From: Prochlorothrix hollandica PCC 9006 = CALU 1027
GTDB lineage: Bacteria > Cyanobacteriota > Cyanobacteriia > Prochlorotrichales > Prochlorotrichaceae
Length of the DNA: 51,762 bases
Reading direction: 5' to 3'
Assembly: GCF_000332315.1 (NCBI RefSeq)
Contig: NZ_KB235939.1
Span: forward strand, 313,028 to 364,789
Part shown: positions 1-51,762 of the stretch, piece by piece
Numbering within the stretch: position 1 is the stretch's first letter
Layout of the letters: each line of letters begins with the position of its first letter
Notes under the pieces: generated by a model
The model's input: only the letters and a program-made list of their open reading frames with translations
Database searches by the model: none
Told to the model about the DNA's origin: nothing
Translations under genes and position numbers: made by a program

Positions 1-65
1 CTATCCCCCTCTGGCTCTGGGTTCCCTTAATTTTCTGTTTATCTTAGAAACCTGCTGAATGTGGG
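1..65. repeat. Inverted repeat shared with the right end of the window
   Basis: These 65 bases are the exact reverse complement of 51622-51686; the match stops at base 66. The copy may extend beyond the left edge. It could be the end of a mobile element or a genomic repeat at which an assembly broke. It abuts the 5' end of the trm1 reading frame and brings an in-frame TAG at 45-47. Confidence 0.85.
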
Positions 66-1172
66 TTACAACCAGTTTATGGCGAGCGATCGGTCACCTT
101 TAACCCCGGCACGGCATTTTTCCGGCCCAAGAGTCGTTTTGTCCGGGATTTGGGGGTGTTGGCGGCGGTAGTGTATCGACAGCAACGGGGACAGGTGCGG
201 GTCTTGGAAACCATGGCCGGTTGCGGAGTGCGATCGCTGCGCTATGGCCTGGAAGCAGGAGCCGACTGGATTTGGAGCAACGACGGTAACCCTGACCTAG
301 CCCCTCTCTTGGGGGAAAATCTGCAAATTTTGGGCGATAGGCTCCAGTTAACCCACGACAGCGCCCATAAAGTCCTTGCCCACTGCGCCTTGCACCAGGA
401 CTTTTATGATGTGGTGGACGTGGATGCCTTTGGCAATGGAGCCGCCTACATTCCAGCGGCCCTGGGGGCAACCCGCTGGGGGGGGCTGCTGTACCTGACC
501 GCCACCGATGGCCGAACCCTGGGGGGCCATGATCCCGATCAGTGTTTACGGCGCTATGGCAGCTATGGCCGCGCCCATCCCAGTAGTCAGGAGCAGGGTT
601 TACGGATTCTATTAGGCACTATGGCGCAACAGGCCGCAACGCAGGGCTGGGGCATTACGCCGGTTTTGGCGACGTTTACCGGGCAGACCTTTCGGGTGAT
701 GGTGCGATTGGGGGAGCGATCGCAATCCCTAGAGCAGACCTACGGTTTTCTGGGCTATTGCCACCCCTGCGGCCATTACGAGCCGGTTCCCTGGCGCAAG
801 CTGGGCCGAGCTTCTTGTCCCCACCATGGGGCTGTGCAGCCCCTGACCCTCACCGGTCCCCTGTGGCTGGGATCCCTCCATGATGGGGCAACCTTGGGGT
901 TAATGGCCCAGCAGGCCCAGGCTTGGGGGTGGCTGGATTGTCTGAAACCCCTGGCTATCATGATTGCGGAGGCGGATTTGCCCCCTTACCACTTTCGCTT
1001 AGGGGACATTGGCCAACGGGGAGCTATGGATCCGCCCCCCCGCGATCGCCTCATCGCTGCCCTCCAAGGGTCTGGTTACCGAGCTAGCCCCGTTCACTGG
1101 AATCCCCAAGCCATCAAAACCGATGCCCCCTTAGCCCACTGTATCGATATTGGGCAACACTTAACCGGGTAG
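66..1172 (+). CDS. tRNA (guanine-N2)-dimethyltransferase (Trm1 family), 5' end lost or displaced
   Basis: Trm1-family enzymes methylate N2 of a guanine, typically G26, in tRNA using S-adenosylmethionine. Family features visible: the stretch AFFRPKSRFVRDLGVLAA just before base 170, the SAM-binding segment LETMAGCGVRSLRYG, a DVDAFG motif near residue 90 of the TTG-started frame, and a C-terminal CxxC-type cysteine cluster (YCHPCGHY). Conserved residues continue upstream of the first available start (TTG at 150) back to about base 75. No ATG, GTG or TTG lies between there and the in-frame stop at 45-47. The frame therefore looks truncated where the terminal repeat begins at 65/66. The last codons run into a 15-bp tandem repeat. 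Family call is firm; whether it is functional is doubtful. Confidence 0.8.
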   Translation, partial: LQPVYGERSVTFNPGTAFFRPKSRFVRDLGVLAAVVYRQQRGQVRVLETMAGCGVRSLRYGLEAGADWIWSNDGNPDLAPLLGENLQILGDRLQLTHDSAHKVLAHCALHQDFYDVVDVDAFGNGAAYIPAALGATRWGGLLYLTATDGRTLGGHDPDQCLRRYGSYGRAHPSSQEQGLRILLGTMAQQAATQGWGITPVLATFTGQTFRVMVRLGERSQSLEQTYGFLGYCHPCGHYEPVPWRKLGRASCPHHGAVQPLTLTGPLWLGSLHDGATLGLMAQQAQAWGWLDCLKPLAIMIAEADLPPYHFRLGDIGQRGAMDPPPRDRLIAALQGSGYRASPVHWNPQAIKTDAPLAHCIDIGQHLTG

Positions 1173-1222
1173 CACTTAACCGGGTAGCACTTAACCAGGT
1201 AGCACTTAACCGGGTAGCACTT
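1156..1222. repeat. 15-bp tandem repeat, about 4.5 units, at the 3' end of trm1
   Basis: The unit agcacttaaccgggt is repeated head to tail. The first unit is coding (last residues of Trm1) and the rest is downstream. One of several unrelated 12-17 bp tandem arrays in this window. Confidence 0.9.
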
Positions 1223-1272
1223 CATGGACGCTATTTAGTAAACTGCGGCTTAACTATCACTGCCCTTCCTTA

Positions 1273-1329
1273 GGATGGCCGACTTGCAGTCGGATTGAGG
1301 AGGTCGAGTACAACTCGACAATCCCATCC
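1273..1329. other. Nested palindromes able to form a three-way junction
   Basis: An outer pair GGATGG (1273-1278)/CCATCC (1324-1329) encloses two hairpins, ccgacttgcagtcgg (1279-1293) and gtcgagtacaactcgac (1303-1319). It lies in the trm1 3' region, which otherwise (1173-1730) holds only tandem repeats and no supportable gene. It may be a dispersed palindromic element or an RNA structure; no T-run follows it. Confidence 0.5.
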
Positions 1330-1608
1330 TCGGATTGAGGAGGGTGATAACCCCATGTTGGGTAGTACTTAGATAGTGGACTTTTGTTTACGCTAAACTT
1401 CAGATCCTATTGTAGATCAGCATTATTTGAGTGAAAATCTCGAATTTTGAAGAGTAGGTGAACTTAGGCACCCTACTCTAGTTTATGATCAGATTGGCGA
1501 TCGGAGGCTCACTCTGGGTAGAGATGATAGAGGGGGGGCAATAGGGATAGCAGGATAATCAGAAAAACTCAGGGCTGCTGAGGTTGCGGTTTGGTTGCCC
1601 CTCATAAC

Positions 1609-1658
1609 CCTGGCAAAACACTCTGGCAAAACACTCTGGCAAAACACTCTGGCAAAAC
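1609..1658. repeat. 13-bp tandem repeat, about four units
   Basis: The unit ctggcaaaacact is repeated head to tail. It is intergenic, downstream of the minus-strand gene that ends at 1731. Confidence 0.9.
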
Positions 1659-1730
1659 CGCTTCCCTATCTGGGGACAAGGGTGCCGAGAAGGTTCCTCT
1701 AGTTTCCCCTTGGGATGGCCAGAAGGGGTT

Positions 1731-3281
1731 TTAGGGATCGGCCCATAAATCTACCCCCGATTTTGGGTCTGCCTGGGGTTGGCTGGGAGCCGGGAGATCC
1801 TTGGACTGGGACGATGCGGGGTCTGGGGATTGGGGCTGCTGACGATTCCAGAAGGAGCGCCACCAGTTGGGGGGTTCGGCTTTGCTGCCATCATATTCCG
1901 TGGGTCGGCCCGTGGCTCCGGCGGTGACTAAACTGCCCACATAATCTGCATCGTCATAGACCCGGGCAATTTGATCCCGGATTTGTTCCATATCCGCCGG
2001 GGACACCACCCCATTGCTGGTACCTTTATAAAATTGCACCGTGACGCGAATGGGGAACCGGGGATCCCGTTCGATCGCCAGCCCATCAATTTCCGTAAAG
2101 GGTCCCTCCACCTCCCCATGGCCAATCACCGCCGCTTCCACATCACTCTCAAAGCTTTCTGATTCCTGCACAACCATGGGCATGGGGGCAGCGGCGGGTA
2201 ACGCCATCCCATCCACCATGCCCCCGCGCACCTGCCGTTCCCGCTGTTTCAGGGGAACCTGGATCAACATCACCAGGTTTAGTCCTTCTTTCTCCGCAGC
2301 GGCGCTGAGGTCTGGGGGCAGGGGTTGATCGGAACCCGTAGCCTGGGCCTGTTCCGTCAAAAAGTCGCTGGCCCGTCGCCCCGTTAAGCTGGCCCGTTCC
2401 CCATCTTTGTTAAAAAATAACCGTTGTCCCCAGGTTAAGCCTGCCTCGAAGGCATCGCGGCTATTATCAATAATGGTGGCACTGGTGCCTTCACGGGTGG
2501 CCAAAATCGTCAGCACCGCCGGGTTCCCGGCATAGGATTGGTAATTAAACAACACGGGATTAAATTCCGCCGTGCCCCCCTGGGGAATGGGCAGAAAGCA
2601 GGCTTGGGCGCTGACGAGCACATGGCTGTCGCGATCGTTCGCCAAGAGGGAGGTGCGGGATCCCGGCCAGGAGTCGGGTTCATGGAGATAATCTCGTAAA
2701 TTGCCTAGAACCTGGCGCAAACTCACTTTTTTGAGGTCTCTACCCTGTTCATTGCCCACCAACAGGGAAAAGGCATCCAGGGGAATATCTGCCGATCGGT
2801 CATCAAAGTTGGGGAACCGGATCACCGGCATCAGATGCAGTTGGTAGGAATCGCTCTCCGGGTCAAATTCCTGTACCTGAATGGTCATGTCGCTGATATT
2901 GGGACCCACAGCGGAATTTTTGTAGCGTCCGGTATCTTCCCAGGTCAGATCGAGGATGGAGAGACCATGGCGCTGGGCCAAATTGACCGCTGTGCTATCG
3001 TTCACCATGGCTTTGGTGCGTTCCAGGACTTGGTTGTAGGCCAGGGGCTGGCGGGGATCCATTGAGACAAACTCCACAGCATTGGGGGACTGGGCAAGGC
3101 TGGGGTTAGGGGGAACCCCCCCCCCATCGGACTCTAGGGGAACCCCCACGGTCTGGGCCAAACTATCGCCACTGGCGGGCAGGTTTTGGGCGATCGTATC
3201 GTCCCGATCGAGGGAATGGGCCACATAGGTAACAATGCCCACCTGGGTTACAAGTGCCAAACTGAGTAATAACCGTTGCAT
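1731..3281 (-). CDS. Secreted or membrane-anchored protein of unknown function (516 aa)
   Basis: I do not recognise a named family with confidence. The first 20 residues (MQRLLLSLALVTQVGIVTYV) form a hydrophobic signal or anchor, so the protein probably lies in or beyond the cytoplasmic membrane. A low-complexity linker follows to about residue 65. The middle, about residues 70-400, is well-ordered sequence without catalytic motifs I can name. The last 50 residues are rich in P, Q and S. It is monocistronic, flanked by about 550 bp of repeats on one side and 900 bp on the other. HIP1-type composition matches the core genome, so it looks resident. Confidence 0.7.
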   Translation of the reverse strand: MQRLLLSLALVTQVGIVTYVAHSLDRDDTIAQNLPASGDSLAQTVGVPLESDGGGVPPNPSLAQSPNAVEFVSMDPRQPLAYNQVLERTKAMVNDSTAVNLAQRHGLSILDLTWEDTGRYKNSAVGPNISDMTIQVQEFDPESDSYQLHLMPVIRFPNFDDRSADIPLDAFSLLVGNEQGRDLKKVSLRQVLGNLRDYLHEPDSWPGSRTSLLANDRDSHVLVSAQACFLPIPQGGTAEFNPVLFNYQSYAGNPAVLTILATREGTSATIIDNSRDAFEAGLTWGQRLFFNKDGERASLTGRRASDFLTEQAQATGSDQPLPPDLSAAAEKEGLNLVMLIQVPLKQRERQVRGGMVDGMALPAAAPMPMVVQESESFESDVEAAVIGHGEVEGPFTEIDGLAIERDPRFPIRVTVQFYKGTSNGVVSPADMEQIRDQIARVYDDADYVGSLVTAGATGRPTEYDGSKAEPPNWWRSFWNRQQPQSPDPASSQSKDLPAPSQPQADPKSGVDLWADP

Positions 3282-3336
3282 GGTTGTGTCTCCTTATCAA
3301 TAACGGCAACTGGATAAATCACGGGTCTCACCTTAA

Positions 3337-3403
3337 GCCGGGATAGTGGGGCGCGGATCGCTCCACTATCCCGTTCATCTTGTCCCGCTGGCAGCGGTAA
3401 GCC
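3337..3403. repeat. Repeat family E, copy 1 (hairpin)
   Basis: A roughly 68-bp element whose centre pairs as a GC-rich hairpin (gatagtggggcg with cgctccactatc). Related copies occur at 43547-43615 and 48503-48573 in the other orientation. It lies upstream of the 516-aa protein gene. The 3282-4185 gap contains this element, then families A and B, and no gene I can support. Confidence 0.75.
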
Positions 3404-3786
3404 TAAATAACGGCAACTGGACTGGCAACTGGCGATAATGACCATCATGGCAATGGGCAGGATTCTCCTGGCCCGGTAATCTTAGGCTAGGGGGAGCAGC
3501 TTGGGGGGGTGGAAACAAGTCTACCCTTGCGATCGAGCCGCTGCCAGCGTTGGACCCACAGCCGGTACAGTCAGGGATAGGGAGGAGGCAGCTAGGACTC
3601 GGTTTTATCCCAGGACTTCTCCACTGTAAGCTATGGGTTCTGAGGCTGGGATCGGGGTTACAGTTTCGGTAACCCACCGTTTACTGGATCAAGGGTCTCA
3701 ACGTATGATTTGGCTCTATCTCCATCCGACCCAGGGGATTGAGGGGTAATCCCTTTCCCCCTGCCCATCAGCCCTGAAACCGTATG

Positions 3787-3827
3787 ACAGCAGTCCGAAA
3801 CCCTTACAACTGATTGATGATTGCTGT
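3787..3827. repeat. Repeat family A, short deletion derivative
   Basis: It has both ends of family A (acagcagtcc and gattgctgt) but lacks the GC-rich middle. It lies directly against the full copy that begins at 3828. Confidence 0.6.
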
Positions 3828-3930
3828 ACAGCAACCCTAAATCAGTTGTAGGCATCTCGATGGCTGAAACCCTTGGTGTGGTGTGCCCCCTCCGGGGGCA
3901 CACCACACGACCCATTTAGGACTGCTGTAG
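3828..3930. repeat. Repeat family A, copy 1 (MITE-like, about 102 bp)
   Basis: The ends are imperfect inverted repeats (acagcaaccctaaat and atttaggactgctgt). The interior holds an inverted gtggtgtgcccc/ggggcacaccac stem. Other copies lie at 23501-23602, 23970-24071, 47230-47330 and 48791-48891, with a fragment at 20996-21020. It is too short to encode a transposase, so any movement would be in trans. Confidence 0.85.
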
Positions 3931-4027
3931 GGCACCTCGATTAATTGGGTTGGGCGGCTTCGCCGCCCAACCCAACCCCTATTTTTACGTGGGACACTGG
4001 GCGGAAATTTGGATTTTTCGAGGTGCC
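3931..4027. repeat. Repeat family B, copy 1, flanked by a 6-bp direct repeat
   Basis: Terminal inverted repeats ggcacctcga/tcgaggtgcc enclose 97 bp with an internal tgggcggc/gccgccca hairpin. The flanks are ctgtag on both sides (3925-3930 and 4028-4033), as expected for a target-site duplication. The left ctgtag is also the end of the neighbouring family A copy, so B appears to have inserted at the edge of A. A second copy is at 21021-21117. Confidence 0.8.
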
Positions 4028-4185
4028 CTGTAGACTACAATAATTAAGAGATATTAATAACTGTCTCATAATTCCAAGTTCTCCATTTTCATCCACTGCT
4101 TCAGGGAATTATGGGGTTAGCCAGTGGCCCAGGGTACAGGCTACTAACCTGATTACCTATTGTTCTCGATCGAGTCAGCCCCCCC

Positions 4186-7100
4186 ATGTTTATTTCGTCT
4201 CCTGTTCTCTTGCATCAGGTTTTCTGTACCAGTCTGGTCTTCAAGACCATCGCGATCGCACCCCTGGTGGCTGCATCCACTGCCCTGGGAGATAACCTAG
4301 AGACAACAGAGTGGATCCTCCCCAGCCTAGAGTGGTGGTGGGTACTGAGTATCGTCCTGTTGGGGTGGTTAGGGTTCACAGTCCTGTTCCTGGAGCGGCA
4401 ACGGAAACAGCAGCACTTTTGGAATAAGACGATCAAAGCCAGTGAACAACAGTTTCGACTCCTGATTCGAGAAATGCCCGTGGGGGTTTTACTACTCAAT
4501 GGCCAGGGAGAAGTGCTGATCCATAACCGGGCTGCCCTTGATTTATTGGGGTTAGACAGTCTAGAAGAGGTAGCGGGCAGCAAGCCTATTTTTGGTCAAG
4601 GCTGGCCTTTGATGGATGAACAGGGACAGCTCCACACGATGCAGAGCCTACCGGTGCAACAGGCCATTGCGCAGCGGTCTTCCATTGCAGGGGTCGTGGG
4701 GGTTGTCAGCAGCGATCGGCCCCGGTGGTTATTGGTCAATGTCGATCCCCAGGTGCAGGGCAATGATCCGGTGGAGCGGGTGACCTGTACCCTGAGCGAT
4801 TTAACGGAACGCAAGCACACCGAACTGGCATTACAGCAAATTGCTGAGAAAGAACGGGCTGTGGCTCGTATTATCCAGAAAATGCGGCAAACCCTAGACT
4901 TAACTGATATTTTCCGCACAACGACCCAAGAACTACGGCAGTTGTTGACCTGCGATCGGGTCTTGGTCTACCAGTTCCGACCAGACTGGAGCGGTATTTT
5001 GGTGGCGGAATCCGTGGCCCCTGGCTGGCAACTGTTAATCCAAGACAGCATCGATCCCCACCTCACCGACGGGACCGTGGATGATCCCAACTGTGTTATT
5101 CGTTTGATCCAAGCCGCCGATATGGTTCTGGAAGACGAGGTTGTTGAAGATACCTACCTCAAGGAAAACCAGGGGGGGCTATATCGCCAACGCCGCAGCT
5201 ACCGCTGTATCAATGATATTTATCAAGCCGGGTTTACGGACTGTTATGTTAAATTTTTAGAGCAAATTCAGGCCCGTGCCTACGTTATCGTTCCTATTTT
5301 TTGCGGTAAGACCCTGTGGGGACTGCTGGCGGTTTACCAGAACCAGGAACCCCGGCACTGGGAACAGCGGGAAGTTAAGGTGGTGTCCCAGATCGGCAAC
5401 CAGTTGGGGGTGGCCATCCAGCAGGCGGAACTGTTGGCTCAAACTCAGCGGCAGTCGGTGGAACTCCAACGGGCTAAGGAAGCGGCGGATAAAGCCAATG
5501 TGGCCAAAAGTGAGTTTCTGGCCAGCATGAGCCATGAGTTACGCACGCCCCTCAACGCCATTTTGGGCTTTACCCAGCTTATGCAACGGAATCCGTCCTT
5601 GCCGGAACAAAATCGCAACCACATCAACATCATTAACCGCAGTGGGGAACACCTGCTGGATTTGATTAATGACATTTTAGAAATGTCCAAGATTGAATCA
5701 GGACGGATGACTCTCAATGAGGCGGATTTTGACTTGATGGGAACCCTGGAAAATCTTGAGGATGTGTTGCAACTGCGGGCGCGATCGAAAAACCTGCTGT
5801 TACGGTTTGATCTCAGCCCCACCTTGCCCCGGCAAGTGCGCACGGACCAAGGTAAATTGCGCCAGGTTCTCATGAACCTCGTGAGCAACGCCATCAAGTT
5901 TACGGATCAAGGCCATGTTTTGGTGCGGGTGGAGGCGGCTCCCTGGCCCGTTCCCGCCTCCGATAGTTCCCGTTTTCCCGCCTGTTCCCTCTCCGCCCAC
6001 CAGCCCTATACCCTCACCTTCGAGGTGGAGGACACGGGCCAAGGCATTGCCACGGAGGAATTGGATCTGCTGTTTCAGCCCTTTACCCAAACCAGCAGCG
6101 GTATTCAGTCCGGGGAGGGGACGGGGTTAGGCTTACCCATTAGTCGGAAATTTGTGGAGCTGATGGGGGGAACCTTGAACATCATCAGCAAGCCCCAGCA
6201 GGGATCCATCTTCTGTTTCCATGTCAAAGCCCAGGTTAATCCCAGCTACACCCTCCAAGCCCAACCCGAAGCCCGCCAAGTGGTCGGCATCTGTTCGACT
6301 CCCACCGATGAGGCTCCCCGCATCTTGGTGGTGGAAGATAACCATGCCAACCGCATTTTGCTGGTGCAATTGCTGAAGCGGGTGGGATTTGCCGTAGAGG
6401 CGGCAGAAGACGGCTCCCAGGGGGTGGAATGGTGGCAACGGTGGCACCCCCATTTAATTTTGATGGATATGCGGATGCCGGTGATGGATGGCTATGAAGC
6501 AACTCGGCAAATTCGGGCCTTAGTCCAAGGGCAACCCCAGCCAGAAATCCCGACACCTGCTCTGGCCATGGTGGGATCTGCGGGAGCCACGGCCACCGCG
6601 ATCGCCAAGGAAACCCCTACCGACACAACAACGGTCATCGCCACAGCGGGGACGATCGCCCCTGCCGCCGTGATTCCGCCCCCCCCATCCCCCATCATTA
6701 TTGCCCTCACTGCCAGCGCCTTTACGGAACAGAAGGGGGCTATTTTAGCGGCGGGTTGTGACGATCTGATCCGGAAGCCCTACCGTGAAGATCAACTGCT
6801 CCACGCCATTGCCGATGCCCTCGGTCTCCAGTATCAATACCAAGTGAGTGATTCAGACAGTGATTCAGACCGTGAATCAGACCGTGAATCAGAGATCGAT
6901 CGCACCTATCAGGACTCGGACTCCACTACATTCCTGTCCCCCCCATCCGGTATTCTGGGTTCCTTAGGGACAGAATCTACGGCTCAGACGTGTTTCCGAC
7001 GGACTTTAGGGGCAGGATTACTCCCTAACTTTCCGGACTCCGTTGATCTGGCTGCGCAAGTTGAAGCTATGGGCAGCGTTTGGATTGAACGGGTACGCCA

Positions 7101-7242
7101 TGCTGCTGCCCAGGGCAGTGATGATCTGCTCTTCCAGTTGCTGTTGGAGATTCCCGCCGATCAAGCCGAATTGCAACAGCATTTAGACGATTTGGTACAA
7201 AACTTCCGGTTCGATCGGGTAATGGACTTAATTCATGTCTGA
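4186..7242 (+). CDS. Hybrid sensor histidine kinase: TM-PAS-GAF-HisKA-HATPase-REC (1018 aa)
   Basis: Order of parts: a membrane segment near residues 48-68 (WWVLSIVLLGWLGFTVLFL), a PAS domain about 85-210, a phytochrome-like GAF domain about 235-410, HisKA with the phospho-accepting His near 450 (SMSHELRTPLNAILGF), an HATPase domain (GTGLGLPIS), and a receiver domain with ILVVEDN and the Asp in LMDMRMPVMDG near 760. The GAF has Cys-Tyr (FTDCYVKFLE) where bilin-binding GAFs usually have Cys-His. A proline/alanine/threonine-rich stretch of about 60 residues (6515-6700) interrupts the receiver between the phosphorylation site and the IIALTA strand. A Ser/Asp/Arg repeat and a roughly 75-residue tail follow. 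The gene overlaps the downstream cyclase by 8 bp, so the two are probably one operon. Confidence 0.93.
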   Translation: MFISSPVLLHQVFCTSLVFKTIAIAPLVAASTALGDNLETTEWILPSLEWWWVLSIVLLGWLGFTVLFLERQRKQQHFWNKTIKASEQQFRLLIREMPVGVLLLNGQGEVLIHNRAALDLLGLDSLEEVAGSKPIFGQGWPLMDEQGQLHTMQSLPVQQAIAQRSSIAGVVGVVSSDRPRWLLVNVDPQVQGNDPVERVTCTLSDLTERKHTELALQQIAEKERAVARIIQKMRQTLDLTDIFRTTTQELRQLLTCDRVLVYQFRPDWSGILVAESVAPGWQLLIQDSIDPHLTDGTVDDPNCVIRLIQAADMVLEDEVVEDTYLKENQGGLYRQRRSYRCINDIYQAGFTDCYVKFLEQIQARAYVIVPIFCGKTLWGLLAVYQNQEPRHWEQREVKVVSQIGNQLGVAIQQAELLAQTQRQSVELQRAKEAADKANVAKSEFLASMSHELRTPLNAILGFTQLMQRNPSLPEQNRNHINIINRSGEHLLDLINDILEMSKIESGRMTLNEADFDLMGTLENLEDVLQLRARSKNLLLRFDLSPTLPRQVRTDQGKLRQVLMNLVSNAIKFTDQGHVLVRVEAAPWPVPASDSSRFPACSLSAHQPYTLTFEVEDTGQGIATEELDLLFQPFTQTSSGIQSGEGTGLGLPISRKFVELMGGTLNIISKPQQGSIFCFHVKAQVNPSYTLQAQPEARQVVGICSTPTDEAPRILVVEDNHANRILLVQLLKRVGFAVEAAEDGSQGVEWWQRWHPHLILMDMRMPVMDGYEATRQIRALVQGQPQPEIPTPALAMVGSAGATATAIAKETPTDTTTVIATAGTIAPAAVIPPPPSPIIIALTASAFTEQKGAILAAGCDDLIRKPYREDQLLHAIADALGLQYQYQVSDSDSDSDRESDRESEIDRTYQDSDSTTFLSPPSGILGSLGTESTAQTCFRRTLGAGLLPNFPDSVDLAAQVEAMGSVWIERVRHAAAQGSDDLLFQLLLEIPADQAELQQHLDDLVQNFRFDRVMDLIHV

Positions 7243-8359
7243 TGGCCAGCTAGCCCAGGGTAACTTTGAGCTGAGTATTGTGAGTGACATCCTGATTGTG
7301 GATGACACAGCAGACAATATTCGCTTATTGTCTTCGATGCTGCTGGAACAGGGCTATAAGGTGCGCAAAGCCATTAATGGAACCATGGCCCTCACGGCTA
7401 TACGGACGCTGCCCCCCGATCTGCTGCTCTTAGATATTAATATGCCCCAGATGGACGGCTACGAGGTCTGTCGTCAGTTGAAGCAGGATCCCCAGCTACG
7501 GGATATTCCGGTGATCTTCCTCAGTGCCTTGGATAGCACGGTGGATAAGGTCAAGGCTTTTGCGGTGGGGGGCATTGATTACTTAACCAAACCGTTTCAC
7601 ATTGAAGAATTGGTAGCCCGCATTGAAAGCCAGTTAACCATTGCCCGTCAGCGCCAACTGTTGCAGCAGCAAAAACAACAGTTAGAATTAGAAATCCAAG
7701 AACGCCGGAAAGTCGAAGCAGAATTGAAATGGCAACGAGAACGATCGGAAACCCTAATTCTCAATATCTTTCCCCAGAAGATAGCCGAACGCTTGAAGAG
7801 TGGCCACCAAACCATTGCCAGCTATTTTGATGAGGTGACGGTTCTCTTTGCGGACTTGGTGGGGTTTACCACCTTGGCGGTGCAGATTCCCCCGACGGAT
7901 TTAGTCCAGTTTCTCAATCAGATCTTTTCCCGGTTTGATGCCTTGGTGGAACAGTATCAGTTGGAGAAAATTAAGACCATTGGCGATGCCTATATGGTGG
8001 TGGGGGGATTGCCCCAACATCGCGATGATCACGCTCAGGCGATCGCCCAGATGGCCCTGGCCATGCAGACGACCATCCAGGAGTTGAAGACTCCCCTCGG
8101 TCAGCCCCTGTCCCTGCGCATTGGGATCAACAGCGGGCCGGTGGTGGCGGGGGTCATTGGCACCAAGAAGTTTAGCTATGATTTGTGGGGTGATACGGTC
8201 AATGTGGCTTCTCGGCTGGAATCCCAGGGGGAACCGGGACGCATTCAGATCTCGGAACAGACCCATGGGTTACTGCACCATCAGTTCCACTGTGAGGAAC
8301 GGGGGGTCATTTGCCTCAAGGGCCGAGGGGAATTAAAGACCTATTGGCTTTTGGGCTAG
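7235..8359 (+). CDS. Response regulator fused to a class III adenylate cyclase (374 aa)
   Basis: The N-terminal receiver (about 18-135) has DILIVDD, the phospho-acceptor in LLLLDINMPQMDG and a late Lys in YLTKPF. A coiled coil of about 40 residues rich in Q and E follows, then a class III cyclase domain from about 195. The cyclase has metal-site aspartates (VLFADLVGFTT; KTIGDAYMVVGG) and DLWGDTVNVASR. Lys before TIGDAY and Asp before LWGD are the residues that favour ATP over GTP, so cAMP is the expected product. Translational overlap with the upstream hybrid kinase suggests that kinase supplies the phosphoryl signal. The 3' end enters a 17-bp tandem repeat. Confidence 0.93.
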   Translation: MSDGQLAQGNFELSIVSDILIVDDTADNIRLLSSMLLEQGYKVRKAINGTMALTAIRTLPPDLLLLDINMPQMDGYEVCRQLKQDPQLRDIPVIFLSALDSTVDKVKAFAVGGIDYLTKPFHIEELVARIESQLTIARQRQLLQQQKQQLELEIQERRKVEAELKWQRERSETLILNIFPQKIAERLKSGHQTIASYFDEVTVLFADLVGFTTLAVQIPPTDLVQFLNQIFSRFDALVEQYQLEKIKTIGDAYMVVGGLPQHRDDHAQAIAQMALAMQTTIQELKTPLGQPLSLRIGINSGPVVAGVIGTKKFSYDLWGDTVNVASRLESQGEPGRIQISEQTHGLLHHQFHCEERGVICLKGRGELKTYWLLG

Positions 8360-8438
8360 GCCCGTGAAAAAGCTAGACCCGTGAAAAAGCTAGACCCGTG
8401 AAAAAGCTAGACCCGTGAAAAAGCTAGACCCGTAAAAA
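8356..8438. repeat. 17-bp tandem repeat between convergent genes
   Basis: Four to five units of cccgtgaaaaagctaga fill the gap between the cyclase stop and the oxidoreductase stop. The stop codon of the minus-strand gene (8424-8426) lies inside a unit. Confidence 0.9.
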
Positions 8439-9557
8439 CTCCTCTAGACTGGGCACCGTGACCCAACTGCCGGTTTGGTGCGATCGCTGGCTAATATCCA
8501 TCAAAAGCTGGGAATACACCCCGTCCCGCAGGTTAGGACTCTCCGCTCGACCCTGGGCAATGCTCCGCAGCCAGTGATCCACCACCCGCATAAAGGGGGC
8601 GAGGCGACCATCGCCATAGGTTGTCTCAAAGGCGAACTGGGGCGGAGTGGGAAGGGTGGCCAGGTCATCCCCCCCTAACGCCCCCTGGAGTTGAAACCCA
8701 TGAACATAGTCTTTTTGGTTGCTGCTGCCCAGAATCAGGGTGCCGCGATCGCCATAGACCTCCAGCCAATGGCCCCGGCCCTGGCGACTGACGGAACTAA
8801 TGGCCATCTGGCAGGGCACTCCCTGGCTGCGATCATGGCCCAGTTCCAGGTTCAGCAGGCAGGTGTCATCGGCGGTGACGGGTTTGAGGCTGCCGGTGGT
8901 GGGATCGGGACGCTGGGGAATGGCGGTGCTGAGGTGGGCTTGGAGCCGTTGCACTGGGCCAAATAACCAGGACAGGTAATCAAAACTATGGGATGCCAAT
9001 GCCCCCAGGGCACCGCCCCCCTGGTCCCGTTGGGCGTACCAGTTCCAAGGCCGTTGGGGATCCAGGCGGCTGGACATCAGCCAATCGACACAAATGAGAT
9101 AGGGTTGCCCCACATAGCCCTGGTGCAGGAGCTGGGCCAGGTGTTGCCATTGGGGGACAAACCGATATTCAAAGTCCATCACTGCCACCACCCCCTGGGC
9201 TTGGGCCAAGTCATGGAGAACCCGCGCTTCGTCGGCGGTGAGGCAGGTGGGTTTTTCCAGCAGTAAATGTTTGCCCGCATTGAGGATGGTTTTGGCCATC
9301 TCGAAGTGGAGGAAGGGGGGGGTGGAGAGGCTGACGGCTTCGACTTGGGGCAGGGCGACGATCGCCTCAACACTGCTGCAAGCCTGGGGAATCTGGTGGG
9401 CCGTGGCGATGGCCTGGGCCTGGGCGGGATCCCGGTGGTACACCGCGACGACTTGGGTGTGGGGGTAGGTTTGGAGTCCGGGAATGTGGACTTTTTGGCC
9501 GAAACCGGTGCCCACAACAGCGACACCCAGGGGACGGGCAGGGGGAAAGGCAAAGGA
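8424..9557 (-). CDS. Gfo/Idh/MocA-family NAD(P)-dependent oxidoreductase
   Basis: Family members oxidise or reduce sugars, inositols and related polyols with NAD(P). The N-terminal Rossmann motif is VAVVGTGFGQKVH. The family EKP signature is present (LLLEKPTCLT) and is followed by the C-terminal alpha/beta domain (residues about 130-370). I chose the ATG at 9557 (MSFAFPPARPLGVAVV). The reading frame stays open to a GTG at 9605, but that extension is translated tandem-repeat DNA. The substrate cannot be told from sequence. It converges on the cyclase gene across a tandem-repeat spacer. Confidence 0.88.
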   Translation of the reverse strand, partial: SFAFPPARPLGVAVVGTGFGQKVHIPGLQTYPHTQVVAVYHRDPAQAQAIATAHQIPQACSSVEAIVALPQVEAVSLSTPPFLHFEMAKTILNAGKHLLLEKPTCLTADEARVLHDLAQAQGVVAVMDFEYRFVPQWQHLAQLLHQGYVGQPYLICVDWLMSSRLDPQRPWNWYAQRDQGGGALGALASHSFDYLSWLFGPVQRLQAHLSTAIPQRPDPTTGSLKPVTADDTCLLNLELGHDRSQGVPCQMAISSVSRQGRGHWLEVYGDRGTLILGSSNQKDYVHGFQLQGALGGDDLATLPTPPQFAFETTYGDGRLAPFMRVVDHWLRSIAQGRAESPNLRDGVYSQLLMDISQRSHQTGSWVTVPSLEEFLRV

Positions 9558-9593
9558 CATGGGCTTCAGGGCAGGGGGACAAGGGCCAAGGAT

Positions 9594-9690
9594 CGCAGAA
9601 GTCACGATCGCAGAAGTCTCGATCGCAGAAGTCTCGATCGCAGAAGTTAACGATCGCAGGAGTCGCGATCGCAGAAGTCACGATCGCCGG
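9594..9690. repeat. 15-bp tandem repeat containing cgatcgcagaag
   Basis: About six degenerate units, many carrying the HIP1 core. It lies just upstream of the oxidoreductase gene and opens spurious reading frames on both strands. Confidence 0.9.
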
Positions 9691-9826
9691 GGTTAGGAAC
9701 GGCCCAACCCATGGTCTCACATTGTCAGGTCATCCGGTTTCCCTGCCCAAGGCGGAATCTTTTATCCGTCAACCAGGTTCCCTAGTCCTTTATTTTTCTA
9801 GCCGATGGAACGTCTAGATGGAACGT

Positions 9827-10066
9827 CTAGTCTATGGAAATGGATTGGGGACCGCGACCGGTGTTGCTGGGTCCACTGCTGGCGGCGGTGACATCACTGC
9901 CCTGTTGATGGAGCCAGCTTTTAACGGGATCATCATCGAGATTCAGGCGGAGGGCACCGGCCACAAACCCACCGAGAAAGGCGACGGGGTTTTGGGTCAG
10001 TTCCTGGAGCAGGGGGGAGAGTTCTTCAAAGGACACGATCGTTGCCTCACAGTTAAACACAAACAT
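9827..10066 (-). CDS. Small conserved cyanobacterial protein (about 79 aa), function unknown
   Basis: The core, SFEELSPLLQELTQNPVAF followed by a glycine-rich helix and a DDPVKSWL segment, resembles a short protein I associate with many cyanobacterial genomes; this is from memory. The frame opens at 10129, but I prefer the ATG at 10066 because the conserved part begins shortly after it. A GTG within IVSF is an alternative. No catalytic motif, signal or membrane segment stands out. Confidence 0.6.
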   Translation of the reverse strand: MFVFNCEATIVSFEELSPLLQELTQNPVAFLGGFVAGALRLNLDDDPVKSWLHQQGSDVTAASSGPSNTGRGPQSISID

Positions 10067-10202
10067 TAAAAGCAAACGGTGCAGACGGTTCGTTACCCAG
10101 CAGCGCTCTGGCGGCTGGAATAGCGACACTCACCCTTACCCAAGGCCAGGGAAAAACCGGAATTGAGTACCAGTTCTCCCAGGAGTTGGGGCATCTGTTT
10201 TG

Positions 10203-10496
10203 ACATGCTCCCCGACCTAAAGGTGCGGGGATTCTCCGGCTAGGCGAATAGTCCAAGCTGTTCGCTGTACGGCTGGCTAGACAAAGCAGTCGGATTGCCA
10301 GACATCCTGGTCTTACGCCCGTTCTTTGTCCATTTAGAGTCTTGGGTTAGCCCCAACCCAGACTTTTCGATATGCTAGCCATGATAGCAAAGATGGGGAA
10401 CAGAGAGAGAAGGCTATGACCCAGCTTGTGGAAGACTGGATAGATCGGTTGCAGGAAGAAAAGCCGTCCTAGAAGGACGGGGCTTTAGACCCAGAT
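10203..10496 (+). mobile_element. IS200/IS605-type relic (both palindromic ends, no transposase)
   Basis: The left end resembles IS605-group left ends: a ctccccgacctaaaggtgcggggattct hairpin region at 10208-10236 preceded by tgacatg. The right end carries a gccgtcctagaaggacggg hairpin and ggctttagaccca at 10462-10493. Between them is only about 220 bp with an 18-codon ORF, so TnpA and TnpB are absent. It is best read as a deletion derivative or a MITE moved in trans. The rest of the 10130-10706 gap holds HIP1-rich sequence and the putA leader. Confidence 0.6.
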
Positions 10497-10706
10497 TTTC
10501 GGTAATTCTAAACGATCGCACCGGGCGATCGCATCGTGGCTCATCTCGTGGCTCATCCCACCCAAATTTTTAACGACGATCGCGGCCTACCCCCTAGCCA
10601 CAGGTTCAGCCGGTAACAGACAATAGAGAGTCGGGGCGATCGCCCAGGGTTAGGCCCAAGGTTCAGACCCACCGTCCCCGCAACACCCTCACCCAGGAGA
10701 TACATC

Positions 10707-13700
10707 GTGGTTGCCCAAGCTCCCGCCCCCTACGAACCCCAAACCCAGGCCATTGCCAAAAAACTCCTCAGCGCCACCAAAGAAGGGAAATCCTTCCTCG
10801 CCCAACTGCGGGATCAAATGCGATGGGACGATCGCCTGCTGGGCTGGACCATGGAGCATCCCGGCCTGCGGGTACAACTGTTTCACTTCATTGACTGCTT
10901 GCCCGCCCTCCAAAGCAAAGCCGAAGTGGCCCGCCACCTGCAAGAGTACATGACCACCGAGGCCGTGGAACTGCCCGCCGCCCTCAAAGGTCTACTCAAC
11001 TTCACCGAAGCCAGTTCCATCCCCGGACAACTGGCGGCCACCACCATTATGACCGCCGTGGAAACCTTGGCCTACCGCTATATTTCCGGGGCTACCCTTG
11101 ATCAAGTCATCAAAACCCTAGAGCGGCTGCGGAAACAGAAGCAAGCCTTCACCGTCGATTTGCTGGGGGAAGCGGTGATTACGGAAGTGGAAGCGGAAGC
11201 TTACCTCAACCGTTACCTGGAACTGATGGAGAAACTGTCGGTTTCAGCTAAGTCTTGGCCCACAGTGGAACAAATCGACAGGGCTGATGGCCAAGATCTG
11301 CCTAAGGCTCAGGTTTCTGTTAAATTAACGGCATTTTATTCCCAGTTCGATGCTCTGGATCAAACGGGAAGCCGGGAAAAGGTTAGCGGCCACATTCGCA
11401 CCCTGTTGCGCCGATCCCAAGACCTGGGGGTGGCGGTGCATTTCGACATGGAACAGTATGTCTACAAGAGCATTACCCTCACCATTCTCAAGGATTTATT
11501 GCTGGAAGAGGAATTCCGCAGTCGCAGCGATATTGGTGTCACGTTCCAAGCTTATTTGAGAGAATCAGAGCAGGATTTGCGGGATCTGGTGGCCTGGGCG
11601 AAGATGCGGGGCACCCCCGTTACGGTGCGCTTGGTGAAGGGGGCTTATTGGGATCAAGAAACCATTAAATCTCGACAAAAGCACTGGCCTAACCCGGTCT
11701 TTGAACACAAGGCAGAAACTGATGCCAATTTCGAGATCTTAACCCAGATTTTGCTGGAAAATCACTCCTATCTCTATGCTGCCATTGGTAGCCATAATGT
11801 GCGATCCCAAGCCCGGACGATCGCCCTTGCCGAAGCCCTGAAGGTGCCCCGCCGCAACTGGGAAATGCAGGTGCTCTATGGCATGGGGGATCAGTTGGCC
11901 AAAGCCCTAGTTGATCAGGGGTACCGGGTGCGGGTCTATTGTCCCTATGGGGATCTGCTGCCGGGGATGGCCTATTTGATCCGTCGTTTGCTGGAAAATA
12001 CCGCTAATACTTCTTTCCTGCGGCAGAATCTGGAGGATCGCCCCGTGGAGGAACTGCTGGCTCCCCCCCAGGTCACCAATCCCTCTAACCCCATGGCCCA
12101 TTTGACCACTGCTGCGGCCCATCACCCCGGCTTTAGCCCTGCCCCCGACAGTAACTATGCCGATCTGCGGCAGCGGGAGGGGGTTTTGGCTGCTCTGCAA
12201 CAGGTGCGATCCCAGTTGGGCAAAACCTATCAGCCCCTGATCAATGGGGAGTATTGCCAGACCGATCGCACCCTGGCTTCAGAGAACCCCTGTAATCCCA
12301 AGGAAATCATTGGTTCCATGGGTCAAATTAGTGTTGACCAGGCTGAGGCTGCGATGACAGCCGCTAAAGCTGCATTTCCGGCCTGGAAAGCTACACCGGC
12401 TCAGGATCGTGCTGCCATCATCCGTAAGGCAGGAGATTTGATGGAACAGCGCCGGGAGCAGTTGGTGGCCTGGGTGGTGCTGGAGGTGGGCAAGCCCATT
12501 GCCGAAGCCGATGCCGAAGTGACGGAAGCCATTGATTTTTGTCACTATTACAGCGCTGAAATGGAACGGTTGGATCAGGCGCTAAATCTGGATGTGGTGG
12601 GGGAAACCGATCGCTACCACTACCAACCGCGCGGTATTGCCCTGGTGATTGCCCCCTGGAACTTCCCCATTGCTATTCCCACCGGGATGACGGTGGCGGC
12701 GCTGGTGAGTGGTAACTGTACCTTACTCAAGCCTGCGGCGGTTTCTTCGGTGATTATGGCTAAGGTGACTGAAATCCTGGTGGAAGCCGGAATTCCCAAG
12801 GGAGTCTTCCAATATATTCCCGGCTCCGGCTCGACGGTGGGGGCGCATTTGGTGAAGCACAAGGATGTGCACATGATCGCCTTCACTGGCTCCCGCGAGG
12901 TGGGCTGTCAGATTTACGCGGAGGCGGCGGTGCTGCAACCGGGGCAAAAGCACCTGAAACGGGTGGTGGCGGAAATGGGGGGTAAAAATGCCCTGATTAT
13001 TGATGAAAGTGCTGACCTGGATCAGGCGGTGGCCGGGGTTGTGCAGTCGGCTTTTGGCTACAGTGGTCAAAAATGTTCCGCTTGCTCCCGTGCCATTGTC
13101 CTAGAGCCGGTCTATGACGCATTTCTCGCCCGTTTGGTGGAAGCCACCAAGTCCCTGAACATTGGCCCCACCGATAACCCAGGGGTGCAGATGGGTCCGG
13201 TGGTGGATGGCAGTGCCCAGGCCAAGATTCGGGAGTACATCGCCACGGGTAAGACGGAAGCCCAGGTGGCCCTGGAGATGGAGGCTCCGGAGGGGGGCTA
13301 TTTTGTCGGACCGGTGATTTTTTCGGAGGTTAGCCCCCAGGCCACCATTGCCCAGGAGGAGATTTTTGGCCCGGTGTTGGCGGTGATTAAGGCGAAGTCC
13401 TTTGATGAAGCGCTGACTATCGCCAATGGTACGGATTACGCCCTGACAGGGGGCATTTACTCCCGCACACCGTCCCACCTCGATCGAGCTAAGGCTGAGT
13501 TTGAGGTGGGTAATTTGTACATTAATCGGGGTATTACGGGGGCGATCGTCAACCGTCAACCCTTCGGGGGCTTTAAGCTTTCCGGGGTGGGTTCCAAGGC
13601 GGGTGGCCCGGATTACCTGGTGCAGTTCATGGAACCACGGGTTATCACGGAAAATATCCAACGCCAGGGCTTTGCGGTGATTGAGGGGGCTGAACAGTAG
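10707..13700 (+). CDS. Bifunctional proline dehydrogenase / glutamate-semialdehyde dehydrogenase (PutA)
   Basis: PutA oxidises proline to pyrroline-5-carboxylate (FAD domain) and then the semialdehyde to glutamate (NAD domain). The PRODH barrel occupies about residues 90-450 with RLVKGAYWDQE, YAAIGSHN and QVLYGMGDQLAK. The aldehyde dehydrogenase domain occupies about 510-985 with APWNFPIAIP, MGGKNALII, the catalytic Cys in GYSGQKCSACSRA and EEIFGPVLAV. Length (997 aa) fits the cyanobacterial short PutA that lacks the DNA-binding N-terminus, so it is an enzyme only. The GTG start has AGGAGA six bases upstream. It is monocistronic, with a terminator at 13740. Confidence 0.97.
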   Translation: MVAQAPAPYEPQTQAIAKKLLSATKEGKSFLAQLRDQMRWDDRLLGWTMEHPGLRVQLFHFIDCLPALQSKAEVARHLQEYMTTEAVELPAALKGLLNFTEASSIPGQLAATTIMTAVETLAYRYISGATLDQVIKTLERLRKQKQAFTVDLLGEAVITEVEAEAYLNRYLELMEKLSVSAKSWPTVEQIDRADGQDLPKAQVSVKLTAFYSQFDALDQTGSREKVSGHIRTLLRRSQDLGVAVHFDMEQYVYKSITLTILKDLLLEEEFRSRSDIGVTFQAYLRESEQDLRDLVAWAKMRGTPVTVRLVKGAYWDQETIKSRQKHWPNPVFEHKAETDANFEILTQILLENHSYLYAAIGSHNVRSQARTIALAEALKVPRRNWEMQVLYGMGDQLAKALVDQGYRVRVYCPYGDLLPGMAYLIRRLLENTANTSFLRQNLEDRPVEELLAPPQVTNPSNPMAHLTTAAAHHPGFSPAPDSNYADLRQREGVLAALQQVRSQLGKTYQPLINGEYCQTDRTLASENPCNPKEIIGSMGQISVDQAEAAMTAAKAAFPAWKATPAQDRAAIIRKAGDLMEQRREQLVAWVVLEVGKPIAEADAEVTEAIDFCHYYSAEMERLDQALNLDVVGETDRYHYQPRGIALVIAPWNFPIAIPTGMTVAALVSGNCTLLKPAAVSSVIMAKVTEILVEAGIPKGVFQYIPGSGSTVGAHLVKHKDVHMIAFTGSREVGCQIYAEAAVLQPGQKHLKRVVAEMGGKNALIIDESADLDQAVAGVVQSAFGYSGQKCSACSRAIVLEPVYDAFLARLVEATKSLNIGPTDNPGVQMGPVVDGSAQAKIREYIATGKTEAQVALEMEAPEGGYFVGPVIFSEVSPQATIAQEEIFGPVLAVIKAKSFDEALTIANGTDYALTGGIYSRTPSHLDRAKAEFEVGNLYINRGITGAIVNRQPFGGFKLSGVGSKAGGPDYLVQFMEPRVITENIQRQGFAVIEGAEQ

Positions 13701-13739
13701 AAAACCGATTCTACTCGGTGATAATCCCATAAACCCAGG

Positions 13740-13785
13740 GTATTCCCGCCCCAATGTTCCTCAACAACGGTGGGAATACTTTTTT
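13740..13785 (+). terminator. Intrinsic terminator of putA
   Basis: An 11-bp stem (gtattcccgcc at 13740-13750 with ggtgggaatac at 13769-13779) is followed by six T residues (13780-13785). It lies 40 bp after the stop. The remaining 13786-14047 interval holds a small tcggcattt/aaatgccga hairpin and presumably the promoter of the methylase operon. Confidence 0.85.
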
Positions 13786-14047
13786 GGTTTGGGATCTACT
13801 TTGATTTGGGATCTACACTGCTCTGCTACTCGGCATTTCAAATGCCGAATCTAAACGCTAGCCGCTATCTCACAGATACGCTCACGGATGCGAGTAGGGG
13901 TTGACGCAAGCTATCTCAATAGCCTTATTGACCTACTCTTTAGTGCCTGAGGCTTGTAAACCTAAAATAAATTTATGTTCATAGCAGATCATTTAATGCT
14001 AAAACATTAAGGAGAGCAAATTTTCTTGAGGCTGTAGTGTAAAGGCA

Positions 14048-16042
14048 ATGTCCAAGCTTTTGACGACACTTCCAGATGGCAAGATCTGTGACTTTATAGA
14101 CCAAAAAATCCGCAATGACACGCCCGAAGAGTATGTTCGGCAGAACATTGAGCGTCGATTGGTGTTGGAATTAGGCTATTTGCCGGAACAGATCGAAGTT
14201 GAGTACTCTATCAAACAGGGCAGCAAGACAGTTCGCGTCGATCTAGCCGTTTTCCGTGAAGGGGATCAGCACAATCAGGAAAATATCTGGATCATCATCG
14301 AATGTAAGAAAGACTCAGTAACACCCTCAGCTAGTAAAGACGGAGTTGAGCAGCTTAGGTCTTACATGGCTGCTTGTGACAACTCAGAGTGGGGGATGTG
14401 GACAAATGGCAAGAAAAAGACCGTCTTGCGTCGAATTAGGACTGAAGAAGGAATTGAGTATGAAGAGCCTAATGATATTCCTTCTAAAGATGGAAACCTT
14501 GAAGAGGTTGATCGCCCTACTCGTGACTCTCTAAAAAATGCAGTTGGTGACAACTTACTATTTTCCTTCAAAATCTGCCACGATCATATTTATGTTACAG
14601 ATGGATTGCAGAAGCAACCTGCTTTTTTTGAGCTTTTGAAGGTTATTTTTTGCAAGATTTACGATGAACGAAATGTTAGAAGCCCCTTAGAGTTTTATGC
14701 AACGGCTCTTGAAAAAAAGAGTAACGATGGTCGGTTAACCGTTTTTAACCGAATTAGCAAGATTTTTGATGCTGTAAAAAAGCAGTATCCCGCTATTTTT
14801 GATGCCAATGATGAAATCAAGCTTCAGCCTCGTTCTTTAGCTTATATTATTGGTGAACTTCAAAGGTATAGTTTTCTTAGTACTAATATTGATGTGAAGG
14901 GAAAAGCTTATGAAGAGTTGGTTGGAGCCAACTTACGGGGCGATCGTGGTGAGTTTTTTACACCGAGAAATGTTCAGAAAATGACAATTCAGATGCTTGA
15001 TCCAAAGGTGACTGATAAGGTTCTCGATCAGTCGTGTGGAACAGGTGGTTTTCTGGTTATTGCGATGAATGAAGTGATTAAGAAACTCAAACAACAGATT
15101 GAAAAACAGTCAGGTAAAGCTGCTGAGCAGTCTGGGGTATGGAGTGAGGTACTCAATGAAAGTATTAAGGAAACTGCTCGATCCAATTTCTTTGGGATTG
15201 ATATTAATCCTGACTTGGTTAAAGCTACCAAAATGAATATGGTGATGAATAACGATGGATCTGGAAATATTTTTAGGCAGGATTCGTTGTTGCATCCCCA
15301 TCAGTGGGAAGATAGTTTTCGCAAACAGTTTGCTAAAGCTCTGGATGTTGATCCGAAAAGCTTACGCAGTGAAAATGATTTAGCGCACTTTGATCTGATT
15401 GCAACTAATCCGCCCTTTGGTTCAAAACTGCCAATTAAAGATCAAGAAACCTTAAAGCAATACCAATTAGGTCATGTCTGGCGAGAGATGGAAACCGGAT
15501 GGCAACCCACAGATCAACTTCAAACCTCTGCACCTCCAGAAATTTTGTTTATTGAGCGATGCTGGCAATTTCTCAAGCCCGGTGGACGAATGGGAATTGT
15601 GCTACCGGATGCAATTTTGGGCGCACCGGGCTTGATCTATGTTCGATATTGGATGATTAAGCATTGCCGGATCGTGGCATCGATTGATCTGCATCCCGAT
15701 ACCTTCCAGCCTCGCAATGGTACCCAAACCTCAGTTCTAATTCTTCAGAAGAAAACCAACGAGGAAATTAATCGAAGAACGATGTCCGACTATGAAATCT
15801 TTATGGCACAGGTGAAGGCGATTGGGCATGATAAGCGAGGTAACATCGTCTACAGACGTAATGAGGAAGGAGAAGAGATACTGGTGCCAGCCGATCCAGA
15901 GTCAATTCCTTTGATTGAGCGAACGGCAACGGGCGAGGGCACAGCCAGACCGCTACCCCGCCAGAAAGTTGAAGACGATGATACTGATTTTGTGGCTGAT
16001 GAGTTCATCGATTGGAAAAAACAGGTGGTACTGGGATGGTAA
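14048..16042 (+). CDS. Type I-like N6-adenine DNA methylase with N-terminal HsdR_N-like nuclease domain
   Basis: Residues 1-130 resemble the nuclease module of type I restriction subunits: a PD-(D/E)xK-like arrangement with Asp in VRVDLAVF (65) and ECKK (85-88). The rest is an HsdM-type methylase: GEFFTPRNVQ at 301-310, SAM motif I LDQSCGTGGFL at 326-336, and catalytic NPPF (LIATNPPFGSK). No helicase motor is present here or next door, so it is not a classical HsdR. The gene overlaps the downstream specificity gene by 7 bp. Base composition is more AT-rich than neighbouring putA and ureF, suggesting acquisition. Whether the nuclease-like part cuts DNA is unknown. Confidence 0.9.
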   Translation: MSKLLTTLPDGKICDFIDQKIRNDTPEEYVRQNIERRLVLELGYLPEQIEVEYSIKQGSKTVRVDLAVFREGDQHNQENIWIIIECKKDSVTPSASKDGVEQLRSYMAACDNSEWGMWTNGKKKTVLRRIRTEEGIEYEEPNDIPSKDGNLEEVDRPTRDSLKNAVGDNLLFSFKICHDHIYVTDGLQKQPAFFELLKVIFCKIYDERNVRSPLEFYATALEKKSNDGRLTVFNRISKIFDAVKKQYPAIFDANDEIKLQPRSLAYIIGELQRYSFLSTNIDVKGKAYEELVGANLRGDRGEFFTPRNVQKMTIQMLDPKVTDKVLDQSCGTGGFLVIAMNEVIKKLKQQIEKQSGKAAEQSGVWSEVLNESIKETARSNFFGIDINPDLVKATKMNMVMNNDGSGNIFRQDSLLHPHQWEDSFRKQFAKALDVDPKSLRSENDLAHFDLIATNPPFGSKLPIKDQETLKQYQLGHVWREMETGWQPTDQLQTSAPPEILFIERCWQFLKPGGRMGIVLPDAILGAPGLIYVRYWMIKHCRIVASIDLHPDTFQPRNGTQTSVLILQKKTNEEINRRTMSDYEIFMAQVKAIGHDKRGNIVYRRNEEGEEILVPADPESIPLIERTATGEGTARPLPRQKVEDDDTDFVADEFIDWKKQVVLGW

Positions 16043-17679
16043 ATTACGCCTTTGAACCGGAATACACGCCAATCTCGCCTCCCGATGAGTCGGAGAAACT
16101 GTCAACGACTATAAAACTCAGCGAGATATTGAACGCTGGCGTTCGCCTGGAAGCCTCTGCTTTTAGCATCGAAGCCCATAATGCGGTGACTGCTTTGGAA
16201 AATAGTGGGTTACAACTGATTCCGCTCTATGGCGAAGGAGGTCTTTGCCAGGAGGCTCATAATGCTTTTCGATTCAAACGAATCTATGTGAAGTCTGAGC
16301 AAGGTATACCATTCCTTTCTAGTTCAGACATCATTAGCTTGCGACCCGAAACTGATCGTTACCTAAGCCGTAAGTACACTCGAAAATTGGATATTCTTGC
16401 TGTTCAGAAATGGGATGTATTAATTTCACGGTCTGGAACGATAGGAAATGTTTCACTAGCTAATGATGCTTTCACAGGAAAAGCTGTTTCAGAACATGTA
16501 ATCCGCTTAAGCTCCAATGATCCTGATTTAGCAGGTTTTATTGCTGCCTTTTTGCGTAGTCGATATGGTCGCCCTCAATTGACTCAAGCCACCTACGGTT
16601 CTGTAATTGTTCACATCGAACTAGAACATCTTAAGCGGGTACAGATTCCTGATTTGCCTCCAATTCGTCGGATTGCGATCGGTCGGTTAATGTGCAAAGC
16701 AGGTGAACTGCGAGATGAGGCAAACCGAATGTTAGATGAAGCAGATCAACTATTGCATGAGCGATTGGACTTGCCTTACTTAAAGTCAATCGCTCCTAGT
16801 GGTAATGCGTCTGCGATCGCCAAAATCAAAGCCTCGCAATTAATGGGACGGTTAGAGGGTAGTTTTCATGATCCCGTGGCGATCGCGGCTGAAAAACAGT
16901 TGAGCAAACTAGCCGTTCAAGTCACTAAAGTAGGCGATTCAAGAGTTACTAAAGAGATTCGAGCGATTACTAAATTCCGTAAGCGAACCTATGTTGAAAA
17001 GGGTGGAATCCCCTTACTCAGCAGTAAGCAGCTTTTTCAGATTGATCCAATAGATGTTAAGGGATTAGCTAAAGGGGCACATACGAAAGATTTGCCTGAA
17101 ATTCAGCTAAAAGAAAATATGATTGCGGTTACTTGCTCTGGCACTATTGGGCGAGTGCAGATTATTCCTTTTTATATGGCGAAGTGGACAGCAAATCAAC
17201 ACGCAACTCGATTTCTAGCTGCAGAAGGCATGAATGCAGGCTATCTATATGCTTGGCTGGCTTCCGATTATGGATATTGTTTAATCACTCGCAACTCTTA
17301 TGGTTCAGTAATTCTTGAGGTGGACAAAGAGATGTTTTCCTCTGTTCCAATTCCACTCCCTGAACCCAAGATTAGAGATGAAATTGGCAATCTAGTTCTC
17401 AAAGCCAATCAACTCCGGGATGAGGCTTGGCGCAATGAACAAGACGCAATTACCAGACTGGAAAGCTGGATTGCAAATAAACCAATCGCTCCAGCCCAAG
17501 ATGAATCCAGCCCTAATAAAATACCTCTTAAAGATATAAAATACGATCCGAACGCGATTCCCATTTGGGAATTAGCTGCTCGAATTTCTGCTAAAGTGCC
17601 TGATGAGGAATGGGCAAAGGTGCCATCTGACTTATCGCAGAGATTTGATTATTATCAAGGACTGAGGGATGATTCGTGA
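16036..17679 (+). CDS. Type I restriction-modification specificity subunit (HsdS-like)
   Basis: Two target-recognition/coil repeats can be seen. Each has a domain ending in a Gly/Ser-rich motif (SRSGTIGNVSL; TCSGTIGRVQI, with YGSVIV/YGSVIL later) and then a helical spacer (LRDEANRMLDEADQLL; LRDEAWRNEQDAITRL). HsdS guides the methylase to a bipartite DNA site. I take the ATG at 16036 (MVNYAFEPEY), which overlaps the methylase stop. Translation is probably coupled. The gene also overlaps the downstream PIN gene by 4 bp (GTGA). Its length (547 aa) is a little longer than usual because of a C-terminal extension. Confidence 0.88.
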   Translation: MVNYAFEPEYTPISPPDESEKLSTTIKLSEILNAGVRLEASAFSIEAHNAVTALENSGLQLIPLYGEGGLCQEAHNAFRFKRIYVKSEQGIPFLSSSDIISLRPETDRYLSRKYTRKLDILAVQKWDVLISRSGTIGNVSLANDAFTGKAVSEHVIRLSSNDPDLAGFIAAFLRSRYGRPQLTQATYGSVIVHIELEHLKRVQIPDLPPIRRIAIGRLMCKAGELRDEANRMLDEADQLLHERLDLPYLKSIAPSGNASAIAKIKASQLMGRLEGSFHDPVAIAAEKQLSKLAVQVTKVGDSRVTKEIRAITKFRKRTYVEKGGIPLLSSKQLFQIDPIDVKGLAKGAHTKDLPEIQLKENMIAVTCSGTIGRVQIIPFYMAKWTANQHATRFLAAEGMNAGYLYAWLASDYGYCLITRNSYGSVILEVDKEMFSSVPIPLPEPKIRDEIGNLVLKANQLRDEAWRNEQDAITRLESWIANKPIAPAQDESSPNKIPLKDIKYDPNAIPIWELAARISAKVPDEEWAKVPSDLSQRFDYYQGLRDDS

Positions 17680-18098
17680 AGTTTATTTTTGCAGACACGG
17701 GCTATTGGGTTGCATTATTAAATCCCGGCGATAATTTGCATCAGAAAGTAATTAATTTAGCACAGGCTTTACAGCCAGCTCATATTGTAACCAGTGAGAT
17801 GGTATTAACAGAAGTGTTAAATGATTTCTCAAAACGAGGTGAGCATTTACGAGATGTCGCTGCCGAGTTAATTCGAGATTTGCGTTCTCACCCCAACACC
17901 ACCATCATTCCCCAAACCAGCCAGCAGTTTGAACAGGCATTTATCCTCTATACCCAACGCAAAGACAAGCAGTGGAGTCATACCGACTGCGTTTCCTTCA
18001 ATATCATGGAAGAAAATGGAATTACAGAAGCACTCGCTTACGATAAGCACTTTGCCCAGGCAGGTTTTATACCTCTGATGCGGAACTGTCGGCTGTGA
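17676..18098 (+). CDS. PIN-domain protein (VapC-like), third gene of the methylase operon
   Basis: PIN domains are Mg-dependent ribonucleases with a cluster of acidic residues. Visible here: Asp near residue 7 (FADTGYWVALL), Glu in SEMVLTEVLNDF, Asp in HTDCVSFNIM and a late AYDKHFAQAGF. The GTG start overlaps the HsdS stop (GTGA), so the gene is translationally linked to the modification genes. No VapB-like antitoxin gene is adjacent. It could be an effector of the methylase system or a hitch-hiking orphan toxin. Confidence 0.85.
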   Translation: MKFIFADTGYWVALLNPGDNLHQKVINLAQALQPAHIVTSEMVLTEVLNDFSKRGEHLRDVAAELIRDLRSHPNTTIIPQTSQQFEQAFILYTQRKDKQWSHTDCVSFNIMEENGITEALAYDKHFAQAGFIPLMRNCRL

Positions 18099-18122
18099 GT
18101 TAGAGTAGTGGTAGTTGATTGC

Positions 18123-18149
18123 GGATCACCTTGCAGTTGGAGGTGATCC
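18123..18149. terminator. Hairpin between convergent genes
   Basis: A perfect 9-bp stem (ggatcacct/aggtgatcc) with a 9-base loop lies between the PIN gene and ureF stops. It has no T-run, so it may act as a weak bidirectional terminator. Confidence 0.45.
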
Positions 18150-18175
18150 TGAACCCGCGTAACGATTCCAAAGTA

Positions 18176-18901
18176 TTAACTGCGAAAAAGGCGACTGTAT
18201 TGAACCTCATGGGCCATGCTGGCTAGGGCTAACCCCCAACTGCAAGACACTAGATCCTCATCGACCAACGTTAGGATCTCCTGGTGACTGCGACAGAGAT
18301 CCGGCTGGAGGTGGCGGAGAACCTGCTGTGCCTCCGTCTGGCCTAGGGGGATTGTGCGTAGGGCTGCACTGACCCCATTAGCGACCCAGGCTTGGAGATA
18401 ACCCAGTACTGCGCTGGAAGCATCGATGTGCCAATGGGCGGCGACGAGTCCGAAGGCGATCGCGAAATTACAATGGGGTTCCAGGAGGGGTGCGATCGCC
18501 GCCAAAGAGGGTGAGACCTCAGGGGAATTGTCCTCAATCACTGCCGTTTCCTCCAGTTTGACCCCCAATTGCAACAGCGATCGCCCCATTTGCCAGTGTT
18601 GTAACCGTAACTCTTCCGTTTCCCGCATCGCCGATAGCCATTGATTCCAGCGGCTGATATCCGTTAACGCTCCCCCTAGGGCCGATCGGTGGGTTCGCAA
18701 CACCACAGCGGCATCGAGGCGAATACTGCCGATGGCCAGTTCTTGGCTTAACCAGTGACTCAAGCTAGCGCGATCGCCAATCACCCCCTGCTCCACCAAG
18801 GTTTCTATCCCTTCCGAATAACTATAGGCACCCACCGGTAAGGCCGGACTCACCAATTGCAGCAAACTCAACAGATTGGGGCTAAAATGGGGAATAACCA
18901 T
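18176..18901 (-). CDS. Urease accessory protein UreF
   Basis: UreF works with UreD and UreG in loading nickel into apo-urease. Typical sequence: LLQLVSPALPVGAYSYSEGIETLV at the N-terminus and RTHRSALGG. Length (241 aa) is close to the family norm of about 230. It starts 4 bp after the ureE stop, so ureE-ureF are one transcription unit. The other urease genes are not in this window. Confidence 0.95.
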   Translation of the reverse strand: MVIPHFSPNLLSLLQLVSPALPVGAYSYSEGIETLVEQGVIGDRASLSHWLSQELAIGSIRLDAAVVLRTHRSALGGALTDISRWNQWLSAMRETEELRLQHWQMGRSLLQLGVKLEETAVIEDNSPEVSPSLAAIAPLLEPHCNFAIAFGLVAAHWHIDASSAVLGYLQAWVANGVSAALRTIPLGQTEAQQVLRHLQPDLCRSHQEILTLVDEDLVSCSWGLALASMAHEVQYSRLFRS

Positions 18902-18904
18902 GGT

Positions 18905-19525
18905 TTAGGGGTGATAAAGCGGGGAATCAGGGGACTGAGAATCAGGGGACTGGGTATGAATCGAATGGGTATGGGCAGAATGGGTATGGGTAGAATGGGT
19001 ATGAATCGAATGGGTGTGAATCGAATGGGTATGGGCAGAATGGGTATGGGCAGAATGGGTATGAACTGCTTGACTAGGGACTAAAGACCCATAGGCTCCA
19101 GTTTCTGGTTGAAATGGGCTATATTGCTCCTCTATGTGTAGCCCCAACTGTTCTAACAAGGCTTTTAAGACTGGATCCGGTTCCAGTCGTAACCCTTCGG
19201 GACTCACCTCTAGGGGCACATGGCGGTTACCCAAATGGTAAGCTCCCCGCAACAACAACAGGGGCGTAGGGGCCGTCACCCAATAGACCTGTTCCGACTG
19301 GGGGAGGATCTGCACCTGATACTGACCCGTTGCGTCCTGGAGCCAGTCCCCCGGCTGTAGCACAGTACCCCTGGGTAAGTACAGCAGAATATCCCCCTCT
19401 GGGGTTTCTAGGCGCGATCGCGATCGTTGGCGTTGGGCAGCAGTGAGGGCCAAACGGTGGGACGGGGCGGGCTGGGGTGGCTGGTCTAGGCGATCGGTCA
19501 GGGTATAGCGGGGGGGACGAGACAT
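18905..19525 (-). CDS. Urease accessory protein UreE with a histidine-repeat tail
   Basis: UreE is the nickel metallochaperone of urease. The body (about 1-150) has the UreE fold signature LLLLRGAYHLGNRHVPLE with the metal-binding GNRH region. The last 50 residues are seven to eight copies of a five-residue HTHSx repeat, giving about 20 histidines that should bind Ni2+. The repeat comes from a 15-bp DNA tandem array (18950-19070). The start at 19525 overlaps the upstream kinase stop by 28 bp, and I see no better internal Met. It is followed closely by ureF. Confidence 0.93.
   Translation of the reverse strand: MSRPPRYTLTDRLDQPPQPAPSHRLALTAAQRQRSRSRLETPEGDILLYLPRGTVLQPGDWLQDATGQYQVQILPQSEQVYWVTAPTPLLLLRGAYHLGNRHVPLEVSPEGLRLEPDPVLKALLEQLGLHIEEQYSPFQPETGAYGSLVPSQAVHTHSAHTHSAHTHSIHTHSIHTHSTHTHSAHTHSIHTQSPDSQSPDSPLYHP
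18950..19070. repeat. 15-bp tandem repeat encoding the UreE His tail
   Basis: About eight near-identical units of gaatgggtatgggca type, in frame with ureE on the minus strand. Unit number could vary by slippage without breaking the frame. Confidence 0.9.
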
Positions 19526-20970
19526 GGCAGCGGGAACCGGGGGGAGTGAACCAGGGTTGCAGTGCCTGAGGGGGGAATGGTGCCCAGGGAATCCACAAAG
19601 CCCTGGGACTCAGCATAGCGGAAAGGGGGGGCTTGGAGCGGGTAACCGGGGGCTGTGGGGCTTGGGGTGGGACGGGGGTCGGGCATGGCGATCGGCAGAT
19701 CCAAGGCAAAGGTGGTGCCATGGTGGGTGTCTGACTGGGGATCCGACTGGCAGTAAAAGCGACCCCCATGGGTGGTGACAATGATGTGGTGACTGATGGA
19801 TAGCCCTAGGCCGGTCCCCTTACCCACCGGTTTAGTGGTGAAAAAGGGTTCAAACAGTCGCCGTTGCACCTCTGGGGGAATACCGGGTCCATTATCGGCA
19901 ATGCTGACCCTTACCCAGCTAGGAGCGCTCGGATCCTCCGATTCTGGGGGTTGGACTGCCGTGGTGAGGGTGATGGTCAGGGGGTGCTGCTCCTGCTGTG
20001 CCGCCGTCCAACCGTGGCTGTGGGAGTCTAGGGCATCGATCGCATTGCCCAACAGGTTCATAAACACTTGGTTAATCTGGCTGGCGTAGCACTCCAGGAG
20101 CGGAATTGGGCCGTAATCTTTGATCACGGTAATGGCCATGCGATCGGAGTTGGCCTTGAGGCGGTGGTTCAAAATCATCAGGGTATCGTCTAACCCCTGG
20201 TGAAGATCAAAGGCTTGGCTTTGGTGTTGATCGACCCGTGAAAAATTGCGTAGCGACAGAACAATTTCCTGAATCCGCTTTGCCCCCACCTGCATTGAGT
20301 TCAGCACCTTAGGAAAGTCTTGTTGTAAAAAGTCAAACTCTAGGTCTTCGATCTCTTCCCGGAGATGGGCAGGCATGTGGGTATCGTAGTGATCGAGAAA
20401 TGATTGAACTACATTAATAAGATCCTGGGCATAGTCAATGGCAAAATGAATATTACCATAAATAAAATTAACGGGATTATTGATTTCATGGGCTACCCCC
20501 GCCACTAATTGCCCCAGGGCTGACATTTTTTCCCCTTGGACTAATTGGGCTTGGGTCTGTTGTAGCTGGTGCTGGCGATTGCGATCGATCTCCACCCGGC
20601 CTAGGGTCTTGTCCAGGGTTCGCTGAAGATCATCCAAACTCACGGGTTTCGTCAGAAAATCATAGGCTCCGGCATTCATCGCTTGGCGAAGATTGCCCAT
20701 GTCGCCATAGGCAGAAATTACGATGGTATAGACTTCTGGATAATGTTCTTGTACTTGATGCAATAGGGTTAAACCGTCCATCACAGGCATATTAATATCC
20801 GTCAGAATGACCCCAATATCGGGGCACAGTCTCATTTTATCTAGGGCTTCTTCACCATTAAGGGCAAAGAAAAACTGATACTGATTTTGACGAATTTGGC
20901 GGCGAAATGTCTGCCTCACCAGTTCCTGTACGTCGGCCTCATCATCGACTACTAAAATATTCTGAGCCAT
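19498..20970 (-). CDS. Response regulator-histidine kinase (REC-HisKA-HATPase)
   Basis: The N-terminal receiver has ILVVDDEADV, the phospho-Asp in ILTDINMPVMDG and a Lys in FLTKPVSLDD. A coil and a HisKA domain follow (GVAHEINNPVNFIYGN, His near residue 187), then a HATPase domain (DNGPGIPPE; GKGTGLGLSIS). The last 70 residues are proline-rich. A REC-before-kinase order suggests input from another kinase. The stop overlaps the ureE start by 28 bp, but a functional link to urease is not implied by sequence. Confidence 0.93.
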   Translation of the reverse strand: MAQNILVVDDEADVQELVRQTFRRQIRQNQYQFFFALNGEEALDKMRLCPDIGVILTDINMPVMDGLTLLHQVQEHYPEVYTIVISAYGDMGNLRQAMNAGAYDFLTKPVSLDDLQRTLDKTLGRVEIDRNRQHQLQQTQAQLVQGEKMSALGQLVAGVAHEINNPVNFIYGNIHFAIDYAQDLINVVQSFLDHYDTHMPAHLREEIEDLEFDFLQQDFPKVLNSMQVGAKRIQEIVLSLRNFSRVDQHQSQAFDLHQGLDDTLMILNHRLKANSDRMAITVIKDYGPIPLLECYASQINQVFMNLLGNAIDALDSHSHGWTAAQQEQHPLTITLTTAVQPPESEDPSAPSWVRVSIADNGPGIPPEVQRRLFEPFFTTKPVGKGTGLGLSISHHIIVTTHGGRFYCQSDPQSDTHHGTTFALDLPIAMPDPRPTPSPTAPGYPLQAPPFRYAESQGFVDSLGTIPPSGTATLVHSPRFPLPCLVPPAIP

Positions 20971-20995
20971 GGATCAGTCTCCTTTGTAAATAGTT

Positions 20996-21020
20996 ACAGC
21001 AATCCTAAATCAGTTGTAAG
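20996..21020. repeat. Repeat family A, terminal fragment
   Basis: Only the first 24 bases of family A (acagcaatcctaaatcagt type) remain, ending where family B copy 2 begins. Confidence 0.65.
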
Positions 21021-21117
21021 GGCACCTCGAAAAATCCAAATTCTCGCCCCTGTACCAATGCAAGAATAGGGGTTGTGGTGGGCGGCGAAGCCGCCCAACC
21101 CAATTAATCGAGGTGCC
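21021..21117. repeat. Repeat family B, copy 2
   Basis: The same ggcacctcga/tcgaggtgcc ends and length (97 bp) as 3931-4027, in the opposite orientation. No clean target duplication is seen. Like copy 1 it abuts a family A end. It lies between two sensor-kinase genes. Confidence 0.8.
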
Positions 21118-21119
21118 CC

Positions 21120-22637
21120 TTAGATCATAATGAGTGCAGATTCATGGTCTTCTACGGATTCATAGTCTTCTAACGTATCTGATAGTGGGTCATCTGATCT
21201 TTGGCCTTCTAAGGGTTGACTTTCTAGAATCTTGCTGTCTGAAATCTGATGAACTAAAGGTAAAGTGATGACAAATTCCGTATAGTCTCCCCAACTCGAA
21301 TTAACCTGAAGTTGGCCCTGGTGCTGTTGCGTGATAATTTCATGGCTGAGGAAGAGACCCAATCCGGTTCCTTCTCCCGTGGGCTTGGTGGTGAAAAACG
21401 GATCGAAGATTTTAGTTAAGAATTTATCAGGAATACCCGAACCATTATCCCTGATCTTAATTTCCACACCGTTGCTTTTTTGTTGGGTCGTAATGGCAAC
21501 TTCAGGGTGATAGGTATGGCTCTGGGTTTTGAATTTGCTATAAACCGCACTACAGGCATTGCTGAGAATATTAATGAAAACCCGATCTAAATCTTGAATA
21601 ACCACCTCCATGGGTTCCAGGGTTGGATCAAAGTCAGTGGTGAATGCTACATTGAACTTCAAATCCTTGCTTTTGATGCCATGAAATGCCAAGTTAGCTG
21701 CACTGGCCAAGAGGGTATTTAAGTCTACTTGTTCCCAACGCCGTGGCCCGCCCCGTGAATGCAGTAACATCCCCTGAATGATGGTTTCAGCCCGTTGGCC
21801 GTGGGTTTGGATTTTCTGGAGGTTAGACGCTAAATCTGCCATGATTTCATCCAGAATCCCACCGCGATCGGTGTCCAAACTGGGACGCACCTCCCCCAGA
21901 CAATCCCGCAACTCTTCCACTAATTCCCCTGATAGTTGGGAGAAATTATTGATAAAGTTTAATGGATTACGAATCTCGTGGGCAATACCTGCGGTTAGGG
22001 AGCCAAGGGATGCCATTTTTTCCTGGGCAATGAGTTGGTTTTGGGTCTTTTTAACCTGGCGATTGGCCCGTTTCAGTTGCTTTTTCTGGAGGGCCAGAAT
22101 ATGGGTTTGGGCCAACAGTAGGGTGCGAAAATCAATGAGGCTCCAGGAACAGTCTTGGGGGCTTTGGGCCGCAATGGTCCAGGGGGAGGGGGAACCCTGG
22201 GGATCGGGCAGATCTTGGGTTTCCTGGAACTGATAGACACAGGTCATGGCTGATCCCACCACCAGAATTGGCTCATAGGCATGGGAATCGGGGCGATCGA
22301 GGGCGGATTCCACCGCTTTAGCCACCCGATCGAGGGGTTGATGGAGGGGAGGCAAGGTTAAGTGGGCCACGGAGAGAAAGGAAGCAATGGGACGTTTCAG
22401 GAAGATTTCAATGCCATAGGGCTGGCTGAGGCGCTCCAGAAAGATGCGCCGGGAAATAACGGCCCGCACTTGGCCTTGGTCCATGACGATCGCCCCCGGT
22501 AAGGAGGGATAGCATTCAAAGGCTCGGGCGATGTGACGACCGGGACTCTGGATATCCAAACAGAGGGCATAGCTGGGCAAATCCCGTAGCGCAGTTTTGT
22601 GGGTTAGTTGTTTGAGGTCTAAATCCTGAAGAATCAT
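21120..22637 (-). CDS. Sensor histidine kinase with N-terminal CBS-like region (505 aa)
   Basis: The first 170 residues look like a CBS-type module ([33 protein letters not shown]), as found in cyanobacterial kinases. A helix (about 175-205) leads into HisKA ([16 protein letters not shown], His near 217) and HATPase ([22 protein letters not shown]). There is no membrane segment, so a cytoplasmic sensor is expected. It sits upstream of the REC-kinase at 19498-20970 with a family B repeat between, and the two may form a phosphorelay. Confidence 0.92.
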
Positions 22638-22988
22638 GGGGTTTCCTGGAAAGCCGGGAGTCAGTCTCCCTAGAGGGTCGAGCCAGCAATGGAACCATTG
22701 CCCTTTGCCTTTTTCAATCCCACGGTATCGAATCCAGATTATGGGAAGGTTATGGCCCTTATGCCAGGGACTTGAAAAGCCGGTTTACAGCTTTTTATGA
22801 TTAAATTTGACTATATTTTTCCAATAATATGATGCAGGAGATTCCAGGAACTGAGCTACCATGACTGGGGACGATCGCCTAAGGGGTTGGGACCATAGGG
22901 CAGATGCTACCCTGGATTGATGGGCCGATCGAGGGGCGATCGTGGCAAGCTGGTTTTAACTCACCTGTGCAAACTTGGAATATGAGAG
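22638..22988. other. Intergenic region, left border of the integron array
   Basis: No gene seen. It has HIP1-rich composition on the left and then a run into the first palindromic repeat (family C) at 22989. The core-to-array boundary lies here, but no attC-like site marks it. Confidence 0.5.
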
Positions 22989-23121
22989 GTAACCGTTCCG
23001 GGGGGGAACGAAGTTAGTGCGTTTCAGCCCTCCGATCGAGGGTTAACATAACCCAAAGTGCGACGATCCTAGATTTTCAGAGTCTGAAACCCGCATTTCC
23101 CCGTGGATCCCTGAATAGTTA
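22989..23121. repeat. Repeat family C (MITE-like hairpin), copy 1
   Basis: Inverted ends gtaaccgttc...ctgaatagttat bound 133 bp with inner inverted pieces (gtgcgtttcag/ctgaaacccgc). The next 80 bp (to 23200) are also repeated after other copies and contain the ggtgcgttacgctatgctaa segment common in cyanobacterial intergenic repeats. Confidence 0.8.
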
Positions 23122-23218
23122 TGGTTCAGGCGGCAGTTTATTGTCACACAAATCTTTTACCAGTAATCAGGTGGTGCGTTACGCTATGCTAATGCACTCT
23201 ATAAGATCGGCGATCGCA

Positions 23219-23446
23219 CTATTTAATTCCGCTTGAATTGTTGTCTTGTATCCTTTTCTTTAAAACCTCCGCATTCAGATACAATTCGACATACCCACAG
23301 GTCAGACATGCACATGCTTTATCAACAAGTATGCCAAGCTTGAAGGTTTTTTTCTGCCAATCTGAATAGTATATTAAACTGTTTTCGGCTTGCGCTCTCC
23401 CTGAGTCCATTTCTCCGCCACATTTAGGACATTTTTGATCCTGCAT
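23219..23446 (-). CDS. Small zinc-ribbon protein (75 aa)
   Basis: Two Cys pairs (KCPKCGGEMDSG at 5-16 and ACLTCGYVELYL in the second half) form a probable zinc ribbon, as in short nucleic-acid-binding cyanobacterial proteins whose function is not established. A GAGG lies 8 bp before the ATG at 23446. It sits in the distal part of the integron, between family C and family A repeats. Confidence 0.6.
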   Translation of the reverse strand: MQDQKCPKCGGEMDSGRAQAENSLIYYSDWQKKTFKLGILVDKACACLTCGYVELYLNAEVLKKRIQDNNSSGIK

Positions 23447-23500
23447 ATATATTCCTCATGCATCAATTTATCCAATTAGTCTTTTGCTTGAAAGAATTAT

Positions 23501-23602
23501 ATAGCAACCCTAAATCAGTTGTAGGCATCTTGATGGCTGAAACCCTTGGTGTGGTGTGCCCCCGGAGGGAGTACACCACACGACCCATTTAGGACTGCTG
23601 TA
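23501..23602. repeat. Repeat family A, copy 2
   Basis: A full-length copy with the same inverted ends and GC-rich middle as 3828-3930. It separates the zinc-ribbon and membrane-protein genes. Confidence 0.85.
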
Positions 23603-23609
23603 GAGTGTA

Positions 23610-23933
23610 CTACTGTCGTCTCTTCTGTTCCCAGTGGCAAGTTAAAATCTCCGTAAAGTCTTCAATTGCTCCTGTTGCAAACCAAAAGGCAAACCCGAAA
23701 ATCATATATCTCATACTTTGAGCGCCTAAGGTTAGAAAAATTAGCATAACACATGTACCAAAAATCTCGATAGCTAGTAGAGTAGCGCGATATTTTATTA
23801 ATGCGGATAATTTTTCATTGCTTGCATCAGATAACTTAACGGTTTTATCAAGTAAATTCTTGTAATTTACAGTAGCGACAAACAATGAATATGAACCTTT
23901 TAGTAGTGCAGAAATTAGAAATATAATGTTCAT
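23610..23933 (-). CDS. Small membrane protein, unrecognised (107 aa)
   Basis: Two or three hydrophobic helices can be seen (MNIIFLISALLKGSYSLFVA; LLAIEIFGTCVMLIFLTLGA; YMIFGFAFWFATGAI), with a charged loop between the first and second. The C-terminus is basic (EQKRRQ). No family recognised and no clear ribosome-binding site. It sits on the same strand as the other cassette genes, in the degraded distal array. Confidence 0.5.
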   Translation of the reverse strand: MNIIFLISALLKGSYSLFVATVNYKNLLDKTVKLSDASNEKLSALIKYRATLLAIEIFGTCVMLIFLTLGAQSMRYMIFGFAFWFATGAIEDFTEILTCHWEQKRRQ

Positions 23934-23969
23934 ATTAATGAAGGGTGAAATTCATCAATTAATTTGTCT

Positions 23970-24071
23970 ACAGCAACCCTAAATCAGTTGTAAGGATCTC
24001 GATCTCTGTAATCCCTTGTGTGGTGTGCCCTCGGAGGGAGTACACCACACGACCCATTTAGGACTGCTGTA
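23970..24071. repeat. Repeat family A, copy 3, truncating a Pc-attI-like module
   Basis: A full-length copy. Its right end (actgctgta) joins directly to an attI-like module at gcagtctaaag, removing that module's cassette junction. This suggests insertion within the module. Confidence 0.8.
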
Positions 24072-24182
24072 GCAGTCTAAAGCATCAAAATTTGGAAAGG
24101 GCTGTAAAAGCCTTCTTGCAAGAGATCGACTGTAAAGGTAGCACTGGATAGCTCTGGTGTCAAGTATGGCGAAGTGCAATCA
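24069..24182 (-). promoter_or_regulatory. Pc-attI-like module M1 (truncated)
   Basis: On the minus strand it has the same TTGACA, 17 nt, TACCTT pair and the following leader as the other modules. It ends at gactgct, where family A copy 3 begins, so the G|TT junction is missing. It directly follows the Fic gene stop, without the family C hairpin seen elsewhere. Confidence 0.65.
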
Positions 24183-24193
24183 GCATTACTTGC

Positions 24194-25666
24194 CTAAATA
24201 CTTTTGTTCCAGTATTCTAAACCAGTCAAAATTATCTCTTCTAGCCACTGCTTAAAACGCCCTACTAGATTCTCTTCTTCATCTGCGTAGGAAAATTGAA
24301 ATGGAGAATCAGCTAGGGTCTGAATATCGCTAATGTTGCGTTCACCCTCCTCAGCATCATCTCTATGATAAGCACAGGCAGTACACACAAGCAACCCTCG
24401 ATATTCATGTCCCAGAGCATGAAATGAAAGGAGAAGTGTTGTTGATGTTTCTACATTAATAACTAACTGAATCCAGGTATGATATTTCCGAAGATTGGCA
24501 AAGTAACCTAATTGTTTAGCTGTCTCCACAATTTGGTAGCGATGATAATAGGAGCGAGGATCGCCAACAGGAGCGGGAATCGTAAAAACCTGTGCATCAC
24601 TTACAAAGTTTTGAACAGATAGTCTAATTTCATCAGCAACATCCTGTAATCGGCTAGACGCTATATCAAATAAATTTGTAGCAAAACTTTCAGATTTCTT
24701 GCACCGCTCTTGAATAGATGCTGACTGGTTTTGTCTCAACTTATCAGCAATAGAAGAAATGATAACCTGAGTTCGTCGTGCCTCCGATAGAACTTGCTCT
24801 GATAGACCAAGGCTTCTCAGAAAAGCCTGTTTTTGACTTTTGGCAAAGAGGTTAACTAAGTCGGATAAATTACCTTGATCTGCTGCTTCTAGGGCTGCAA
24901 TATAAACTGCTCGATCATCGCGAGTGAGAACCAAAGGGAACCAGCTAGATTGAATGAAGACTAGACTAGCTAAACAACGAGCAACACGACCATTACCATC
25001 CTGAAATGGGTGAATTTGAGTGAACCGATGATGCAGCCATGCTGATTCGATTTCAGGAGGAACTTTTTGGTCGCTATGTTGATGATGTAGCGCAATTAAT
25101 GTATCCATCTCAGATGCAACTTGCTCAGGAGGACAGTACTCATGAACAGTGCCATCTTGTCTTAGGGGATTGTTAGGTTGACGTTTCCAGTCACCTTTGA
25201 TTAAGGAGACAGGGAATATCCTTTCTGTAAGTGGGTCTAGGGCTTCAGTGCTGTCCTGACTCTGAGTTAGGAGCTGATGTAACTGCTTTGTGTAAGAGTT
25301 TGATAGTGTTCTTTGTCCACCTACAAAATCGAATAATCCTTCAATTGCTGCTTCTTGATCCTTAATAAGTGAAACTACTTGCCTGATAGGGCGATCTGTT
25401 GCTCCATGAGGAATCAAGGCTTCATTGATTCCTTGTTCAATCAACAAACGAGTAATACCACGATCGATGGTGTACAAGCGCTCAATTATTCCAGTTTCAA
25501 TAGCTATTTCTCTGCGTAGCTTCTCATTGAAAGACTGAAACTCACCAGATTGACGTAAACGATCTGCCTGCTCGTTCCAAACCGTTACTAGAGGCGGCAA
25601 CTCAGAACTTGCTAGATCTTGCCAATTTGACGGTAAATCTTCTATCGGTTGCCACAATATAAACAT
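24194..25666 (-). CDS. Fic-family AMP-transferase-like protein (490 aa)
   Basis: Fic domains transfer AMP (or other phosphate-containing groups) from a nucleotide to hydroxyl side chains of target proteins. The active-site motif HPFQDGNGRVAR is intact at 219-230, with His219 the catalytic base. An N-terminal helical Fic_N-like region (about 1-115) precedes it. The C-terminal 200 residues include helices and a region with CTACAYHR that I cannot assign. It is the sole gene of an integron cassette (starting near 25804), with an attI-like module on each side. Many mobile Fic proteins are toxins, but this large form is often self-regulated; the role here is inference. Confidence 0.9.
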   Translation of the reverse strand: MFILWQPIEDLPSNWQDLASSELPPLVTVWNEQADRLRQSGEFQSFNEKLRREIAIETGIIERLYTIDRGITRLLIEQGINEALIPHGATDRPIRQVVSLIKDQEAAIEGLFDFVGGQRTLSNSYTKQLHQLLTQSQDSTEALDPLTERIFPVSLIKGDWKRQPNNPLRQDGTVHEYCPPEQVASEMDTLIALHHQHSDQKVPPEIESAWLHHRFTQIHPFQDGNGRVARCLASLVFIQSSWFPLVLTRDDRAVYIAALEAADQGNLSDLVNLFAKSQKQAFLRSLGLSEQVLSEARRTQVIISSIADKLRQNQSASIQERCKKSESFATNLFDIASSRLQDVADEIRLSVQNFVSDAQVFTIPAPVGDPRSYYHRYQIVETAKQLGYFANLRKYHTWIQLVINVETSTTLLLSFHALGHEYRGLLVCTACAYHRDDAEEGERNISDIQTLADSPFQFSYADEEENLVGRFKQWLEEIILTGLEYWNKSI

Positions 25667-25798
25667 ATTTCTCGTACTGAATCTTGGGCTAGTTTAGCAC
25701 CTACTGTTTCCCCAAAAGTTCTAAGCTCGGTGTGTCACAATGCCTGAGCATCCAACACTGGTAGATATGCGTCAACTGCGCCCCCACCAGTGAAACCG

Positions 25799-25941
25799 GC
25801 ACAACTATTAAGTAGGAAGCATCTAGCAGTCTAAAGCAACAAAATTTGGAAAGGGCTGTAAAAGCCTTCTCGCCAGCGATCGACTGTAAAGGTAGCACTG
25901 GATAGCTCTGGTGTCAAGTATAGCGAAGTGCAGGAATACAA
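25799..25941 (-). promoter_or_regulatory. Pc-attI-like module M2
   Basis: On the minus strand it reads TTGACA, 17 nt, TACCTT, then a leader ending cctacttaatag|TTGTGC, the cassette junction at 25805/25804. It lies about 180 bp upstream of the Fic gene and could drive it. Confidence 0.65.
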
Positions 25942-26114
25942 GTAACCGTTCAGGGGGGGGACGAAGTTAGTGCGTTTCAGCCCTCCGATCGAGGGTGAAA
26001 ATGACCTGAAGTGCGACGATTGTTTAAGACAGATAAGGCGCGTTACATTTCATTAACGCACCCTACAATCGGAACTGAAACCCGCATTTCCCCGTGAACT
26101 CCTGAATAGTTACT
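25942..26114. repeat. Repeat family C, copy 2 (with internal insertion)
   Basis: The gtaaccgttc/gaatagttac ends are present, but the element is about 173 bp because of a roughly 45-bp insertion that includes a gcgttacatttcattaacgc segment also found near 28320. It directly follows the attC half-site of the DUF2442 cassette. The 25667-26146 gap holds only this repeat and module M2. Confidence 0.75.
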
Positions 26115-26147
26115 TTGCTTTGTTCCGTTGCAGCGCAGTGTTAGACC
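26115..26147 (-). other. attC 5' half (R''-L''), interrupted
   Basis: Right after the DUF2442 stop, the minus strand reads GTCTAAC (R''), then a spacer and CTGCAACGGA (L''-like). The exact complement of R'' (G|TTAGAC) is the junction that starts this cassette at 26782/26781. The L'-R' half is missing; family C and module M2 follow instead. Confidence 0.65.
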
Positions 26148-26449
26148 TATCTAAGACGCTCTTCTAACCACCGTCGGAATGACTGTTGACTTTCTCCAGA
26201 TGGTTTTCCAAAAATCAAATTTTGGCTGCTAATATCTTCATCAAGGCTAGGCCAATGAATCCCTTCCCCACTACCAATTAAGCGCCATTGGTTGCGCTCT
26301 TCATTTGAACCATGCAAAAGTCGAGGATACCATGCCAATGGTACAGATATAGTGCGTCCATCGGCAAGGTCAGCAGAAAGCGTATCTGCTGTAACTAAAA
26401 CCCCTCGAATTTTGGGAATTTCCACCAACTCAACCGTTAAAGAAGTCAT
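26147..26449 (-). CDS. DUF2442 protein (100 aa)
   Basis: Family features: an early beta strand, then DGRTISVPLAWYPRL and WRLIGSGEGIHWPSLDEDIS, typical of DUF2442, which usually pairs with DUF4160. It overlaps the upstream DUF4160 gene by 20 bp. The pair is widely seen next to toxin-antitoxin loci, but its mechanism is not established. Stop and attC half-site nearly coincide, as in compact cassettes. Confidence 0.88.
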   Translation of the reverse strand: MTSLTVELVEIPKIRGVLVTADTLSADLADGRTISVPLAWYPRLLHGSNEERNQWRLIGSGEGIHWPSLDEDISSQNLIFGKPSGESQQSFRRWLEERLR

Positions 26450-26666
26450 GCCAACCTCTTAATAACTCTTCTTGATGTTCTTCAACTAGCGTTTGAATCC
26501 GATTAATCTCTGCGCGACTAAAACCTTTATTGCTTTGAATCCGAATTGGATCAAGCCAAAATTTAGCTTCATTTTCGTCACGTTCAATATGAACATGAGG
26601 TGGTTCGTCACGATCGCCTGCATAGCAAAAGAGACGATACGGGCCGGATCTCAATAGGGTTGGCAT
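26430..26666 (-). CDS. DUF4160 protein (78 aa)
   Basis: The family signature FCYAGDRDEPPHVHIERDE and the C-terminal EHQEELLRGWHDFF are clear. It is the first gene of the DUF4160-DUF2442 cassette, whose start junction is 115 bp upstream at 26782/26781. The pair is possibly toxin-antitoxin-like; this rests on family context only. Confidence 0.9.
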   Translation of the reverse strand: MPTLLRSGPYRLFCYAGDRDEPPHVHIERDENEAKFWLDPIRIQSNKGFSRAEINRIQTLVEEHQEELLRGWHDFFNG

Positions 26667-26775
26667 TCAAATTAAATTATTTATATTATTACATAATAAC
26701 TTATGAATTAAGTAACAATTAACCCATGTTCTTGCCCTTTCTTGTTTAGAAGCCATAACTGTAAACCTCCAAAAG

Positions 26776-26929
26776 GTCTAACTATTAAGTAGGAAGCATC
26801 TAGCAGTCTAAAGCATAAAAATTTGGGAAGGGCTGTAAAAGCCTTCTTGCAAGCGATCTACTGTAAAGGTAGTGTAAAGGTACCACTGGATAGCTCTGGT
26901 GTCAAGTATGGCGAAGTGCAAGAATATAA
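26776..26929 (-). promoter_or_regulatory. Pc-attI-like module M3
   Basis: The minus strand has TTGACA and a downstream leader ending cctacttaatag|TTAGAC (26782/26781). A 10-bp duplication (gtaaaggtag) beside the TACCTT box distinguishes this copy, leaving tggtaccttt at the promoter -10. It lies directly upstream of the DUF4160/DUF2442 cassette. Confidence 0.65.
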
Positions 26930-27062
26930 GTAACTGTTCAGGGGAGGACGAAGTTAGTGCGTTTCAGCCCTCCGATCGAGGGTCAAAATGACCCGAAGTG
27001 CGACGATCCTAGATTTTCAGAGCCTGAAACCCGCATTCCCCCGTGGACCCCTGAATAGTTAC
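26930..27062. repeat. Repeat family C, copy 3
   Basis: Full length, with ends gtaactgttc and gaatagttac, followed by the 80-bp companion segment to 27145. The 26667-27442 gap consists of module M3, this repeat, an ORF-less cassette and an attC. Confidence 0.8.
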
Positions 27063-27145
27063 GGGTCAAGCAGTGGTTTATTGTCACACAACCCTTTTAC
27101 CATTAATCAGGTGGTGCGTTACGCTATGCTAACGCACCCTACTGG

Positions 27146-27328
27146 TACTCAATACCAAAATCTCTAATGTTGTCCGATCCAATTGTGTTATACACCGATC
27201 GCGTAACAATTATTTATCTTTGCGATCGCCGATAATTTCTCGGAACTAAACAACCAAGAGAACCATTTTTGCTTGCCCAATCTCGAATGAAATCAGACAA
27301 CTTCAACGGGCTTATCGGTTTAGTATAA
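27146..27328 (-). other. ORF-less cassette, near-copy of the first cassette at attI
   Basis: It begins G|TTATAC at 27329/27328 and contains a matching R'' (GTATAAC, 27187-27193). About 180 bp align with 42042-42231. The second half of its attC is replaced by the family C/module composite. No start codon gives a credible ORF. Confidence 0.65.
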
Positions 27329-27412
27329 CGGTCTAGTTGAGCCGCCTCAGATAAATCTTAACTTCTACAGATCACAACTTCTTGAACGGTCGGCTCCAAC
27401 GCAGTTTTAGAC
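27323..27412 (-). other. attC site of the DUF433/DUF5615 cassette (90 bp)
   Basis: Minus strand: R'' GTCTAAA, L'' TTGGAGCCG, central region, L' CGGCTCAA, spacer, R' G|TTATAC. L'' and L' pair with one extra base, as in functional attC hairpins. R'' complements the G|TTAGAC that starts this cassette at 28389/28388. Confidence 0.78.
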
Positions 27413-27442
27413 CTCTTCCACTAGCAACTTAATACGAGCAAC

Positions 27443-27805
27443 TTATGACAATGGCAAATATGAAATCCGATCTCTGTACTCATCATCCAGAGAAGCAAGA
27501 GCCGCTAATACTAATTCTTCAATAGTTTCACCCAGGCTCATACTAGGATTGATTTGGAAAATTCCAGGGATGTGCTGCCCTTGAGCGAGATGATCGATCA
27601 GATGGACGGGCATAGAGCTACGATTATTAGTTACCAGAATGAAGTCGTACTTTTCACACCAAATCAGGATGTCTGGATCTAAAGTGCCTTTTGGCGGTGT
27701 GTTGGGATCGCCAATTGCCCAGACTACTAAATCAGGTTCTTTGCGGCGTAACTGTATTTGATAAGTTGGAGGAAGATTTTCATCCATCAAATACTTGATT
27801 TGCAT
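27443..27805 (-). CDS. DUF5615 PIN-like protein (120 aa)
   Basis: The start IKYLMDENLPP carries the conserved early acidic residues (D9, E10) of this PIN-like family. Later DPDILIWCEKYDFILVTNN gives the second conserved Asp/Asn cluster. It is probably the toxin-like partner of the DUF433 protein, whose gene overlaps it by 26 bp. RNase activity is inferred from the fold family only. Confidence 0.88.
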   Translation of the reverse strand: MQIKYLMDENLPPTYQIQLRRKEPDLVVWAIGDPNTPPKGTLDPDILIWCEKYDFILVTNNRSSMPVHLIDHLAQGQHIPGIFQINPSMSLGETIEELVLAALASLDDEYRDRISYLPLS

Positions 27806-28133
27806 AGGATTTTCCTGTTATTAGTCGTTCGGCTCGAAGTTGACGCAATTTTTCAGAAATTGGCAGTGAGTTAAGCTTTTGCTCTTCTCTCATTTTGTGT
27901 CCCCATTCTAGCCAATTAGTGAGGTACTCACTGATCGCTTGTTTGTTGTGAAGATAATAGAGAATAGTTGCATAAACCTGTTCTAAGCTTAATGATAGGT
28001 AGGTTTTGGCAATTTCTTCTGGTGTTCGACTACGATAAATATAGTCATATAAAATTGTTTCAATGCCAATTCGCGTATTTTTTATGCGAATGTCATTGGT
28101 GGCAAGAAAGATAAAGTAATCTTCTAGTTTCAT
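27780..28133 (-). CDS. DUF433 protein (117 aa), probable antitoxin partner
   Basis: A winged-helix-like DUF433 module: IRIKNTRIGIETILYDYI, then TPEEIAKTYLSLSLEQVYATILYYLHNK. The C-terminal half is charged and probably disordered, as expected for a segment that binds the partner. First gene of the cassette that starts at 28388. Confidence 0.87.
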   Translation of the reverse strand: MKLEDYFIFLATNDIRIKNTRIGIETILYDYIYRSRTPEEIAKTYLSLSLEQVYATILYYLHNKQAISEYLTNWLEWGHKMREEQKLNSLPISEKLRQLRAERLITGKSYANQVFDG

Positions 28134-28382
28134 GGTTTATGTCTCCAGCATGTTAGAACTAAACCGAAAGATCATCGACTCGTTGGGCAAATTCTTCTTG
28201 GCTATAGCATGGTTGACGAACTGCAATGATTGTGAATTTTCCTCGATCATTGTCTTATCTGGCATTATAGCTGACCAGAAACTGCCCTGAATAGATTGCT
28301 TTGATTAAAACCAAAACAAGGTGCGTTACATTTCATTAACGTACCCTACAAGATCGTCGATCGCACTGTAAACCTCCAAAAG

Positions 28383-28525
28383 GTCTAACTATTAAGTAGG
28401 AAGCATCTAGCAGTCTAAAGTATCAAAATTGGGAAAGGGCTGTAAAAGCCTTCTCGCCAGCGATCGACTGTAAAGGTAGCACTGGATAGCTCTGGTGTCA
28501 AGTATGGCGAAGTCCAGGGATATAA
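28383..28525 (-). promoter_or_regulatory. Pc-attI-like module M4
   Basis: Minus strand: TTGACA at 28496-28501, a 17-nt spacer, TACCTT at 28473-28478, then a leader ending cctacttaatag|TTAGAC at 28389/28388. It lies about 250 bp upstream of the DUF433 start and is a clear example of the module. Confidence 0.7.
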
Positions 28526-28657
28526 GTAACCGTTCAGGGGGGACGAAGTTAGTGCGTTTCAGCCCTCCGATCGAAGGTTAACATAACCCGAAGTGCGACG
28601 ATCCTAGATTTTCAGAGCCTGAAACCCACATTCCTCCGTTGACCTCTGAATAGTTAC
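28526..28657. repeat. Repeat family C, copy 4
   Basis: Full length, with the 80-bp companion continuing to 28738. The rest of the gap to 28919 has no gene. The minus-strand segment AACAAGCTCCG (28858-28868) resembles the attC remnant beside 32348. Confidence 0.8.
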
Positions 28658-28919
28658 GGGTCAAGCAGTAGTTTATTGTCACACAAACCTTTTACCAGTA
28701 ATCAGGTGGTGCATTACGCTATGCTAACGCACCCTACTGGAATGGCAAGGCTAAAATGAGGTATTAGAAAATCCAGGAAATTAGATTTCTAGGGAATTTC
28801 AGCCTCGAATACTAAAGCACTATTTTAGCAGTGTCAAACCACTACTGGCACTGTAAAATCGGAGCTTGTTGCGAAGAAGTGTTCATACATTTAGAGTGAG
28901 CTTCTCAGCTTACATTTGG

Positions 28920-31499
28920 CTACTTTTTCCCTCTAACATATTTCATCTTTAAGGATGATTTGAAAAGGCGACCAACACGAAGCTGCCCTGGATAATCTGG
29001 ACGGTCTTCAAACATTCCTAAGTTTTTCATTCTCTCAATTGCAGTCCTAATATCTCTTTTATCTATATTTACTTTGGCAGTAAGTTCTGAGACACATTCA
29101 TCCAACTTAAATGGTGTCTTTAAACCTTCAAAAGCATCTAATAATGCTTTAATCTTTGCTTGATTTTCAGAAAAATCATCTGACAAGCTTACCAAATAAT
29201 TTAATTCAGACTGAAGTTGACTGAGGTATTCTCTAGCTGCTGCTTCATGAGCAATAAAGATAAGACTTTGACTGATCTTTCCTTTTCCTTCTTCAGTTTG
29301 AGATCCTTGGAAAGAGCCAACATCAGTTGGCTGAGGATCAGCGATTACTTGAAGAAATTTATCAAAAACTCGTGGATAGTATCTCAGTTTATCACTAGTG
29401 CTAATCTCAGGTCGGTCACTTGCGCTATCAGCAAAGTACGTTTTGAGAAATGTTTTTGTCGCAAGATTATTTCTGCGTATTTTTTCAGGAAAGGCTTTCA
29501 TCAAAAGGACTTCACATTCCTCAGTTGGTAAAGAACCTTTAAGAATATCAGCTCTATTTTCTTCTATATCTTCAATTAAGCTTGGGAACTGTTCCTTATA
29601 CCACTGAATTCGAGATATCCGCGACAAAATGAAGTTGAAGATTTTCTGTGTGTCCCAGCTTAAATATAGACTTTTACCATGAAGCTGTTGTTCAATGTTT
29701 TGGAAGCCTCGTCCTACTAAATCGCTTCTTATAAAAAGTTTAAGATGTATGTATTTAGATAGCCTAGAATCTGTTTCAACAGTTTGTATAAAACGGAAAA
29801 GGGCTTCAGTATAAGTAAAAATCAGCTTAGCGTTAAACGCTGTTTCAAGACCATCGATCAAAAAAGTGCGTTTAGATTTTCCCTCTATCTTTTCAAGAAT
29901 CCGCAAAATTGGGTCATCACTTGTAGGTTGCTCCATCTCCTGAGAAAACAACCTTCCTAGCTCATCAGTAGATGTTTCAGGTGCATCAATTGCAGCAGAT
30001 AGTAGATGCCACCATAATTTTTCAGGAGTGTCTTTATATAGGTCCGCTGCTCTTGTTAGTTCTGGACTAGGAGACTTTAATCCTTTATTATCTTTACTGT
30101 TTGAGTCAACTAACAGTGGTTCACCAACCCCAGCCTTTGAAAGCTCTCGAAGTAAGCGGGTTTTACCTGTTCCCTTACGCCCTAAAATATATGAAATTGA
30201 ATTATTATGAACACTGAGTTCTCGAAGAGCTTCTGTCTGAATTAAGTCACCTTCATCAGATGCACCACTTGGACTTAGTAATAAAGTATTTTCGGCACTA
30301 CTTTCAGTGATTTTATAGCTAACATTGAGAATACTACGAAGTTTGTTGAGTGATTCAATACTCAAACCAGATAACTGATTCTTCTCTGGTAATCTGCTCT
30401 GCCTGAAAGCGCTATCATACGACCAGACAATCCAATGATCTTCAAGCTCAACAGAAGAGATTTCTGCCTCTTCTTCAAAACTGTCTGAGATTTCAGCAGC
30501 TTCAGAGATTGCTTCAACAAGAATCTCTAACAGTGCATCAATCTGCGGATTATTCCGATGTCTATATGAATCTAAATTTTCATCATCTGGCTTCCATGAA
30601 ACAAAAACCCCAGGATTAGCAGAGTTAGTTCGGAGGACTGATTTTATAAAATGTTCAGCAGGTCGCCACTGTTCATCAAGACGAACACAAACAACTGTCG
30701 GACCAGGAAGTGTATTCATCCAAGGTAAGGGTACTGGTGAAAGTCCTGATCTATGATCGATTAATAGAGCGTCATATTTGTTCTCTATTGCAAATTCTAC
30801 AATCCGTTTAGCAGCATCCTCAATAATCATAGGTTCTAGAGCGCACCGAAGAGCAAATGCAGATGCATCAATATCAAATTCTGCTAGCTTAGGTCTACAA
30901 GCTAATAAATCTACATATCCACTTCCTTCAGGTGTCCTAACACGTTCAGGAATAATATCGGATGTAGATTGAATAACCCCTAAGAGAGTACTAGATAAAG
31001 TTCGAGAAGTTCGAGCGTAGATTATATCAAGAGAGGGAGCTTCAATATCACTATCAACTACAAGAACTTTCCATCCATCTTCTGCCAGAGTAGTTGATAG
31101 AAGTCCAAGAAGGGTTGAACGGGCTTGCCCACCCTTGTAGCCATAAAAGTGAATAACTTTAATTCTTGTAGACGGCTCTTCTGTAGAACTTATTTCTTTT
31201 AATTCCTGATCGATGAGAGCACTCAACCAATGGTGTCCTCGATTTTTATTGTTAGGATATTCTTCTAAAAATTCATCAGCAGTGAGTAAGCGTAATGAAA
31301 GTAAGGAATTGTGTAAGATTTTTCGTAGTTCTGCCACATTGATTTTGATTGAACGGCAGAAATCTAGTTCACGGTCATCTAGTTCTACCTCATTAAATCT
31401 AGAGGATATACATATTAGATGAACGTATGGAAATCGAAATACTGTTTTGATTTCACAAACTTTCTTTGCTGCTTTTAGCAGACGATGTGCATTCATCAT
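28920..31499 (-). CDS. Large conflict-type ATPase: ParA-like domain plus second P-loop domain and C-terminal helices (859 aa)
   Basis: Residues 1-100 are an unassigned N-terminal region. At 117-135 a deviant ParA/MinD-type P-loop appears (FYGYKGGQARSTLL), followed by VLVVDSDIEAPS (149-151 DSD) and LLIDHRSGL near 246. A second Walker A lies at 440-447 (GRKGTGKT), with a Walker B-like FLIDGLE about 100 residues later. The C-terminal 100 residues (ELTAKVNIDKRDIRTAIERMKNLG) look like a winged helix. The combination resembles proteins named KGGVGR-motif variant ATPases in databases, with a variant KGGQAR. The start overlaps the upstream HEPN-like gene (ATGA), so the two are co-translated. Probably a defence-type sensor NTPase; this is inference. 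Confidence 0.75.
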   Translation of the reverse strand: MMNAHRLLKAAKKVCEIKTVFRFPYVHLICISSRFNEVELDDRELDFCRSIKINVAELRKILHNSLLSLRLLTADEFLEEYPNNKNRGHHWLSALIDQELKEISSTEEPSTRIKVIHFYGYKGGQARSTLLGLLSTTLAEDGWKVLVVDSDIEAPSLDIIYARTSRTLSSTLLGVIQSTSDIIPERVRTPEGSGYVDLLACRPKLAEFDIDASAFALRCALEPMIIEDAAKRIVEFAIENKYDALLIDHRSGLSPVPLPWMNTLPGPTVVCVRLDEQWRPAEHFIKSVLRTNSANPGVFVSWKPDDENLDSYRHRNNPQIDALLEILVEAISEAAEISDSFEEEAEISSVELEDHWIVWSYDSAFRQSRLPEKNQLSGLSIESLNKLRSILNVSYKITESSAENTLLLSPSGASDEGDLIQTEALRELSVHNNSISYILGRKGTGKTRLLRELSKAGVGEPLLVDSNSKDNKGLKSPSPELTRAADLYKDTPEKLWWHLLSAAIDAPETSTDELGRLFSQEMEQPTSDDPILRILEKIEGKSKRTFLIDGLETAFNAKLIFTYTEALFRFIQTVETDSRLSKYIHLKLFIRSDLVGRGFQNIEQQLHGKSLYLSWDTQKIFNFILSRISRIQWYKEQFPSLIEDIEENRADILKGSLPTEECEVLLMKAFPEKIRRNNLATKTFLKTYFADSASDRPEISTSDKLRYYPRVFDKFLQVIADPQPTDVGSFQGSQTEEGKGKISQSLIFIAHEAAAREYLSQLQSELNYLVSLSDDFSENQAKIKALLDAFEGLKTPFKLDECVSELTAKVNIDKRDIRTAIERMKNLGMFEDRPDYPGQLRVGRLFKSSLKMKYVRGKK

Positions 31500-31900
31500 A
31501 GACTTATTCCCCTATTGATCAGGCTAGTCTTAATATCCTTCATGATTTCTAAGGCTTCTTTTAATTGGCTGTCTGTGGATTTTCCAGGAAAATCAGTTTC
31601 ATGCCTTAAATATCTGATATCAGGGTAACGGTTAGCATCAACATTAACCTCAGATCCATCTCTATAGGTGCAGTATAAAGCGGAGAGTTTAGATTCTAGT
31701 TGTGTCCCTAGAGAAGTTTCACCCAGATCATTAGTCAGCCAATCAATGATACAGTGTCCCCTTTTCCATGGACCAGATTGATGGAAGTGATCCTTTATCG
31801 CAAGCTCTAGCACTACCAAGGAGCAGTAGAGACATAAAAGAGGATTACTAGAATTTGACCCCCCAACCTTGAAGGATTGTTGATTATAGCTGTGAGGCAT
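31496..31900 (-). CDS. HEPN-like small protein co-translated with the double ATPase
   Basis: A helical protein of about 134 aa from the ATG at 31900 (MPHSYNQQSF); the frame extends to 31930. The pattern SLVVLELAIKDHFHQSG, then HCIIDWLTND, DGSEVNVDANRYPDIRYLRH and a long final helix suggests a HEPN-type fold, but a clear R-x4-6-H motif is not evident. It shares a 4-bp ATGA overlap with the 859-aa ATPase and is the first gene of the cassette starting at 32070. It could be an effector gated by the ATPase. The family call is tentative. Confidence 0.6.
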   Translation of the reverse strand: MPHSYNQQSFKVGGSNSSNPLLCLYCSLVVLELAIKDHFHQSGPWKRGHCIIDWLTNDLGETSLGTQLESKLSALYCTYRDGSEVNVDANRYPDIRYLRHETDFPGKSTDSQLKEALEIMKDIKTSLINRGISL

Positions 31901-32064
31901 AGCAATTAAAACAAGGATTTGAACCTGCAACTCGGACAGACTGTCTGGTGTTAATTATAACCACTTAACAGCTTGGGCTATGACAGCGCACGTATTTTTA
32001 ACTTGTTAATCTCTCACTCTTGTCAACAATCTTCAAACTACTGTCCTCACCAGGATATGAAGCA

Positions 32065-32205
32065 GCCCAACTATTAAGTAGGAAGCATCTAGCAGTCTAA
32101 AGCATCAAAATTTGGAAAGGGCTGTAAAAGCCTTCTCGCCAGCGATCGACTGTAAAGGTAGCACTGGATAGCTATGGTGTCAAGTATGGCGAAGTGCAGG
32201 GATAT
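32065..32205 (-). promoter_or_regulatory. Pc-attI-like module M5
   Basis: Minus strand: TTGACA, 17 nt, TACCTT, leader and cctacttaatag|TTGGGC at 32071/32070. It lies 170 bp upstream of the HEPN-like gene and could serve as its promoter. Confidence 0.65.
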
Positions 32206-32207
32206 AA

Positions 32208-32340
32208 GTAACCGTTCAGGGGGGGACGAAGTTAGTGCATTTCAGCCCTCCGATCGAAGGTTAACATAACCCGAAGTGCGACGATCCTAGATTTTCAGAG
32301 CCTGAAACTCACATTCCTCCGTTGACCCCTGAATACTTAC
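32208..32340. repeat. Repeat family C, copy 5
   Basis: Full length with ends gtaaccgttc/gaatacttac. It begins 8 bp after the attC R'' remnant of the DUF5615 cassette. The 31931-32348 gap holds this repeat, module M5 and a degenerate tRNA-like segment. Confidence 0.8.
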
Positions 32341-32348
32341 CGAGCTTG

Positions 32349-32723
32349 TTAGACATCAGGCACGAATGGTAAACGACGAATACGAATACGGCTTGGCTCA
32401 ACCGTAATGGCTGATCCTTGTTCTAAATCCTCCTCACATTCAGCAACTACCGTCAACAAAAGATCTGTGAGTGCCTGAGAACGTAACCTTTCAATCCGAA
32501 TGCGAATGACTGAAGGAGTGGCTGCTACATCGAGCGCCAGCAATGTATGAAAATCTGCATCAAGGGTAGCAACAATCCGCCCCTCGTCTCTAGCTCTCTG
32601 GATAATGTCTGCGTCTTCCGCTTCAGACATCCCTATTTCACCAACATGGATAGTGTCGATCCCAGCATCACGTAATAAAGTTGCCGCAGAAAGCGGTAGT
32701 CCCTGATCAAGCAACAGCTTCAT
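32349..32723 (-). CDS. DUF5615 PIN-like protein (124 aa)
   Basis: From the ATG at 32723 (MKLLLDQGLPLSAATLL), which overlaps the DUF433 gene; the frame opens further upstream, but that part is out of family. Conserved features: D6, EAEDADIIQRARDEGRIVATLDADFHTLL, SVIRIR. The stop sits within R'' of an attC remnant (GTCTAAC at 32348-32354). Probable PIN-like toxin of the pair. Confidence 0.88.
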   Translation of the reverse strand: MKLLLDQGLPLSAATLLRDAGIDTIHVGEIGMSEAEDADIIQRARDEGRIVATLDADFHTLLALDVAATPSVIRIRIERLRSQALTDLLLTVVAECEEDLEQGSAITVEPSRIRIRRLPFVPDV

Positions 32724-32949
32724 AGCGGTTAGGAAGTTCAATGATGCGATCGTCCAAGTAGGAAGAGGCAAAAATTAGGGCTTGTCGGATATCTTCATCC
32801 TCTAGTTCTGGAAACTCTTGATGTAATTCTTCCCGCTCAGCATAAGTTGCCAGTAGTTCAATCACCCGACGAACAGTAAGGCGAAGATTACGAATGCAGG
32901 GTTGCCCATTCATTCGTTTCGGATTGCTTGTAATACGATCTAGTTTCAT
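32707..32949 (-). CDS. DUF433 protein (80 aa), probable antitoxin partner
   Basis: Signature: ITSNPKRMNGQPCIRNLRLTV, then VIELLATYAEREELHQEFPEL and EDIRQALIFASSYLDDR, the typical DUF433 winged-helix pattern. It overlaps its DUF5615 partner by 17 bp. This is the second DUF433/DUF5615 cassette in the array, and it is diverged from the one at 27443-28133. Confidence 0.9.
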   Translation of the reverse strand: MKLDRITSNPKRMNGQPCIRNLRLTVRRVIELLATYAEREELHQEFPELEDEDIRQALIFASSYLDDRIIELPNRYEAVA

Positions 32950-33110
32950 TAGAGTAATTCTATTGCTTCATTATCATTTTAACTTTTAGCGACGGTAAGC
33001 AATGCCTGAAAGACATCCTCCGCAGGTTTATTCTCCATCATCATATAAACTGTCACCCATACTATCTTTCTGTCCACAGCAAGAACAAGTTAAACGGACT
33101 TTTTGGTTCG

Positions 33111-33250
33111 ATATAACTATTAAGTAGGAAGCATTTAGCAGTCTAAAGTATCAAAATTTGGAAAGGGCTGTAAAAGCCTTCTCGCCAGCGATCGACTGTA
33201 AAGGTAGCACTGGATAGCTCTGGTGTCAAGTATGGCGAAGTGCAGGAATA
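33111..33250 (-). promoter_or_regulatory. Pc-attI-like module M6
   Basis: Minus strand: TTGACA, 17 nt, TACCTT, leader and cctacttaatag|TTATAT at 33117/33116. It lies about 165 bp upstream of the DUF433/DUF5615 pair. Confidence 0.65.
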
Positions 33251-33253
33251 TAA

Positions 33254-33384
33254 GTAACTGTTCAGGGGGGGACGAAGTTAGTACGTTTCAGCCCTCCGAT
33301 CGAAGGTTAACATAACCCAAAGTGCGACGATCCTAGATTTTCAGAGCCTGAAACCCGCATTCTCCCGTGGACCTCTGAATAGTG
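33254..33384. repeat. Repeat family C, copy 6
   Basis: Near full length; the right terminus (gaatagtgg) is altered. With module M6 it makes up an ORF-less cassette-sized unit, 33117-33452. A reading frame at 33307-33561 runs through this repeat and the neighbouring attC and is not a gene. Confidence 0.75.
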
Positions 33385-33446
33385 GTCTATTGTAACACAA
33401 CCTTTTTGGGTAGTGATCTTAACTACCTCCTCGCCAAGATCTAGCG

Positions 33447-33532
33447 GTCTAACGGTGAAGTTGTGCGGCTGCAGATAATCTTGAAAACCAACCGATAACC
33501 TCTGTACCGTCCGCACTAACGCAGTGTTAGCC
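33447..33532 (-). other. attC site closing the six-gene cassette (86 bp)
   Basis: Minus strand: R'' GGCTAAC (contains the TAA stop of the AAA+ gene), spacer, L'' TTAGTGCGG, central region, L' CCGCACAA, spacer CTTCACC, R' G|TTAGAC. L''/L' pair well. R'' complements, in six of seven positions, the G|TTAACC that starts this cassette at 42015/42014. This is the best-formed attC in the window. Confidence 0.85.
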
Positions 33533-35530
33533 TGCATTAATTTCTGGGACAAGAGAGCCATCTTGATTTAACCCTACGGATAAGATCCGGCATGAAAGCA
33601 TATCACTGTCAGGAAACTCTTGAAAAAGCCAACTATTTAGGGGCTTCTCAATAAAAGTTTCCAGTAACGATTTTATACGTCGTCCTCCAAGAATTAAGTT
33701 TCTTTCTTCTTTCATCCGAAGCGATATTACTTCTAAAACAGAAGGCATAAACTTAATAAAAAGCTTGTATTTTTCTTTTGTAATTTCAGAGTATTGTTGG
33801 AGAAACTTATCAGCAATCGCATTAATAAAATCCTCTCGCAGTAGATCGAAGACAATAATGTTGTCTCCTAATCTTCCTAGTAACTCTGCTCGACCAATAT
33901 AATTGCTAAAATACCACCGTACTTCTTGATCAAAATGTTGCTCTACCTCTGAGTAAGAAGGCATATTTTCTTCTTGAACTTGTTTCATAATACCAGATCG
34001 AATTGTCTCACCTGTGTGATGGTTAGTCAGATCTGATGCACCAATGTTGCTTGTGAAAATAATCACTGTTTGGTTGAAATAAACTGTTTGACCTTTACCA
34101 TCTGTTAGTCTACCATCGCTCAGGATTTGTAAAAATTTATCCATAACTTTTGGTGTAGCTTTCTCAATTTCATCGAAAAGAAGAATGCTGTATGGCTGCT
34201 CTAATACGCGATTAGTGAGTTGCCCACCTGCTTCAAATCCTACAAATCCTGGTGGCGCACCAGTAAGTTTTTCAGCAGCATGTTCTTGTGCATACTCACT
34301 CATATCAAAACGAATTAAAGAGTTTTCATCAACAAACAAGAGCCTTGCTAGGGCTTTCGCTAATTCAGTCTTGCCAACACCAGTAGGACCAACAAAGAAA
34401 AAGATACCTTTGGGTTGAGCTGATGACTTTCCACCACTCATGCTTAAGCCAATCCTGGCACTTGCTAGCATTGATGTAACAGCTTCCACAGCCTTTGGCT
34501 GCCCAATAACGGATCGAGACAACTCTTCCTTCGCAGAGGCGATTCTTTCAGGACTAATTTTTTCCCAGGGATCATCTCGTCTGCCAAACTTGTAAAAATC
34601 AACTAACTGTCTTACATTCTTTTCTCTTAATGGGATCTCATCTCGCCATGAGATGCTTCTTAAAGCTTCTAAATCTACTGTATGAAATCCTTCTGTCAGG
34701 TCAGCTAATTCATCAGCTAGTGCCTCTAGCTGCGAAGGAACATTATTAGCGGGCCTCTTGATACTAATTTTATCACCTTCAAAAAATCCGCTAAAGCCTT
34801 CACGAGGACGTAAAGATCTCAACGCAAACTGACGACGTTCATCTTTATTTAAAGACGAGACTTGAATCATTTCAACTAGTGGATTGTCCTTGTAGACCCA
34901 CTGAGGAATTCTCGCTAGATCGCTTGCCACTAGAATTAAACTATTTCTATAACCAGCCAAAGTACCTTCTGTTAGAAATGCCGATTCGAGTGTACACATT
35001 TTGAGCAGCATCAAAAGATTGCGCTCTTCAACACCATATTGGTTAGGATCGGAGGTAAGCATATCTACAGTATCAACGATTGCCGCTACTGAAGTCACGC
35101 TTTGAGACATAGCCATTCTCAAGTTACCAAAAGCGGCTTCTGGCAGAATTCTGATATTTGTATTTTGCCTTGTATTTATCCCTGGACTCCGGCGAGGTGG
35201 GGGAGCCATAGGATTAGCAGTCGTTTCCGGTACAGGTGCTTCGTCGGCTGGCGATTGTGCATGATAACTGAGGGATTGATCTTGGATAAGAGCATTGAAT
35301 CGCTCTCTCATGGAATCTGCTAAATAGCTAAACCCATTAACAGGACTGTAACGAATGATTAGATCAAAACCCAGTTCTTTTAAAGAACTATTGATAATCT
35401 TATAGACAGTTTGTCGTTCATCTCTCCACAGAAACTCATCATGAATATTGCCATACAAAATAATGTGTTTACGGCAATGAATTTGCTTTTCAAGCTCAGT
35501 TAGCCAGCGAAAATAGATGGTGTTACTCAT
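33527..35530 (-). CDS. ClpB/ClpA-type AAA+ ATPase with degenerate N-terminal domain (667 aa)
   Basis: The C-terminal half is a Clp D2-like AAA+ module: VIGQPKAVEAV at 341-351, Walker A GPTGVGKT 381-388, RFDMSEY, pore loop GAPPGFVGFEAGG 424-436, Walker B LLFDEIEKA 450-458 and sensor 1 FTSN. A C-terminal small domain follows. The first 240 residues look like a divergent NTPase domain lacking a Walker A (HIILYGNIHDEFL; later AAIVDTVDML). A proline-rich linker lies at 93-118. Disaggregases of this type thread proteins through a hexamer. Last gene of the Hsp70/vWA operon; it starts 1 bp from the upstream stop. Confidence 0.92.
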   Translation of the reverse strand: MSNTIYFRWLTELEKQIHCRKHIILYGNIHDEFLWRDERQTVYKIINSSLKELGFDLIIRYSPVNGFSYLADSMRERFNALIQDQSLSYHAQSPADEAPVPETTANPMAPPPRRSPGINTRQNTNIRILPEAAFGNLRMAMSQSVTSVAAIVDTVDMLTSDPNQYGVEERNLLMLLKMCTLESAFLTEGTLAGYRNSLILVASDLARIPQWVYKDNPLVEMIQVSSLNKDERRQFALRSLRPREGFSGFFEGDKISIKRPANNVPSQLEALADELADLTEGFHTVDLEALRSISWRDEIPLREKNVRQLVDFYKFGRRDDPWEKISPERIASAKEELSRSVIGQPKAVEAVTSMLASARIGLSMSGGKSSAQPKGIFFFVGPTGVGKTELAKALARLLFVDENSLIRFDMSEYAQEHAAEKLTGAPPGFVGFEAGGQLTNRVLEQPYSILLFDEIEKATPKVMDKFLQILSDGRLTDGKGQTVYFNQTVIIFTSNIGASDLTNHHTGETIRSGIMKQVQEENMPSYSEVEQHFDQEVRWYFSNYIGRAELLGRLGDNIIVFDLLREDFINAIADKFLQQYSEITKEKYKLFIKFMPSVLEVISLRMKEERNLILGGRRIKSLLETFIEKPLNSWLFQEFPDSDMLSCRILSVGLNQDGSLVPEINAG

Positions 35531-36813
35531 TAGCTTCCTCCTCTTGACTGTTTCGCATCTGTTGATAAATCTGTAGCTGTTCGAGTAATACGATTCGGAT
35601 CTTTACCTTGCCATGAAATTTCACCCATCTGAATGCCAAATTCCTGTTGCAAGGCGGTATGCATTTCGGTTAGTACTGCTTCTGCTTCATCGCAAATTGC
35701 TACTGGACTACCATCTGCAATGGATGAAACGGTGTTTTTGGAGTAGCCATCGACATCGTACCAAACTTGCCCTTCTACAGGGACGTTAACACTAATTGCT
35801 CGACCTGCTGCGGTAGCCGTGAAAACTTTAGCTGTGGAGGGGTGTCCTTTGTGTTCATCCTCAATGGAGAGGACTGCAAAACCCATATCTTGCAAGGTAG
35901 CAACAATAGATTGGGTAATATAGTCACGCTTATCTGCTTTTAGCTGGGCGATGTTTGCCTCTTCAATTATTTGCTTTTCTTGTGCTTGGATTTTTGCCAA
36001 GATCTGGCTTGGTTGATCAAACTGTTCCGAGGCAATGGCTTGCTGGGCTTGTTTCAGTTGATTTTCAAGTTGTGCCATTGTGTGAGAATGCCAAAGCATA
36101 ACTATAGGATCAGCTTTAAGACCTGTCACTAGATCTTGAATTTGTCCAACTATCTGCTCTGCTTCGGCTTTGCGTTTTTCCCACTCGGCTCGGCGTTGAC
36201 TAACTGCCTGAGTGTGTTGTTTGACCACTGTACTTGCATGGTTGATGGGAGCTTGCACAGTTTGAGGACTTCCTGAAGCCAAGGCTGATCGTACAGCACC
36301 CAAAGCCTCCTGGACTGAACTTTGACCTGTAGCATCAAATTTACTGGCATCACTTGCGGGAATACGTCCTACTCCTCGTTCTAGTTCTTCAAGTTCAAAT
36401 TGCAGTCGCTCAATTTCTGCTTTGCGCTTTTTCTCTTCATCATCGCGCCGTTTGCGGGTAACAGCTTTGTCGCAATCCTGCAAAATCTGGTTGAGTTCAG
36501 TTGCCACATTTTGCAGTCGTGATTCATCTTGAGCTTGACAAATGGTATTAATTTGATTTTGGCAACGCTGTTGTAAAGCCGTAACATCTTGGGGATACAT
36601 GGACGATTGCTGTTGCTGAATTTTACTGGCAACAGATTGCTGTTGAGAGTTAACTCTATTTCTCAAGTTTTCTAGACGTTGACGACGCTCTCGTTCTGCG
36701 GCTTCTGCTCTGAGCCTTGCTTCCTCAGCAGCTTTGCGCCGACGTTCTTCTTCTAGTTGCTGTTGTCTCTGTCGCTCTAACTCTGCTGGTGAATATTTGG
36801 GTGTGCCACTCAT
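35530..36813 (-). CDS. Coiled-coil protein of the Hsp70/AAA+ operon (427 aa)
   Basis: Residues 1-60 are a highly charged helix (RQQQLEEERRRKAAEEA), and coiled coil continues in stretches to about 310. A compact C-terminal domain (about 315-405; DYITQSIVATLQDMGFAVLS, VNVPVEGQVWYDVDGY) is mixed alpha/beta and unrecognised. It may be a scaffold or adaptor linking the AAA+ ring to the Hsp70. Its stop and the next gene's start are adjacent, so the two are translationally linked. Confidence 0.75.
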   Translation of the reverse strand: MSGTPKYSPAELERQRQQQLEEERRRKAAEEARLRAEAAERERRQRLENLRNRVNSQQQSVASKIQQQQSSMYPQDVTALQQRCQNQINTICQAQDESRLQNVATELNQILQDCDKAVTRKRRDDEEKKRKAEIERLQFELEELERGVGRIPASDASKFDATGQSSVQEALGAVRSALASGSPQTVQAPINHASTVVKQHTQAVSQRRAEWEKRKAEAEQIVGQIQDLVTGLKADPIVMLWHSHTMAQLENQLKQAQQAIASEQFDQPSQILAKIQAQEKQIIEEANIAQLKADKRDYITQSIVATLQDMGFAVLSIEDEHKGHPSTAKVFTATAAGRAISVNVPVEGQVWYDVDGYSKNTVSSIADGSPVAICDEAEAVLTEMHTALQQEFGIQMGEISWQGKDPNRITRTATDLSTDAKQSRGGS

Positions 36814-36836
36814 AGTTTCCTCCTTACTTTAAGTAG

Positions 36837-37472
36837 TTATTGTGGGTTAACAATTACGGAGCGCTGAGACATTTGAGATTCAAATTCTCGTCGAAAATTT
36901 GGCTGGGCGGGAACTCCTGAAAAACCAACTTCTCCAGTCTCATTCAAGAAAAATTCTAGCCCTGCTGATCGATCACTTTGAGATTGTAAGAAATCTCGAT
37001 ATCGATCGCTTAAGAGCAACAGCCTTTGATTGTTAGAACCCCTCCAGAGTAAATCATCTTGTAGGTTTTCTTGGTACATACCTTCAACTAAAAGATCGAT
37101 TTTTGTTAATAAAAGTTTTTGGGCAATATCACCTTGAGATTTCAAGTATTCAATACGATAGCCTGTGTAGCACATAACACCAAGATCTCTAACTTCTCTA
37201 ATTTGATCAATTAAAGTAGATAAAGCTTCGGCTTGCAACATGGGTTCGCCGCCCGACAAAGTAACGCCCTCAATATTGGATTGACTGAGTACCCAAGCGA
37301 CAAGCTCAGAAATATCCACCTCTTCGCCAGAATCTCGATCCCATGATTCGGGTACGATGCAGCCCTTGCAACCAAAATCGCAGCCTTGCACCCAGATAAC
37401 TGCTCTGGCATAGGGACCAAGTACTTTAACTGGAGAACGACGTTCGAAAACCCTGAGCTTACTGGGCTTCAT
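36837..37472 (-). CDS. Radical SAM protein, activase-like (211 aa)
   Basis: Radical SAM enzymes bind a 4Fe-4S cluster through CxxxCxxC and cleave S-adenosylmethionine to make a radical. The motif is at 31-38 (CDFGCKGC) and GGE lies at 74-76 (TLSGGEPM). Size and layout match NrdG/PflA-type activating enzymes, which install glycyl radicals. No glycyl-radical partner is in the window. The ATG at 37472 follows AGGAGGGGAAG and overlaps the upstream stop by 14 bp. Its place in a chaperone-like operon suggests it modifies a partner protein; this is inference. Confidence 0.9.
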   Translation of the reverse strand: MKPSKLRVFERRSPVKVLGPYARAVIWVQGCDFGCKGCIVPESWDRDSGEEVDISELVAWVLSQSNIEGVTLSGGEPMLQAEALSTLIDQIREVRDLGVMCYTGYRIEYLKSQGDIAQKLLLTKIDLLVEGMYQENLQDDLLWRGSNNQRLLLLSDRYRDFLQSQSDRSAGLEFFLNETGEVGFSGVPAQPNFRREFESQMSQRSVIVNPQ

Positions 37473-39339
37473 CTTCCCCTCCTGTGCTTTCCATTGGCGG
37501 CAAATCACTGGGAGGTTCTCCTTCAATATGAAAAGCAGGTAGCCAGTAATCTTGTTGTCCTGCGAGTTTATACCACCTGTTGTCTAGTTCCTGGTTCGGG
37601 GAAATTGTCTCTTTCCAAGGTTCACCAAAAATCCATCCCTCAAAATCTAGTTCTGCGTTATAGCTTGCCTGTAAACCAGCTTTAGCTTCTTTCCGGGGAG
37701 AATAACGAAACGCTAGTCCTGCTCTGCACGTTACTTTGCCCTTGAAAGTCCCGAAAGATTTTTCTGGTTCGCTAGGTGCTGGATTTTCACCACTTGATTC
37801 TGAATGGTCTTCAGACCCTGAAGATAAAGGTGAAGGTGATTCGCTTTGTCCGGAGGGTAACTCAGATGTATTTTCAGTTTCTTCGACTTTGGAAGCATCA
37901 CCTCCGGGATGTTGAGGTTCCTGTGTCCCACCTTCTGGAATCTGTGGGTTGTCGAGTTGAGGATCTGAACCTTGCGGTTCGGTTGGTGACGTAGGCTCAG
38001 GCTCATGGGTCATAACATCAGCCTTGACCAATATAGTCCCCTTAATGCGATAGCCAGCACAAATGGTCATCTTAATTAGACCTTGATGATCATCTCTTGT
38101 GTCGTGGGCATTGTCGTCAAAGGTAGTTCCATTCTCTGGGATAAACAATTCTCCTGAGTTGGTATCATTTACAATATCTCGAACAATCTTTAAGCCTTTT
38201 CTAACAAATTCTTTGATTTCAGGTAAGGCTTCGTCTGTTGTTTCGAGGTTGGCAATTGATTTCAAGTCTTGAGCAATACGTTGAGTTGTTTCCTCAACAT
38301 ACTGCTCAATTGCTTCATCGGAGTGGTCTACACCCTTAGCACGAAGTAACTCAACTTGGACTTTCTCTTGAATTTCTTGGAAGATAGCTGGTGTAGGACT
38401 AAAATCCTTGATATCTGAGAGTGCATCCATAATCAGATGCAACTCAGTATCAACTTCAGTTTTATCTTGAGCAAAATAAGCCATGCCATCACCAAAAACT
38501 CGCCGAGATAAGATCGACTTAATGGTAAAGAATTCTTCGGACTTGAAATCACTGCTAGCTTTAGATTTGAAGCCTTGAGACTTCCAACCATTCAACACTA
38601 TAGAACTTACTTCATGAAGTGTTGGTTTGATGTGGGAAAATTCACTTTTGAGTTGATCGGAACGAGATCCGCCTCCACCAAGTTCAGAGTGGGTGTTAAG
38701 ACCCCGTAAGCGCATTGTCGCCAAAGAAAGTTTTTGTTCTGTTTCCTGAAGTTCTTGCTCAATCTCTTGAACCCGCCGATCTGAATTCTGCTTTAATTTT
38801 TCCAGCTTGTCCTTATCCGTTTTCAATAGATCAATATGGTTTGCCAATTCGTCCAATGTACGAAACCGAGGAAACAGGTGATCCCAGCTTGCCGAGATTT
38901 TTCTATATTCATCGGCATCCTTATAAGATGTGGCATATTGACTGTTTCGGTTTCTCTCGTTAGTTAGCTCAGAAGAAAGGCGGTGATTATCATCACGCAA
39001 GTTCCGTAGTTCGGTGTTAGCTCTAGATTCAGAAAGTTGGATGACTTGATCTTCTAGGTGTTGCTTGGCAGATTTAAGATCACTATTTTCTGACAATAGC
39101 CGTTGACATTCTTCCTTAAGTTGCTCTTCACTAAGGTTGGAGATGTCTTGAGTCTTTGACTCTTCAGGAAATAGAGAGAGAAATTTTTTCAGAAAAACTA
39201 CAGTACCTGCTTTTCCGTAACTTTCAACCAACGGATCTAATATGTCTCTTCGTTCAGAATTAAATCGGAGAGTGTGAATAGGGCTGTAGAGTTGATACTC
39301 ACATCTAAATACAATTTCAAATTCAAATCGGTGCGCCAT
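37459..39339 (-). CDS. Coiled-coil protein with GrpE-head-like and SH3-like regions (626 aa)
   Basis: The N-terminal 50 residues are unassigned. Coiled coil runs from about 65 to 225. Residues about 335-455 look like GrpE: long helices and then a small beta region with FIPENGTTFDDNAHD, ICAGYRIKGTILVKADV, comparable to GrpE's FDP..H and GYRL...A.V pattern. A P/S/E-rich linker follows (455-540). The C-terminal 85 residues (CRAGLAFRYSP, WYKLAGQQDYWLPAF) resemble a bacterial SH3 domain. GrpE is the nucleotide-exchange factor of Hsp70, and the adjacent upstream gene encodes an Hsp70-like ATPase, which supports the reading. Remote homology; needs structure-based confirmation. Confidence 0.65.
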   Translation of the reverse strand: MAHRFEFEIVFRCEYQLYSPIHTLRFNSERRDILDPLVESYGKAGTVVFLKKFLSLFPEESKTQDISNLSEEQLKEECQRLLSENSDLKSAKQHLEDQVIQLSESRANTELRNLRDDNHRLSSELTNERNRNSQYATSYKDADEYRKISASWDHLFPRFRTLDELANHIDLLKTDKDKLEKLKQNSDRRVQEIEQELQETEQKLSLATMRLRGLNTHSELGGGGSRSDQLKSEFSHIKPTLHEVSSIVLNGWKSQGFKSKASSDFKSEEFFTIKSILSRRVFGDGMAYFAQDKTEVDTELHLIMDALSDIKDFSPTPAIFQEIQEKVQVELLRAKGVDHSDEAIEQYVEETTQRIAQDLKSIANLETTDEALPEIKEFVRKGLKIVRDIVNDTNSGELFIPENGTTFDDNAHDTRDDHQGLIKMTICAGYRIKGTILVKADVMTHEPEPTSPTEPQGSDPQLDNPQIPEGGTQEPQHPGGDASKVEETENTSELPSGQSESPSPLSSGSEDHSESSGENPAPSEPEKSFGTFKGKVTCRAGLAFRYSPRKEAKAGLQASYNAELDFEGWIFGEPWKETISPNQELDNRWYKLAGQQDYWLPAFHIEGEPPSDLPPMESTGGEDEAQ

Positions 39340-39359
39340 GATTTTTAAAGCCTCCCAAC

Positions 39360-41144
39360 TTAATAACTAGAAGAAAATCGGAATTCGCAGCGTTCTCGAT
39401 TGCCGCTTATCGGATCGATCGCATAAGCAATAATCTGTGATTGACCAAATTGCATTTCTATATTCATCGGTTTAGGTGAACCATCTGGTGATGCAAATGG
39501 AAATCTTATATCCACCTGAGAAAGCTCGGTTATCTCATCTTTTTCGAGGTTTGTGTAACGAACCTTAGGATTAATTGTTGAAAGAAACTTTACGGTAAGC
39601 TCTGTCGCATTAGGAGGAATAATATAGCTACGAGTTACAGACGCATTACTTGGAATTCGCTCACCCGTAGCGACGAATATGTCAAATCTATTTGTACAAC
39701 CATCCAGCGAAAAGTCAGTTCCAAAAATCCTACTTCTCTCTCGTGCAGATATACGTTGACCATGTTCGTGATCTAGCCGTTCATCGAAGTCCATCATAGT
39801 TTTGGTGCCATAGGTCAGCGTTGATCTCCGAGCAATCACAACTCCTGGGTTTACCCCAAAAGAAGCCGCACCTTGAAGCACCGCTGCACCCGGACGATCT
39901 GGAATGATGACCTGCTCTACTCTGTCACCAAACTCATCCCGGATTCGCTGCTTGAGTACAGGCGACTCCGCAAAGCCACCTACCAAAAAGAGAATATCGC
40001 AACGCCGATCTTCAAGGGCAGTAAATTGATTTCTGACCTTACCAATAAGTTGATCAACTACAGACTTAAAGATTGCCTCCATGTCATCATGGATCAGTCG
40101 AATAACCGTATTGTCCCCCCCCTGAACATTCGCTAATCGATCTAGAACTTCAGGGAAACTTGTTTCCAGAATCTTCTCCAAGCGGCGAGGCATTTCAATC
40201 GATGATCGCCAATTCGGAACTGCGTCATAGCTGCACTTGATATTTTCCCAGGTCTCGCTCATCAGCTTGGCATATTCCACAGGCCACTGGGTTTCAAATT
40301 CATCCATTGCCTCGGCACACAGCTTACGAGCCAGAAACTCCCGAAAATTTCGGTCTACATACTTAGAACCATGCAATCCACCTCCACAAGGCACTAACTC
40401 ATCTAATCCCTCTCCCAATCTAACTTCATGTACGGTAATATCTACCGTACCCCCGCCCGCATCAACAATCATGATGACCTTACCAGATTCCAAGGCAACT
40501 TGGTTTTGCCGCATCATTACCTGCTGACAATGCACCGCTGCCGCCTCTGGTTCCAAAACCAAAAGTAACCGTTCTGCCTCTTGTGTTCCTTCACCAATCA
40601 AGCCTGCTAACTGAGCCGCATGACGCATAATCTGCTTGCTGTCCTCCCGCCACACCGCAGGCACAGTCAAACACCAGCGAATCTCATTCTCATCTAATAA
40701 ACCTTCACCGCCCAGGGTTTCCGCGATATCACTAAGGGCGACCTCTTTAATGCGTTGAAGAAATTCAGCGATTAATTTCACTACTGGAAACTTCTTACCA
40801 TCACGCATGATAAAGGGACCATCCTGATCCCGATCCTTACCATCATGAAGTAGTGTCTTGAAATTCTCGATCAGAATATACCCCTTTTCTGAGGCTTCCT
40901 CTCGCAGTTGAGTAAACCGCTTCCTTGCAGTGTGCCCCCATGCCTCAACCGATCCATCAGGACGGAATAAAATTTCTGTTGGGGTTTTTGGGTAAAACTC
41001 ATTGGTATCAGGCCATCTGTTGCGAAAGATTGGATCTTTCGCACCCTCATCCTCAAAGAACTGATAAGCATAGCCCGATCGCGCTGTACCAAAGTCGATT
41101 GCAATAGAAATTCGATAATTTCTACCTCTAAAAGCTAAAATCAT
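39360..41144 (-). CDS. Hsp70-like ATPase (594 aa)
   Basis: Actin/Hsp70-fold ATPase: phosphate-1 loop IAIDFGTARSGYAY at 14-27, phosphate-2 MIVDAGGGTVDITVHE near 225-240, and adenosine motif LFLVGGFAESPVL near 385. The region after about 430 lacks a canonical DnaK substrate domain and lid. The pattern DFGTxxSGYA and the insert style recall HSPA12-type Hsp70s more than DnaK. It starts 42 bp after the vWA stop. Probably the ATPase core of the operon's machine, with the 626-aa protein as exchange factor. Confidence 0.92.
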   Translation of the reverse strand: MILAFRGRNYRISIAIDFGTARSGYAYQFFEDEGAKDPIFRNRWPDTNEFYPKTPTEILFRPDGSVEAWGHTARKRFTQLREEASEKGYILIENFKTLLHDGKDRDQDGPFIMRDGKKFPVVKLIAEFLQRIKEVALSDIAETLGGEGLLDENEIRWCLTVPAVWREDSKQIMRHAAQLAGLIGEGTQEAERLLLVLEPEAAAVHCQQVMMRQNQVALESGKVIMIVDAGGGTVDITVHEVRLGEGLDELVPCGGGLHGSKYVDRNFREFLARKLCAEAMDEFETQWPVEYAKLMSETWENIKCSYDAVPNWRSSIEMPRRLEKILETSFPEVLDRLANVQGGDNTVIRLIHDDMEAIFKSVVDQLIGKVRNQFTALEDRRCDILFLVGGFAESPVLKQRIRDEFGDRVEQVIIPDRPGAAVLQGAASFGVNPGVVIARRSTLTYGTKTMMDFDERLDHEHGQRISARERSRIFGTDFSLDGCTNRFDIFVATGERIPSNASVTRSYIIPPNATELTVKFLSTINPKVRYTNLEKDEITELSQVDIRFPFASPDGSPKPMNIEMQFGQSQIIAYAIDPISGNRERCEFRFSSSY

Positions 41145-41186
41145 TTTTTACTATCTCCTTTTGGGCAGCGGTTAACGTTTTAACAA

Positions 41187-41795
41187 TCAGTCATCTAGGG
41201 CAGCATTAAGCAGACCAATAACCCCAATTTCCTCTAGCTCCTCCATAGACTTGGTATCAACAATATCAAATTTAGCCTTGCCTATGAGTTCATCATCTAG
41301 ATGGGCAAGAAAGTCCGAAGCCCCCTTATCATACCCAACTTGAACAAACGATATACCGAGATCCTCGTCTTTCTCAATACTGTTAGCTGCATTGACAATG
41401 ACTTTCTCTAGTGCATCTTGATCATTGGGCTTGCCATCCGTAAAAACAATGATGATCATCGGTTTTGCTGTACCGACTCTACGCCCCTGGAACCATTCAG
41501 GAGTTAATATTGCTTGTAATGCTGCATCTGTTGCAGTATTTCCAATCGGTTCTACTTGGTCATAAATGTCTTGAATTTTGGCAGGGGTGGTGTTTTCATA
41601 TACCTTCACTTGGCTACCAAACACAACGACTGTAATCCCATCTGAGTCAAGTTTATTGGCACGGGCTGCTACAGCCTCAACGTTCTCACGGGCATAGTCC
41701 CAGCGAGATTTGCTGTTGGGGCAATCTTCAATGACCATAGAGCCAGAACGGTCTAGCAAGATAGCAATGTCATAGCTTTTAAGGCGATCGCTCAT
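41187..41795 (-). CDS. vWA-domain protein, TerY-like (202 aa)
   Basis: One von Willebrand A domain with an intact metal site (MIDAS): DRSGSM at 15-20, Thr in GNTATDAAL and Asp in VFTDGKPND. vWA proteins of this size act as binding or regulatory adaptors in bacterial conflict and tellurite-type systems. First gene of the six-gene operon, preceded by AGGAG; it begins about 220 bp after the start of its cassette. Confidence 0.92.
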   Translation of the reverse strand: MSDRLKSYDIAILLDRSGSMVIEDCPNSKSRWDYARENVEAVAARANKLDSDGITVVVFGSQVKVYENTTPAKIQDIYDQVEPIGNTATDAALQAILTPEWFQGRRVGTAKPMIIIVFTDGKPNDQDALEKVIVNAANSIEKDEDLGISFVQVGYDKGASDFLAHLDDELIGKAKFDIVDTKSMEELEEIGVIGLLNAALDD

Positions 41796-42014
41796 GAAAT
41801 TTCTCCTGACTAATCAATATTAGAGTAGCAAAAATACGAATCTAAGGAGATAAGGGTACAGTTGAGCAACGGCGATCGTTCAGTATATTCATAACCACGA
41901 AAATATGCCGTGACCCCTCTTGGTAAAAGGGCGATCACCATTTTTCCAAACTGCCTTACCAATGTTTTCAAGAATAATTCAGTAACTCACACGGAGGCTA
42001 TGCTAGCAGGTTAA
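41796..42014 (-). promoter_or_regulatory. Leader of the six-gene cassette
   Basis: From the junction G|TTAACC (42015/42014) to the vWA start. No ORF. An own promoter is possible but I cannot mark boxes with confidence; the resident Pc lies about 500 bp upstream. Confidence 0.4.
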
Positions 42015-42097
42015 CGGTTGAATTGAGCGGCAAGCGATCGCCTTTAAACTCCAACACCAAAATCCCTAATGTTGTCCGATCCAATGATGTGTCATAC
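42009..42097 (-). other. attC site of the first, ORF-less cassette (89 bp)
   Basis: Minus strand: R'' GTATGAC, spacer, L'' TTGGATCGG, central region, L' CCGCTCAA, spacer TTCAACC, R' G|TTAACC. The L arms pair imperfectly. R'' complements the cassette's own start G|TTATAC in six of seven positions. Confidence 0.65.
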
Positions 42098-42231
42098 ACC
42101 GATCGCTTAACAATTATTTATCTTTGCGATCGCCGATAACTTCCCGGAACTAAACAGCCAAGAGAACCATTTTTGCTTGCCCAATCTCGGATGAAATCAG
42201 ACAACCTTAACGGAATTTCGGTTCGGTATAA
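42015..42231 (-). other. First cassette at attI, without an ORF (217 bp)
   Basis: It is bounded by G|TTATAC (42232/42231) and G|TTAACC (42015/42014). No credible start and stop. Most of it is shared with 27146-27328. It separates Pc from the six-gene cassette and could act as leader RNA for it. Confidence 0.65.
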
Positions 42232-42300
42232 CTATTAAGTAGGAAGCACTTAACAGTCTAAACTGTCACAGCTTAATTAAGCTGTGACAACTTGCTTAGA
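42226..42300 (-). other. attI-like integration site
   Basis: The minus strand ends tgcttcctacttaatag|TTATAC. A second core-like GTTAAGT lies 16 bp upstream (42248-42254). Upstream of the core, a 24-bp perfect palindrome (42265-42288) occupies the region between the sites and Pc. By position, the first junction after intI, this is attI; exact limits are not determined. Confidence 0.68.
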
Positions 42301-42312
42301 AACTCTCGCACA

Positions 42313-42341
42313 AATATATCACTAGATAATCGCGGTGCCAA
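42313..42341 (-). promoter_or_regulatory. Pc-like cassette promoter
   Basis: The minus strand has TTGGCA (42336-42341), exactly 17 nt, then TATATT (42313-42318), pointing into the array. The same arrangement (TTGACA-17-TACCTT) recurs in the six modules. Position and direction fit an integron Pc. Confidence 0.65.
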
Positions 42342-42384
42342 GTGCTGCGAAGGGCAGAGTTACAAAAGTTTACAAAGTCTAACA

Positions 42385-42398
42385 AGTACCTATATACT
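42385..42398 (+). promoter_or_regulatory. LexA-box-like sequence upstream of intI
   Basis: AGTACCTATATACT matches the cyanobacterial LexA consensus RGTACNNNDGTWCB in all but one defined position. It lies about 150 bp before the intI start. SOS control is known for many integron integrases. Confidence 0.42.
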
Positions 42399-42546
42399 GG
42401 CTTTTTAGCTATGATATGGTCTAAATATAGGCAGCGCAACATAGGCAGCATAACGCAGGGATATCAAAAGTGAAAATCGACTGAAATTTCAGTAGAGCAG
42501 GGCTTACAGTGCTAGGCTAGCAGGAGTGTTATACGGTAAAATCTGA

Positions 42547-43527
42547 ATGGAGCCATTACTGTCCACCTCTGCTCAACAAAAACTGCTGGATCAAGTGCGC
42601 GATGTGATTCGGCTCAAACGCTACAGCCACAAAACCGAACAAAGTTATGTGGCTTGGGTTCAGCGTTACATTCTGTTCCACAACAAACGCCAGCCCCAGG
42701 AAATGGGAACCGAAGAAGTTGAAGCCTTCCTCACCCACCTGGCCGTGACCGAAAACGTTGCCGCCTCCACCCAAAACCAAGCCCGCAGTGCCTTAATCTT
42801 TCTCTATCGCCATGTTTTGCAGCAACCCTTAACCGAAAACATTGAAGCCATTCGAGCCAAGCGCTCTAAAGATTTACCCACCGTCCTGACCATAGCCGAA
42901 GTCAAGGCCGTACTGGGAGCCATGACCGGAACACCTCAGTTGATAGCAGAACTGCTGTATGGAACGGGGATGCGCTTGAATGAAGGTCTCCAGATCCGCG
43001 TCAAGGATGTGGATTTTGGTCAGCAGCAAATTACTGTGCGAGATGCCCAGGGGAACCAGGATCGGGTAACTGTCTTACCCCAGCGCATTGTTGAACGACT
43101 CCAAGCCCATTTGGTCTTGATCAAGCATCAGCACCAACAAGATTTAGATCAGGGCTACGGTCAGGTTTATTTGCCCTATGCCTTGGAGCGAAAATATGCC
43201 AACGCCGATCGAGATTGGATTTGGCAATATGTTTTTACCGCCAGCAATCGCTCTGAGGATCCCCAAAGCGGTATCGTTCACCGTCATCACCTTGACCCCA
43301 GCATTATTCAAAAAGCCATCAAAGTCGCCGTTCGCCAAGTTGGTATTGCCAAGAAAGCAAGCTGCCATACCCTACGCCACAGCTTTGCCACCCATCTTTT
43401 GGAAAATGGCTACGATATTCGCACGGTTCAAGAACTACTGGGCCATAAGGATGTGAAAACCACCATGGTTTATACCCATGTTGTCAATCGTAATGGATTG
43501 GGAGTGCGCAGCCCTCTTGACCTTTGA
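42547..43527 (+). CDS. Integron integrase IntI (326 aa)
   Basis: A tyrosine recombinase with all catalytic residues visible: Arg in [20 protein letters not shown], the GH of [10 protein letters not shown] and the Tyr in MVYTHV. It carries the extra insert that defines IntI among tyrosine recombinases ([19 protein letters not shown], then DWIWQYVF), before the HRHHLDPS segment. N-terminal SAM-like domain at about 10-95. Length matches the family. IntI recombines attI with folded single-stranded attC hairpins. It reads away from the array, the standard arrangement. Appears intact. Confidence 0.97.
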
Positions 43528-43546
43528 CACGGATTGACTGGGTTTG

Positions 43547-43615
43547 CCCCTTAAAGCGGGACAACATAAACGGGATAGTGGGGGACTCCGCGCTCCACTG
43601 TTCCGGTTTAAGGTA
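43547..43615. repeat. Repeat family E, copy 2
   Basis: A hairpin element (ttaaagcgggac ... gttccggtttaa) related to 3337-3403, located 20 bp after the intI stop, where it may also act as a terminator-like structure. Confidence 0.7.
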
Positions 43616-43690
43616 AAACTCAGATTTAGGATTAGGCTTGACCAGTAAGGTGGGCGTTGACTGGGATCGATCGCACAGGGAACGGGCATT

Positions 43691-44632
43691 ATGATCAAAA
43701 TTGGGCTGCTGATCCTGGGGGGGATCCTGGGGTTGGGGTTGGGGTTGGAACTATTGCTACGCCTGGGGTTGGGCCTGGGGAATCCTCCCCTGTATGTGGC
43801 CGATGAAACCATGGGCTATCGCCTTGCTCCCCACCAGCGCCTGCGCCGTTTTGGTAACCGCATTGACATTAACGGCTACTCCCTGCGCAACGGTCCCATC
43901 GCTCCGCAACCGGATCCCGGTACCCTGCGGTTGCTGCTCTTGGGGGATTCCATTGTTAATGGGGGCTGGTGGACCGATCAGGCCCAGATTCTGTCGGCGC
44001 GGTTAGCCCAGGATCTGGCGACCCACCTTCCCCAACCCCCAGAGGTGCTCAACGCTTCGGCCAATTCCTGGGGTCCCCGCAACCAGTTGGCCTATGTGCA
44101 GCGGTTTGGGCTGTTGGGTGCCCAGGGGTTGGTCTGGGTGCTCAACACAGATGATTTGTTTGGGGGGGAGCCGTCTAGCCTGGGGGTGGGCCGCGATCGC
44201 AACTACCCCGATCGCCGTCCCCCCGCCGCCCTCTGGGAACTGTACCGCCGTTATCTGCGCCCCCTACCCTTGGATCCCCTGTTGCGGGATCGCCCCCCCG
44301 AAACGGGAGATGTGGTGGGGAAAAACCTAGCTGCCCTGACCCAATTGCACCACATGACCCAGACTGCCGGCATTCCCCTGGTGCTGGCCCTGACTCCCCT
44401 GCGGCGGGAACTGGCCCAGGAGTCTGGCTCCCGCCCCTATGAACTGGAGGCCCGCCAGCGCTTGACCCAGTGGGTTGACAGCAGCGGGGTGCCGTTTGTC
44501 GATTTGTTGCCCCGCTTCAATGGGGAACCCGATCCCCTGACCCTCTACCGGGATCACATCCACCTCAGTCCCCAGGGCGATCGCCTCCTCAGTCAGACCC
44601 TGGCCCACCAGGTTGCCCTGATTTTGCCCTGA
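43691..44632 (+). CDS. SGNH/GDSL-family hydrolase, membrane-anchored (313 aa)
   Basis: An N-terminal glycine/leucine-rich helix (MIKIGLLILGGILGLGLGLE) anchors or exports it. The catalytic Ser is in LLLLGDSIVNGG (Ser87). The Asp-His pair is in YRDHIHLSPQGDRL near the C-terminus, as in SGNH esterases/acyl hydrolases. Substrate unknown; envelope acyl groups are plausible. Probably co-transcribed with the next gene, 20 bp downstream. Confidence 0.88.
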   Translation: MIKIGLLILGGILGLGLGLELLLRLGLGLGNPPLYVADETMGYRLAPHQRLRRFGNRIDINGYSLRNGPIAPQPDPGTLRLLLLGDSIVNGGWWTDQAQILSARLAQDLATHLPQPPEVLNASANSWGPRNQLAYVQRFGLLGAQGLVWVLNTDDLFGGEPSSLGVGRDRNYPDRRPPAALWELYRRYLRPLPLDPLLRDRPPETGDVVGKNLAALTQLHHMTQTAGIPLVLALTPLRRELAQESGSRPYELEARQRLTQWVDSSGVPFVDLLPRFNGEPDPLTLYRDHIHLSPQGDRLLSQTLAHQVALILP

Positions 44633-44652
44633 TTTTGCCCTAACTGCCTGCC

Positions 44653-45375
44653 ATGCCCCCCGATTCTCGCCGCCCCGCCCCCTTCAGCCGCCAGACCGCC
44701 TATGGCAGCTTTCGCCTCGATCGGCCCTCTCTCATCGCCCTGGATCGGGCCTTGGCCGATCGCCTGATCCAAGCCCTGCCCCATGGTCGCCTGGGATTCA
44801 GCCTGGACTATAGTCTGTACCACGGCGATGGCGTGGGGGTGGTGGATCGCCCCGAAGCTATTCCCCGGAGGGCTAGGGTCGATCGCCTGACCCTCCGGGT
44901 TCGCATTGTCCAGGATCGTCAGAATATAACGGCTTTGGCTGATTTCCGGCAAGAGGGGCAGGTTTTAGATCAAAAATCTGGATTTCTACGGGACTTTATC
45001 CTGGAATTCCAAACCCGCCAATCCCTGTTTGCCGCCGATGGCATTGATCTCTGGGTGGCGGGGGACGATCGCGCCTTGGTGCAAGACCTGGTGGCCCTGG
45101 TGGATCGCAGCTACCAAGCCCACCTGCGCCTATCTCCCCGAATTAGCCTGCCATCCCTGTTTTGGACCCTCTGGGGTGGGATGGGTGCCCTCTGGCTGGG
45201 GGGCATTGTGGGGCTGAGTGTGGTGCTGTTGCAGGGAGTTTTGGGGCTGGGGGGTGGGGCGATGGTGGGCGGCACGGGGGCACTGTTGGGGTTGGCTTGG
45301 GGGGGATCTAGGGTGTGCGATCGTCTCTATCTCTGGCTCGATCGCCACTATCCCAGCAGCCAGTTCCAGTTCTGA
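44653..45375 (+). CDS. Conserved-looking protein with C-terminal membrane hairpin (240 aa), unknown
   Basis: I do not recognise the family. Residues 1-160 are soluble and rich in Asp and Arg (SFRLDRPSLIALDRALADRL). Residues about 172-216 are two adjacent hydrophobic segments (LFWTLWGGMGALWLGGIVGL; LGLGGGAMVGGTGALLGLAW) that would form a membrane hairpin. It follows the SGNH hydrolase closely on the same strand. Confidence 0.65.
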   Translation: MPPDSRRPAPFSRQTAYGSFRLDRPSLIALDRALADRLIQALPHGRLGFSLDYSLYHGDGVGVVDRPEAIPRRARVDRLTLRVRIVQDRQNITALADFRQEGQVLDQKSGFLRDFILEFQTRQSLFAADGIDLWVAGDDRALVQDLVALVDRSYQAHLRLSPRISLPSLFWTLWGGMGALWLGGIVGLSVVLLQGVLGLGGGAMVGGTGALLGLAWGGSRVCDRLYLWLDRHYPSSQFQF

Positions 45376-45606
45376 CCCTTAAGGGATTCCGGGAGATCTC
45401 AGAAATTTGCGGAAATTCGCTATGATAAGCATCGGTTCCCGTGATCAGCCCCAACCATGGCCCTTCGGTCCGCCTGGGCGATCGTGAACCGCCAAACACC
45501 CAGAGACGGGAAGCGGACAACTCTGATGCAGGGTTGGGTGCCGTGGTCCAGTTCAGAAACAGGAACCCTAAGCTCTCTCGGATCGTCCGTCTGGTGTAGT
45601 TCCCTG

Positions 45607-45692
45607 CTCGATCGTGATTCTCTCGATCGTGATTCTCTCGATCGTAATTCCCTCGATCGTGACTTCCTCGATCGTAACTCCCTCGATCGTGA
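45607..45692. repeat. 15-bp tandem repeat (ctcgatcgtgattct type)
   Basis: About six units, upstream of lepB. The 45376-45776 gap has no gene; it holds this repeat and the lepB leader. Confidence 0.9.
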
Positions 45693-45776
45693 CTGACTTG
45701 GCTATTGCTGACCCGCTTTTGGCATCGGCATTCTCCATCCCCTACCCCCTTTGCATTGTTGAGGACATCTGTTGCT

Positions 45777-46394
45777 ATGCCTGCTGAGCAGGAAAATCCT
45801 TGGGTTGAAGGCATCAAAACCATTGGCCTCAGTGCTATTTTGGCCTTTGGTATCCGCACCTTTGTGGCGGAGGCCCGTTATATTCCTTCCAGTTCCATGC
45901 TGCCGACTTTGCAGATTAACGATCGCCTCATTGTAGACAAAGTCACCTACTACCTGAGCGAACCCCAGCGGGGCGATATTGTGGTGTTTAACCCCACCGA
46001 TGCCCTCTTGGCCCAAAATTTCCGCGATGCGTTCATCAAGCGCATCATTGGTCTACCAGGGGACACTGTGGAGGTCTATGATGGCCAGGTCTGGGTCAAT
46101 GGTCAAGTCATTGCTGAAAACTACATTCAGGATCAGCCAGACTATATCTATGGCCCGGAAACCGTGCCTGAGGGTCATTATCTGGTGCTAGGGGATAATC
46201 GCAACAATAGCTATGACGGCCATAGCTGGGGGTTTGTCCCCCGCGATCGCATCATTGGCCGTGCTACGGTGCGCTTCTGGCCCCTGGGTCGCATGGGGGG
46301 CATTGGTCACCCCACCTATAGTTTACCCGAACTACCCGAACTGCCCGAAGCCCCGGATCCCAATGGGGCAACCCTGGAACCGGCCACACCTTAA
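45777..46394 (+). CDS. Signal peptidase I (LepB, 205 aa)
   Basis: Removes signal peptides from exported pre-proteins at the outer face of the membrane. An N-terminal membrane segment (IKTIGLSAILAFGIRTFV) is followed by the catalytic Ser in PSSSMLPT (Ser40) and Lys in FIKRIIGLPGD (Lys88). Box E is VLGDNRNNSYDGHSWG. I take the ATG at 45777; an upstream ATG-like extension is out of family. The C-terminus has a short LPELPE repeat. Confidence 0.96.
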   Translation: MPAEQENPWVEGIKTIGLSAILAFGIRTFVAEARYIPSSSMLPTLQINDRLIVDKVTYYLSEPQRGDIVVFNPTDALLAQNFRDAFIKRIIGLPGDTVEVYDGQVWVNGQVIAENYIQDQPDYIYGPETVPEGHYLVLGDNRNNSYDGHSWGFVPRDRIIGRATVRFWPLGRMGGIGHPTYSLPELPELPEAPDPNGATLEPATP

Positions 46395-46425
46395 CCCCTA
46401 ACCCCCACCCCGGTTGCTACCCCCG

Positions 46426-46467
46426 ACGGCAATTCCCATCTCGCCCTGGCGTTAAGGGGATTGCCGT
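46426..46467. terminator. Hairpin between convergent lepB and nuclease genes
   Basis: A 12-bp stem with one mismatch (acggcaattccc at 46426-46437 with ggggattgccgt at 46456-46467). It overlaps the end of the minus-strand gene. No T-run on either side, so terminator activity is uncertain. Confidence 0.4.
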
Positions 46468-47162
46468 TGTTGGCGTTGACGAAATTCCGTGGGGGTTTCC
46501 CGCAGGGGGTAATCCGGATCCCACAGCCCCACGGCCCGCAGGCGAGCGGTTTCCTGGCTACGCTGGAGGATTAAGCGATGGCGCAGATTGGGAAACTGGG
46601 GCTGGGCCAGACCATGGCCTGCGGTGACGATCGCCCCATTGATCAACGTGGAACCCCGCCAAACATAGGCCCACTGGCGATCGTCCCCCGCCTCGTCCCG
46701 TTGCACATCCCACTCCAGGGTCAAGGTCTGCCCCTCCACTGCTCCCCGCAACCAGCGCTGGGCTGCGTCCCCCCAAGGTTCCTGTTCCCACTCGGGCACT
46801 TCCACCCCAATCAACCGCACCTGCTGGATCTGGGGCTGATCCCCCACCAAGGGCAGCACCTCCACGGTATCGCCGCTAATGACCCGTTGACCATACACCG
46901 CCAGGGTCTCTCCTGGGTCGATCGAGGGGGCGGGCTGGCACTGGGTCAGCCCCAAGGCCACCACCCCTAATCCCACCACCCAGCCCCAACGCCACCCGGG
47001 CGATCGGCCCCACCCCACTGCCCTGGGAACCTGGTCAAACCCTGGCCCGATCGCCCCCAGGCTGTGCCAAACGTTAGGCCAACAAAATCTAGGCCAACAA
47101 AATCTAGGCCAACAAAATCTAGGCCAACACTCCGGTTTAAACCTAGTAAAAGGGAGAACCAT
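46452..47162 (-). CDS. Thermonuclease-like (SNase) protein with membrane segment
   Basis: SNase-fold domain from about residue 85 of the ATG at 47162: RVISGDTVEVLPLV, VRLIGVEVPEWEQEPWG, ETLTLEWDV-type strand and the NGAIVTAGHGLA end. Of the classic catalytic residues, the Asp region (GDTVEV) and a later Glu are visible. Before it lies a hydrophobic segment (WVVGLGVVALGLTQCQ) that could be an anchor. The first 35 residues contain four CWPRF-type repeats translated from a 15-bp tandem array, so the true start may be further in. Confidence 0.75.
   Translation of the reverse strand: MVLPFTRFKPECWPRFCWPRFCWPRFCWPNVWHSLGAIGPGFDQVPRAVGWGRSPGWRWGWVVGLGVVALGLTQCQPAPSIDPGETLAVYGQRVISGDTVEVLPLVGDQPQIQQVRLIGVEVPEWEQEPWGDAAQRWLRGAVEGQTLTLEWDVQRDEAGDDRQWAYVWRGSTLINGAIVTAGHGLAQPQFPNLRHRLILQRSQETARLRAVGLWDPDYPLRETPTEFRQRQQRQSP
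47078..47131. repeat. 15-bp tandem repeat encoding CWPRF units
   Basis: Three and a half units of ccaacaaaatctagg, in frame with the nuclease-like gene if translation starts at 47162. A further two-unit 15-bp repeat (atagttgtatgggcg) lies at 47162-47191. Confidence 0.9.
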
Positions 47163-47229
47163 AGTTGTATGGGCGATAGTTGTATGGGCGGCAGAGAATA
47201 GCGAATAACAGAAAGAATAGCGAATAAGT

Positions 47230-47330
47230 ACAGCAGTCCTAAATGGGTCGTGTGGTGTGCCCCCTCCGGGGGCACACCACACCAAGGGTTTCAGCCGTCG
47301 CGATCCTTACAACTGATTTGGGATTGCTGT
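47230..47330. repeat. Repeat family A, copy 4
   Basis: Full length, in the opposite orientation to copies 1-3. It lies upstream of the nuclease-like gene. The remaining gap to 47445 holds only a short tagggtgtgttaggcgtagc-type repeat. Confidence 0.85.
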
Positions 47331-47445
47331 AGAACAGGAAAAATAAACGCAGCTTGTAGGGTGTGTTAGGCGTAGCCGTAACGCATTTGGGTATGGAGCA
47401 ATAGTTCCCGTAACCTTGTCCTTACCGCCTCCCAGTCCTGGAACC

Positions 47446-48021
47446 TTAAGCCAGGGACGAGAGATTAGCGCTGCGAAGATAGGCTTGCACTACCTGTAAC
47501 TGGTCTGCTGTGGGGGCCGAGGCGGGATAGACCTGCTTCAAGAGTTGCAACGCTTCCCACACTGCCAAGCCTTTATATCGGCACAGATAGGCTAAACAAA
47601 CCGTGGGCGATCGCTCCAACCCCGCCAAACAATGGACATAGACCCGCTGCCCGCGCTCCAGGTGGTCCGCCACGGTGGCAACCGCCGCCGCCAGCAGATC
47701 TAGGGTCAGTTCCTGCTGATGTCGTTGATCCGGCAAGGTTTGCTGAATTTGCTCAAAATCCGTCAAAAGAGCGGGGGGAAACGATCCTTCCTTAGGGCTA
47801 CAGAGGGACACAATCACCTGGATATTTTGACCGAGGAGCAGGGGAATATCGCTGCTCTGGGGTAAACGGCCCACCGCCAGGGACTGGGGAATGACCCAAG
47901 CCATGGCAGGGTCACGGGATCTATTAGTGGATCCATTAGTGTCTGCCGCTGCTGGCCTTGAGGTGATCTGCTGGCGCAGGCTGCGGACTATTTTCTGGAA
48001 AAAACCCTGGATTTGATTCAC
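47446..48021 (-). CDS. Dual-specificity protein phosphatase (191 aa)
   Basis: Cys-based phosphatase signature HCLAGLERS at 130-138 (Cys131, Arg137) after VYV, with an upstream IVSLCSPKEG region in place of the general acid loop. No signal peptide, so cytoplasmic. The substrate is unknown. Monocistronic. Confidence 0.9.
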   Translation of the reverse strand: MNQIQGFFQKIVRSLRQQITSRPAAADTNGSTNRSRDPAMAWVIPQSLAVGRLPQSSDIPLLLGQNIQVIVSLCSPKEGSFPPALLTDFEQIQQTLPDQRHQQELTLDLLAAAVATVADHLERGQRVYVHCLAGLERSPTVCLAYLCRYKGLAVWEALQLLKQVYPASAPTADQLQVVQAYLRSANLSSLA

Positions 48022-48502
48022 GGTACTGCTACAAGGAAGGCTGAAGGAATAAAGACGACTGAAGCAACACCCATGGATCCATCCGCCCAGCGAGGGGTTA
48101 CCGTTGCCCTAGGCAAGGGTCTGACGGAGTTTGGGCCTAATCTATAGGATCAGCAAATACGGACATCAAACATAGATTTACCGATACGATGAACCGATGC
48201 GATGAACCGATGCGATGAATCCATGGAAAGGCCCATTGATGTGCCTATCTTAGCTGATTTCCCCTGATTTATGACCAGTCTCCAGAAGAGATCGGTAAAA
48301 GCGCACAGTAGACTAGGGATCAAACCTGTCTGGGGAATCTGTCTCGGCAAAATAAATGTAGGATCACCCCTGGTAGATCCTGGGGGGCAGACCCCAGTCT
48401 AGTTTTAAGCCTTAGACGGGAGAACCACACAACCCACCGCCCCTCGCTCACCGGGAACGGGATGCTTACAATCAAGTCTATGTAGTTTACAGATGGCTTA
48501 CC

Positions 48503-48573
48503 GCTGAAAGCGGGACAAGATTAACAGAACAGTGGGGCGCTCCGCGCCCCACTGTCCCGGCTTAAGTTGATAC
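48503..48573. repeat. Repeat family E, copy 3
   Basis: The best-formed copy: cttaccgctgaaagcgggac ... gtcccggcttaag with a central ggggcgctccgcgcccc hairpin. Confidence 0.8.
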
Positions 48574-48790
48574 CCTTACAGATCGTGTTCAGGTTTATGT
48601 CGTTTTTATGTCGTTTACCGAGGTTCTCCTAGCCATCTCATTGGAGTATAGACCTGTCCCACCCATCGGATCAGCACCGGGTCATACAACTGGCCCATGC
48701 AGCCCAGGGGACCACCTCCGTCGCCATGGGAGTTCCCCCTAGGGTTTGAAATCGGTTTAATATTGACTCTGAGATGCTTTTTGCGCCCTT

Positions 48791-48891
48791 ACAGCAGTCC
48801 GAAATGGGTCGTGTGGTGTGCCCCCGGAGGGGGCACACCACACCAAGGGTTTCAGCCATCAAGATGCCTACAACTGATTTAGGGTTGCTGT
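48791..48891. repeat. Repeat family A, copy 5
   Basis: Full length, same orientation as copy 4, and close upstream of the polysaccharide export gene. Confidence 0.85.
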
Positions 48892-48959
48892 ATTGCTACT
48901 CTAGTCCTGCTTAATTCCTGCTTTGTTCTTACCCCACCTTTGCCCTGATTTTTTGTCCT

Positions 48960-50567
48960 ATGAAATCCTTTAATTCTCATCGTCTCCCGTCCTCCTCTGT
49001 TGGGATCAGCCCTAGAAGCCGTTGGCGGTCTTTGGTGGTGTGGGGGCTGCCGGTGATGCTGTGGAGTGGTGGTATGGAGGCAGGGCTAGCCCAGGGAGGG
49101 GCGGTGAACCTGGCCTCTCCAGCCCAGAGCAGTACCCTCGTCGATGCTCCGGTTGATGCTCCGGTTGATGCTCCGGTTGGCGCTCCGGTTGGTGCTCCGA
49201 TCGATCTACTGGCCCAAACCCCCCCCCTGCCCAGTCCTGAAATTAACCGTGGCCTACCCAGCCTACGCTCCTTTGACCTCTCCGATCCCAGTTTTAGCCT
49301 CAATGGGCCGTCCAGTTCTTCCCTCCAGGGCCAACTGCCGGACACCTATCTGCTGGGGGCGGGCGATCGGGTTTATATCGATATTTTTGATGTGCCGGAA
49401 TATAGCAAGGAATATACCGTCCTCAGCGATGGCAGCATTGTTTTACCCCAGGGAGGGGGAGTGGCGGTGGCGGGGCTGACCCTGAAGCAGGCGGAACAAA
49501 CCATCGCCCAGCAGTTACGGTTGATTGTGCGCCGTCCCCTGGTGACCTTAAGTCTGACGGAAGCCCGTCCCCTCCAACTCACCGTCGCTGGGGAAGTGAA
49601 ACGTCCGGGGGTATACACCTCAGAGAACCCTGTGGTCAGCCTCACCCAAATCCTAGAAGGAGCGGGGGGGGTGACAGCGGGGGCGGATATTCGCCAAGTG
49701 TCCATTCAGCGCCGTTTGCCCAAGGGCCAAGGGGGAACCCAGACCCTCCAGGCCGATCTGTGGCAGCTTTTGAATGCGGGTGACACCAGCCAAAACCTGA
49801 TGCTCCAGGATGGGGATGTGGTGATGATCCCAGCGACGGAAACCGTGGATTTACAGGCAGCGCGGCGACTAGCCAGTGCCACCTTCGCCAGCCAGTCCGA
49901 CGAACCCATTGCCATTGCTGTGTTGGGGCAAGTTCAGCGCCCTGGTTCCCATCTGCTGGACGGGGAGATCCAGACGGTGTCAGCGGCCATTGACCAGGCC
50001 GGGGGCATCACCCAATCCGCCAATGTGCGCCAAATTGAAGTGCGACGCACCACTAACCAAGGGCAAACCCAAATCATCCCCATTGACTTTTGGAAGTTAC
50101 TCCAGGAAGGGGATCTCGCCCAGGACTTACCGTTGCAGACCGGGGATGCCGTGGTGGTGCCCCAAGGGGCTATGGGCGGGTCAGATTACAGCACCCTAGC
50201 TATTTCCACCGTTGCCCCCGATAAGATTCCCGTTAATTTAGTCGGGGAGGTCAAAGCCCCCGGCACCCTGCAAGTTCCCCCCAATACCCCTCTGATCCAG
50301 ACGATTCTGGCGGCAGGGGGCTTTAGTGACAGTGCCAGCAAGGGATCGGTGCAACTGGTTCGTTTGAATCCCGATGGTACAGTCACCCAACGCACCATTG
50401 CCGTGGATCTATCGCGGGGGCTGGATGGGGAGGATAACCCCTTGGTGCAGCCCAATGACACGATTATTGTGTCGCGATCGGGCCTAGGCAACTTTCAGAA
50501 TGCCCTGCGGGGAATTTTGTCCCCCATTACGGGGGTGTTCAGTATCTTCCGCCTTCTGGGGCTATAG
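48960..50567 (+). CDS. Polysaccharide export protein (Wza-like, SLBB domains; 535 aa)
   Basis: Outer-membrane/periplasmic export component for exopolysaccharide. A signal peptide (about 1-46) is followed by a linker containing four or five DAPV/GAPV repeats from a 12-bp DNA array. The Poly_export domain (YLLGAGDRVYIDIFDVPEYS) begins near residue 130, followed by three SLBB-type repeats (GEVKRPGVYT; GQVQRPGSHLL; GEVKAPGTLQV), each with a PNDTI/QDGDVVMIP-type ending. No Wzc or glycosyltransferase gene lies next to it. Confidence 0.94.
   Translation: MKSFNSHRLPSSSVGISPRSRWRSLVVWGLPVMLWSGGMEAGLAQGGAVNLASPAQSSTLVDAPVDAPVDAPVGAPVGAPIDLLAQTPPLPSPEINRGLPSLRSFDLSDPSFSLNGPSSSSLQGQLPDTYLLGAGDRVYIDIFDVPEYSKEYTVLSDGSIVLPQGGGVAVAGLTLKQAEQTIAQQLRLIVRRPLVTLSLTEARPLQLTVAGEVKRPGVYTSENPVVSLTQILEGAGGVTAGADIRQVSIQRRLPKGQGGTQTLQADLWQLLNAGDTSQNLMLQDGDVVMIPATETVDLQAARRLASATFASQSDEPIAIAVLGQVQRPGSHLLDGEIQTVSAAIDQAGGITQSANVRQIEVRRTTNQGQTQIIPIDFWKLLQEGDLAQDLPLQTGDAVVVPQGAMGGSDYSTLAISTVAPDKIPVNLVGEVKAPGTLQVPPNTPLIQTILAAGGFSDSASKGSVQLVRLNPDGTVTQRTIAVDLSRGLDGEDNPLVQPNDTIIVSRSGLGNFQNALRGILSPITGVFSIFRLLGL
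49138..49204. repeat. 12-bp tandem repeat in the export protein gene
   Basis: Five units of gatgctccggtt encode DAPV/GAPV after the signal peptide. Confidence 0.9.
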
Positions 50568-50604
50568 GTGGATAGTCGGGCTAGTTTCCCGCCCTAGGTT
50601 GATA

Positions 50605-51312
50605 CTACAACTCCCGAACGGTGGGTTGCCCTTCGATGACTTCACCCACCAGAATGACATCGGCAACGTTGACGAATAGGCCATTTTCCAGCACACCGGG
50701 CAGATTATTGAGAGTTTTCTCTAGTTCTCCTGGGTTTTCGATGCGATCGAACTTCACATCCACCACCAGATTGCCCTGATCCGTCACCACGGGACCCGCT
50801 TTTTTGACCCCCATGCGCAGCTCCGGTTTACCCCCCAAGGCTTCAATGGCCTTCATCACAGGTGTCACCGCCATGGGTAGCACCTCCACGGGCAACAGGA
50901 AGGTGGAACCCAGGCTATCCACGAGCTTGCCACTATCCACCACCACAATGAATTGAGCCGCCAGGGAATCCACGATTTTTTCCTGGGTATGGGCCGCACC
51001 GCCCCCTTTAATCAGGTTTTTCTGGGGATCCACTTCATCGGCCCCATCAATGGCGATATCGATGTGATCGACTTCATCGAGGGTGGTGAGGGGAATGCCA
51101 TATTTTTTGGCCAAAACCCTGGCTTGGAAAGAGGTGGGGATGCCTTTAATGTTTTGTAATTCCCCCGACTTTAGCCGTGCGCCAATAAATTGGATGGCAT
51201 AGGCCGTGGTGGAACCGGTGCCCAAGCCCACAATGGTATTGGACTGGACGCGCTGGGCAGCGGCGCGACCGACTTCCTGTTTCATAATCGTGATGGCATC
51301 GGTGTCGCTCAT
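50605..51312 (-). CDS. Ribose-5-phosphate isomerase A
   Basis: Interconverts ribose-5-phosphate and ribulose-5-phosphate in the pentose phosphate and Calvin cycles. Motifs: [36 protein letters not shown] (substrate and catalytic region) and the [17 protein letters not shown] strand. Length (235 aa) is standard. Convergent with the export protein gene. Confidence 0.97.
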
Positions 51313-51391
51313 GGCGGTTTTGCTCCCAATAGATAGACGATCGCAGCGGAATCCCCCCGAATCAGAACCGATTCAAGGAACCGTCCCCTAG

Positions 51392-51433
51392 TATACCGGC
51401 TCAGGTATACCGGCTCAGGTATACCGGCTCAGG
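51392..51433. repeat. 14-bp tandem repeat upstream of rpiA
   Basis: Three units of tataccggctcagg. A second array, two units of ctgatctgtggcattcg (17 bp), lies at 51540-51579. Otherwise 51313-51762 has no supportable gene. Confidence 0.9.
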
Positions 51434-51621
51434 GGGGTGCGGACTGGAGGACTCTTCCCTGCTCTGAACTGGGATCGGGGAGCCGGGACTACTCCCTGGG
51501 GTTCTACGGGCGATCGGGGCACTGTCCGCCCAATCTAGTCTGATCTGTGGCATTCGCTGATCTGTGGCATTCGCTGATCGGGGGGAGTGTCCCTGGGTTT
51601 GGGCTAATGGGTCTTTTATAG

Positions 51622-51686
51622 CCCACATTCAGCAGGTTTCTAAGATAAACAGAAAATTAAGGGAACCCAGAGCCAGAGGGGGATAG
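51622..51686. repeat. Inverted repeat matching the left end of the window
   Basis: Exact reverse complement of 1-65. Here it is flanked by another 76 bp to the window end, in which I see no gene. Confidence 0.85.
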
Positions 51687-51762
51687 AGCAAGATCAAGGG
51701 GATAGAGCTGTTCCTCCCTTGAGAGAGCAGGATGCTCAACTCAAGCAATAGTATTTTTGACA

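Follow-up and report, generated by a model that had tools for sequence, protein, structure and literature searches.

An 8.6 kb six-gene integron cassette of Prochlorothrix hollandica with a recurrent AAA+, radical SAM and coiled-coil triad: a candidate conflict system

The stretch of the Prochlorothrix hollandica PCC 9006 genome analyzed here (contig NZ_KB235939.1, 51,762 nucleotides, hereafter the window) possesses six tightly packed minus-strand genes (33527-41795) which lie inside one integron cassette (33453-42015) of approximately 8.6 kb. Three of these genes, coding for a coiled-coil protein beginning with MSGxPK, an AAA+ protein of the ClpA/B-D2 type and a radical SAM enzyme of the NrdG type, form a co-inherited triad which is the real unit of the system, while the remaining partners are exchanged between loci. 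Judged from its anatomy, the operon is most likely an accessory, NTP-switched conflict system directed against invaders. For the explanation as a whole, that of one cassette carrying a triad engine with an exchangeable switch and capture module and an anti-invader mechanism, we estimate a probability of about one half.

Gene content of the cassette

The six genes, all on the minus strand, are as follows, with gaps from the vWA gene to the AAA gene of 42, 20, -68, 23 and -1 nt.

41187-41795, minus: vWA protein, 202 aa (VWA_2 PF13519, 2e-12; vWA-TerF-like, 1e-7)
39360-41144, minus: Hsp70-family ATPase, 594 aa (PF00012, 2.4e-11; phosphate-binding motifs retained)
37459-39339, minus: 626-aa protein with coiled coil, possible GrpE-like beta-domain and C-terminal SH3b-like region
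36837-37526, minus: NrdG-type radical SAM enzyme, triad member (Fer4_12 PF13353, 9e-32; CX3CX2C intact)
35530-36813, minus: MSGTPK coiled-coil scaffold with C-terminal alpha-beta4-alpha domain, triad member (hhalign, AF2)
33527-35530, minus: ClpA/B-D2-type AAA+ unfoldase with degenerate N-domain, triad member (AAA_2 PF07724, 1e-48)

The first-pass annotation had listed a vWA protein, an Hsp70, a possible exchange factor, a Clp-type ring, a coiled coil and a radical SAM enzyme; all of these stand, but the GrpE-like identity of the 626-aa protein is only suggestive. This protein gives no match to PF01025 (GrpE), yet the same profile detects four GrpE genes in the genome; its beta-domain aligns in register with those GrpE proteins (hhalign P 0.029). 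Its SH3b-like region was read by eye, and its AF2 model (pLDDT 42.7) is too poor for a fold search. The Hsp70, which may resemble HSPA12, matches PF00012 far below the DnaK cut-offs.

The AAA+ protein keeps its Walker A and B motifs, GFVG pore loop, sensors and arginine finger in 14 relatives, in which GNxxD also replaces the P-loop of the N-domain. Its match to the ClpB model is limited to positions 554-832 of 853; one canonical AAA module is present rather than the two active rings of ClpB. The scaffold matched no Pfam family but is homologous across phyla to the proteobacterial partner protein (hhalign E 8.5e-7). Its AF2 model has a pLDDT of 82.8; Foldseek gave no match at E < 0.001. A second fold comparison gave Z 7-11 for its rod to helical bundles, including the DnaK lid, and Z 7-10 for its C-terminal domain to the spermine-synthase N-domain and KA1 domains, values which in both cases fall within the stated noise range of the tool.

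Relatives of the operon and co-inheritance of the triad

All six genes occur in the same order in a second cyanobacterium (locus L018), with identities of 48-83%, the Hsp70 being at 76% and the 626-aa protein at 48%. This second cyanobacterium has no intI, and no attC-like sites were found with its locus; the operon therefore existed before it was made into a cassette, and its carriage by an integron is incidental to its function. The full-length 626-aa protein was detected in 2 of 386 cyanobacterial genomes and the AAA N-domain in 6 of 386, frequencies that rule out core, non-mobile genes. While the co-occurrence of the six genes elsewhere agrees with the earlier view of a single system, the defining unit is nonetheless the triad, the other partners being exchanged.

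The triad was found in cyanobacteria and in alpha-, beta- and gammaproteobacteria, with many of its loci being plasmid-borne. It is probably also present in Firmicutes, one of which has a similar set including an MSGPK protein. Across 11 loci the three proteins have closely correlated pairwise distances (r 0.96-0.98), a level matched by only 1-2 of 2000 within-group permutations. The membership of Rhizobium, Caballeronia and Aristaeella is probable on the basis of gene position and the MSGPK start only: the similarity of the 450-aa MSGPK proteins of the first two to the scaffold profiles is not significant, and the Aristaeella protein matches the scaffold in its N-terminal 60 residues. A Treponema AAA protein beside a similar radical SAM protein was set aside, having no match to the present AAA, as were E. 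coli genomes, which among the matches listed gave ClpB-type cross-matches covering 12-13% of the query. Pattern scans of viral contigs yielded no relative of the AAA, scaffold, Hsp70 or radical SAM protein, and the triad is described nowhere in PADLOC, Pfam or the literature searched.

The partners of the triad differ from locus to locus. In place of the vWA, Hsp70 and GrpE-like set of the present cassette, Geminocystis has three DO-GTPase-like proteins (among the relatives, DO-GTPases are otherwise confined to G320) and Acinetobacter an SF1 helicase with a PIN protein, a helicase and PIN combination also annotated in Moellerella, Photobacterium, Polaromonas and Leisingera. The Rhizobium partner is a 2086-aa kinase-helicase protein for which PADLOC matches PDC-S37 (462 bits) and Hhe, and two complete genomes have the order vWA-FHA-PP2C-FHA-rSAM-kinase followed further along by scaffold-AAA. 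Neighbors of the triad, read at a few loci, include an anti-phage dCTP deaminase, DarT, toxin-antitoxin pairs and integrases. With the present operon itself, PADLOC found no system-specific protein, only generic AAA matches and weak viperin/radical SAM cross-matches. The recurrence of a three-gene core with swapped partners in distantly related bacteria, on plasmids as well as chromosomes, suggests a modular, probably anti-invader system.

A role as a stress chaperone is possible, while a role in defense is favored on context. The former would be an accessory proteostasis or repair pathway, in which the Hsp70, GrpE-like protein and ClpB-like ring rescue aggregated or oxidized host proteins and the radical SAM enzyme repairs or marks them. 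The sharing of one operon by an Hsp70, a ClpB-like ring and a possible exchange factor is in keeping with this, as is the chromosomal location of the versions in genomes G002 and G066, from two congeneric species, a possible sign of a stable host function. The likeness to the DnaK-GrpE-ClpB disaggregase extends to the Hsp70, the possible GrpE and a Clp-type unfoldase whose pore loop and Walker motifs are intact. However, no DnaJ domain was found in the six proteins, the AAA protein has a single active ring and a degenerate N-domain, and the operon is accessory instead of core and contains a radical SAM enzyme, a vWA protein and a scaffold in addition. The description of the operon as a self-contained disaggregase is doubtful for these reasons, given also the doubtful GrpE and the replacement of the Hsp70/vWA part by kinases or GTPases. 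As most relatives lack the Hsp70/GrpE part and have GTPases, kinases or helicase and PIN proteins instead, with nuclease-like partners among them and carriage on plasmids and an integron, we regard the repair pathway as unlikely.

The radical SAM enzyme

The start codon of the radical SAM gene is likely the ATG at 37472, as judged by alignment with its relative. The enzyme shares the CX3CX2C, GGEP and WRGSxNQ motifs with the NrdG/PflA activases, but scores below the family cut-off (TIGR02491, 109.6 bits, E 1e-31; NCBIfam cut-off 126.1). NrdD (PF13597) was absent from all six genomes searched, and the Gly_radical domain (PF01228) was absent from G000, G039, G131 and G320 but present in G002 and G066; controls matched. 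Since no glycyl-radical enzyme is encoded by the host, activating one is not the task of the radical SAM enzyme, and a role as NrdG or another glycyl-radical activase was rejected here. Identity with prokaryotic viperin (pVip) was likewise rejected (NF038283, 18.2 bits against a cut-off of 180): the viperin cross-match is weak, with 19.8 bits here and 28.5 in Acinetobacter, and the NrdG profile scores far higher.

These data also bear on a maturation role, in which the AAA ring and chaperones would serve as activase or insertase for a radical SAM enzyme modifying a host enzyme or peptide product. Enzymes of the NrdG type are activases, and metalloenzymes are matured elsewhere by AAA+ and vWA pairs (MoxR/CoxD-CoxE). 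This seems still less probable than stress repair: G000 and G039 encode neither NrdD nor another glycyl-radical enzyme, the operon contains no short peptide gene and no enzyme that would be a candidate substrate, and PIN and helicase proteins are among the partners in relatives.

Integron context and cassette boundaries

The elements which define the cassette are the following (the slash in sequences marks the junction).

42547-43527, plus: integron integrase IntI (TIGR02249, 446 bits, cut-off 265, E 6e-134)
42216-42268, minus: attI-like site, ending ...CTTCCTACTTAATA/GTT at 42232
42015-42232, minus: mini-cassette A, gene-poor, 217 bp, between attI and the six-gene cassette
42009-42030, minus: L'-R' half of the cassette A attC; the six-gene cassette begins G/TTAACC at 42015
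33447-33532, minus: closing attC, with an R'' (GGCTAAC) that includes the TAA ending the AAA gene

Relatives of the IntI adjoining the array are present in 24 of 373 cyanobacterial genomes. The attI-like end CTTCCTACTTAATA/GTT recurs at 33117, 32071, 28389, 26782 and 25805. Mini-cassette A (R'' GTATGAC/GTATAAC) intervenes between attI and the six-gene cassette, which does not itself adjoin attI; it has a second copy at 27330-27150 with a different junction preceding it. Neighboring cassettes in the array carry DUF433/DUF5615 pairs, Fic and a KGGVGR ATPase. The G+C content is 0.43 for the operon, 0.41 for the array and 0.53-0.57 for the flanks.

The closing attC, with R''-L''/L'-R' arms and a bulged base, is the best attC-like site of the whole window (score 14), and 20 dinucleotide shuffles gave no site as good. 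Its L'-R' half shares 18 of 22 bases with the half-site at 42009-42030, and only three sites on that strand match at 17 bases or more. The cassette start GTTAACC (the general form of such starts being G/TTRRRY) matches its own R'' in six of seven positions, and a stop codon within R'' is also seen in two neighboring cassettes. A chance attC was rejected on the basis of the shuffles, the stop-codon position and the repeated half-sites, and the proposal that both junctions, 42015 and 33453, belong to one cassette is borne out. The 8.56 kb segment is thus a single integron cassette with an intact accessory operon. That the sites are real but the operon was placed by another route, or that the attC is a chance structure, would agree with the single integron-borne copy known, the L018 locus and the reported absence of multi-gene defense systems from integrons (PMC12409362), but is improbable in view of the rank of the attC, its in-R'' stop and the one half-site family at both ends.

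Integron defense cassettes as reported hold one or two short genes, and defense systems with three or more genes are stated to be absent from integrons (PMC12409362), which makes a six-gene cassette exceptional. The anti-phage cassettes of Vibrio and mobile integrons share with it their carriage beside toxin-antitoxin cassettes.

Comparison with conflict systems and proposed mechanism

The conflict systems of Kaur et al. (2020, PMC7159879) use Hsp70 with GrpE, kinase with PP2C and vWA, and DO-GTPases as switch modules. The DO-GTPase/GAP1 systems resemble the present one in having a constant core, swapped modules and the same switch parts, and the Geminocystis relative has DO-GTPase-like proteins. 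However, PF19993 and PF19975 are unmatched in the six proteins, none of which has a Pfam match named GAP1. The MoxR-vWA ternary systems, described in the same paper, likewise pair an AAA+ ATPase with a vWA protein, and some FtsH-ternary operons include a radical SAM protein; the AAA here is of the ClpA/B-D2 and not the MoxR type (AAA_3, 0.024), and no VMAP, iSTAND or FtsH partner was seen. The combination of a ClpA/B-type ring with an NrdG-type radical SAM core is not described in the searched text of PMC7159879.

In the favored anti-invader mechanism the proteins may form a complex with the triad as its engine, to which the switch and capture module, here the vWA protein, Hsp70 and GrpE-like/SH3 protein, would be attached. 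Recognizing or holding a target would fall to the vWA protein together with the Hsp70, whose resetting would depend on the GrpE-like protein. The target would probably be a protein from an incoming phage or mobile element, or else a host partner that the invader perturbs. The scaffold could then hand the target to the AAA ring, which would pull it open, and the radical SAM enzyme may use radical chemistry to modify the target once it is exposed, with the invader protein being inactivated or a switched-on state released. In relatives, the triad is coupled instead to GTPase, kinase/phosphatase or helicase-PIN modules, and such partner swapping is what a conflict system would show if its core stayed constant while its sensors and effectors varied.

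It is tentatively suggested that the triad forms the core of a so far undescribed class of bacterial immune or conflict machinery. A partly unfolded target would be offered by the AAA ring to the radical enzyme for covalent modification, under interchangeable Hsp70, GTPase, kinase or helicase-nuclease control, and an entire six-gene version could move as one integron cassette despite the size limit that has been reported. If the triad works in this way, the unfolding of a target protein would be coupled to its modification by radical chemistry; we know of no described immune system with this combination. The triad spans several bacterial phyla, often on plasmids. The six-gene cassette challenges the stated absence of larger defense systems from integrons (PMC12409362), and the exchange of Hsp70, GTPase, kinase and helicase modules around a co-inherited core gives an assembly rule that can be tested directly.

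The six-gene operon and its integron cassette

The window (G000:C7:313028-364789) is part of a cyanobacterial genome whose relatives by sequence are cyanobacteria too. The six minus-strand genes described in the first-pass annotation are present in the ORF listing of the window at the positions it gave, with gaps between them of -68 to 42 nt. In transcription order their proteins match Pfam vWA, Hsp70, none (a 626-aa protein, whose assignment to GrpE is tentative), Fer4_12/radical SAM, none (a coiled coil) and AAA_2/Clp. The neighbouring plus-strand gene encodes a genuine integron integrase; across the cyanobacterial phylum, 24 of 373 genomes sampled have such an enzyme. On the minus strand the array reads:

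42547-43527, plus strand: integrase gene intI
42232: attI-like end
42015-42232: gene-poor cassette A (217 bp), closing at junction 42015
33453-42015, minus strand: six-gene cassette
33532-33447, minus strand: closing attC, with junction 33453 and more cassettes beyond

The closing attC is the top attC-like structure in the 51.8 kb (score 14), a score attained by 0/20 dinucleotide shuffles of the window. L'-R' halves of a single family lie at 42009-42030, 33447-33468 and 27323-27344, the only three minus-strand sites with at least 17/22 matches, and the cassettes that end near 27323 and 26144 have their R''-L'' arm in common with the six-gene cassette. R'' complements the six-gene cassette's own start at 6 of 7 bases, as had been claimed, and contains the TAA stop of the AAA gene; the DUF5615 and DUF2442 cassettes likewise have their stop codons within R''. 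G+C is 0.43 in the operon and 0.41 in the array, against 0.53-0.57 in the flanks. The attC rank, half-site family, R''/start match, stop position, two copies of cassette A (see below) and G+C thus bear out the single 8.6 kb cassette of the first-pass annotation and, at the level of sequence, support the six genes being one cassette over a non-cassette origin. Only one integron-borne copy of the operon is known and, set against the integron literature, a six-gene, 8.56 kb cassette is out of the ordinary whatever its function.

The start of cassette A is defined by its two copies (42015-42232 and 27150-27330), each of which follows a different junction; it encodes the peptide RLSDFIRDWASKNGSLGCLVPGSYRRSQR. 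Units of ~140 bp, about 90-96% alike, precede several cassettes on the minus strand (25805, 26782, 28389, 32071, 33117, 42232) and carry TTGACA-17-TACCTT, which resembles a promoter, together with the attI-like end CTTCCTACTTAATA|GTT, looking as if attI and Pc had been copied through the array; delta-attI cassettes offer a comparison (PMC12901181). A MITE-like repeat of ~130 bp with ends ACTATTCAGGGG...CCCCTGAACAGTTA lies at 33254-33383 and some 30 further places in the genome, and within the array is fused upstream of attI-like units. A further defence candidate may be the two-gene cassette at 28920-31930, which encodes an 859-aa KGGVGR/Sll1717-type ATPase (below cut-offs) and a 144-aa protein that belongs to no known family. 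Repeats of 33 nt at 23549-23581 and 24018-24050, 436 nt apart and present both as direct copies and inverted arms, flank a 107-aa ORF without known family. The genome has a second intI (G000:C5:624405-625382, 66%) and a truncated third (G000:C6:71846-72301, 79% over 152 aa).

Relatives and the core triad

The six genes also co-occur elsewhere, a point raised by the first-pass annotation, as an Oscillatoriales MAG (RDYN01000044.1, contig 140 of genome G039) has all six in identical order, with identities of 76% (Hsp70), 48% (626-aa protein), 78% (radical SAM), 83% (coiled coil) and 83% (AAA). No intI was found in that genome and no attC-like sites flank its operon, which shows that such an operon is not confined to integrons. 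In full length, the 626-aa protein was found in only 2/386 genomes of the cyanobacterial phylum and not on plasmids.

The core triad (coiled-coil scaffold, AAA and radical SAM proteins) also recurs in other bacteria; outside cyanobacteria, the sampling was of plasmids. Full-length AAA homologues are carried on plasmids of Acinetobacter, Moellerella, Photobacterium, Polaromonas, Leisingera, Rhizobium, Caballeronia, Aristaeella and Geminocystis, and where inspected a radical SAM gene of similar type shares their operon or cluster. The cyanobacterial MSGxPK coiled-coil protein is homologous to a hypothetical protein at the matching proteobacterial position (hhalign E 8.5e-7, probability 91.5). 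Proteins of 430-452 aa in Rhizobium, Caballeronia and Aristaeella likewise begin MSGPK, with no significant overall similarity to the scaffold. Pairwise distances of the three triad proteins correlate over 11 loci (r 0.96-0.98), with only 1-2 of 2000 within-group permutations attaining the observed r; the three are co-inherited.

Exchangeable partners

The partners of the triad vary. The window and PH2015 have vWA, Hsp70 and the GrpE-like/SH3 protein, while Geminocystis has three DO-GTPase-like proteins (two above the Pfam cut-off, one under) and two others. Genomes G002 and G066 have the order vWA-FHA-PP2C-FHA-rSAM-kinase/GUN4, then kinase/GUN4-scaffold-AAA, the domains being read in G066 and assigned in G002 by order and similarity; in G066 the two blocks are separated by a gene for the reverse transcriptase of a group II intron. 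In G320, one contig has the AAA with a Ser/Thr kinase, TPR-SH3 and vWA, and another has Hsp70, a 361-aa protein and radical SAM adjoining a DO-GTPase-like protein (just above the Pfam cut-off). Aristaeella has a DUF4011 protein, kinases, FHA and a phosphatase, and Calothrix has Hsp70, TPR and radical SAM, but an AAA of another kind. Proteins of 2.1 kilo-residues adjoin the AAA-radical SAM pair in Rhizobium (L024 14467-20727) and Caballeronia (L051 12490-18795, assigned by length and position only); that of Rhizobium has a kinase-like part with PD-T4-6 matches and a helicase/PDC-S37-like part of strong PDC-S37 similarity. On gamma-, beta- and alphaproteobacterial plasmids the partners are an SF1 helicase and a PIN protein, in the order helicase-PIN-scaffold-AAA-radical SAM:

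L022 4743-14462
L025 4079-14032
L027 4716-14423
L028 4413-14324
L084 1925-12327

This five-gene system, found in all three classes and once on an Acinetobacter plasmid named pNDM1_010055, is a good candidate for an undescribed defence system. A Treponema succinifaciens plasmid (L052 11980-14135) has a radical SAM relative beside a different AAA ATPase, in a contractile-injection-like cluster with VgrG and baseplate proteins.

Protein features and possible function

Walker A, Walker B, pore loop, sensors and arginine finger of the AAA protein are intact in 14/14 sequences. A strand and loop resembling a P-loop are found in its N-terminal domain; because the loop reads GNxxD, the domain is probably non-hydrolysing. 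The radical SAM motifs CX3CX2C and GG(E/D)P are likewise kept in 14/14, and the Hsp70 motifs IDFGT, DAGGGTVD and VGG are found in both copies. For the scaffold, a helical rod of 300 residues is predicted, ending in an alpha-beta4-alpha domain at the C-terminus (pLDDT 82.8), and fold searches with this model gave no significant relative.

A stress chaperone is one rival to the conflict-system reading; the Hsp70, however, belongs to the exchangeable partners. Enzyme maturation is another. The nearest family of the radical SAM enzyme is NrdG, with a score under the curated cut-off, but NrdD was found in 0/6 triad genomes and no glycyl-radical domain was detected in G000, G039, G131 or G320, while positive controls were detected. 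Identity with viperin was ruled out by score. A conserved NrdG-like paralogue (~210 aa), possibly a core gene, lies away from the triad in five cyanobacterial genomes:

G002:C1:184301
G066:C1:3319192
G286:C1:168401
G101:C69:70601
G320:C40:8235

Conflict operons with Hsp70+GrpE, kinase+PP2C+vWA and DO-GTPase modules have been described (PMC7159879) and are a close parallel in logic. However, the six-gene system lacks a DO-GTPase and its AAA is not of the MoxR type, which sets it outside both the DO-GTPase and the MoxR systems, and the scaffold-AAA-radical SAM core was not found in the searched text of that paper or in the other papers searched. With the defence association of the triad read locus by locus, the best reading of the six-gene system is an accessory conflict system, in which a constant core would provide unfolding and radical chemistry and the switch module would be exchangeable.

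Follow-up and report, generated by a model that had tools for sequence, protein, structure and literature searches.

A GrpE-like head in a coiled-coil protein encoded beside an Hsp70-like gene of Prochlorothrix hollandica

Does an Hsp70-like protein from a small bacterial operon have a nucleotide exchange factor of its own? GrpE inserts its beta domain like a wedge in the DnaK nucleotide cleft and rotates subdomain IIB; a 2015 review gave one known type of exchange factor in bacteria, with one GrpE per genome, and described the Hsp70s HscA and HscC as functioning without GrpE (PMC4753570). Here, we focused on a stretch of 51,762 nucleotides of Prochlorothrix hollandica PCC 9006 (contig NZ_KB235939.1, positions 313,028 to 364,789), referred to as the window. 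An earlier note on this DNA had proposed that one of its ORFs encodes a GrpE-like exchange factor dedicated to the adjoining Hsp70. The ORF, which carries the motif FDDNAHD, is present as described, and the Hsp70-like gene lies directly upstream on the same strand. It encodes 626 aa, has an ATG start and a GGGAGG ribosome-binding-like stretch, and begins 20 bp downstream of the Hsp70-like gene. Both belong to a tight operon of six genes on the minus strand, which encodes, in order, a vWA protein, the Hsp70, the 626-aa protein, a radical-SAM protein, a coiled-coil protein and a ClpB-like AAA+ protein (Table 1). The radical-SAM gene starts with the ATG at 37472 behind AGGAGGGG and overlaps the 626-aa gene by 14 bp.

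Table 1. Positions in the window of the operon genes and of the regions of the 626-aa protein
Feature	Position (strand)	Basis
626-aa protein under study: coiled coil, helical region, GrpE-like head, linker and SH3-like domain	37459..39339 (-)	ORF; L008 ortholog
Coiled-coil region, about aa 70-217	38689..39132 (-)	Weak coiled-coil matches (SMC, JIP_LZII, DUF4164); heptad-rich sequence
Conserved helical region, aa 222-395	38155..38676 (-)	Predicted helical; kept in cyanobacterial relatives
GrpE-like beta head, aa 396-444 (GELFIPENG..FDDNAHD..GYRIKGTILVKADVMT)	38008..38154 (-)	hhalign to cyanobacterial GrpE; whole-genome search
Low-complexity P/S/E-rich linker, aa 445-529	37753..38007 (-)	Sequence; poorly conserved in L008 ortholog
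SH3-like C-terminal domain, aa 530-610	37510..37752 (-)	Matches at aa 517-616 in other cyanobacterial proteins
Hsp70-like protein, 594 aa, candidate partner	39360..41144 (-)	Pfam HSP70 E 2.4e-11; ATPase motifs kept
vWA-domain protein, first gene of the operon	41187..41795 (-)	Pfam VWA_2 2.1e-12, vWA-TerF-like 1.2e-7
Radical-SAM/4Fe-4S protein	36837..37472 (-)	Pfam Fer4_12 8.8e-32
Coiled-coil protein with conserved C-terminal region	35530..36813 (-)	Orthologs in L008 and L009, remote match in L076
AAA+ protein akin to ClpB D2 (second ATPase domain); N-terminal region of its own	33527..35530 (-)	Pfam AAA_2 1e-48

All six operon genes were also found, in identical order, in an Oscillatoriales metagenome-assembled genome (L008). 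The L008 ortholog of the 626-aa protein (L008:11786-13741) is 48% identical overall and 63% identical over aa 222-449, so the best-conserved part is the region that contains the proposed head. Within this head, FDDNAHD occupies aa 407-413 and GYRIKGT..VKADV aa 429-442. Scans of the 626-aa protein with Pfam, PADLOC and NCBIfam returned nothing beyond coiled-coil noise, and a tblastn search against plasmids gave no match.

The putative partner is a recognisable member of the actin-like ATPases, scoring 43 bits with Pfam HSP70 against a cut-off of 20.6. Residues D17, G19, T20, K96, E198 and D228-GGGT, the expected nucleotide-binding positions, are invariant in 12 relatives. The profile of these 12 had DnaK chain 1dkg_D, from the GrpE-DnaK complex, as its best solved relative (2.1e-18). 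The last 35 residues line up with DnaK 471-505 in a non-significant alignment. From this alignment and the length of the protein, it seems that the alpha-helical lid is missing and that the protein ends near the end of the beta substrate-binding domain. The protein presumably also bears a likeness to HSPA12. Scans of viral contigs with three Hsp70 alignments found no relative; in the alignment of the head family, conservation is too low throughout to support such a scan.

Relatives of the 626-aa protein were gathered via copies of the same Hsp70 type, after which the adjoining gene was read. This Hsp70 type is rare, occurring in 2 of 291 genomes of the class (E below 1e-40) and in 5 of 217 genomes of one family. 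Cyanobacterial relatives behind the Hsp70 were found, in addition to the window and L008, at L056, L064, L075, L076, L077, L078 and L079. The head protein adjoins the Hsp70 at each of these loci except L076, where the head gene is broken into two pieces parted by a stop. The sequence at L081 is gapped and has no readable head, and at L080 the Hsp70 is truncated and fused to an N-terminal extension, with the head protein absent. The L056 copy (G519:C127) has an internal duplication in its Hsp70 gene and a stop in its head gene, and is therefore decaying or misassembled. Streptomyces plasmids with this Hsp70 encode a small head protein in eight of eight cases; these are short proteins of 236-244 aa with the most altered heads. 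In all, an Hsp70 gene directly followed by a head-protein gene is seen at about nine loci in cyanobacteria and on eight plasmids of Streptomyces. In most relatives the head is C-terminal or nearly so and keeps the order G/S..F....H[EQ]A ... I ... PGY.V....KA.V.T, as exemplified by FNPERHQAVTGCESGGKILYTTYPGYCVNNRIIGDALKAYVYT in L078 and FKSDRHEAMLGCEEGGKILLTIYPGYLVGDRVFEKALVFT in L077.

Adjacency of this kind could also link a chaperone to its client or substrate adaptor, with the Hsp70 remodelling the coiled-coil protein. The long coiled coil and the low-complexity linker fit such a client, as do the AAA+ and vWA proteins of the operon, which are parts of remodelling machines. However, this would leave the GrpE-like head in every complete family member unexplained, and we regard it as very improbable.

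Next, we compared the head with GrpE itself. The Pfam GrpE model (PF01025; curated cut-off 25.8 bits) did not match the 626-aa protein, which for this reason is not to be filed under PF01025. Two relatives gave scores below the threshold: 17.1 bits for the L008 ortholog, where the match lies over the coiled coil, and 16.7 bits for the L078 relative, where it spans helices and head. A profile made from canonical cyanobacterial GrpE sequences was then compared with the family by hhalign, with 100 column shuffles as controls. The window protein and its L008 ortholog scored 24.7 (shuffle maximum 20.6). The score was 36.7 with L056 included (maximum 21.1), 41.6 for four cyanobacterial sequences (19.9), 50.7 for all cyanobacterial members (19.9) and 57.2 for a family of 13 sequences (E 4.5e-8; shuffle maximum 18.8, reversed control 17.3). 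In the alignments that include the window protein, FDDNAHD is in register with FDPNLHEA of GrpE, and GYRI with its GY motif. The likeness to the GrpE head in order and spacing, which the earlier note had read by motif, therefore goes beyond chance in this profile-profile check, both for the pair (24.7 vs 20.6) and for the family (57.2 vs 18.8). The window and L008 proteins align with the other cyanobacterial members over 209 columns (9.5e-14, profile-profile). The Streptomyces proteins alone did no better against GrpE than shuffles, 9 of 100 of which reached the observed score; they are tied to the family via its cyanobacterial members (3.7e-6) and by gene order.

A whole-genome search pointed in the same direction. 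With a profile of 12 family sequences, 20 cyanobacterial genomes yielded five matches at E up to 1 besides the gene of the window itself. Two of the five lie inside canonical GrpE genes and cover the head alone (G005:C1:1670891-1671031, the top match, and G017:C1:462684-462827). With E-values as weak as 0.09 and 0.16 per genome, what counts as evidence is how these two rank and that neither extends beyond the head. The beta-head pattern F-[DN]-P-x-x-H ... G-Y ... A-x-V is found in the family both by hhalign with shuffles and by this ranking. A head that resembles GrpE by chance or convergence, in a coiled-coil partner of Hsp70 unrelated to GrpE, would agree with the absence of a Pfam match, with a fold that was not confidently predicted (see below) and with the Streptomyces subset not rising above shuffles when taken alone. 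Nevertheless, such a coincidence is improbable, given that the alignment is in register at E 4.5e-8, that shuffled and reversed controls score far lower, and that canonical GrpE heads rank near the top of the whole-genome search. We take aa 396-444 to be a highly divergent GrpE-type head that is distantly homologous to that of GrpE. Judged by these sequence comparisons, the family is a small set of Hsp70-linked proteins with GrpE-like heads overlooked by Pfam.

The structure predictions bear on the helices more than on the head. AlphaFold2 with two sequences predicted helices over aa 222-395 when aa 222-449 were modelled, with pLDDT mostly 50-89, whereas the head had a pLDDT of about 30. Modelling aa 345-445 in the same way gave a head with pLDDT 31-39 and strands at plausible places. 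Of the paired-helix and beta-head fold that the earlier note had expected, the models show predicted helices, with the head staying at a pLDDT of about 30-40. Foldseek searches with both models gave no significant match; among 35 non-significant matches were the GrpE chains 8gb3_E (E 4.6) and 9a81_A (E 8.3), which are at most compatible with a GrpE-type fold. When the profile of the head family was compared with solved structures, coiled-coil, designed helical and other unrelated chains were found, and GrpE was absent. By eye, the helical region of the L077 protein reads as a repeated helix pair. In terms of the original proposal of GrpE-like helices plus head, the beta head aligns well with GrpE, but aa 222-395 are longer than the GrpE helical domain and different from it.

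The C-terminus of the 626-aa protein, proposed to be an SH3-type domain, has no direct match to the Pfam SH3 family PF08239 (cut-off 27 bits). A domain in L004 that is homologous to aa 530-610 matches Pfam SH3_3 with E 9.1e-5 and 23 bits, below the 27-bit cut-off, and an alignment of aa 530-610 with homologous domains keeps the pattern. As the L004 homolog stays below the threshold, we call the C-terminus SH3-like and do not file it as a PF08239 member. Within the family, this end is found in the window and L008 only, whereas L064, L075 and L079 have another extension and the L077 protein stops directly after the head. We rejected the view that an SH3-like domain characterises the family as a whole, since other members do not have it; on present alignments it is an add-on of the window/L008 branch.

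Heads of the GrpE type were also observed away from Hsp70. Four loci (L044, L045, L046 and L047, in G018, G016, G014 and G019) encode proteins of ~245-303 aa with a helix-turn-helix-like N-terminus and a GrpE-type head (motifs YDP/FDP..HQ..., GYR/GFR and L.RA.VS), and no Hsp70 motif was found in the flanks examined. This suggests that the head is usable in other proteins, and the GrpE head has possibly been reused in regulators. As GrpE-type heads occur in such proteins without an Hsp70 motif, a head alone is no proof of exchange activity.

These proteins bear on the main rival explanation, according to which the head descends from GrpE but serves as a scaffold, tethering the Hsp70 ATPase domain to the operon proteins via the coiled coil and the C-terminus without nucleotide exchange. 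The long coiled coil and the changeable C-termini (SH3-like in two members, the other extension in L064, L075 and L079) would suit a tether, and several canonical head residues are lost, for example the R of the RHA/RPA motif. Against this, strict pairing with an Hsp70 that has intact ATPase motifs is what is expected of an exchange factor. We consider the scaffold the less likely explanation, although a good deal less remote than coincidence.

On balance, the 626-aa protein is probably, by analogy with GrpE, a dedicated cochaperone of the neighbouring Hsp70 that uses its GrpE-type head for nucleotide exchange. The head would open the nucleotide cleft of the Hsp70, entering its ATPase domain at subdomain IIB, and make ADP leave faster, while the coiled coil and the helical region would form an elongated, probably dimeric stalk. 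In the window/L008 branch, the SH3-like end could anchor the pair to a target or to a further component of the operon. The entire operon might then act as an NTP-driven chaperone-like switch, plausibly in conflict or stress, a role that is a reasonable guess. The comparisons themselves show that the head is distantly homologous to that of GrpE, that the gene order is conserved and that the Hsp70 has its ATPase motifs; for the 626-aa protein, we infer dimerisation, binding, exchange, the docking role and the biological purpose. If the pairing is functional, specialised Hsp70s in conflict-like operons own private exchange factors with swappable docking domains.

How does this pair relate to known systems? 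Like GrpE (PF01025), the 626-aa protein has the head motifs in the same order and spacing, carries the head after helices and is encoded with an Hsp70. Unlike GrpE, it is undetectable by Pfam, has a longer helical region and has gained a linker and an SH3-like domain; its partner, moreover, differs from a canonical DnaK. The exchange factors of eukaryotes, those with a BAG domain among them, are similarly modular, with extra domains that send Hsp70 to particular tasks (PMC4753570), but their folds are unrelated and the comparison is one of design only. The closest published arrangement is that of the DO-GTPase conflict systems (GAP1-N2), some of which include HSP70 and GrpE (Kaur et al. 2020; PMC7159879). 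They resemble the present, plausibly conflict-related operon in that an Hsp70 and a GrpE of their own are part of an NTP-driven conflict system, whereas the head found here is not recognised by the Pfam GrpE model, and Pfam found no DO-GTPase or GAP1 domain among the operon's proteins. CoCoNuT systems, with the Hsp70-like CnuD and a TerY-like vWA protein (PMC11090510), likewise bring together, within a single operon of predicted defence function, an Hsp70 that is divergent, a vWA protein and coiled-coil proteins; however, a McrB/McrC match is absent from this operon. The term GrpE does not appear in the main text of the CoCoNuT paper (PMC11090510). As HSP70 and GrpE pairs have already been published in related conflict systems, what is new here is a variant with a head missed by Pfam, rather than a new kind of system.

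More broadly, it is conceivable, though we hold it only tentatively, that bacteria have an overlooked class of dedicated, modular exchange factors of the GrpE type that drive multi-component machines of AAA+, vWA and radical-SAM proteins. Each of these factors would be paired with a specialised Hsp70 that has no lid, and would bring a stalk and a docking domain of its own. If so, the textbook view that a bacterium has a single exchange factor would be contradicted. The host genome itself has a standard GrpE, further GrpE-type genes detectable by Pfam and the 626-aa gene that standard annotation missed; besides the gene in the window, four GrpE-type genes score above the Pfam cut-off (G000:C4:127469, C5:221015, C7:90861 and C1:837422). 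At another locus (L043, G006:C5:39818-40276), a divergent GrpE that is recognised by Pfam directly precedes a different Hsp70-like gene (a 462-residue open segment), which, from gene order and sequence, is another candidate private GrpE/Hsp70 pair.

The remaining operon genes occur in other combinations. On the Geminocystis plasmid pGM01 (L009), the AAA+/coiled-coil/radical-SAM trio lies beside DO-GTPases that replace the vWA, Hsp70 and GrpE-like genes, an arrangement that suggests swappable modules on one core. The Hsp70 is accompanied by a related radical-SAM gene in L076, L077, L079 and L081, and in L077 and L079 also by an AAA+ protein. AAA+ and radical-SAM genes are found together on plasmids of Acinetobacter, Photobacterium, Leisingera, Polaromonas, Moellerella, Rhizobium and Aristaeella, where their companions are large AAA-domain and PIN-domain genes, or kinase, FHA and phosphatase genes. 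On proteobacterial plasmids (L010 and L012-L015), genes for a large AAA-domain, a PIN-domain and a hypothetical protein are followed by the AAA+/radical-SAM pair; this five-gene unit may be an unnamed defence system. On a further proteobacterial plasmid (L016), the pair is followed by a large AAA-domain protein. In the window, an 859-aa protein is encoded downstream of the operon on the same strand (28920-31499), with a KGGVGR-type ParA-like domain and a Sll1717-family ATPase-related region, both below the cut-offs. The operon is flanked by a DUF5615/DUF433 pair, a second DUF5615, DUF4160 and Fic-domain genes and a tyrosine integrase (32349-32949, 27443-27805, 26430-26666, 24194-25666 and 42547-43527), as in a mobile defence island.
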